Of a stretch of DNA of 35,119 nucleotides, positions 1 to 35,119 are shown in pieces. The notes under the pieces are model-generated. The model was not told the origin of the DNA and searched no databases. It was given only the letters and a program-made list of their open reading frames with translations. A program made the position numbers and the translations under genes. The stretch's first letter is position 1. The number at the start of each line of letters is the position of its first letter. Source of the DNA: Candidatus Rifleibacteriota bacterium (GTDB lineage: Bacteria; Muiribacteriota; Ozemobacteria; Ozemobacterales; Ozemobacteraceae); NCBI GenBank assembly GCA_012517355.1, contig JAAYVD010000054.1, positions 1-35,119 on the forward strand, in the 5' to 3' direction.

Positions 1-143
1 CAGAGGGCGAGGACAGAGGGCGAGGACAGAGGGCGAGGACAGAGGGCGAGGACAGAGGGCGAGGACAGAGGGCGAGGACAGAGGGCGAGGACAGAGGGCG
101 AGGACAGAGGGCGAGGGCAGAGGGCGAGGACAGAGGGCGGGGG
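1..143. repeat. 13-bp tandem repeat array (about 11 units, truncated by window edge)
   Basis: The unit CAGAGGGCGAGGA is repeated head to tail. Eight units (1-104) are perfect, followed by three with single or few changes up to 143. Degenerate purine-rich sequence continues to about 183. A 13-bp period shifts reading frame at every unit, so this is not a coding repeat. The array abuts the polA promoter region and may extend further left. One strand is almost purely purine apart from C. Confidence 0.95.
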
Positions 144-199
144 CGAGGGCGAGGGCAGAGAGGAGAGAGCGGAGGGCGGGGGATTGATCGGGGGTGGTG

Positions 200-205
200 T
201 ATACT
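200..205 (+). promoter_or_regulatory. Possible -10 element (TATACT) of polA
   Basis: TATACT lies about 30 nt upstream of the polA ATG at 235. No convincing -35 hexamer sits 16-18 nt upstream, because that position falls in the G-rich end of the tandem repeat. The same hexamer is used in the better-supported promoter at 34807-34835. The call rests on the hexamer alone. Confidence 0.35.
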
Positions 206-234
206 TGCCCGCAGACAACCAGAGGAGAACAATC

Positions 235-3078
235 ATGGGCCTGTGCCTGCTGATCGACGGCAACAACCTCGTGTTCCGGGCGTTCTACGCGCTCGATGGC
301 AAGAACCTGAAGACCCGGGCGGGGCAGCCGACCGGCGCCCTGTTCGGGTTCTGCAAGATGCTGGTCAAGCTTCTGAAGGACAAGCAGCCGGCCTTCGTCG
401 CGGCGGCCTTCGACGTCTCCCGCGACACCTTCCGCAAGAGACTCTACCCCGAGTACAAAGCCCAGCGGCGGCCAACCCCGCCCGAGCTCCTGGCCCAGCT
501 GCCCCTGGCCCACCAGGCGATCGAGGCGATGGGGATCCCCCTGCTGACGGATGCCGAGTTCGAGGCCGACGACCTGTTGGGTTCGGTGGCGGAGCGGGCC
601 AAGCGTGAGGCCGGCCACGAGGTGTTGATCCTGACCGGGGATCGCGACCTGCTGCAGGTCATCGACGACCGGGTCAGGGTCGAGCTCTGCGTCAAGGGCA
701 TCAGCGAGACCAAGGTCGTGGACCGGGCGGTCTTCGAGCAGGGATACGGCTTTCCGCCGGCGGGCATCATCGACCTCAAGGCCCTGCAAGGGGATGCCTC
801 CGACAACATTCCCGGCGTCGACGGCATCGGTGAAAAGAAGGGTCTCGCGCTGATCCGGCAGTTCGGTTCGGTCGAGGCCCTCTATGCCTCGCTCGAGAAG
901 ATCGACAACGCCAAGCTGCGGGCCCTGGTCGAGGCCGGTCGCGAGTCGGCCCTGCTGTCGCGCCAGCTGGCCACCATCCGGTGCGACGTGGAGCGCCTGC
1001 CCGCCCTGGCCGACCTCGCCTGGTCGGTCGACCGGCTCGGCGACAGCCGGTTCCACGAGTTCCTGCGGCAGTGGGAACTGTTCAGCCTCCTGGCCGAGGT
1101 CGGCGGGGCGCCCGCCCCCCGCCGGCATCCGGCGGCTGAGGGGGTGCCGCCCGCGGCGCGGGTCGAGGACCTGCAGGCCCGGCCGGCGCCAGCGCCCGGA
1201 GTCCGGGGCCCCGTTCCGGCTCCGGGCGGTGGCCCTGCCGCGCCGGTTCCCGACCTGAAGCCGATTCCCGGCGAACGGCTGCTGCTGGGCACCCTGGCCG
1301 AACTGCGCGACTTTCTGGCCGGTCTCGGCCCGGAAGTCGCCATCGACGTCGAGACCGACGGGTTCAACCCGTTCCGGAACCGCATCATCGGCGTCTCGGT
1401 GGCCGACTCGACGGCGCGGGCGGCCTACATCCCGTTGCGGCACGCCTACCTGGGGCTCGATCCCGGTGACCAGGTGCCGCCTGCCGAGGCCTTCGCCGCC
1501 CTGGCCGAGGGGCTGGCCGGCAAGACCCTGGTCGGGCACAACCTCAAGTTCGACCTGGCGTTCCTGCAGGTCGAGGGTTTTCCATTGCCGGCGCGGTTCT
1601 TCGACACCATGCTGGCCGCCTACACCCTCGACCCGACGATGGGGAACGCCCTGAAGGACCTGGCCCGCGACCAGCTCGGATTCGCCGTCCAGACCTACCA
1701 GGAGGTGGCCGGGGCCCGGCCGTTCGCCGAGGTGACGCTGTTCGAGGCCGGCCAGTATGGCTGCCAGGACGTGCTGCTGACGATGCACCTGCTGGAGCGG
1801 TTCCGGCCCCGCCTGGCGGCCGAGCCCAGCCTGCAGAAACTGTTCGACGAGGTCGAACTGCCCCTGCTGCCTCTGCTGCTCGACATGGAGACCGTCGGCA
1901 TCGGCCTCAGCCGGGCCTACCTGCAGGATCTCGCCCGGTCGTTCGCCGCCGACATGAAGGAGCTGGAAAAAACCATCCAGGGCCACGCCGGCATGGAATT
2001 CAACGTCAACTCGGGCAAGCAGCTCCAGGAGGTGCTGTTCACCAAGCTCGGCCTGACGCCGCCGAAGAAGACCAAGACCGGCTTCTCGACCGACAGCGAC
2101 GTGCTGAAGGAGCTGGCGCCGCTGCACCCGATCTGCCGCGACCTGCTCACCTACCGCGAGATCGCCAAGCTGAAGACGACCTACGCCGACACCCTCGAGA
2201 CCCTGGTCGAACCCCGCACCGGGCTGGTCCATACCAGTTTCAACCAGACGGTCACCGCCACCGGCCGCCTGTCGAGCACCAACCCCAACCTGCAGAACAT
2301 CCCGATCAAGTCGGAACTCGGCCGTCGCGTGCGCCGCGCCTTCGTGCCACCCCGGCCGGGCGACCTGTTCCTGTCGCTCGATTACTCCCAGATCGAGCTG
2401 CGCCTGCTCGCCCACCTCTCGGGCGACCCCGACCTCGTCGAGGCCTTCCAGAAGAACCTCGACATCCACTCGATCACCGCCGCCAAGCTGTTCAAGAAGC
2501 CGGTCGGCGAGGTGTCGGGGGGCGAGCGCAAGGTGGGCAAGACGGTCAACTTCGGCATCATCTACGGCATCTCGGCGCACGGCCTGGCCGAGGGGCTGGG
2601 GGTGCCGCGGCCGCAGGCCAAGACCTACATCGACGACTTCTTCGCCACCTTCCCCTCGGTGCAGGAATTCTTCGCCCGCAACCTGGCCGGGGCGAAGAAG
2701 GACGGGCGGGTGACCACGCTGTTCGGCCGCGTGCGCCAGCTGCGCGACCTTGCCTCCGGCAACTTCCAGGCCCGATCGTTCGAGGAGCGGGTGGCCCGCA
2801 ACACCCCGCTGCAGGGCTCGGCCGCCGACCTGGTCAAGAAGGCCATGCTCGACGTCGACCGCTACCTGAAGGGCGAAGGGAAGAAGACCCGCCTCATCCT
2901 CCAGATCCACGACGAACTGGTGTTCACCGCTCCCCGCGAGGAGGTCGACGAGGTGGCGCCCCGCCTGAAGGCGATCATGGAAGGGGTCTTCCCGTTGAAG
3001 GTGCCGCTGATCTGTGACCTCGCCCTGGGCCCGAATCTCGCCGACCTCGAGGACGCCAAGGGTGATCCGGAAGCCTGA
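235..3078 (+). CDS. polA: DNA polymerase I
   Basis: This is a full-length 947-residue family A polymerase for Okazaki fragment maturation and gap repair. The N-terminal ~295 residues are a 5' nuclease of the FEN type, followed by a Pro/Ala-rich linker around residues 300-345. The 3'-5' proofreading domain keeps its acidic residues: D371 and E373 (Exo I), N436/D440 (Exo II) and Y508/D512 (Exo III), so proofreading should be active, unlike in Taq polymerase. The polymerase domain shows motif A around D716 (DYSQIELR), motif B (K-TVNFGIIYG) and motif C with D893-E894 (QIHDE). I chose the ATG at 235 because AGAGGAG lies 8 nt upstream and the family normally starts just before LLIDGNN. The frame stays open upstream to a TTG at 184, but that extension has no homology-like features. 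Confidence 0.97.
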   Translation: MGLCLLIDGNNLVFRAFYALDGKNLKTRAGQPTGALFGFCKMLVKLLKDKQPAFVAAAFDVSRDTFRKRLYPEYKAQRRPTPPELLAQLPLAHQAIEAMGIPLLTDAEFEADDLLGSVAERAKREAGHEVLILTGDRDLLQVIDDRVRVELCVKGISETKVVDRAVFEQGYGFPPAGIIDLKALQGDASDNIPGVDGIGEKKGLALIRQFGSVEALYASLEKIDNAKLRALVEAGRESALLSRQLATIRCDVERLPALADLAWSVDRLGDSRFHEFLRQWELFSLLAEVGGAPAPRRHPAAEGVPPAARVEDLQARPAPAPGVRGPVPAPGGGPAAPVPDLKPIPGERLLLGTLAELRDFLAGLGPEVAIDVETDGFNPFRNRIIGVSVADSTARAAYIPLRHAYLGLDPGDQVPPAEAFAALAEGLAGKTLVGHNLKFDLAFLQVEGFPLPARFFDTMLAAYTLDPTMGNALKDLARDQLGFAVQTYQEVAGARPFAEVTLFEAGQYGCQDVLLTMHLLERFRPRLAAEPSLQKLFDEVELPLLPLLLDMETVGIGLSRAYLQDLARSFAADMKELEKTIQGHAGMEFNVNSGKQLQEVLFTKLGLTPPKKTKTGFSTDSDVLKELAPLHPICRDLLTYREIAKLKTTYADTLETLVEPRTGLVHTSFNQTVTATGRLSSTNPNLQNIPIKSELGRRVRRAFVPPRPGDLFLSLDYSQIELRLLAHLSGDPDLVEAFQKNLDIHSITAAKLFKKPVGEVSGGERKVGKTVNFGIIYGISAHGLAEGLGVPRPQAKTYIDDFFATFPSVQEFFARNLAGAKKDGRVTTLFGRVRQLRDLASGNFQARSFEERVARNTPLQGSAADLVKKAMLDVDRYLKGEGKKTRLILQIHDELVFTAPREEVDEVAPRLKAIMEGVFPLKVPLICDLALGPNLADLEDAKGDPEA

Positions 3079-3114
3079 CCGCCCGGGCAGAGGGAGGGAG
3101 CGGGCCTGCTCCAG

Positions 3115-3136
3115 GGGCGGAAAGGAACCGCCCTTT
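3115..3136 (+). terminator. Possible terminator after polA
   Basis: A 6-bp stem (GGGCGG, 3115-3120; CCGCCC, 3128-3133) with a 7-nt loop is followed by TTT, 37 nt after the polA stop. The stem is short and the U tract weak, so this is a modest candidate. Confidence 0.4.
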
Positions 3137-3178
3137 CCCACGCCGCCGGGTGGTGGGCCTTGCCGCAGCGGGCGGTCG

Positions 3179-3264
3179 CCGACCGACCCGATGTCGGAAG
3201 GGCTTCCCCCTTGCCGCCACGGAGGGCGGCGCGAAACGGGCGTTTCGCGCATCGCCAGGAGGCC
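3179..3264 (+). repeat. Palindromic element, copy A
   Basis: This is a copy of the ~81-bp dispersed element. It contains the first small hairpin (CCGAC/GTCGG, 3183-3187 and 3193-3197), the CCGCC-type hairpin and a perfect 9-bp hairpin GCGCGAAAC/GTTTCGCGC with a 4-nt loop. The outer closing stem is decayed at its right arm, where the sequence has become AGGAGG (3257-3262), apparently the ribosome binding site of the following hydrolase gene. Confidence 0.85.
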
Positions 3265-3272
3265 CTCCGCCG

Positions 3273-4214
3273 ATGCCCGTTGACAGGCCGCCACTGCTGC
3301 TTTTGCATGGCATCAGCAGCCGGGAGACGGTCTTCTGGCATCCCGCCCGGCAGTGCCTGGGCCGGTTCCTGGAACCCTCCTGCCGGCTGCTGACCGGCCG
3401 TCTGCGGTGGGGCCGGCCGGCCGCCGGAGGGCGGGGCGGTTCCGGGAACTGGGATTTTGATGCCCACCTGGCCGAAGATCTGCCGGCCATCTGGGCGGAA
3501 GCCTGCGCGGTGGCTGGCCGGCCCCCGGCCGTCCTCGGGTACAGCATGGGCGGCATGCTCGCGCTGCTGGCCCAGGCGCGGGGCCTGATCGCCGCCCCCG
3601 CCCTGGTGCTGCTGGCGGTGCCGGTGGCGTTTCCGGCCATTGCCTTCTACCCGCCCCTGATGCGGCGGGTCTACGACCTGGCTCGGCGGTGGGGCTGGCC
3701 GCGCATTCCCACCCGCCTCCTGGGGCGCCTGGTGATCTGGCTGTTCGCCGGGGGTCGCCCCTCCCGCATCGGCCCGGGGCTGCGCCTGTTCCACGCCCAG
3801 ATCCGCGGGGCCGGGGTCGACGTGCCTCCCGCCACGCTCGGGCAGGCCACCGCCTGGGTGGAAACCGGTCGTTTCTGCGACCGCACCGGGCGCCGGGACC
3901 TGCTGTCCGAGCTTGGCGGGGTCGCCGTTCCCGCCCTGTTCCTGGCGGGGTCGGCTGACCGGATCGCCCCGCCGGAGGTCATGCGCCGGGGCTTCGAGAC
4001 GGTCTCCTCCGCCGTCCGCAGGTTCGAGGTGATCGCCGGGGGTGACCACCTGAACCTGGTCAACGGGCCGCTGGCGGCCGAGGTGGCCATGTGGGTGACC
4101 CGCTGGCTGGACGGCCACCTCGCCTGGCGGGAAACGGGCGTTTCGAGCCGGCACCCGGGTGGGCCAGGGGGTCTTCCGACCGCGTGCCGGTCGGAGCCGC
4201 GTGGAGGAAGGTGA
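3273..4214 (+). CDS. Alpha/beta hydrolase fold protein
   Basis: This 313-residue predicted cytoplasmic hydrolase has no signal peptide. The fold signature is clear: an HG oxyanion motif (LLLLHGIS, residues 8-15), the nucleophile elbow GYSMGG with Ser91, an acid candidate D229 in a GSADRIAPP strand end, and the catalytic His H259 in GGDHLN. The substrate cannot be predicted; the region between the elbow and the acid contains a hydrophobic lid (about residues 105-160). The ATG at 3273 is chosen because AGGAGG sits 10 nt upstream and the protein then starts right before the first beta strand. The last ~29 residues (from about 285) are encoded by the inverted palindromic element copy F and are not expected of the family. 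The gene converges on the glycosyltransferase gene. Confidence 0.85.
   Translation: MPVDRPPLLLLHGISSRETVFWHPARQCLGRFLEPSCRLLTGRLRWGRPAAGGRGGSGNWDFDAHLAEDLPAIWAEACAVAGRPPAVLGYSMGGMLALLAQARGLIAAPALVLLAVPVAFPAIAFYPPLMRRVYDLARRWGWPRIPTRLLGRLVIWLFAGGRPSRIGPGLRLFHAQIRGAGVDVPPATLGQATAWVETGRFCDRTGRRDLLSELGGVAVPALFLAGSADRIAPPEVMRRGFETVSSAVRRFEVIAGGDHLNLVNGPLAAEVAMWVTRWLDGHLAWRETGVSSRHPGGPGGLPTACRSEPRGGR
4121..4195 (-). repeat. Palindromic element, copy F (inverted, diverged)
   Basis: Read on the minus strand, this matches the start of the element (ACCGGCACGCGGTCGGAAG) and its end (CGAAACGCCCGTTTC). The middle has diverged and the outer stem is lost. It overlaps the 3' end of the hydrolase gene and supplies its C-terminal residues in an antisense frame of the element. 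Confidence 0.7.
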
Positions 4215-4230
4215 TTGGCCGACGGGGAGT

Positions 4231-5877
4231 TCAGGGGGCGCGGCGGCGCATGACCCGGAAATCCCCTTCCCGCCCCAACTCCTCGAATTCTTCCTTCAGG
4301 AGTTTCTCCACGACCTGTTCTTCGGGTGGCGGGGTCCGGTAGTTGGGGAACCAGCTTCGCATGGTGGCGTGGTCCACCAGCGTGTCCCAGAGGACGAGGC
4401 GGACGCGGCGGGCTTCCAGCGTCTCGACGACCTGGGCGAACTCGGCAGGGGTGTTGTAGCCGCCGTAGGTCAGGATGCTGAAGCGGACCGGGTTCTTCAG
4501 GGCCGCGAGGAAGTAGTACATCGGGTAGTAGGGGTAGACGAACACTTCCTCGCCGGGCCGGGTCTCCCGCATCAGGAAGTCCAGGCAGGCGTCGCGGGTC
4601 GTGGTCCAGACCGGTCCGCGCCTGGTTTCCTGCCACTGGCCCGGTCGCAGCCCCGGCAGGAGGATGGACAGCCCGGTCAGGCCGATGCAGAACAGCAGGC
4701 CCATGGCCGTGGTCCGGAACATCCGCGGGTGGGGGGCCAGGGCGTCTCGCAGCAGTCGGAAGCCGGTCACGAACAGGAGTGGGCTGCCATAGAGCAGGTG
4801 GGGGAGGTCGGGGCGATGGCTCTCCGAGGCCCAGAGGGCGAAGGCGGCCAGGGCCACCGCCGGCAGTCTGGGGTCGAACTTCCGGGGGTCGGCCGGGGTG
4901 CGGACGTAGTGCCAGAGGCGCCGGGCGCAGGCCGCCAGGATGAGGAAGGGCGCGACGAGCACCACGACCAGGGGCACCAGGAGGGCGGTCAGCATGGCCT
5001 GGCCGAACGGGCCGGGGAACAGGGTTTCGGTCGCCTGCAGCCAGGCGGGGACGTAGGATTCCCAGAAGTAGAACCCGTAGGGGACCTTGTTGACCAGGCC
5101 GTAGCGGGTGAGGGGCATCACCACCACCGCCTCGAGGAGGTCGGACAACCCGCTGTGACGGTGGAAGAACAGCAGAGTGGCGGCCCCCAGCAGGAAGGGG
5201 CCGGCCGCCAGGACCACGCAACGGGCGAGGGTTTCCCGCCAGGGGGTGCGGGCCTGCCAGGAGGCGACCAGGATTGCGGCGAGGCAGCCGGCGAACATCA
5301 TCACCCCTTTCTGCTGGACGAACTCGGCGGTCACGGCGGTCAGCAGCCCGGCCAGGAACAGGCGGAGATGGGTCGGCCGTTCGACCCAGCGGACGAGGGC
5401 GAGGCAGGAGGCGACGGCGAAGAGGGTGCTGTCCCAGTGGTGGGAGGTCGCCGTCCAGAACGGAATGCCCAGCACCAAGGCGAAGACCGACGGGAGGACG
5501 TCGTACGGCCCCGGAGCCAGTCGCCGGGCGAGCCGGTCGACGAGCAGGGTGAGGCCGACCCCGGTGGCCAGCAAGACTCCCCGGGAGACGGCGAAGGTGG
5601 TGCCGAACAGCCGGAAAAAGGCGGCCAGCCAGTAGAACGAACCGGGGGTCATGCATTCGAAGAAATCGCGGTAGGGGAGGTCCCCTTCCAGCACCCTGAC
5701 CGCCCCGTAGACGAGGGTGCCCTCGTCGCCGTTCCGGCCGAGGACGCGAACCAGGGGCAGCAGGAAGACGGCAGCCATCGTGGCGACGGCCAGGTCGCGG
5801 AGGCCGATGGGGGGGGACGGAGCGACCGCGGGCGGCTGAGATGTGGCCTGGGGGGCCCGGGGGGGCTCGGCGGTCAT
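4231..5877 (-). CDS. GT-C fold membrane glycosyltransferase (GT39/ArnT-like)
   Basis: This is a polytopic membrane protein of 548 residues with about ten hydrophobic segments. After a Pro-rich cytoplasmic N-terminus and the first membrane segment comes an acidic motif (NGDEGTLVYGAVRVL) and PYRDFF followed by PGSFYW. This is the typical first extracytoplasmic loop of GT-C enzymes that use polyprenyl-phosphate sugars; the D-E pair is the likely catalytic acid site. The C-terminal ~110 residues are soluble. I infer transfer of a sugar to lipid, glycan or protein at the outer face of the inner membrane; the acceptor is unknown. The ATG at 5877 overlaps the cstA stop as ATGA, so it is read as the last gene of the rimP-nusA-infB operon. 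The open frame continues upstream inside cstA, but that stretch looks like shadow sequence. Confidence 0.85.
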   Translation of the reverse strand: MTAEPPRAPQATSQPPAVAPSPPIGLRDLAVATMAAVFLLPLVRVLGRNGDEGTLVYGAVRVLEGDLPYRDFFECMTPGSFYWLAAFFRLFGTTFAVSRGVLLATGVGLTLLVDRLARRLAPGPYDVLPSVFALVLGIPFWTATSHHWDSTLFAVASCLALVRWVERPTHLRLFLAGLLTAVTAEFVQQKGVMMFAGCLAAILVASWQARTPWRETLARCVVLAAGPFLLGAATLLFFHRHSGLSDLLEAVVVMPLTRYGLVNKVPYGFYFWESYVPAWLQATETLFPGPFGQAMLTALLVPLVVVLVAPFLILAACARRLWHYVRTPADPRKFDPRLPAVALAAFALWASESHRPDLPHLLYGSPLLFVTGFRLLRDALAPHPRMFRTTAMGLLFCIGLTGLSILLPGLRPGQWQETRRGPVWTTTRDACLDFLMRETRPGEEVFVYPYYPMYYFLAALKNPVRFSILTYGGYNTPAEFAQVVETLEARRVRLVLWDTLVDHATMRSWFPNYRTPPPEEQVVEKLLKEEFEELGREGDFRVMRRRAP

Positions 5878-7562
5878 TCCCGGGCCGGTTCCGGGGATGG
5901 GGGAGGGGGGGCTGTTCGCCCGAGGGTCAGCCAGCAGAAGGCGGCCGCGGCCAGCAAGCCGAGGGTGTTGCCGAGGACGGGGGCCAACCCGAAGCCGGTC
6001 TTGCCGTCGACCAGGATGAAACTGGTGACCACGGCACTCATGAACAGGGCGGGCACCAGGGTGATGAAGTGGTTGCGCCCGGCATCGCGCAGGTAACGGG
6101 TGCAGGCCCACAGCGTGAAGACGGAGAGGGTCTGGTTCATCCAGGAGAAATACCCCCAGATGAGGTCGAACTTGGCGGTGGTCAGCCAGAGGGCCACGGC
6201 GAACAGGGGGGCGCTGATCAGGAGTCGCTTGCCGAGAGGCTTCTGGTCGAGGGCGAACAGGTCGGCCAGGATCAGGCGGGCGGACCGGAAGGCGGTGTCG
6301 CCGGTGGTGACCGGCAGGGCCACCACGCCGAGCAGGATCAGGACGAACCCGGAGCGTCCGAGCAGTTCGCCGACCTGTTTCACCACGATGACCGCCTCGT
6401 TCTTGTCACCAAGGGCGGCCTTCAAGGCGGCGGTGTCCCCGTGGAACAGGCCGATGGCGGCCGCCGCCCAGACCAGGGCGATGAACGTCTCGGTCAGCAT
6501 CGCCCCGTAGAAGGTGCGGCAGGAGAGTCGCTCCGATTCGAGGGTGCGGGCCATCATCGGGGATTGGGTCGCATGGAATCCGGAGATGGCGCCGCAGGCC
6601 ACCGTCACCATCATCATCGGCCAGATGCCCACGCCCTTGGGATGCAGGTTGGCAAGGGACAACTCGGGCAGCACCAGCCGGCCGGCGAAGACCTCCCAGA
6701 TGATCAGCCCGCACATGGCCAGGAGGGCGGCGCCGAAGAAGGGGTAGACGCGGCCGATCAGGGCGTCGATGGGCAGCAGGGTTGCCAGGATGTAATACAG
6801 GAAGATGACGAGGGCCCAGAAGAAAGGGGTGGTGTAGAACGGCTTGGCAGCAGCGACGGCGGGGGCGGGAGCCGGGCCTGCCGGGGGCATGGGCGAGGCG
6901 GCGGTGGCGACCGTGGCGGGCGCGGCCCCGGCTGAAGCGGCGAGGGCCCGGCCGGGTCCGTCGGGCGATGTGGGTTCGGGAAGGGCTGTGGCGGGAAGGG
7001 TTGGCGACCCGGGGGCGGCGCCTGTGGTTGGGGCGGGTGACGGCGGGGTTTCGGCCAGGTCGGGCGTCAGGGCCGCGGCGGACCCCAGCTTCCCCGACTC
7101 GAACAGGTCGGCCAGGATGCGGGCCGGTCCCATGACGAACAGGACGCCGACCATGACCAGCAGGACCATGACCAGCACCAGCATCACGCGCAGGACGCGG
7201 CGGCCGAGGTGCGCTTCGATGATCCCGGTGAGGCTGATGCCGCCCTCGCGGATCGAGATGTGGGCGGCCACGAAGTCATGGACCCCACCCGCGAAGACAC
7301 CGCCCAGGACGATCCAGAGGAAGACGACGGGCCCCCACAGGGCTCCCATGATGGCCCCGAAGACGGGTCCGAGGCCGGCGATGTTCAGCAACTGGATCAG
7401 AAACACCCGCCACCACGGCATCGGCACGAAGTCGACTCCGTCGAACCGGGTCTGGCAGGGCATGGGTCGCTGCGGATCGACGCCGAGCACGCGCTCGAGA
7501 AACGCCCCGTAGACGTGGTAGGAGACCAGAAGAAAGGCCACCGACACGAGGAAGGTGATCAT
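5874..7562 (-). CDS. cstA: CstA-family carbon starvation / pyruvate transporter
   Basis: This 562-residue polytopic inner-membrane protein of the CstA/BtsT family takes up pyruvate or peptides in characterised members. Family features visible are the N-terminal YHVYGAFLERVLG segment, FLIQLLNIAGLGPVFGAIMGALWGP, a GISLTGI segment, GFHATQSPMMARTLESE and LPVTTGDTAFRSARLILAD. The start ATG (7562-7560) overlaps the ribF stop as ATGA, and the stop overlaps the downstream glycosyltransferase start the same way. Residues ~160-240 (6843-7085) are an Ala/Pro/Thr-rich low-complexity insert between two membrane segments, unusual for the family. It is shorter than E. coli CstA (about 700 residues) but within the range of the shorter subfamily. 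Position at the end of a translation operon is unexpected. Confidence 0.92.
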   Translation of the reverse strand: MITFLVSVAFLLVSYHVYGAFLERVLGVDPQRPMPCQTRFDGVDFVPMPWWRVFLIQLLNIAGLGPVFGAIMGALWGPVVFLWIVLGGVFAGGVHDFVAAHISIREGGISLTGIIEAHLGRRVLRVMLVLVMVLLVMVGVLFVMGPARILADLFESGKLGSAAALTPDLAETPPSPAPTTGAAPGSPTLPATALPEPTSPDGPGRALAASAGAAPATVATAASPMPPAGPAPAPAVAAAKPFYTTPFFWALVIFLYYILATLLPIDALIGRVYPFFGAALLAMCGLIIWEVFAGRLVLPELSLANLHPKGVGIWPMMMVTVACGAISGFHATQSPMMARTLESERLSCRTFYGAMLTETFIALVWAAAAIGLFHGDTAALKAALGDKNEAVIVVKQVGELLGRSGFVLILLGVVALPVTTGDTAFRSARLILADLFALDQKPLGKRLLISAPLFAVALWLTTAKFDLIWGYFSWMNQTLSVFTLWACTRYLRDAGRNHFITLVPALFMSAVVTSFILVDGKTGFGLAPVLGNTLGLLAAAAFCWLTLGRTAPPPPSPEPARE

Positions 7563-8503
7563 GCGGGGATCTCCCGGCCCCGCCCGATCAGGCGGTGGGC
7601 CTGCTCCAGATCGGCCTGGATCTGGGTGATCAGTTCCGAGGCCGAGGGGAAACGGACCTCGGTGCGCAGCCGCTTCAGGAAACGGACACGGATCGTCTGG
7701 TGGTAGAGGTCGCCGTGGAAATCGAGCAGGTGGGCCTCCAGCAAGGCCCGAACCCGGCCGAAAGTAGGGCGGACCCCGATGTTGACCAGGGCGTGGTGCG
7801 ACCCGGCGGCCGAGTCCACCAGGCACAGGTAGACCCCGCGCGGGGGCAGGACCTTGGACGACCCCTCCAGGTCGAGGTTGGCGGTGGGGAAGCCCATCTC
7901 CCGGCCGCGGTGGTCTCCGTGGATGACGGTGCCGGTGAAGCCGGCCTCCCGGCCCAGCAACTGGTTGGCCATCTCCAGGTCGCCGTCGGCGATGGCCCGC
8001 CGGATACGCGAGCTGCTGACCGTCTCGCCGCCCATCTGTACCTGGGGGATGACCAGGCAGCTGCAGCCGGCGCCGGCCAGTTCCTGGCACAGGCTTTCCG
8101 AGTTGCCCGCCCGGTCGCGGCCGAAGTGGAAGTTGAACCCGACGCAGACCAGGCGGGCCTGGAGCTGGTCGAGGATGACGGTTCGGACGAACTCCCCCGG
8201 GGAGGTGCGGGCGAAGATGCCATCGAAGGGGCGGAACACCACCCAGTCGACCCCGGTGGCCAGCAGGAGGCCGAACTTCTCCTCAGGGGTGGTCAGTTCC
8301 CCCAGGAAACCGTCGGGATGCAGCAGCCGGCGGGGCGGATGGTCGAAGGAGAAGACCACGGCGGGCAGCCGGTGCTCGCGGGCCTGGCCGATGACCTCGG
8401 CCAACAGGGCGCGGTGGCCCCGGTGGACGCCGTCGAAGGTGCCCAGGCCAAGCACGCAGGGGCCGATGGCTGGCGGGCCGGACAGCAGGTTGACGAGCCG
8501 CAT
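7559..8503 (-). CDS. ribF: Bifunctional riboflavin kinase / FAD synthetase
   Basis: The 314-residue protein has the two RibF domains. The N-terminal adenylyltransferase (FAD synthetase) domain carries GLGTFDGVHRGHRALL with the nucleotidyltransferase GxxDGxHxGH-like signature and, near residue 165, SSSRIRRAI. The C-terminal flavokinase domain carries GDHRGREMGFPTANL and VNIGVRPTF. It makes FMN from riboflavin and FAD from FMN. It begins 4 nt after the truB stop and its TGA overlaps the cstA ATG. The truB-ribF order is the classical one for this operon. Confidence 0.96.
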   Translation of the reverse strand: MRLVNLLSGPPAIGPCVLGLGTFDGVHRGHRALLAEVIGQAREHRLPAVVFSFDHPPRRLLHPDGFLGELTTPEEKFGLLLATGVDWVVFRPFDGIFARTSPGEFVRTVILDQLQARLVCVGFNFHFGRDRAGNSESLCQELAGAGCSCLVIPQVQMGGETVSSSRIRRAIADGDLEMANQLLGREAGFTGTVIHGDHRGREMGFPTANLDLEGSSKVLPPRGVYLCLVDSAAGSHHALVNIGVRPTFGRVRALLEAHLLDFHGDLYHQTIRVRFLKRLRTEVRFPSASELITQIQADLEQAHRLIGRGREIPA

Positions 8504-8507
8504 CCGG

Positions 8508-9476
8508 CTACCCCAGGACCCGCAGCGGGACCAGCTTTTGCGGCCCCTTCCCCTCCGGGCTGCCGCCCCGGCCGTACAGCGCCAGCAACTCGCCGGCCGG
8601 GGAGATGACCTGCAGAATGGTCTCCTCGCCGGTGCCGCCCGGGGCCGGCTCGAGACGCTCGATGTCGGCGGGTTCGAGCGGCACCCCGCTCAGCACCTTC
8701 TTGCCGGCCCGCTCGGAGACGAACAACCGGGAGAACGGCAGGATCTGGTGGATGGGCACGAAGGAGCGGGCGTCGGTGAAGGACTGCTGCTGCCGCACCC
8801 GCCAGACGGGGAAGGAATCCTGCAGTGACCAGGAGCCGACCCGCTCCCGGAGCAGGTAGGAGAGGTGGCCGCCGCAGCCGAGGAAGCCGCCCAGGTCGTG
8901 GGCGATCGACCGCACGTAGGTGCCGCGCGAGCAATGGATGCGCAGCACCAGGTGGCGGACCGGGGGGGCGTCGGCGGTCGCGGGCGGGGACTGGTAGTCG
9001 CGGACCAGCCGGATCGAGGTGACGTGGATCTTGCGGCTGGCCAGTTCGACGGTCTCGCCGGCACGCGCCAGGGCGTAGGCCCTCTTCCCCTTCACCTTGA
9101 TGGCAGAATAGACCGGGGGTTGCTGCTCGTAGGTTCCGACGAACTTCCGCAGGGAACCGAGGATCTCGTCGCGGGTGACGGTCACCGGCCCGGTGTGCTC
9201 GGCCACCGTCTGACCCGTGGAGTCGTAGGTGTCGGTGGTCCGGCCCAGGGTCACCCGCATCAGGTAGGTCTTGTCGAGGTGGTCGGGCGGGATGAACTGC
9301 AGGATCTTGAGCGCCTTGCCGACGAAGATCAGCAGCACGCCCTGGGCCAGGGGGTCGAGGGTGCCGCCGTGCCCGGCCTTCAGGCGGTAGGCCCGCCGGA
9401 TCTCGTCCACCACGTCGTGCGAGGTGAGGCCGGTGGGCTTGTTGACGACCAGGCAGCCGTCGGGCGTCGCGGTCAT
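8508..9476 (-). CDS. truB: tRNA pseudouridine(55) synthase
   Basis: This 322-residue TruB isomerises U55 in the T-loop of tRNAs. Motif II, GHGGTLDPLAQGVLL, contains the catalytic Asp (GTLDP, about residue 41). The N-terminal KPTGLTSHDVVD, QQPPVYSAIKVKGKRAY and CSRGTYVRSIAHDLG segments are all present, followed by a small PUA-like C-terminal region. The ATG at 9476 overlaps the stop of the upstream nrnA gene (ATGA), indicating translational coupling. Confidence 0.97.
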   Translation of the reverse strand: MTATPDGCLVVNKPTGLTSHDVVDEIRRAYRLKAGHGGTLDPLAQGVLLIFVGKALKILQFIPPDHLDKTYLMRVTLGRTTDTYDSTGQTVAEHTGPVTVTRDEILGSLRKFVGTYEQQPPVYSAIKVKGKRAYALARAGETVELASRKIHVTSIRLVRDYQSPPATADAPPVRHLVLRIHCSRGTYVRSIAHDLGGFLGCGGHLSYLLRERVGSWSLQDSFPVWRVRQQQSFTDARSFVPIHQILPFSRLFVSERAGKKVLSGVPLEPADIERLEPAPGGTGEETILQVISPAGELLALYGRGGSPEGKGPQKLVPLRVLG

Positions 9477-10549
9477 GTCAGCTCCGCCAAGGCCTGTTCG
9501 ACGCGGGCCAGGACCTCGGGCCGGGCCTGCTCGAGCGGCCGGTCGAGGTGGGCCGAGGCGGCCAGGGTATGGCCCCCGCCCCCGTAGGAGCGGGCGATGG
9601 CCTGGACGTCGACCCGGCCGGCCGACCGGAAACTCGCCTTCAGGCGGCCGTCGGGCTGTTCGCGGAACAGGATCGCCACCTCCATGCCGGTGACCGAGCA
9701 GAGGTGGGTGATGCAGCCGTCGGCATCGACCTCGGTGGCTCCGGTCTCGGCGAAGTCGGCCGTCGTCAGCCAGGACAGGACGATGCGCCCGGCACCGGCG
9801 CGCGCGACCCGGCTCATGGCGCGTCCGTGGATGGCCACGCGGGTGGGGCTGTTGCTCTCGTAGACCCGCTTGAAGAAGGGCGGCACGGCGAGCCCGGCCT
9901 CGATCATCTCGGCGGCGATCCGGTGGGCGCGGGGGGTGGTGTTGGCATAGCGGAAGTTGCCGGTGTCGGTCATGATGCCGAGATACAGCGGTTCCATGAC
10001 GTCGGGCGGCAGGGCGGAGTCACCATCTTTCAGGATGGTGTACAAGATTTCGCAGGTCGAGGAGGCGCCCTCGTCGAGGAGGTTCAGCTCCCCCAGGCCG
10101 CGCAGGCCCGGGTGGTGGTCGAGGTGGATGCGGGTGCGGGCGCGGTCGAAGAAGCGGATCCGGTCGCCCATCCGGGAGATGTCGGTGGTCTCCATCAGGA
10201 GGATGACATCGAACGTCTCGCCGTCGGCCAGCCGGTCGGTCAGCCGGTCGGTTCCCGGCAGCCAGGAGATCTGCGAGGGGAGGGGGTCGAAGTTCAGGGG
10301 GACGCAGCGCTTGCCGTGGTGGTGGGCCCAGTGCAGCAGGGCCAGCTGGGAGCCAAGGGCATCGCCGTCCGAGAACGGGTGGGCGATCGACAGCAGGGTG
10401 TCGGCCTGGTGCAGGGCCTGCCGGATCAGGACGATCTTGCGCTCGTAATCGGGGGTTCCCGCGACGGTGGGGAAGGAGCGGGCGAGGGTGGCGAGAGCGG
10501 CGTCTGGCATGGCATGCGGTTCCCCGGGTGGGGGGGGAGGGGCGGTCAC
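9473..10549 (-). CDS. nrnA: DHH-family oligoribonuclease / pAp phosphatase NrnA
   Basis: This is a DHH-DHHA1 phosphoesterase that degrades nano-RNAs and, in characterised homologs, dephosphorylates pAp. The catalytic domain shows H-x3-DGD (HPFSDGDALGS), a motif II reading METTDISRMG where family members usually have an Asp at the Glu position, the DHH motif (HLDHHPG) and TDTGNFRYANTTPRAH. The C-terminal DHHA1 domain ends with GGGGH. The GTG at 10549 overlaps the rbfA stop as GTGA; an in-frame ATG at 10510 is equally plausible and would remove a Pro-rich leader of 13 residues. A second paralog lies at 28784-29773. Location between rbfA and truB matches many bacterial genomes. Confidence 0.93.
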   Translation of the reverse strand: MTAPPPPPGEPHAMPDAALATLARSFPTVAGTPDYERKIVLIRQALHQADTLLSIAHPFSDGDALGSQLALLHWAHHHGKRCVPLNFDPLPSQISWLPGTDRLTDRLADGETFDVILLMETTDISRMGDRIRFFDRARTRIHLDHHPGLRGLGELNLLDEGASSTCEILYTILKDGDSALPPDVMEPLYLGIMTDTGNFRYANTTPRAHRIAAEMIEAGLAVPPFFKRVYESNSPTRVAIHGRAMSRVARAGAGRIVLSWLTTADFAETGATEVDADGCITHLCSVTGMEVAILFREQPDGRLKASFRSAGRVDVQAIARSYGGGGHTLAASAHLDRPLEQARPEVLARVEQALAELT

Positions 10550-10896
10550 CCGTCCTTGGGGGCGAGCTTGCGCAACAGGCCGAGCATCTCGTCGCCTCGT
10601 TTGATGGACGGATCGTAGAAGAAGGCGAGTTCAGGCAGGATCCGCATTTGGACCACCTTCTTCAGTTCGTTGCGGATGAAGGGCTTGGCGTGGTCGAGAC
10701 CCTTCTGCAGGGCATCCATGTCGGTCTGGTCGAACATGGTGCTGTAGAACACCCGGGCCAGCCGGAAATCGGGGCTGAGGTCGACCGCCACGATACTGAC
10801 GCCCTGGACCCGGGGATCGGAGACCTTGCGGCCGATGATGAGGGCGATCTCCTGCAGCAGCAGGGACTCGGCGCGTTCGTGGCGGTGGCCGCTCAC
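10546..10896 (-). CDS. rbfA: Ribosome-binding factor A
   Basis: The 116-residue RbfA is a late-stage 30S maturation factor binding near the 16S 5' helix. The single KH-like domain is recognisable from the N-terminal helix (ERAESLLLQEIALIIGRKVSDPR), the VSIVAVDLSPDFRLARVFYS strand pair and the conserved LPELAFFYDPS near the end. Translation starts at GTG 10896, whose GTGA overlaps the ylxP stop. The stop overlaps the presumed GTG of nrnA. Length is typical of the family. Confidence 0.95.
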   Translation of the reverse strand: MSGHRHERAESLLLQEIALIIGRKVSDPRVQGVSIVAVDLSPDFRLARVFYSTMFDQTDMDALQKGLDHAKPFIRNELKKVVQMRILPELAFFYDPSIKRGDEMLGLLRKLAPKDG

Positions 10897-11180
10897 AGGT
10901 ATTCCCAGCCCCGGTCGGTCAGGGTGGCCTCGTCATGGCCCGACAGGATCTCCTCGATCCGCTGGCCCATCTGTTCGAGCAGGGTGCGGTCGTTGGAGAC
11001 GATGGCGACCCCGATCGTGCCGCGCTGCCACAGATCGTTGTGCTCGACCTCGGCGATCGACACGTTGAACTTGGCCTTGACCCGGTCGAGCACGCACCGC
11101 ATGACCTGGCGTTTCTCCTTGAGGGAGTGCGCCAGGGGGAAATGCAGCTCGAACGTGCCGATCGCCACCGCCATGGCCAT
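10893..11180 (-). CDS. ylxP: DUF503 family protein YlxP
   Basis: This small protein of 95 residues belongs to DUF503, recognised by the block LAHSLKEKRQVMRCVLDRVK followed by KFNVSIAEVEHNDLWQR. Its molecular role is not firmly established; it is nearly always found between infB and rbfA, as here, which suggests a role in translation or ribosome assembly. Two in-frame ATGs (11180 and 11174) are possible; GAGG about 8 nt before the first favours 11180. The neighbours ylxR and ylxQ, often found between nusA and infB, are absent. Confidence 0.9.
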   Translation of the reverse strand: MAMAVAIGTFELHFPLAHSLKEKRQVMRCVLDRVKAKFNVSIAEVEHNDLWQRGTIGVAIVSNDRTLLEQMGQRIEEILSGHDEATLTDRGWEYL

Positions 11181-11190
11181 GACCGCGACC

Positions 11191-13704
<2,514 letters not shown>

Positions 13705-13729
13705 GTTCTTCCCGTTCCTCCGCCTGTGT

Positions 13730-14809
13730 TCATTCCGTCTCGGGTTGCTTGTCTGGCGGACCCGCGATGTCCTGGATTTCCTGTTCGGTCTTGATGTCGA
13801 TCTTGATGCCGGTCAGCCTGGTGGCGAGCTTGACGTTCTGCCCTTCCTTGCCGATGGCCAAAGACAGCTGCGCCGGCGCCACGATGGCCAGGGCGCTGCG
13901 CCCCTCGTCGCCGATGGTGACCGAGACCACCTTGGCCGGGCTCAGGGCATTGGTCACGTAATCGGCCGGGTTGGTGCTGAAGCGCACGATGTCGATCTTC
14001 TCGCCGTTGAGTTCGTCGACGATGCCCTTGATGCGGCTGCCCTTCAGGCCCACGCAGGAACCCACGGGGTCGACCCGGTCGTCCCGGCTGGCCACCGAGA
14101 TCTTCACCCGGGAACCGGGTTCCCGCGACGAACTCTTGATCTCGACGATCCCTTCCTGGATCTCGGGGACCGCCTGCTGGAACAATTTCTCGACGAACTT
14201 CGGGCTGGCCCGGGTCAGGACGATCTGCGGGCCCTTGGGGGTGGCGCGGACCTCCTGCACGAAGCACTTGATGCGGTCGTTCGTGCGGAAGACCTCCCCG
14301 GGGATCTGCTCCTTGGGGGGAAGCACCGCCTCGGCCTTGGAAAACTCGACGTAGACGTGGCCGCGTTCCACGCGCTGGACCTTGCCCGACAGGACCTCGC
14401 CGACCCGGTCCTGGAACTCGCGCAGGATGAGGTTCCGTTCCGCCTCTTTCAGTTTCTGGCTGACCACCTGACGGGCCGTCTGGGCGGCGATGCGGCCGAA
14501 CGAGGGGGGCGTCACGTCCTCCTCGATGACCTCGCCGAGCTGGGCGTCGGGTTTCACTTCCTGGGCTTCCTCGAGGGTGTACTGCTTGTCGGGGTCGTCG
14601 AGGGCGTCCTCGGCCACCACGGTATGGCGGGCGGTGACCTTGAAGGTGCCTGTCTTCTCCTCGAGGGTCACCTTGACGTCCTCTTCGGAATCGAAGTTCT
14701 TGCGGTAGGCGACCACCAGGGCCTCTTCGATGGCCTGGACGAGAACCGACATCGGCAGGTTCTTCTCGCCGATCACTTCCTTGAGGGCATCGTACAGATT
14801 CGGGTTCAC
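13730..14809 (-). CDS. nusA: Transcription termination/antitermination factor NusA
   Basis: The 359-residue NusA has the N-terminal RNA polymerase-binding domain (residues 1-130), an S1 domain, and two KH domains (DDRVDPVGSCVGLKGSRIK and LSLAIGKEGQNVKLATRLTG). There is no C-terminal acidic repeat region of the E. coli type, so it resembles the short NusA form. The start codon is GTG at 14809. Its ribosome binding site (GGGAGG) is formed by the last codons of rimP, which ends 3 nt upstream, indicating coupling. Confidence 0.97.
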   Translation of the reverse strand: MNPNLYDALKEVIGEKNLPMSVLVQAIEEALVVAYRKNFDSEEDVKVTLEEKTGTFKVTARHTVVAEDALDDPDKQYTLEEAQEVKPDAQLGEVIEEDVTPPSFGRIAAQTARQVVSQKLKEAERNLILREFQDRVGEVLSGKVQRVERGHVYVEFSKAEAVLPPKEQIPGEVFRTNDRIKCFVQEVRATPKGPQIVLTRASPKFVEKLFQQAVPEIQEGIVEIKSSSREPGSRVKISVASRDDRVDPVGSCVGLKGSRIKGIVDELNGEKIDIVRFSTNPADYVTNALSPAKVVSVTIGDEGRSALAIVAPAQLSLAIGKEGQNVKLATRLTGIKIDIKTEQEIQDIAGPPDKQPETE

Positions 14810-14812
14810 GGC

Positions 14813-15313
14813 CTACCTCCCTTTTTTCCCGCGTGCCGGCTTCGCGGGGAACTCGAAGACGGTGCGGGCTTCCTCTATGCGGGCGAAGGACACGTCCCGG
14901 CGGCCGCTCTCTGTCTGGACCGACAGGCGTTCCGGGGTGACCTCCTCGAGCCGGCCGCGGAAGGTTTCCCGGGGGCTGTCGCCCTCGGCCTTGAGGACCC
15001 AGCGGACCAGCCGCCCGCGTTGGCGCTCGAAGTCGACAAGCCGGCGCAGCTCGCGCTCGACGCCGGGCGACGAGACCTCGAGGGTATACTGGCGGTGGAC
15101 GACATCCTGCTCGTCGAGGAACTTCTCGACCGCCCGCGACACGGTTTCGCAGTCCTGCACCCGGATCGCCTGGGGGCCGTCGATGACGATCTCCAGGACC
15201 AGGCGGCCGCTGACCGGCTTGAGCGACAGGTCGTAGACCTCGAAACGCCCGGCAAAAGCGGTCTCGACGAAGGTTCGGACCTTCGTCACCGCTTCCTTTT
15301 GCCAGGATTCCAT
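14813..15313 (-). CDS. rimP: Ribosome maturation factor RimP
   Basis: The 166-residue RimP is needed for 30S assembly. The N-terminal domain ends in the characteristic LEVSSPGVERELRR and the C-terminal domain is an SH3-like barrel. I chose ATG 15313 (MESWQKEAV), which has GGGGG 9 nt upstream. An in-frame ATG at 15334 would add seven residues. The frame remains open further upstream through the leader hairpin and promoter, but that part would be transcribed only partly. It is the first gene of the operon that ends with the GT-C glycosyltransferase. Confidence 0.95.
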   Translation of the reverse strand: MESWQKEAVTKVRTFVETAFAGRFEVYDLSLKPVSGRLVLEIVIDGPQAIRVQDCETVSRAVEKFLDEQDVVHRQYTLEVSSPGVERELRRLVDFERQRGRLVRWVLKAEGDSPRETFRGRLEEVTPERLSVQTESGRRDVSFARIEEARTVFEFPAKPARGKKGR

Positions 15314-15344
15314 GGTGTCATCCCCCTGAAGCATTCCCAAGATG

Positions 15345-15392
15345 AAAACTTGCTGCTGTTGGCTCCGGAGGAACCCGGCAACGCAGCAAGTT
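15345..15392 (-). promoter_or_regulatory. Leader hairpin (possible attenuator) before rimP
   Basis: A perfect 10-bp inverted repeat, AACTTGCTGC (RNA 5' arm, 15383-15392) and GCAGCAAGTT (15347-15356), encloses a 26-nt loop and is followed by TTTTC on the transcribed strand. It lies between the inferred start of transcription (about 15405) and the rimP ATG at 15313. The shape is that of an intrinsic terminator in a 5' leader. E. coli regulates the equivalent operon at its leader, so attenuation is a reasonable inference; it is not proven. Confidence 0.6.
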
Positions 15393-15411
15393 CGCGCCTC
15401 GTTGAGACGCA

Positions 15412-15440
15412 AGTCTAGCACGAAGCCCCGGCGAACGCAA
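15412..15440 (-). promoter_or_regulatory. Sigma70-type promoter of the rimP-nusA-infB operon
   Basis: On the minus strand TTGCGT (15440-15435) and TAGACT (15417-15412) are separated by exactly 17 nt. Transcription would begin near 15405, leaving a leader of about 90 nt that contains the hairpin at 15345-15392. Confidence 0.7.
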
Positions 15441-15544
15441 CATTTTCTCCAGGCCGGAAGGAAGGCCCCGCCCGGCGGGCAGCCTTTCCCGCAGCCGGCC
15501 CGGAGCCTTTGCAAGGGGTTGGCCGAAGCCCTCGATGGGGGTTC

Positions 15545-15624
15545 CCCAAAGGTGTGCGAAACGGGCCTGTCGACCAGCCTTTCGGTGGGGGCGTTGGCGG
15601 CCCTGCCGACCTCCGTTCGGTTGG
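15545..15624 (-). repeat. Palindromic element, copy G1 (inverted, decayed)
   Basis: The plus strand reads TGTGCGAAACGGGC near the left end and CCGACCTCCGTTCGGTTGG at the right end. These align with the reverse complement of intact copies (TGCGCGAAACGGGC and CCGACATCGGGTCGGTCGG). Internal stems have decayed. Confidence 0.5.
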
Positions 15625-15734
15625 TGCGCCATCCGGAGACCGTGCCTGTCTTCGTGGGGTTCTTCCTGGCCCAAGGGCCAGCCGACGTGGAGGGGGGATC
15701 CCTGACCCGGGTGGCCCTCCGCGGGAGGTCGGCC

Positions 15735-15795
15735 CGTTGTGCGGTGCGCGAAGATGGGTATTGCGCGCCGCCAACCGGCCAAGGGGGGGCTGACC
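15735..15795 (-). repeat. Palindromic element, copy G2 (inverted, partial)
   Basis: The plus strand reads TGCGCGAAGATGGGTATT then GCGCGCCGCCAACCGG and CAAGGGG, matching the reverse complement of the second half of copies B and C. The part corresponding to the first small hairpin is missing or unrecognisable. Confidence 0.5.
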
Positions 15796-15806
15796 CCCAG
15801 GCTTGG
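15779..15806 (-). terminator. Possible terminator after the amino acid-binding protein gene
   Basis: CCAAG...CTTGG encloses GGGGG/CCCCC with a 4-nt loop, about 38 nt beyond the stop at 15845. There is no U tract, and the left part overlaps repeat copy G2, so function is uncertain. Confidence 0.35.
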
Positions 15807-15844
15807 CGGTGGGGGGGCTTCGGGGGGGAGAGGGGTCGGGGAAC

Positions 15845-17053
15845 TCAGTCCTTGAGGGGGCGGAACTCCCCGTTTTCGACGCGGGCGAAGATGACTCCGC
15901 GGGGATCGTCGTTGAATTCGTTGAAACTGATCGGCCCCGTCACGCCGGGGAACTCCCGGGTGGCGGCCAGGGCGTCGCGGATCCTCGCCTTGTTCAGCCC
16001 GCCCCGCTCGATGGCGCGGGCCATCAGGTAGACCGCGTCGTAGGCGTGGGCGGCGAACGAGTCGGGCCGCTTGCCGTAGCGCTTCTCGAAGGTGGCGATG
16101 AACCGCTGGGTGACTGGATCGTTGCGGGTGTCGTCGAAGGGGTAGGTTACCACCGTCCCCTCGGCGGCGGGGCCCGCCCGGCGCAGGAATTCCGGCGACA
16201 CCATGCCGTCGGCCCCGAAGATGGGCACCTGGCTGCCGGCGGCGCGGATCGCCTTCACCAGGCCGGCGGCCTCCAGGTCGAGGCCCCAGATGATGATGGC
16301 GTCCGGGGTGTGTTGGCGCAGCAGGGCGATCTGCTCGGCGAAGTCGGTCTGGCCGGGATTGAAGAAGTTCTTGAAGATCAGCGGGTTCTGGCGGTCGACG
16401 GCGATCTGGGCGATCGTCTTGCCGCCCATCTTGCCATACCGGTTCTTCTGCTGGAACAGCCCGACCCGCTTGTACCCGTTCTTGGTGAAGACCAGGTCGG
16501 CGATGGCCCGCCCCTGGGCCCGGTCGTCGACCAGGCAGCGGAACATCCAGGGGCTGCCGATCATCTGGACCGTGGGGTCGGTGCTGACCGTCGTCAGTTG
16601 CGGCGTCTCGGCCTTGAGGGTGATGCGGGCGGCCACGTGGGTGCACCCGGAATGGACCGAGCCGATGATGGCCCAGACCTTGTCGTCGAACAACAGGCGC
16701 ACCGTCTGGTGGCCGTTTTCGCCCATGTCGTTGCGGTCGTCGCGGTAGACCAGTTCCAGAGGACGGCCCAGGACCCCCCCGCGGGCGTTGATCTCGTCGC
16801 GGGCCAGGTCGGCCCCCTCCTGCATGGCCGACCCGTACGAAGCCCCGCTTCCCGACAACGAGGCCAGCACTCCGACCCGGATGGTCTTGGGATCGGTGTC
16901 GCCCTCGGTGATCGTGCGGGCGGGGCCGTTATATTCGAACGGCGCGGTCCACTGGTGATAGGCCTTCATTCCCTGGGCGGCCAGGGGGGAACCGGCCAGC
17001 CCCATCGTGGCCACCACTGCCAGGCACAAGAGCAGGCGTCCGTGACGGATCAT
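15845..17053 (-). CDS. Branched-chain amino acid-type ABC transporter substrate-binding protein
   Basis: This 402-residue periplasmic binding protein of the LivJ/LivK type has a cleavable Sec signal (MIRHGRLLLCLAVVAT..., likely cleaved after the LAA near residue 26). Family features include IRVGVLASLSGSGASYG, GADLARDEINARGGVLGRPLELVYRDD, a central GSVHSG binding segment and a C-terminal domain with FAAHAYDAVYLMARAIERGG. The ligand may be an amino acid, amide or other small polar compound and cannot be told from sequence. AAGGAG lies before the ATG. No permease or ATPase gene is adjacent; instead it follows the beta-propeller gene after 30 nt, so the two are probably co-transcribed. Confidence 0.9.
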   Translation of the reverse strand: MIRHGRLLLCLAVVATMGLAGSPLAAQGMKAYHQWTAPFEYNGPARTITEGDTDPKTIRVGVLASLSGSGASYGSAMQEGADLARDEINARGGVLGRPLELVYRDDRNDMGENGHQTVRLLFDDKVWAIIGSVHSGCTHVAARITLKAETPQLTTVSTDPTVQMIGSPWMFRCLVDDRAQGRAIADLVFTKNGYKRVGLFQQKNRYGKMGGKTIAQIAVDRQNPLIFKNFFNPGQTDFAEQIALLRQHTPDAIIIWGLDLEAAGLVKAIRAAGSQVPIFGADGMVSPEFLRRAGPAAEGTVVTYPFDDTRNDPVTQRFIATFEKRYGKRPDSFAAHAYDAVYLMARAIERGGLNKARIRDALAATREFPGVTGPISFNEFNDDPRGVIFARVENGEFRPLKD

Positions 17054-17083
17054 GTCGATCGGTCTCCTTCCGGCTGTCAGCCG

Positions 17084-18169
17084 CTACCAGGAAAAACGGG
17101 CGGTGTACAGCCCGCTGGCCGTTCCCACCCAGATGCGGTCCCCGACGAACTCGACGGCCCAGATGAAATCCCCGGCCGGGGCCTGGGGCACGCTTTCGGT
17201 GCGCCAGACGCCGTTCTGGAAGAACCGCAGTTCCCCGCCCGGGCCCCGAGGGTCCTTCTGGTAGGTCACCCACTTCCCCGCGGCGTGGTCGTACAGACAC
17301 AGCCCCTTGTCGGTGCCGATGGCCACGACCCGTCCGTCGGGCGACAGCTTGACGGTGTTGATGAAATCGGAGGGGAGGCCGGAGTCGGGGTCCTTGACGG
17401 TCCAGGTGTTCCAGGTGGTGCCGTCGTAGCGCGTGAGCCCGAAATAGGCCCCGGCGTAAATCACGTTCCGGAACTTGGTCACCGCCACCTGGATCTCGTG
17501 CAGCGGGCCGTCGTTGCGCACCACGTCGACGTCGAAGATGTCGTCGGGGTCCTGGTAGACGGTGATGGCGCCGTCGGCGGCCACCTTCATCAGGCCGCTG
17601 CCCCAGATGGCGAACCAGGTGTCGCCGTGGCCGTCCGGGTCGGAGGCGCAGGAATAGATCCAGACCTCGTTCATGTCGGTGTTGGTGTCGTTGAAGGTCT
17701 TCCATTCGCCGGTCTGGGGGTTGAACCGCGAGATGCCGTTGGTGGTCGCCACCCACACGTAGGGGAGGGTGACGGTGACCCCGTAGACCACGTCGTTGAC
17801 CAGGCCGGAATTCTTCGTGGTGAAGCTCTGGAACCGGCCCTGGTGGAACCGGCCGACCCCCCGGAAGGTGCCGAACCAGATCGCCCCGTCGCCGGGATGC
17901 ACGGCGATCGAGGTCACCACGTCGTGGGGAAGGCCATCCTCGGTCGTGTAGACGGTCCAGGCCTTGCCGTCGAAGCGGGCGGCCCCCTCCTCGGTGCCGA
18001 TCCAGACGTCGTTCTCGGCCAGGGCCTTGATGGCGAAGACGGTGCGGTGCGGGATGGTGGCGGATATCCGGCTGGCCGGGGCCGGTCCGGCCATGAGCAG
18101 AAGGTGCAGCAAGACCAGGGTGGAGATCGCCAGACGAGGGGTCCGGTGGGCATGCCGACAGGATGACAT
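17084..18169 (-). CDS. Secreted beta-propeller protein (two-component regulator propeller-like repeats)
   Basis: The protein has 361 residues with an N-terminal signal peptide (hydrophobic LAISTLVLLHLLLMAG, cleavage near APAS). The mature part consists of repeats of the type VWIGTEEGAARFDGKAWTVY, IWFGTFRGVGRF, VWVATTNGISRF, VIYAGAYFGLTRYDG, VAIGTDKGLCLYD and IWVGTASGLYTARF. These are the blades of a propeller such as those in hybrid two-component sensors, but no kinase or membrane-spanning output domain is attached. Its role is unknown; pairing with the binding protein gene suggests a periplasmic complex or shared regulation. ATG 18169 is chosen because AGGAG lies 8 nt upstream and a consensus promoter is 32 nt upstream. 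Confidence 0.85.
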   Translation of the reverse strand: MSSCRHAHRTPRLAISTLVLLHLLLMAGPAPASRISATIPHRTVFAIKALAENDVWIGTEEGAARFDGKAWTVYTTEDGLPHDVVTSIAVHPGDGAIWFGTFRGVGRFHQGRFQSFTTKNSGLVNDVVYGVTVTLPYVWVATTNGISRFNPQTGEWKTFNDTNTDMNEVWIYSCASDPDGHGDTWFAIWGSGLMKVAADGAITVYQDPDDIFDVDVVRNDGPLHEIQVAVTKFRNVIYAGAYFGLTRYDGTTWNTWTVKDPDSGLPSDFINTVKLSPDGRVVAIGTDKGLCLYDHAAGKWVTYQKDPRGPGGELRFFQNGVWRTESVPQAPAGDFIWAVEFVGDRIWVGTASGLYTARFSW

Positions 18170-18200
18170 GATGGCTCCTGGGAAATGACGTGATACCGAC

Positions 18201-18230
18201 ATTGTAGAAAGGGGTGGGGCGGGGTGTCAA
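18201..18230 (-). promoter_or_regulatory. Near-consensus sigma70 promoter of propeller/binding protein pair
   Basis: On the minus strand a perfect TTGACA (18230-18225) and TACAAT (18206-18201) are separated by 18 nt. The leader to the ATG at 18169 is about 25 nt. This is the closest match to consensus in the window. Confidence 0.8.
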
Positions 18231-18416
18231 TCGGTGGCGGACCACGAACGGGAGAAGCAGGGATCTCCGCCCGGGTCGGCCCGGGAGCCCGGTGGGGCCG
18301 GTTCTGGGAGTCGGCAGGCGAGAGAACTGGCGATGCCTTGGGAGGGCTGTCCACCGGCGAGGAGGATTCCTCGGCGGAATCGGCCCCCCCGGTCCCAGCT
18401 TCGGCGGCTCCGGTCC

Positions 18417-18445
18417 TTGAGAGGCCCGCGGCGGCATGGTATCAT
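18417..18445 (+). promoter_or_regulatory. Sigma70-type promoter of the oligopeptide-binding lipoprotein gene
   Basis: TTGAGA (18417-18422), a 17-nt spacer and TATCAT (18440-18445) predict transcription from about 18452, with a 38-nt leader containing a strong ribosome binding site. It is divergent from the promoter at 18201-18230. The 186 bp between the two promoters show no further structure I can name. Confidence 0.75.
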
Positions 18446-18489
18446 CCAGGCACGGCGGAGCGACTCTTCCCGCCGCCCTGGAGGGGAGC

Positions 18490-20340
18490 ATGAAGGAACC
18501 CGACCGACACGACGCCGGCCATACCCCTTTGCCGCCACGGATGGCGGCGCGAAGCACCAGCTTCGCGCATCGCAAAGGGGCCGACCGACACGACGTCGGA
18601 AGTGCCCCTTTGCCGCCACGGATGGCGGCGCGAAGCACCAGCTTCGCGCATCGCAAAGGGGCCGACATTCGCCGGTTGGTCGGCCATCCGGTTTCCCGCC
18701 TGTCCGTCCTGCTGCTGGTCGCGGTTGGGCTGTGGTGGTTGACCGGGTGCGCCGGCGAGCCGCCCCCGCCCGTCGCCGTGAAGGGCCCGGTCTACGGCGG
18801 GGTCTACCGCCGGGCGTTTTCCGATGCCTTCTTGACCCTCGATCCCGCGATGGTGGCCGACACCTTCTCCCACGAGGTCTGCCGGCAGATCTTCGACTCC
18901 CTGGTGGATTTCGACGACGAGGGGAAGGTCATTCCCGCCATCGCCCGGAACTGGGAGATCAGCGACGACCGCCTGCGCTACACCCTGCATCTGCGGCCCG
19001 ACGTCCGGTTCCACGCCACCTCCGGGCCCGACGACCATCCCACCGCCAACGGAGGCCGCCTGCTGACCGCGGCGGACGTGGAATTCACCTTCCGGCGGTT
19101 GCTCGATCCCCATGCCCGGGGCCGCCACGGGGAAAACTTCTCGGTCATCCGCGGGGCCGCCGCCTATCGTTCCGGGGCCGCCCCCACCATCGAAGGCATC
19201 CGGGTGGCCGCCACCGACACGATCGAGTTCACGCTCGAGCGGCCGTTCGCGCCGTTCCTGTCGGTGCTCGTCCTCAGCAACGCCTTCATCGTTCCCCGCG
19301 AGGATGTCGAGTCCCTCGGTGAGGGATTCGCCTCCGCCCCCGTCGGGACCGGCCCCTTCCTGTGGGCGGGCAAGCAGGACGGCACCCTGCGGCTTCGCGC
19401 CAACCCCAACCATTTCCGCGGGCGGCCCTACCTCGACGCCATCGAATACCCGATCATCGAAAACGAGATGGACCGGTTCAACGCGTTCCAACGCGGGGAG
19501 CTGATGCAGACCGACGTTCCCGATCCCGAGTACAAGAACGTCAAGCAGGACCCGGTGCTGTCCGCCCATTTCCAGGAGGTGAGCCGCTGGGGGGTCAACT
19601 ATCTCGGCTTCAACGTGCGCAAGCCACCCTTCGACAACGTCAAGGTGCGGCAGGCCATCAACTACGCCATCGACCGCGAGGCCATCGTCAAGCTGATCAT
19701 CAACGACCGGGCCCGGGTGGCCCAGGGCATCCTGCCGCCCGGCATCGCGGCCTACAACCCGAAGGTGCGGGGGTATCCCTTCGACCCGGCCAGGGCGAGG
19801 AGCCTGCTGGCGGAAGCCGGATATCCCGAGGGGAAGGGGTTTCCCGAGATCACCCTGCAGTTCAACCGCGAGAAGGTCCATTCGCGGACGGCCGAGTTCA
19901 TCCTCGCCAACCTCCGCGATGTGGGCATCAACTGCAACCTGCGCGAGTCCGATTTCAAGGACCACCTGGCGGCGGTCGAGTCCGGCGAGGCAGGCTTCTT
20001 CCGCATGGGCTGGACCGTCGATTATCCCGATCCCGACGACTTCCTGTTCACCCTGTTCCATTCCTCCAACGTCGGCACCAAGGGGAACTTCAGCGGGTAT
20101 GCCAACCCCAAGGTCGACGAGATCCTGGAACGGGCCCGGTTCGAGATCGATCTCAAGACCCGCATCACCCTTTACCAGCAAGCTGAGCAGATGATCCTCG
20201 ACGACGCCCCCTGGGTGGTCGTCTTCCATTACACCACCCACGTGCTGGTGCAGCCGTCGGTCCGGGGGGTGAAACTGATGCCCCTCGGCCCCCCGTTCAT
20301 CCCTTACCGCACGATCTGGCTCGCCCCGGCCACGCCCTGA
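18490..20340 (+). CDS. Oligopeptide-type (family 5) ABC substrate-binding lipoprotein with in-frame repeat insertion
   Basis: This is a 616-residue solute-binding protein of the DppA/OppA/NikA class. Recognisable parts are GGVYRRAFSDAFLTLDP at the start of the mature domain, a LTAADVEFTFRRLLDP segment, GTGPFLWAG and VRQAINYAIDREAIV. The lipobox LTGC places the lipidated Cys at residue 87. GGAGGGGAG precedes ATG 18490 and a promoter lies upstream, so the start is well supported. Residues 5-58 are two tandem copies (27 residues each) of the palindromic element read in frame; without them the protein would begin MKEPDIRR and run straight into a normal lipoprotein signal. Internal in-frame ATGs at 18541 and 18622 lie inside the repeats but have no ribosome binding site. 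No permease or ATPase genes are adjacent. Confidence 0.9.
   Translation: MKEPDRHDAGHTPLPPRMAARSTSFAHRKGADRHDVGSAPLPPRMAARSTSFAHRKGADIRRLVGHPVSRLSVLLLVAVGLWWLTGCAGEPPPPVAVKGPVYGGVYRRAFSDAFLTLDPAMVADTFSHEVCRQIFDSLVDFDDEGKVIPAIARNWEISDDRLRYTLHLRPDVRFHATSGPDDHPTANGGRLLTAADVEFTFRRLLDPHARGRHGENFSVIRGAAAYRSGAAPTIEGIRVAATDTIEFTLERPFAPFLSVLVLSNAFIVPREDVESLGEGFASAPVGTGPFLWAGKQDGTLRLRANPNHFRGRPYLDAIEYPIIENEMDRFNAFQRGELMQTDVPDPEYKNVKQDPVLSAHFQEVSRWGVNYLGFNVRKPPFDNVKVRQAINYAIDREAIVKLIINDRARVAQGILPPGIAAYNPKVRGYPFDPARARSLLAEAGYPEGKGFPEITLQFNREKVHSRTAEFILANLRDVGINCNLRESDFKDHLAAVESGEAGFFRMGWTVDYPDPDDFLFTLFHSSNVGTKGNFSGYANPKVDEILERARFEIDLKTRITLYQQAEQMILDDAPWVVVFHYTTHVLVQPSVRGVKLMPLGPPFIPYRTIWLAPATP
18500..18580 (+). 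repeat. Palindromic element, copy B (in-frame, tandem with C)
   Basis: This 81-bp unit encodes 27 residues from DRHDAG to FAHRKGA within the binding lipoprotein. The 9-bp hairpin GCGCGAAGC/GCTTCGCGC, the CGCC/GGCG hairpin and the outer CCCCTTTGC/GCAAAGGGG stem are intact. The first small hairpin has one mismatch (CCGAC/GCCGG). Confidence 0.9.
18581..18664 (+). repeat. Palindromic element, copy C (in-frame, most intact copy)
   Basis: All parts are present: CCGAC/GTCGG hairpin, outer 10-bp stem GCCCCTTTGC (18604-18613) with GCAAAGGGGC (18653-18662), inner CGCC/GGCG hairpin (18614-18627) and inner 9-bp hairpin (18628-18636 with 18641-18649, loop ACCA). It differs from copy B only in a few bases near the first hairpin. 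Confidence 0.92.
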
Positions 20341-20399
20341 TGCCGGGGTGCCGGCCGACTCCCGGCCTGATGGCGTTGGTCAGGCGGTGCCGACGGGGG

Positions 20400-20433
20400 C
20401 CGCCGCCGGCCTCGGAGGGGTCGCCGGCGGCGG
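20400..20433. terminator. Strong GC hairpin between convergent genes
   Basis: A perfect 11-bp stem CCGCCGCCGGC (20400-20410) / GCCGGCGGCGG (20423-20433) with a 12-nt loop lies between the convergent binding lipoprotein and ettA genes. No U tract follows on either strand, so it may be a factor-assisted or bidirectional terminator. The rest of 20341-20535 holds no gene. Confidence 0.4.
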
Positions 20434-20535
20434 ATCCAGGGCGGACAAGGCCCTGGCCGGGCCGGCGGGGGTCGCCCGGCTGGCGAAGGCTGACCATGCC
20501 GGCCATGCCGGGGGTGGCGTGTCAGTCTTCCCGGC

Positions 20536-22209
20536 TCACAGGGTGAACTTGCGGTAGCGGGCGCGGCGGTTCTCGTAGGCCGCCTGGCCGAGCTTCTTCA
20601 GCCGGATCCGCTCGTATTCCTCGTAGTTCCCCTCGAACCACTGGACGTGGGATTCGCCCTCGAAGACGAGCAGGTGGGTGCAGACCCGGTTGAGGAAGAA
20701 CCGGTCGTGGCTGATCACCATGATGCAGCCGCTGAAATCCTGGATGGCGTCCTCGAGGAGGCGCAGCGTGCCGACGTCGAGGTCGTTGGTCGGTTCGTCG
20801 AGCAGGATCAGGTTGGCCCCCGACTTCAGGATCTTGGCCAGGTGCACCCGGTTGCGCTCGCCGCCGGACAGGTCGCGGACCAGCTTCTGCTGGTCGGTGC
20901 CGCGGAAGCCGAACCGGCCGCAGTAGGCGCGGGCCGGGATCTTCTGCTTGCCGAAGGGGATGTCGGCCTTGCCGTCGCTGATCTCGTCGAACACGGTCTT
21001 TTCGTCGGTCAGCACGTCGCGGTGCTGATCGACCCAGGCCATCTGCACCGTGGGGCCGACGGCGATCTCGCCCCCGTCCGGCTTCTCCTTCCCGGCGATC
21101 ATCTTGAACAGGGTGGTCTTGCCGGTGCCGTTGGGGCCGATGATGCCCACCACCGCTCCCTTGGGGAGGTTGAAGGTCAGGTCCTTGATCAGGACGTTGC
21201 CGTCGAACCCCTTGGTCAGGTTCTTCGCTTCGACCACCTTGTCGCCGAGCGGGGTGGCGGGGGCGATCTGGATGACGTTCGCCTCGGGGTTGCTCTCCGC
21301 CGACTCGCGGGCCACCAGCTGTTCGTATTCCTTGATGCGGGCGGCGCTCAGATCGTGCCGGTCCTTGGCGCTCATCCGGATCCACTTCAGTTCGCGCTCG
21401 AGGGAACGGCGGCGGGCCGATTCCTTCTTTTCCTGCTGGGCGAGGCGTTCCAGTTTCTGCCCCAGCCACGAGGTGTAATTGCCCTCGAACGGGACGCCGT
21501 GGCCCTGGTCCAGTTCCAGGATCCACTTGGTGATGTTGTCGAGGAAGTAGCGGTCGTGGGTCGAGATCAGCACGGTGCCGGGGTAGTTCTTCAGGTAGTT
21601 TTCCAGCCAGTCGATCGTCTCGGCGTCGAGGTGGTTGGTCGGCTCGTCCAGCAGCAGCAGGTCGGGCTGTTCGAGGAAGGCGCGGCACAGGGCCACGCGG
21701 CGCTTCTCACCGCCCGACAGCGTGTCGACCACCGCGTCGTCCGGGGGCAGCACGAGGGCGTTGGCGGCCACCTTCATCTTGGTGTCGATCTCCCACCCGC
21801 CGGCCGCGTCGATCTTCTCCTGGAGCACGGTCATGCGCTCCATCGCCTTGTCCAGGGCGTCCCCTTCCAGGTCGCCCATGCGGTTGGTGATGTCTTCATA
21901 TTCGGTCACCAGGGCCAGGGTGTCGGCGAACGCCCCTTCGAGGATCTCCCTGACGGTCTTGCCATCCTCCAGCCGGGGTTCCTGCGGAACCATCCCCACG
22001 CGCACGCCCTTGGCAGGTTCGGCGGTGCCGACGAAATCCTTGTCGATGCCGGCCATGATGCGCAGCACGGTCGACTTGCCCGCGCCGTTCTCGCCGACGA
22101 TGCCGATCTTCGCGCCCGGGAAGAAACACAACCCGATGTCCTTCAGGATCTGTTTCTGACCGTAGAATTTGTTCAGCCCCAGCATCGTGAAGATATACTG
22201 TTCCGCCAT
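20536..22209 (-). CDS. ettA: ABC-F protein EttA (energy-dependent translational throttle)
   Basis: The 557-residue protein has two ABC ATPase domains and no membrane segments. Domain 1 has Walker A GENGAGKST (residues 39-47), signature LSGGEKRR and Walker B LLLLDEPTNHLD. A charged linker (QQEKKESARRRSLERELKWIRMS) follows, and domain 2 has GPNGTGKTT, LSGGERNR and LILLDEPTNDLD. Length and the YIFTMLGLNKFYGQKQIL start match EttA, which binds the ribosomal E site and gates the first elongation step according to ATP/ADP ratio. ATG 22209 is preceded by GGAG with good spacing; an in-frame upstream ATG at 22233 would add eight residues. It is transcribed from its own promoter at 22264-22292. Confidence 0.95.
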   Translation of the reverse strand: MAEQYIFTMLGLNKFYGQKQILKDIGLCFFPGAKIGIVGENGAGKSTVLRIMAGIDKDFVGTAEPAKGVRVGMVPQEPRLEDGKTVREILEGAFADTLALVTEYEDITNRMGDLEGDALDKAMERMTVLQEKIDAAGGWEIDTKMKVAANALVLPPDDAVVDTLSGGEKRRVALCRAFLEQPDLLLLDEPTNHLDAETIDWLENYLKNYPGTVLISTHDRYFLDNITKWILELDQGHGVPFEGNYTSWLGQKLERLAQQEKKESARRRSLERELKWIRMSAKDRHDLSAARIKEYEQLVARESAESNPEANVIQIAPATPLGDKVVEAKNLTKGFDGNVLIKDLTFNLPKGAVVGIIGPNGTGKTTLFKMIAGKEKPDGGEIAVGPTVQMAWVDQHRDVLTDEKTVFDEISDGKADIPFGKQKIPARAYCGRFGFRGTDQQKLVRDLSGGERNRVHLAKILKSGANLILLDEPTNDLDVGTLRLLEDAIQDFSGCIMVISHDRFFLNRVCTHLLVFEGESHVQWFEGNYEEYERIRLKKLGQAAYENRRARYRKFTL

Positions 22210-22263
22210 GTCCTTCTCCTCTGGTGCGGGCATCGCCCGGGATCCGCGTCATTCGCGGCGGCC

Positions 22264-22292
22264 ATGATACCCCATCCAACGTCCGCCGACAA
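22264..22292 (-). promoter_or_regulatory. Sigma70-type promoter of ettA
   Basis: On the minus strand TTGTCG (22292-22287) and TATCAT (22269-22264) are separated by 17 nt. Palindromic element copy D begins 14 bp upstream of the -35 box. Confidence 0.65.
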
Positions 22293-22305
22293 TCCATTCC
22301 GGGAG

Positions 22306-22387
22306 CCGACCGACACGATGTCGGCCATACCCCTTTGCCGCCAGGGACGGCGGCGCGAAACGCCCGTTTCGCGCATCGCAAAGGGGC
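22306..22387 (+). repeat. Palindromic element, copy D (intergenic)
   Basis: This copy is intact and lies between the thioredoxin-reductase-like gene and the ettA promoter. It carries CCGAC/GTCGG, the outer CCCCTTTGC/GCAAAGGGG stem, CCGCC/GGCGG, and a 9-bp hairpin GCGCGAAAC/GTTTCGCGC. The last differs from copies B and C by a paired G-C to A-T change. The same reading frame that is used in copies B and C is also open here although no gene spans it. Confidence 0.9.
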
Positions 22388-22498
22388 CGTTCCGGCCGGC
22401 CGCGTTCAGGGGGCCACAGGCGAGGCGGCGGACCGGGACCTTCGCCGGTGGCCCGGGTTCAGCCGGCATTGGGTCAGCCGGGCGGGGCCCCGCCCCCG

Positions 22499-23440
22499 TC
22501 AGCGACGGGGAAGAACCGGCTCCCATTGCTGCAGGAGATATTGCTCGGCGGAAAGGGCCGCGGTGGCGCCAGCCCCGCAGGCCACGACCAGTTGCCGGAA
22601 GGCGCCGTCGACCACGTCACCGGCGGCGAACAGTCCCGGCAGGTCGGTGCGGCCGGCGGCGTCGGCCCTGATGAAGCCCCCCGCCGAAAGATCGAGGCGA
22701 CCCTGCAGAAAGCCGGTGTTGGGTTTCTGGCCAAGGGTGATGAACAGCCCGTCAACCTCCAGGGTGGCCGGTTCCTGGTCGACGAGCAACGACAGCGAAC
22801 GCAGCGCCCCGTCGCCATCGACCCCCAGCACCCGCACGCCGGGCCGGACCCGGACGTTGCCCGCCGCCGCCACCTCACGCTGCAGGGTGTGGAAGGCGGT
22901 GCCGAACCGCTTGGGAAGCAGCAGATGCACCTCGGCCGCCAGGCGCGAGAGGATCGTTGCCGAGGTGAAGGCGGTATTGCCGCCGCCGTAGACGGCCACC
23001 CGCCGGCCCCGGAAGAACCCGCCGTCGCACCAGGCGCAGAAGGAGACCCCCTTGCCCCAGAACCGGTCGAGGCCCGGAATGGCCGGCTTCAGCGGCGAAG
23101 TGCCGACCGCCACGATCAGGGCCCGCGCCGGCCAGTGCCGGCCGGCGTCATCCGTGACGATCTTGTAGCGGTTCTCGACCTCGACCGACCGGGCCGTGGC
23201 GGGCAGGATCTGCGCGCCAGCCTCCGCCCCCTGGCGCAGGAGGTTGGCGGTGAAGTCGGGGCCCGACAGGTGGGGAAGGCCGGGAAAGTTGTCGATCTCC
23301 GCCGCGCCGGTGATCAGGCTGCCCCCCGGCGGTCCGGCCAGGACGGTGACCTGCCGCCCGATCCGGGCGGCGAAGAGGGCTGCCGTGCCGCCGGCGGGGC
23401 CGCCGCCGAGGACGACGATCTCCTGGCTGTCCGGCCTCAT
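22499..23440 (-). CDS. trxB: Thioredoxin-disulfide reductase-like FAD flavoprotein
   Basis: The 313-residue protein has the two-domain TrxR layout. The FAD-binding Rossmann motif is GGGPAGGTAALFAA (12-25), the redox pair is C135-A-W-C138 in FCAWCDGGFF, and the FAD C-terminal motif is GLFAAGDVVDG. The second Rossmann loop is GGGNTA (152-157), but the HRRxxxR motif that binds the NADPH 2'-phosphate is replaced by LLLPKRFG (173-180). The usual CATC is CAWC. It may therefore use NADH, ferredoxin or another donor, as several non-canonical TrxR-like enzymes do. I see no thioredoxin gene nearby. The ATG has only a weak ribosome binding site. It lies downstream of recA beyond a terminator, so it may have its own promoter. 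Confidence 0.85.
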   Translation of the reverse strand: MRPDSQEIVVLGGGPAGGTAALFAARIGRQVTVLAGPPGGSLITGAAEIDNFPGLPHLSGPDFTANLLRQGAEAGAQILPATARSVEVENRYKIVTDDAGRHWPARALIVAVGTSPLKPAIPGLDRFWGKGVSFCAWCDGGFFRGRRVAVYGGGNTAFTSATILSRLAAEVHLLLPKRFGTAFHTLQREVAAAGNVRVRPGVRVLGVDGDGALRSLSLLVDQEPATLEVDGLFITLGQKPNTGFLQGRLDLSAGGFIRADAAGRTDLPGLFAAGDVVDGAFRQLVVACGAGATAALSAEQYLLQQWEPVLPRR

Positions 23441-23482
23441 GGGCAGGGGTGGGAAAGGTGCATGGTTGGAGGGGTTTCCTCA

Positions 23483-23542
23483 TGCCGGGGGCAGGAATGC
23501 CCCGGCAGGAAAACGCCCGGGGGCCTGGCCGACCCCCGGGCG
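23483..23542 (-). terminator. Intrinsic terminator of recA, with second hairpin
   Basis: A perfect 10-bp stem CGCCCGGGGG/CCCCCGGGCG (23514-23523 and 23533-23542) with a 9-nt loop is followed on the minus strand by TTTT (23513-23510), nine nt after the recA stop. A second 8-bp hairpin, TGCCGGGG/CCCCGGCA (23483-23490 and 23500-23507), follows immediately. Confidence 0.85.
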
Positions 23543-23550
23543 CTGCGGTC

Positions 23551-24678
23551 CTACTTGCCTTTGCCGGCGGCCTTTTCCTTTTCGGCCGGCGCGGCTTTGG
23601 CGGCGGGAGCGGGTTCCTCGGTCTTGATGAGGCCCATCGCCTTCTTGATCTTCAGCACGATCTCCGAGCAGATGTCGGGATTCTTGGCGAGGAAGTCCTT
23701 GGTGTTCTCGCGGCCCTGGCCCATGCGGACATCGCCGAAGGAATACCAGGCGCCCGACTTCTGGATGATCTTGTGATGCTCGCCGATGTCGACGATCTCG
23801 CCTTCCTTGGAGATGCCCTTCCCGAACATGATGTCGAAGGAGGCGGTCCGGAAGGGGGGGGAGACCTTGTTCTTCACCACCTTGACCTGGGTGACGTAGC
23901 CGATCGGGGTGTCTCCGTCCTTGATCTGTTCCTTGCGCCGGATGTCCAGGCGGACCGAGGAGAAGAACTTGAGGGCGCGGCCGCCGGGGGTGGTTTCGGG
24001 GTTGCCGAACATGACCCCGATCTTCTCGCGGATCTGGTTGATGAACACGCAGATGCAGCGCGACCGCGAGACCACCGGGGTCAGCTTGCGCATCGCCTGG
24101 GACATCAGGCGGGCCTGCATGCCCACCGTCGCGTCGCCCATCTCGCCGTCGATTTCGGCCTTGCTGGTCAGGGCGGCCACCGAGTCGATGACGATGGCAT
24201 CGATGGCATTGCTGCGCACCAGCATCTCGGCGATCTCGAGCGCCTCTTCCCCGCTGCTGGGCTGGGAGATCAGCAGGTCGTCGATGTTGACGCCCAGGAG
24301 CCGGGCGTAGTGCGGGTCGAGAGCGTGCTCGACGTCGATGAAGGCGGCCGCCCCGCCCGCCCGCTGGGCTTCGGCGATGGCGACCAGGGCCAGCGTGGTC
24401 TTGCCCGAGGACTCGGGCCCGAAGATCTCGATGATGCGGCCGCGGGGCAGCCCGCCCACGCCGAGGGCGTGGTCGAGAGACAGCGACCCGGTCGGGATGA
24501 CCTCGACCTGCAGGTGTCGGGAGTCGCCCAGGCGCATGACCGCGCCCTTGCCGAACTGCTTCTCGATGTTGCCGATCGCGGTCTCGAGGGACTTGAGCCG
24601 CTCGGCCTGGCGCTCTTTCGCCGACAGGCCCTGGGTGGACTGGGGTTGACTCGCATGCTGTTGTTTCGCGTCTGCCAT
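23551..24678 (-). CDS. recA: Recombinase RecA
   Basis: The 375-residue RecA performs strand exchange and serves as co-protease in the SOS response. It has Walker A GPESSGKT (residues 87-94), the DNA-binding loop regions and MAW-like segments ([42 protein letters not shown]). The C-terminal ~25 residues form an Ala/Pro/Lys-rich tail instead of the acidic tail of E. coli RecA. AGGAGG is 6 nt before the ATG at 24678. A 17-nt spaced promoter lies upstream, and a strong terminator follows. It is divergent from anmK. No recX follows it. Confidence 0.98.
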
Positions 24679-24700
24679 AAAAAGCCTCCTGCTGGTAAAT

Positions 24701-24710
24701 TTGCCGGCAA
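24701..24710. promoter_or_regulatory. Palindrome at the recA transcription start (candidate operator)
   Basis: TTGCCGGCAA is a perfect 10-bp palindrome that overlaps the last two bases of the recA -10 box and covers the expected start of transcription. It matches neither the E. coli CTG-N10-CAG nor the Gram-positive GAAC-N4-GTTC LexA box. A role as repressor site is inference from position only. Confidence 0.35.
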
Positions 24711-24737
24711 TCTAGCATAATTGGACGATTTGCGCAA
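24709..24737 (-). promoter_or_regulatory. Sigma70-type promoter of recA
   Basis: On the minus strand TTGCGC (24737-24732) and TAGATT (24714-24709) are separated by 17 nt, with the ATG about 30 nt further on. Confidence 0.65.
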
Positions 24738-24825
24738 AAGCCGGGCTGGTGCGGAATGCCATTCCGGGGCGGTCGCCGGTGCTTCCGCCAGGGAATCGCC
24801 CGACCACCCCCCTCGGGGAAAGAAA

Positions 24826-26121
24826 ATGTTGACGATGATGCCGATCCAGGGTGACCTGCAGGTGCTGGGGCTGATGAGCGGGACGTCGGGCGACGGGATC
24901 GACGGCGCCCTCGTCCGGTTCGGGGCGGACGGCGGGTTCCGCCTTCTCTGGCACGATTCCTGGCCCTTCCCCGCCGCCGTGCGGTCACGCCTGCAAGGCT
25001 TGATGGCCGCTGCCACGGCGCGCGAGGTCCTCCAGGCGGGAACCTGGGTGGCCGGCCTCTACGCCGAGGCGGTCGCGGCCTTCCGCCGCCGGCACCGCCA
25101 GCCGGTCGACCTGCTGGCCGCCCATGGCCAGACCCTCGATCACGATCCTTCCGACCAGAGCTGGGACGGCATTCCGGTCCGCGGATCCCTCCAGGTGCTC
25201 GATGCCTCCTTCCTGGCCGAACGGTCCGGCCTGCCGGTCGTCTACGACTTTCGCCGCCGCGACATGGCGGTCGGCGGTCAGGGGGCTCCTCTGGTGCCGT
25301 TCGGCGACCTGCGGTTCTTCGGCGGCGCCTGTCGCCGCGGGCTGGTGGTCCTGAATGTCGGGGGGATCGCCAACGTCACCGTCATCCGTGGCGGCCGCGT
25401 TCCCCGGGTCACCGCGGCGTTCGACACCGGTCCCGGCAACATGCTCATGGACGCCCTGGCCGAGCGGCTGACCGGGGGAAAACAGACCTACGACGCGGGC
25501 GGCCGCCTGGCCGCCGCCGGCACCACCTCGCCCCGACTCCTGGCGACCCTGCTGCGCGACCCCTATCTGGCCGTGGACCCGCCCAAGTCCACCGGCCGCG
25601 ACCTCTACGGCCGGGCCCGGGAGGCGAAGCTGTGGCGCGCCTGGGGCGGGAAGCTGGCCACCACCGACCTGATGTCCACCTTCCTCGACTTCACCGTGGA
25701 GACCATCGCCCTGGCCATCGAGCGGTTCGTCCTTCCCGCCGGCCCGGTCGACGAGACGGTCATCGCCGGGGGTGGGGCCCTCAATCCCGAGCTCGTCTGC
25801 CGCCTGGCCCGCCGGTTGGAGAGCCGTTGCCGGCTGCGGACGTCCGACGCTTTGGGGGTTCCGGTCATGGCCCGCGAAGCAATGGCCTTTGCCGCCCTCG
25901 GCGATGCCTTTGCCCGCGGCCTTCCCGCCAACGTGCCGGTGGCCACCGGGGCGGCCCGGCCGGTTCTCCTCGGCTGCCTGGCGCCGTCTTCCCCCCCGAC
26001 CGGCACGAGGTCGGAAGGGCTTCCCCCTTCCCGCCACGGAGGACGTCGCGAAACCCCCGTCTTCCGCCTCGCCAGGGGGGCGACCTCCAGGCATCCGCGA
26101 CCAACCCCGAAGGGCAGGTGA
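24826..26121 (+). CDS. anmK: Anhydro-N-acetylmuramic acid kinase with repeat-derived tail
   Basis: This 431-residue sugar kinase phosphorylates and opens anhydro-MurNAc to MurNAc-6-phosphate in peptidoglycan recycling. Visible family motifs are the ATP-binding GLMSGTSGDGIDGALV (15-30), AAHGQTLDHDP, NVGGIANVTVI, FDTGPGNMLMDAL and the C-terminal GGGALNPEL. The ATG at 24826 follows GGGGAAAG and begins shortly before the first strand; upstream frame from 24721 is open but has no supporting signal. The catalytic fold ends near ARPVLLGCL; the remaining ~42 residues come from palindromic element copy E and its flank and are Arg/Pro-rich, unlike AnmK proteins. It is divergent from recA; the rest of the recycling pathway is not nearby. 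Confidence 0.94.
   Translation: MLTMMPIQGDLQVLGLMSGTSGDGIDGALVRFGADGGFRLLWHDSWPFPAAVRSRLQGLMAAATAREVLQAGTWVAGLYAEAVAAFRRRHRQPVDLLAAHGQTLDHDPSDQSWDGIPVRGSLQVLDASFLAERSGLPVVYDFRRRDMAVGGQGAPLVPFGDLRFFGGACRRGLVVLNVGGIANVTVIRGGRVPRVTAAFDTGPGNMLMDALAERLTGGKQTYDAGGRLAAAGTTSPRLLATLLRDPYLAVDPPKSTGRDLYGRAREAKLWRAWGGKLATTDLMSTFLDFTVETIALAIERFVLPAGPVDETVIAGGGALNPELVCRLARRLESRCRLRTSDALGVPVMAREAMAFAALGDAFARGLPANVPVATGAARPVLLGCLAPSSPPTGTRSEGLPPSRHGGRRETPVFRLARGATSRHPRPTPKGR
25996..26080 (+). repeat. Palindromic element, copy E (3' end of anmK)
   Basis: The copy starts CCGACCGGCACGAGGTCGG and continues through CCCCCTTCCCGCCACGGAGG to GCGAAACCCCCGT and CGCCAGGGGGG. The stems are partly decayed. It is read in a different frame from copies B and C and supplies the AnmK C-terminal tail. 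Confidence 0.8.
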
Positions 26122-26252
26122 GGCGCGGGCTGCCGCGGAGGGCACGCCGCGGAAACCCTGCCGAAGAGAGCCTGCCGGGGAGCCGGCCGGAGCGGGTGAG
26201 GAGCAGGGCCCCGGCGAGGGCCGCCAGACCCGGAACGATCAGGGGAAGGCAC

Positions 26253-26269
26253 CCGCGCGCCAGGCGCGG
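26253..26269 (-). terminator. Possible terminator of the rightmost operon
   Basis: A 6-bp stem CCGCGC/GCGCGG with a 5-nt loop lies five nt beyond the stop of the membrane-anchored unknown gene. There is no U tract. It sits in the 150 bp between the convergent anmK and unknown genes, in which I see nothing else. Confidence 0.3.
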
Positions 26270-26273
26270 AGGG

Positions 26274-27557
26274 TCATTCCCCGATCTCGATGTCCTCGAC
26301 GGCCCAGGACATGCCCTGGAGTTTGCGGGACAGGAACCCGGGCTTGGTCGCCACCGGGAATACCTTTTCGTCCTCCGCCTGCATCGCCCCCATTTCCTGG
26401 ACGGTGGCGGAGAAGGACCGTTCCCCGGCGGCATCGGCGGCGGTGATGTTGAGCCGGATCCGCCGCAGGGGGAACTTGGTGAGGTTTTTCACGTAGACGT
26501 TGACCTGGTCGAGCTCGAGATGGGGGTCCACGTCCACCTTGATCACCTGTTTCACGGCGCGGTCGAAGAGGTCGCGCCACAGGGCCACCTCCTGGGGGCG
26601 CTCGGCCAGTTGGGGCATGGCCTGTTTGCAGAGGGCGATGGCCTCGCGGAAGAACATCCGGTGCTCCATGATCAGGCCTACCGGCAGCAGCCAGGAAGGG
26701 TTGCCGCTCAGGTAGAACTGGTTGAGGGAATCCTGCATGGCCTGGTATGAGGTCTCCTCGTTCGCGGTCAGGGCGATGGTAGAGGCCAATGACATCGGCC
26801 GGGAAGCGACCGCCGTCGGCGAGGCCGCCCCGGGCAGGGGCGGCTTGAGGGTGACGGCGACGTCGGTCCAGGTCTCGAGGTTGACCGGATCGGTCTCGTC
26901 GAACATGGAAAACTCGATGTAGGGGTCATGCTCGCCGGCGAAGATCCGGGCGATGAAGCCGCTGTTGGCAGGGGTGGGAAAGACGAACCCTTCATGGGTG
27001 GCATCCCAATCGGTTCGGAAGAAACTGCTGCCGATGCCCTGGTTGACCAGGAACTGGGCCTTGGCATACACCCGCACCGGATGCCAGGTGGCCCACAGGA
27101 CCAGATGGAGGAAATCCCGCGTGGATTCGGGCAGGAACCAGCTGACGGCACCGCTATGGCTGAGGTCGATGCGCGGCGGTTCCGGGATGATGGACACCGA
27201 GATGGTCCGGGAGATGCGGCGGGGATTGTTGCGGAAGGTCAGCAGGGTCGGGGTGATGCGGACCGGCGTGAATATCTGCGGCACCTGGAACGCCATGCCG
27301 TTCATGAGCAGCCGCAAGGTGGGGATGGGGTCGCCGGTCGGGGCCATCTTCAGCGTGAGGGGCGAGGCGAGCAGGACCTCCGGTTGGAGGTTGAAAGTCT
27401 TCAGGACGTGATTCCTGGTCAGCAGGGGCAGGATGATCACCAGGAAAAAGGGAATGAAGGTCGCAACGCCGCCCAGGATGATCTTCTGATTCCGGCTCAG
27501 GCCCTCCCCTTCCGGGGGTTGGGCGGCGGCGACCTTGGCGGCGGGTTTCTTGGCCAT
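26274..27557 (-). CDS. Membrane-anchored protein of unknown function
   Basis: The 427-residue protein is not recognised. It has a Lys/Ala-rich cytoplasmic N-terminus, a single membrane segment at about residues 28-46 (IILGGVATFIPFFLVIILPLL) and a large extracytoplasmic part. That part contains beta-rich stretches, a Trp-rich WFLPESTRDFLHLVLWATWHPVRVYAKAQ region, and a C-terminal ~100-residue segment. The latter speaks of additive strands (VDVDPHLELDQVNVYVKNLTKFPLRRIRLNI) like an Ig-type domain; this is appearance only. It begins 3 nt after the stop of the TPR gene, so the two are likely translated together and may form one envelope complex. Confidence 0.75.
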   Translation of the reverse strand: MAKKPAAKVAAAQPPEGEGLSRNQKIILGGVATFIPFFLVIILPLLTRNHVLKTFNLQPEVLLASPLTLKMAPTGDPIPTLRLLMNGMAFQVPQIFTPVRITPTLLTFRNNPRRISRTISVSIIPEPPRIDLSHSGAVSWFLPESTRDFLHLVLWATWHPVRVYAKAQFLVNQGIGSSFFRTDWDATHEGFVFPTPANSGFIARIFAGEHDPYIEFSMFDETDPVNLETWTDVAVTLKPPLPGAASPTAVASRPMSLASTIALTANEETSYQAMQDSLNQFYLSGNPSWLLPVGLIMEHRMFFREAIALCKQAMPQLAERPQEVALWRDLFDRAVKQVIKVDVDPHLELDQVNVYVKNLTKFPLRRIRLNITAADAAGERSFSATVQEMGAMQAEDEKVFPVATKPGFLSRKLQGMSWAVEDIEIGE

Positions 27558-27560
27558 CGG

Positions 27561-28784
27561 TTACCGGTCCTGGGGGCCGGCGGCCGGAGAGGGGGCGTCG
27601 GCCTCGTCGGACTCGGGACCGCCCTCCAGTTCCTCCAGGCGTTCCCCGGCTTCCACCCTGACGGGCGAGGAGGGGAACTCCCGGATCACCGCGCGCAGGA
27701 TGGGCAGGGCCTCATCGGTCCTGCCAAGGGAGGTCAGCACCTCCGCTTCGAGGAGCAGCAGCCGGTCGGTCACCGGGCCGGTGGCGGTGGCTTTCCGGTG
27801 GGCCTCGAGGAGGGCCAGGGCCTGTTCCCCCTGGTTGGCCTCGGTGAGCTGCCGGGCGTCCACGTACAGGCCGAGCGCGGTGCTGGCCAGCGAATGGAGC
27901 TGGACGAGGTTCCGCTGCAGGCGGGCTTCGGAGGCCAGAGGCGAATCCGGGAACTCGGTGGCCACCCGCTGGTAGAGGTTGTCGGCGGTGGCGAAGTCCT
28001 TCAGACGGGTCCGGGCTTCCGCCTGGGCGAAGAGAGCCTCGGCCAGCGCCGGCAGGGGGGCATCCGGCGGGGCGTGGGCGGTGATTCCTTCATACTGGTG
28101 CAGGGCTTCCAGGAGGTTGCCGCGCTGGAATGCCAGGGCCGCGCGGTTCAACCGGAGGTTGAGCTGGTCGCCCTCCGAGAGGGTCTCCCCCACTTTGCGG
28201 AGACGGTCGCCAACGAAGCGGAAATACTCACTCTGGAACAGGTCGGGGGGGCCGTACCGGTGGAAATCGATCCGCGTGCGGAGGCACAGGGCGGGGGCCT
28301 CCTTCCAGGTGGCGAGCGAAATATCCTGGCCGAGCAGGGGAATGTCCTCTTCTTCCTGTGGGTACAGACAGGCGAAACGGTTCTTCTCGCTGAAGATGAA
28401 CGGCATGCGGTCCTCGTTCGACGGGTTCCCCGCCACCGCGATCAGTTCGGGAACCTTGTCACCGTCGAGGTCGCCACGGAACAGGCCGGTGAAGACCAGG
28501 CCCTCCAGGGTGTGGATCACCTCTACCATTCCGCCAGGCTTCTGCAGATACAGACGGGAGGCTTCCCCCCCCTCCATCCCGACGCCGGGCGGACAGGCGA
28601 GCACCGTGCCCACCCCTTCGATCTCCAGCCGCAGGGAACAGACGCCGGGGTCGAACGGAAGGTCGGTTTCCGGGGCGGCCAAGGCCGCCGCCATCACCGG
28701 CAGACCGCACAGGACCGCCAGGGCCAGCCAACCCGGCCCGCGTCCGTGGCGGGCCGCCCTCCGGCCCCCTCGTCCTTCCCCCAT
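27561..28784 (-). CDS. Secreted TPR-repeat protein
   Basis: The protein has 407 residues with a Sec signal (Arg-rich start, hydrophobic WLALAVLCGLPVMAAALAA). The N-terminal half resembles an FG-GAP/VCBS-type segment (FRGDLDGDKVPELIAVAGN, a calcium-loop-like DLDGDKVPE). The C-terminal half contains TPR-like helices, including FATADNLYQRVATEFPDSPLASEA and ALPILRAVIREFPSSPVRVEAGE, as in YbgF and outer-membrane assembly lipoproteins. It has no lipobox. The ATG at 28784 overlaps the nrnA stop by one base (TGATG). The open frame extends into nrnA but is shadow sequence there. Function is unknown; scaffold in the periplasm is a fair inference. Confidence 0.78.
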   Translation of the reverse strand: MGEGRGGRRAARHGRGPGWLALAVLCGLPVMAAALAAPETDLPFDPGVCSLRLEIEGVGTVLACPPGVGMEGGEASRLYLQKPGGMVEVIHTLEGLVFTGLFRGDLDGDKVPELIAVAGNPSNEDRMPFIFSEKNRFACLYPQEEEDIPLLGQDISLATWKEAPALCLRTRIDFHRYGPPDLFQSEYFRFVGDRLRKVGETLSEGDQLNLRLNRAALAFQRGNLLEALHQYEGITAHAPPDAPLPALAEALFAQAEARTRLKDFATADNLYQRVATEFPDSPLASEARLQRNLVQLHSLASTALGLYVDARQLTEANQGEQALALLEAHRKATATGPVTDRLLLLEAEVLTSLGRTDEALPILRAVIREFPSSPVRVEAGERLEELEGGPESDEADAPSPAAGPQDR

Positions 28785-29773
28785 CAGCGGGGAAAGCTCC
28801 CCAGGCGGTTTCGGAGGTGGCCCAGGGCCTCGTCGACCATGGTGGCGAGCGGAGCCTCCCGGTTGCAGCCCGAGGCGGCCAGGTGGCCGCCGCCGCCCAT
28901 GGCGACGGCGATCTCCTTGACGTCGAACCCCTTGCGGGAGCGGAACTCGCAATACACCTTGCCGTCGGTGTTTTCGACGATGCCGACGCTGGCCACCACC
29001 CCGTCGATGCCCGTCAGCTGGTTGAACAGGCCGCAGGCGAACACGTCGTTCATGGTCGCCCCCTGCTGCGCCAGGTCGGCGGTCGACAGGGCCACCCAGG
29101 CGAGCCGGCCGTCCAGTTCGACGGTCAGGCGGGTCAGGGCATGGCCGAGGATGCGTACCTCGCTCAGTTTGCGGGTGGACAGCAGGCGGCCGTGGATCGT
29201 CGCCGCCTCGAGGCCGGTCTCCAAGAGGCGTTGCGCCGCGTGGTGGGCGGCCGGCCGCAGGTTCTCGTTCTGGAAGAATCGGGTGTCGGTGCACAGGCCC
29301 AGGTAGAGCCCCTGGGCGACGTCGGGGTCGAACGGCAGGCGGGCCCGTTCGATCAGGGTGACCACCATTTCGCAGGTGGAACTGGCGTGGAAGTCGAGCA
29401 GGTTGATGTCGCCGAACGAGGTGTTGCTCGGATGGTGGTCGATGTTGATGACCACGGTCGCCGGCTTGGCCAGCGCCTCGGCGAACCCCGTGCGGGGAAG
29501 GTCGCCGGTGTCGAGGATGACGATGGCGTCGTGGTCGAGCGCCAGATCTCCGGGTTTCCGCACCGTCTCACCCTCGAGCAGGAAGCCGAACCGCTCGGGC
29601 GGGGGGTCGACCAGGCCGAGGTCGACCGTCTTGCCCGCCTTGCGCAGGCTGCGGGCGAGGCCGGCCAGGCTGCCGATCGCGTCGCCGTCGGGCCGGACAT
29701 GGCTGATCAGGAAGAACCGCTGCCCCTTGTGCAGCGTGGCGATCACCTGGGACAGGGGGTCAGTCGGTGGCAT
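28784..29773 (-). CDS. nrnA: DHH-family oligoribonuclease / pAp phosphatase NrnA, second copy
   Basis: The 329-residue DHH-DHHA1 phosphoesterase keeps every canonical motif: ISHVRPDGDAIGS, LDTGDLPRTG, NIDHHPSN and the C-terminal GGGGHLAASGC. It is closer to the typical NrnA than the paralog in the infB operon, which has Glu in motif II and Ser before DGD. The start ATG lies inside the last codons of the upstream binding-protein gene (14-nt overlap). The product is cytoplasmic. Having a nano-RNase in a transporter operon is odd; it may process a nucleotide messenger, or just be co-transcribed. Confidence 0.92.
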   Translation of the reverse strand: MPPTDPLSQVIATLHKGQRFFLISHVRPDGDAIGSLAGLARSLRKAGKTVDLGLVDPPPERFGFLLEGETVRKPGDLALDHDAIVILDTGDLPRTGFAEALAKPATVVINIDHHPSNTSFGDINLLDFHASSTCEMVVTLIERARLPFDPDVAQGLYLGLCTDTRFFQNENLRPAAHHAAQRLLETGLEAATIHGRLLSTRKLSEVRILGHALTRLTVELDGRLAWVALSTADLAQQGATMNDVFACGLFNQLTGIDGVVASVGIVENTDGKVYCEFRSRKGFDVKEIAVAMGGGGHLAASGCNREAPLATMVDEALGHLRNRLGSFPR

Positions 29774-31097
29774 GCCGCAGGATCCTTTCGATGGCCTCGT
29801 TCATCGGCACGAGGTATTTCTCGGGTGGCCCTTTTTCGATCGATGCCTCTTCCAGGGTGTCGGCCATCAGGTCGCGGATCTCGAACCAGCAGGTGAGACG
29901 GGGCTCGAAGTAGCTGTAGTCGAGCTGCACGTAGGGCGGGGCGATGTTGGGGTCGCGCTTCATGGCTTCCCGCACGTACTCGCTGTTCAGGGACGACCGG
30001 CGCACGGGCAGGTAGGTGGTGCGGACGCTCCATTCCGCGCCGATCTCGGTCGAGGTGAACCACTTGACGAACTCCCAGGCGCCCTGGATCTTGTCGGGAT
30101 CTCCGTTGTCGAAGATGTTGATGTTGGTGCCCGACAGGATCACCGCGTGGGTGGCGGCGCCGGGCAGCGGGGCGACCCCGAAGTCGAACTTGATGCCGGC
30201 CTCCATGAAGACCTTGCTGACGATGCTGTTCTCGATCATGGCGACCCGTTGGGCCTTGAAGTCGTTCTGGTGGTCGAACCCCTGGCCCTCGACGGCGATG
30301 CCCTCCTTCACCATGTCCAGGATCACGGCCAGGGCCTTCTGGGCTGGCGGGTCGGCGAAGAAGGCCTTTTTCTCGACCTCGTCGACGATGGTGCCGCCGT
30401 ATTGCAGCACCCGGCACAGGAACATCCAGATGTTCCCCTTCCCCGTGCCGAAGCCGATCACCGGCCGGCCGGTGCTGCCCTTCCCGTCGGCGAAGAACCG
30501 GGTGAGGTGGCGGGAGATGCTGGCCAGCTCGTCGAGGGTGGTGGGGGGGGCGGCCGGGTCGAGGCCCGCCTCCCGCAGGAGGTCCTTGTTGTAGTAGAGC
30601 ACCGGCACGCTCTTGTTGAACGGGAAGGACCACAACCGGCCGTCGAAGGTGTTGTTCCGCAGCAGGACCGGGATGATGTCGGCCTTGATGTCCTCGGTCT
30701 CGCTGGCCAGCAGATCGTCGAGACAGACGATCTTCCTCGCCTTGATCAGTTTCTTCGTCAGGGTCTCGTAGTTCTGCGAGATATCGGGGGCGCTGTGGGC
30801 CACGATCGAGGCCAGGATCTTCTTGTCGAGGGTGTCGTAGCTGCCCATGCCGACGCTCTTGACGAAGTAGCGGTCCTGCTGCTTGTTGAACCGGCCGATC
30901 AGGTCGTCCATCACCACGCCGAGGGGCCCGCCCATGGCGTGCCAGAAGACGATCCGGGTGCGGTTGCCGGCCTCGACCCCGGCCAGGGCGGCGTCGCGTT
31001 TGCCGGCATCGTCGTGCAGGATCAGGCCGACGATCAGCAGCCAGGCGGCCAGCACGGCGGCCAGGAACAAGGCTTCCGGGTGGTTGCGCAGGTTCAT
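29760..31097 (-). CDS. Sugar-type (family 1) ABC substrate-binding protein, N-terminally anchored
   Basis: The protein has 445 residues of the UgpB/MalE class, with FWHAMGGPLG at the first strand, FNKSVPVLYYNKDLLREAGLDP, and a late WEFVKWFTSTEIGAEWSVRTTYLPVRR typical of sugar or glycerol-phosphate binders. The N-terminus is one hydrophobic segment (residues 9-27) followed by charged residues, without an Ala-x-Ala site or lipobox. It is thus likely an uncleaved anchor keeping the protein at the inner membrane, an inference. It follows the MalG-like permease by 4 nt and probably serves the two permeases. The substrate is unknown. Confidence 0.9.
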   Translation of the reverse strand: MNLRNHPEALFLAAVLAAWLLIVGLILHDDAGKRDAALAGVEAGNRTRIVFWHAMGGPLGVVMDDLIGRFNKQQDRYFVKSVGMGSYDTLDKKILASIVAHSAPDISQNYETLTKKLIKARKIVCLDDLLASETEDIKADIIPVLLRNNTFDGRLWSFPFNKSVPVLYYNKDLLREAGLDPAAPPTTLDELASISRHLTRFFADGKGSTGRPVIGFGTGKGNIWMFLCRVLQYGGTIVDEVEKKAFFADPPAQKALAVILDMVKEGIAVEGQGFDHQNDFKAQRVAMIENSIVSKVFMEAGIKFDFGVAPLPGAATHAVILSGTNINIFDNGDPDKIQGAWEFVKWFTSTEIGAEWSVRTTYLPVRRSSLNSEYVREAMKRDPNIAPPYVQLDYSYFEPRLTCWFEIRDLMADTLEEASIEKGPPEKYLVPMNEAIERILRHATD

Positions 31098-31101
31098 CGG
31101 C

Positions 31102-32061
31102 TCATTCCTTCATGCCGGTCGTGGCCTGCGACTCGACGAACTGCTTCTGGGCCAGGAAATACAGGACCACCAGCGGGAAGATGGTCAGGCAGGAGGCGGC
31201 CATCAGCGGGCCCCATTGGGTGCCGGCCTCGCTGTTGAAGTAGCTGAGGCCGACCTGGATGACCCGCAGCTCCTTGTCGTTGGTGACGATCAGGGGCCAG
31301 ACGAAACTGTTCCAGCTGCCCAGGAAGGTGAAGATGCCCAGGGTCACCATCGGCGGCTTGCTGAGCGGCAGCACCACCTTCCAGTAGAACTGGAACCGGG
31401 TGCACCCGTCGATGGTGGCTGCCTCGAACAGGTCCTTGGGCAGTTGCAGGAAGAACTGCCGCAGGAAGAACACCGAGTAGACCGAGGCGATCATGGGGAT
31501 GATCAGGGCGGCGTAGGTGTTGATCCAGTTCAGCTTCGACAGGATGATGTAGTTGGGGATCAGCAGCGCCTGCTGGGGCAGCATCATGGTGCCTAAAAGG
31601 CCCATGAAGATGGCGTCCTTCCAGGGGAACTTGAAGAACGAGAAGGCATAGGCGGCCAGCGAGGCCAGAAAGAGCGAGCTGACCGTGATGGTGATCGAGA
31701 CGAACAGGGTGTTGAGGAAGTAGCGGTAGAAGTCCTGTTTGTCCCAGACTTCGCGGAAGTTGTCGAAGGTCTCGAACGGCTTGGACGGTTTGCGGGCCCC
31801 GGCGGGGAGTTCCTTGCCGGATTGCAGGTCGGCCCACGCCTGACGGTGCTCGGCCTCCTTCCGGATGCGTTCCTCGTCCTCCGGCCCGTTCAGGAAGGAG
31901 GGGCGCCAGGCGTCGGGGAGGATGACGATGCGCTGGCCGGTCTTGAGGATTTCGTCCTCGTTCTTGAAGGCGGTGGTCACCATCCACAGGAAGGGGACCA
32001 GCATGAAGACCGAGCCCGCGATGAGCAGGGCGTGGATGACGAGGTGGAAGGGATTTCTCAT
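31102..32061 (-). CDS. Sugar-type ABC transporter permease (MalG/UgpE-like)
   Basis: This 319-residue inner-membrane permease has six predicted membrane segments and the EAA loop for ATPase contact (FEAATIDGCTRFQFYWKVVLPL). Between the first membrane segment and the conserved core is a charged insert of about 38 residues (58-95; window 31777-31890) that is not usual in MalG-type permeases. The C-terminus ends shortly after the last membrane segment (QKQFVESQATTGMKE). It forms a pair with the MalF-like permease, which ends 16 nt upstream. Confidence 0.93.
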   Translation of the reverse strand: MRNPFHLVIHALLIAGSVFMLVPFLWMVTTAFKNEDEILKTGQRIVILPDAWRPSFLNGPEDEERIRKEAEHRQAWADLQSGKELPAGARKPSKPFETFDNFREVWDKQDFYRYFLNTLFVSITITVSSLFLASLAAYAFSFFKFPWKDAIFMGLLGTMMLPQQALLIPNYIILSKLNWINTYAALIIPMIASVYSVFFLRQFFLQLPKDLFEAATIDGCTRFQFYWKVVLPLSKPPMVTLGIFTFLGSWNSFVWPLIVTNDKELRVIQVGLSYFNSEAGTQWGPLMAASCLTIFPLVVLYFLAQKQFVESQATTGMKE

Positions 32062-32077
32062 CGGCGCGCCTGCTTCC

Positions 32078-33025
32078 TCACGAGTAATGGACCTTCTTCT
32101 CGAGATAGAGCTTGTTGAACAGGGTCATGGCGAAGACCATCACGAACAGCACGAAGGCGATGGCCAGCGCATAGCCGAACTCGAACTTCACGAACGCCTT
32201 CTGGTACAGGTAGAAGACGATGACCATCGTGCTCTTCATCGGTCCGCCGCGCGGGGTCATCATGTAGATCTGCGAGAAGACCTGGAACGACCCGATGCAG
32301 GACATGGTGAAGACGAAGAAGGTGGTCGGGGACAGCAGGGGCCAGGTGATGTGCCGGAACTGCTGCCAGCGGGAGGCCCCGTCGATGGTGGCTGCCTCGT
32401 AGAGGTGCTTGGGGATGTTCTGCAGCCCGGCCAGGAAGATGATCACGTTGTAGCCGAGTCCCTTCCAGACGCTCATGACGATGATGCTCAGCATGGCCAT
32501 CGAGGGGCCGGCGGGCAGCCAGTCCGGCCACCCCACCCCCGCCAGGCCCGCCAGGAAGGGCATGATGCAGAGCGGGTCCTGCAGCCAGAGGCGGGGGGCG
32601 ATGTGGAAGATGGCCAGCACCTTGTTCAGCAGGCCGTATTCCGGGTGGTAGATGAAGTTCCAGACGATCGACACCGCGTTGAGCGAGGTGATCACGGGCA
32701 GGAAGTAGATCGTGCGGTAGATGCCCATGCCGGCGATGGGGTTGTTGAGCAGCATCGCCACGCACAGCGCCGACAGGATCGACAGCGGCACGCTGAAAAT
32801 CGCGTAGTACAGCGTGTTCACCAGCGACTTGTAGAACATCGGGTCGTCGGCCAGCCGGCGGAAGTTTTCGGCCCCGACCCAGTTGGGGTCGCTCATCAGG
32901 TCCCATTCGTAGAAGCTGATCGCCAGCGAATAGAAAATGGGGATGACCTGGAAGCACAGGATGATGAAGACCACGGGCAGCAGGTACCCGTAGGCGCCGA
33001 AATCGATCTTCTTGCCGTGGACCAT
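32078..33025 (-). CDS. Sugar-type ABC transporter permease (MalF/UgpA-like)
   Basis: This 315-residue inner-membrane permease has six predicted membrane segments and an EAA loop (YEAATIDGASRWQQFRHITWPLLSP, from about residue 209). It shows the family pattern WVGAENFRRL and GIYRTIYFLPVI. An insert of about 24 residues (151-174, CIMPFLAGLAGVGWPDWLPAG) sits in the loop after WLQDP, where most members go straight on. The ATG at 33025 lacks a clear ribosome binding site. No ATPase gene follows in the operon, so a shared MsmX/UgpC-type ATPase encoded elsewhere must be assumed. Confidence 0.93.
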   Translation of the reverse strand: MVHGKKIDFGAYGYLLPVVFIILCFQVIPIFYSLAISFYEWDLMSDPNWVGAENFRRLADDPMFYKSLVNTLYYAIFSVPLSILSALCVAMLLNNPIAGMGIYRTIYFLPVITSLNAVSIVWNFIYHPEYGLLNKVLAIFHIAPRLWLQDPLCIMPFLAGLAGVGWPDWLPAGPSMAMLSIIVMSVWKGLGYNVIIFLAGLQNIPKHLYEAATIDGASRWQQFRHITWPLLSPTTFFVFTMSCIGSFQVFSQIYMMTPRGGPMKSTMVIVFYLYQKAFVKFEFGYALAIAFVLFVMVFAMTLFNKLYLEKKVHYS

Positions 33026-33091
33026 GTGGGTGGCGGTGCGGTGTCGGTGAGGGTGGGCGGCGGCGGGGGGGGATCCCCAGGGGGGGCCGGC

Positions 33092-34768
33092 CTACCTCCG
33101 GTTCCGGCGCGACGGGGCGGCCGGGGCGCGCGGAGGAACGGACGGCTGCAGGAGCAGGGGGATCAGGTTGTCATACAGTTCGGCCGTCTGGTGGACGAAC
33201 GGACAGGGCCCCGGCTGGGCCATGTTGATGTCGCTGTCGGGATACTGGTAATCGGTGAAGTTGTTGCACCCGCCGACGACCAGGATGCCGTTGGCCAGCC
33301 GCTCGATGCCCATGATGGGGATGGCCGTGCCCTTGGGATACAGCACGGCGTCGTTCTGCTTGTCGCCGTCCTTGTTGAAGGCCTCGGGATGGCTGACCAC
33401 GATCAGCTCCACCCCGCTCTGCGCGGGCATGGGCTGGTTGTCTCGGGAGATCAGCGAGCAGGTCCCCCAGGTGATCACCGTTTTCACGCCCTTGCAGGCC
33501 GGGTGCGAGGGATCGGCCACGGTGGCCAGGACGCCCCAGGGCTTGTTGGTCTTGTGCTGGTTGTCCCAGACCTGGTCGCTGTTGAGCCGGATCACCGAAC
33601 CGAGCTGCGCGAGCAGGGCGTTCAGGGAGCGGCGGCCGTCGAGCTTGGTCGAATCCCAGTCGCCGGCCGTGAACAGGCGGCCTCCGGCCATGAACCAGTC
33701 GCCGATGGCCTTCATCTCGGCGGGGGTCAGCGGCAGCGAAGGGTTCGGCAGGAAGACCAGTCCGAACCGGTTGAGCATCTCGGGAGTGATCAGGTTCAGG
33801 GTGTAGTACACCTTGTACCCGAGCTTCTTCATGTGTCGTTCGAAGGTTTCCATCTTGTCGGAGGCGGCGTTCCCGTGGGCCGCGTCGACCAGGATGTTGC
33901 GGTTTTTCTCGGCGGGCTTGGCCTCGTTGAAGAAGGCCACCACCTTCGAGGGGATGCGCTCGCTGGGCGCGCGGCCCGTCACCCACATCATGGCGTTGTA
34001 AGCCAGTTGCGGGTGGGAATACATGAACGAGTCGTAGCTGTCGTGCAGCTTGTTCTTGTCGCCGCTGCCGACGCCGTCGTCGAAGGGGGAACTGTCGCCG
34101 ATCGCCACCACCCGGCCCTTGCCGGCTTCGGAAGCGACGATGAAGGGGGCCTTCTTGTACCGGCTGTCGAGCAGGCCGACCGCCTTCGCCTGGGCGTTGC
34201 GCTGCAGCACGAAGGTGGAGCCGGCCCAGGCCCCGACCGCCCGCACCCCGAACATCACCGGGTGCTCCTTGTTGATCGGGCCGGCCAGGGGAGCTTCGTA
34301 GACGAAATCACCGGCGAAGCTGAACCCGAACTGCGGGCAGAAGGTATTGAGCGCTTTCACGGCGTCCCAGCCGTCGTTGTCGCGGTCGGCTCCGCCGTGG
34401 TCGCCCACCAGGAACGCCCCGCCGCCGTTCATCACGAACTCGACGATCGCCTTCTGCTCGTCCTCGCCGTAGGGGTTGTTCGGCTCGGCCAGGATGAGGC
34501 CCTGATAGTCGGCCAGCAGGGCGGTGGTGATCTTCCCGCGCTCCCCCACCTTGCTCAGCGATTCGACCGCGAACCCGTGGGCCTGCAACAGGTCGGCCAT
34601 CTCCGAATACGCGCCCGTGATGATCCAGTCGGCATTCCCCGCGGTCTGGCCGTGCGTGTCATCGTACAGCACCTTGACCTTGTCGGCGCCCGTGACCGGC
34701 AGCATCGAGCCGGCGAGGAAGACGGCGAGGAAGAGGAGGGTCCAGGCGGGAAAACGGACACGGTTCAT
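33092..34768 (-). CDS. Secreted protein with two tandem GATase1-like (DUF4350-type) domains
   Basis: The 558-residue protein has a Sec signal peptide (residues 1-28, WTLLFLAVFLAGSMLPVTGA). Two homologous halves are visible. Residues ~31-265 begin VKVLYDDTHGQ, then have IVEFVMNGGGAFLVGDHGG, and end GRVVAIGDSSPFDDG. Residues ~290-510 begin NILVDAAHGN, then have IGDWFMAGGRLFTAGDWD, and end GILVVGGCNNFTDY. The pattern resembles the glutamine amidotransferase-like fold of DUF4350/GldG/ThuA-type domains, without a recognisable catalytic Cys. It is therefore likely a binding or structural domain. ATG 34768 is supported by an upstream promoter and a GGGGG box. It is probably the first gene of the transporter operon; gap to the permease is 66 nt. 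The Pro/Arg-rich C-terminus (545-558) looks disordered. Confidence 0.8.
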   Translation of the reverse strand: MNRVRFPAWTLLFLAVFLAGSMLPVTGADKVKVLYDDTHGQTAGNADWIITGAYSEMADLLQAHGFAVESLSKVGERGKITTALLADYQGLILAEPNNPYGEDEQKAIVEFVMNGGGAFLVGDHGGADRDNDGWDAVKALNTFCPQFGFSFAGDFVYEAPLAGPINKEHPVMFGVRAVGAWAGSTFVLQRNAQAKAVGLLDSRYKKAPFIVASEAGKGRVVAIGDSSPFDDGVGSGDKNKLHDSYDSFMYSHPQLAYNAMMWVTGRAPSERIPSKVVAFFNEAKPAEKNRNILVDAAHGNAASDKMETFERHMKKLGYKVYYTLNLITPEMLNRFGLVFLPNPSLPLTPAEMKAIGDWFMAGGRLFTAGDWDSTKLDGRRSLNALLAQLGSVIRLNSDQVWDNQHKTNKPWGVLATVADPSHPACKGVKTVITWGTCSLISRDNQPMPAQSGVELIVVSHPEAFNKDGDKQNDAVLYPKGTAIPIMGIERLANGILVVGGCNNFTDYQYPDSDINMAQPGPCPFVHQTAELYDNLIPLLLQPSVPPRAPAAPSRRNRR

Positions 34769-34806
34769 GGCAGAGCCCCCTGTCGAGATTTCTGGTGGAT
34801 CCGGAT

Positions 34807-34835
34807 AGTATACGGGATTTCCCTCCCCAGGGCAA
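34807..34835 (-). promoter_or_regulatory. Sigma70-type promoter of the right-hand transporter operon
   Basis: On the minus strand TTGCCC (34835-34830) and TATACT (34812-34807) are separated by 17 nt. The leader is about 32 nt to the ATG at 34768. Confidence 0.7.
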
Positions 34836-34936
34836 CTCGGAGGCCCGTCTGATCCCCGCGCCTTCTCGCGACGGGGGGGGCGGATCCCGGCCCACCCTGG
34901 ACCATGGCGGAGGGCGCCCGGGGTGGGTTCCAGCAA

Positions 34937-34964
34937 CCATCCGCAGCCGGGTGGCCGCGGATGG
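34937..34964. terminator. Hairpin between the edge gene and the transporter operon
   Basis: A perfect 8-bp stem CCATCCGC (34937-34944) / GCGGATGG (34957-34964) with a 12-nt loop lies 47 nt past the stop of the gene fragment at the right edge. No U tract follows, so a terminator role is tentative. The rest of 34836-35010 shows no gene. Confidence 0.35.
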
Positions 34965-35010
34965 CAGTGAGCCGGCACCGGGGGAGCCTGGATGCCCCGC
35001 GCCCGGGACG

Positions 35011-35119
35011 CTACTCCTCTTCCGTGTCGTCGGAGCCGTCTTCCTCTTCGGGGCCGGCGTCGGAGGGCGCGGGTTCCCGAGCCGGGAGGGGTGGCAGGGG
35101 AAGGGCGTCCCCCGGCAGG
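35011..35119 (-). CDS. C-terminal fragment of an unidentified protein (cut by window edge)
   Basis: On the minus strand a frame runs from the window edge to a TAG at 35011-35013, encoding about 36 residues. It is Pro-rich at first and ends in an acidic tail (EEEDGSDDTEEE). Codon third positions are mostly G or C like the neighbours. Nothing identifies the protein; such acidic Pro-rich tails occur on many unrelated proteins. Confidence 0.45.
   Translation of the reverse strand, partial: LPGDALPLPPLPAREPAPSDAGPEEEDGSDDTEEE

Follow-up and report, generated by a model that had tools for sequence, protein, structure and literature searches.

Two 81-bp palindromic units stand in frame directly behind the first codons of a substrate-binding lipoprotein gene in the window, the 35,119-nt stretch of DNA analysed here, one of the 184 contigs (C128) of a 7.1-Mb assembly. 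Sequence comparisons make it probable that a mobile palindrome resembling the Rickettsia palindromic elements (RPEs) and tolerated in coding sequence was inserted behind the ancestral start codon at 18490, and that the residues it contributes are removed along with the signal peptide.

A lipoprotein gene with two inserted units

The features of the gene and its 5' end are as follows.

18480..18484, + strand: Shine-Dalgarno (SD) sequence GGAGG, 5 nt before the ATG at 18490, from the sequence, its context kept in the congeneric genomes G001 and G002
18490..20340, + strand: gene for an SBP_bac_5 (oligopeptide-type) substrate-binding lipoprotein of 616 aa (Pfam PF00496, 5.3e-87)
18490..18501, + strand: start codon and first codons ATGAAGGAACCC (MKEP), homologous to ATGGACGAATGG (MDEW) in both congeners
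18502..18582, + strand: palindromic unit 1, 81 bp, encoding DRHDAGHTPLPPRMAARSTSFAHRKGA; direct repeat and family member, lacking in orthologs
18583..18663, + strand: palindromic unit 2, 81 bp, encoding DRHDVGSAPLPPRMAARSTSFAHRKGA; direct repeat and family member, lacking in orthologs
18700..18750, + strand: predicted signal h-region and lipobox LSVLLLVAVGLWWLTGC with Cys87, from the translation and alignment with ortholog signals

The gene begins with GGAGG-GGAGC-ATG-AAG-GAA-CCC, followed by the two units, GAC ATT CGC CGG and the signal up to LTGC, and the reading frame is unbroken through both units up to 20340. Residue 87 (codon 18748-18750) is the Cys of LTGC, and the protein thus has the arrangement expected of a bacterial lipoprotein, an h-region followed by a lipobox Cys. 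The units together insert 54 residues N-terminal to the lipoprotein signal, and 70 residues precede the h-region LSVLLLV. The preliminary description had placed the units in frame directly after ATGAAGGAACCC with a period of exactly 81 bp, which the coordinates above confirm. It had also proposed that their excision would leave MKEPDIRR and a normal signal, and joining the flanks indeed yields MKEPDIRRLVGHPVSRLSVLLLV. A two-unit query against this genome returned 44 matches (best 2.3e-81), and folding against shuffles gave z = -4.8 for unit 1 and z = -6.4 for unit 2; the repeats are therefore not due to chance. The named records nearest to the lipoprotein are from metagenome-assembled Candidatus Ozemobacteraceae / Riflebacteria.

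The orthologs in the two congeners are syntenic. Gene order around the lipoprotein gene is conserved over seven genes, this gene included, in the G001 stretch and over five in the G002 stretch. Proteins of the shared neighbourhood are 66-93% identical between the window and the congeners, with 78-79% for the lipoprotein. Both congeneric genes start with GGAGGA.GAGC-ATG-GAC-GAA-TGG (N-termini MDEWRWPRWVAFPMLVGLLVQLAGC and MDEWRWRWGAALPILVCLVLLATGC); the context GGAGG..GAGC-ATG of the ribosome-binding site and start codon is common to all three genes, and the congeners are without the insert. From Met to the lipobox Cys, both congeners have 25 residues, further members of the family that were compared have 19-29, and the gene in the window has 87. 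Since the orthologs lack it, the 162-bp stretch that follows the opening codons of the ancestral frame is, on this alignment evidence, a derived insertion; a comparison with sister genomes for these 162 bp had been suggested beforehand, and both syntenic orthologs proved to be without them. The few related elements found elsewhere in G002 indicate that the family is older than this species, as would be expected if the insert were ancestral and had been lost in the congeners. This is extremely improbable, because the orthologs compared across the family have short signals and an ancestral insert would need several independent, precise losses.

Translation most likely starts at 18490, judging from the start region itself: this is the only start with an SD sequence and it is homologous to the start in the congeners, while ATG 18541, ATG 18622 and TTG 18676 have none. 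We considered whether the elements are instead untranslated 5' sequence acting only as mRNA structure, with the start within or after unit 2 (ATG 18622 or TTG 18676). Initiation at ATG 18622 would give a signal peptide of ordinary length (MAARSTSFAHRKGADIRRLVGHPVSRLSVLLLV), and our codon model chose this start. Annotation errors are also a known cause of N-terminal REPs in other species, and the authors of that work caution that such REPs are often extragenic (PMC3733652). Misannotation is unlikely for the gene in the window, however, because its ribosome-binding site and start codon (18480-18492) are conserved with the congeners. ATG 18622 lies inside a unit hairpin; moreover, at 13 other loci there is no ATG, GTG or TTG from the element to the hydrophobic segment, and in-frame copies in the middle of genes would be left unexplained. 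We thus regard an untranslated 5' location as unlikely.

We propose the following course for an insertion behind the ancestral start. A non-autonomous palindrome, presumably mobile, would have multiplied in this Riflebacteria lineage until it reached about 1,000 copies, and one unit would have entered behind the start codon of the lipoprotein gene after the split from the congeners. The second unit was probably added by tandem duplication, because the two are 0.935 identical as compared with 0.72 for random pairs in the family. Genome-wide, neighbouring copies are mostly only slightly more alike than random pairs, so that repeated insertion beside an existing copy may also occur. With translation from the ancestral ATG, as SD sequence and homology indicate, the 54 extra Arg/Pro-rich residues would lengthen the cytoplasmic n-region. 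Lipoprotein processing by signal peptidase II is established, and a cut before Cys87 would discard the extra residues, which are probably lost together with the signal peptide. The mature lipoprotein would then be unchanged and the insertion tolerated as nearly neutral. On the other hand, strong hairpins just behind the start codon could reduce translation, and this counts against our explanation.

The repeat family and its spread

We surveyed 1.03 Mb of the genome, 700 kb of which was picked without regard to repeats. By iterated profile search the 1.03 Mb yielded 198 copies; the unselected 700 kb contains 98 copies in 79 arrays, and extrapolation gives about 1,000 copies of the 81-bp element per genome. 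The mean identity of copies to the consensus is 81%. In 340 kb of G001 the profile finds 0 copies, and self-comparison of that sequence reveals no comparable repeat family. G002 has a few diverged relatives, and the other searched genomes of the phylum gave no match to the element. One G002 relative (L156:1-160, contig C204) is a 60-bp tandem unit that has the head hairpin CCGACACGAGGTCGGAAGTG in common with the element and a different palindromic body. Such a unit suggests, at the level of sequence, that the family is modular.

On either strand the unit folds into a head hairpin, CCGAC-N5-GTCGG, and, after this, an outer stem around two hairpins. Although the palindrome is conserved, we do not claim selection for RNA structure because stem covariation is weak (1 compensatory pair by RNAalifold; 4 pairs for the named structure versus 3.7 in shuffles). 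The element has no match in Rfam at gathering score, the mir-3180 hits with E about 1 being chance. Its left end is CCGACC within the conserved CCGACCGACACGA, and arrays end on the right with CCG-N-CC in most copies, which resembles a short direct repeat. A search for a target-site duplication at the element ends yielded none that could be fixed at this copy divergence. Read on the opposite strand, the head hairpin contains CGTC. The commonest tandem spacing genome-wide is 81 bp (21/56, the remainder 58-92), so a multiple of 3 is not special at the lipoprotein gene. This qualifies the earlier reading of 81 bp as 27 codons, whose exact period stands. A coding explanation for the exact period was dropped, as multiples of 3 are not clearly commoner among intragenic spacings (5/9) than among the others (22/47).

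The consensus contains zero stops in all six frames, a property expected in 2-4% of shuffled or random sequences and in 20% of random palindromes. Together with the usual unit length of 81 bp, this openness allows translation to continue across such insertions. Among well-scoring intergenic copies, 76/95 are open in all six frames. Stop-creating substitutions numbered 77 against 143 expected for matched type and pairing state (permutation p = 0.0003), a reduction to roughly half, and across the genome intergenic copies show this depletion too, counting stops in any frame. We take it as suggestive only, because the number of sites is small and they may overlap with other constraints.

The further copies in the window, and a transposase gene elsewhere in the genome, are listed here.

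3179..3262, + strand: element copy just upstream of the hydrolase-like gene 3273-4214 (window repeat comparison, family census)
4118..4191, - strand: element copy at the 3' end of gene 3273-4214 (family census)
22309..22389, + strand: intergenic element copy upstream of the ABC-ATPase gene 20536-22233(-) (repeat comparison, census)
25999..26078, + strand: element copy in frame near the 3' end of gene 24835-26121 (repeat comparison, census)
L161:4057-4848, - strand: single-copy gene for a tyrosine transposase of the REP-associated type, with its own inverted flanks GTTCCGGGGACATGATACCGAA

The hydrolase-like gene thus has an element at both ends, in opposite orientations. For gene 24835-26121, the alignment with the G001 ortholog ends at residue 386 of 428, and the copy at 25999-26078 seems from this alignment to provide a C-terminal extension. 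A separate repeat lies at the contig start (1-182), where a 13-bp tandem unit CAGAGGGCGAGGA occurs in about 10 copies or more just upstream of a polA-like gene.

The transposase gene, on contig C109 of this genome, is Y1_Tnp / REP_Tyr_transpos-like at 64.4 bits, below the 80-bit cut-off. It is the sole Y1 gene, and the 9 kb around it contains no element copy. Its presence in this genome and in G002, and its absence from G001, is a suggestive distribution as far as gene content goes. Mobilisation by a REP-associated transposase (RAYT) is nevertheless not supported, because the gene is without a nearby element copy and is flanked by its own inverted sequence.

Copies inside genes and before export signals

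In the unselected 700 kb, 17/79 arrays lie inside predicted genes with the frame unbroken. At a gene coverage of 86.5%, genes are therefore avoided about fourfold, yet they are often hit. Extrapolation gives about 170 intragenic arrays per genome, an approximate count because genes were predicted with a simple codon model. The intragenic copies occur in both orientations and in several reading frames. Insertions in frame that are absent from orthologs were found in AroE, NadB, an ATP-grasp protein (at two sites) and YdjC as well as in the lipoprotein of the window. AroE orthologs each have a 41-residue gap at the element, and the gaps at the two ATP-grasp sites are 66 and 26 residues. NadB orthologs show several gaps of about 95-100 residues in sum, where three degenerate tandem units are recognisable, and YdjC orthologs miss about 30 residues in scattered gaps. 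These cases bear out the parallel with Rickettsia drawn in the preliminary description.

At the element positions of DegT, a glycosyltransferase and a TPR protein, orthologs carry unrelated sequence; these are therefore tolerant sites and not clean empty ones. DegT was excluded as an empty-site case because its orthologs have other inserts in the same loop, the one in G002 being longer. In this DegT-type aminotransferase (L117:4944-6230; L182, L186) a single loop thus holds the element here and unrelated inserts in both sisters. One Pfam match each spans the element in DegT and YdjC.

Of the arrays located close to gene 5' ends or right at them, 22/31 lie ahead of a hydrophobic export or anchor segment, compared with 232/571 background genes that have such a segment (Fisher p = 0.0009), with the hydrophobicity rule and gene starts behind this enrichment being crude. 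In 13/22 of these loci the interval between element and hydrophobic segment is free of ATG, GTG and TTG. This arrangement is illustrated by MNRRPAPPP-[unit]-GPSRALLLLAFVLALAAAFCSG (ortholog MNRHSLLHSLAFWLAFAGLSSLA), by MTRP-[three units]-AVLVILLLSGWW and by MN-[unit]-DPLPVPLAILFLAWLG. In the latter two genes the G001 and G002 orthologs show n-regions of their own, about 50-95 residues long and unrelated. These sister-species n-regions (L257, L258, L263, L264, L249) are Arg/Pro-rich and contain no recognisable element. Long variable n-regions in the genus therefore do not require the element, which is one way of making them. The preliminary description had called an n-region of about 70 residues abnormal; the length is correct, and the abnormality was overstated, as such lengths are not aberrant for the genus. 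Arrays were also seen directly before the prepilin-like leaders GFSLVEILVA, GVTIVEVLMA, GLTFVELLVA and AFTLVEIMIA (contig C34 near 62575, 81108 and 100483, that is L097, L098 and L099; L133:15657-15718).

The enrichment ahead of hydrophobic N-terminal segments, the strongly conserved fold and the depletion of stop-creating substitutions, intergenic copies included, might be read as signs of a selected regulatory or protein element whose RNA junctions or basic peptide tune the expression or export of many envelope proteins. Such selection is very unlikely: copies of this family also lie in the middle of cytoplasmic enzymes, inserted in either orientation and in several reading frames, and the congeners, which have the same genes, have next to no copies. 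The position can be explained without a function by retention where extra residues are harmless. As a broader and tentative possibility, which we hold to be doubtful, a mobile palindrome may have been kept readable in all six frames by repeated passage of its lineage through genes, with segments that are cut off after export, such as signal-peptide and prepilin n-regions, serving as a safe harbour and the element as one source of the hypervariable n-regions of the genus.

Relation to known palindromic elements

In-frame palindromes as a kind are already known from Rickettsia RPEs, REP-rich genomes and MITE-like elements of enterobacteria and Neisseria. RPEs are dispersed stem-loop palindromes found between genes and fused in frame in conserved protein genes (PMC2229807). 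The element described here is likewise dispersed between genes and in frame inside conserved genes, and it has the marks of this kind, a multi-copy palindrome in one lineage with in-frame inserts missing in orthologs. The likeness is one of description: phylum and GC content differ, and RPEs measure 105-146 bp as compared with 81 bp. Unlike RPEs, the element forms frequent tandem arrays, has a far higher copy number and stands in unusual proportion before signal sequences.

GTAG- and CGTC-tagged REPs are short, high-copy palindromes, some within ORFs and often in dimers or groups (PMC3733652). In copy number, partly intragenic location and grouping they resemble the present element, but they are 20-40 bp with one hairpin whereas the 81-bp unit has three. 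They also differ in their link to RAYTs, since no copy of the element flanks the Y1 transposase gene found here. ERIC/RU-1, RU-2, RU-3 and the 107-bp Correia element have open frames that are fused in frame to genes, and RU-2 makes up part of a signal peptide (PMC2229807, PMC2759123). RU-2 itself supplies the signal peptide, whereas the element here precedes it; these MITE-like repeats are bounded by terminal inverted repeats and, in many cases, a target-site duplication, and neither could be made out at the ends of the element here. PARCELs are palindromic DNA units that encode 25 residues and form tandem arrays in ORFs that include lipoproteins (PMC2996958). Tandem palindromic units coding for about 25 residues (27 here), with lipoproteins among their hosts, are common to both. 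PARCELs, however, make up a conserved domain of amphipathic repeats, and the ORFs that carry it have no assigned function, while a single DNA family is found here in several frames and both orientations, inserted in ordinary genes.

A search of the open-access literature returned no description of this palindrome family. As far as that literature shows, the family, its phylum, its numbers, its six-frame openness and its position before signals are new. Palindromic insertion in frame is otherwise a matter mainly of Rickettsia, with fewer cases in some REP-rich and enterobacterial genomes, and is seen here in another phylum, in a genome rich in GC. With about 170 intragenic arrays by extrapolation and empty sites in sister genomes, the tolerance of proteins for new segments becomes directly measurable. 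The finding also points to sequence cut away after export as a favoured refuge for mobile DNA.
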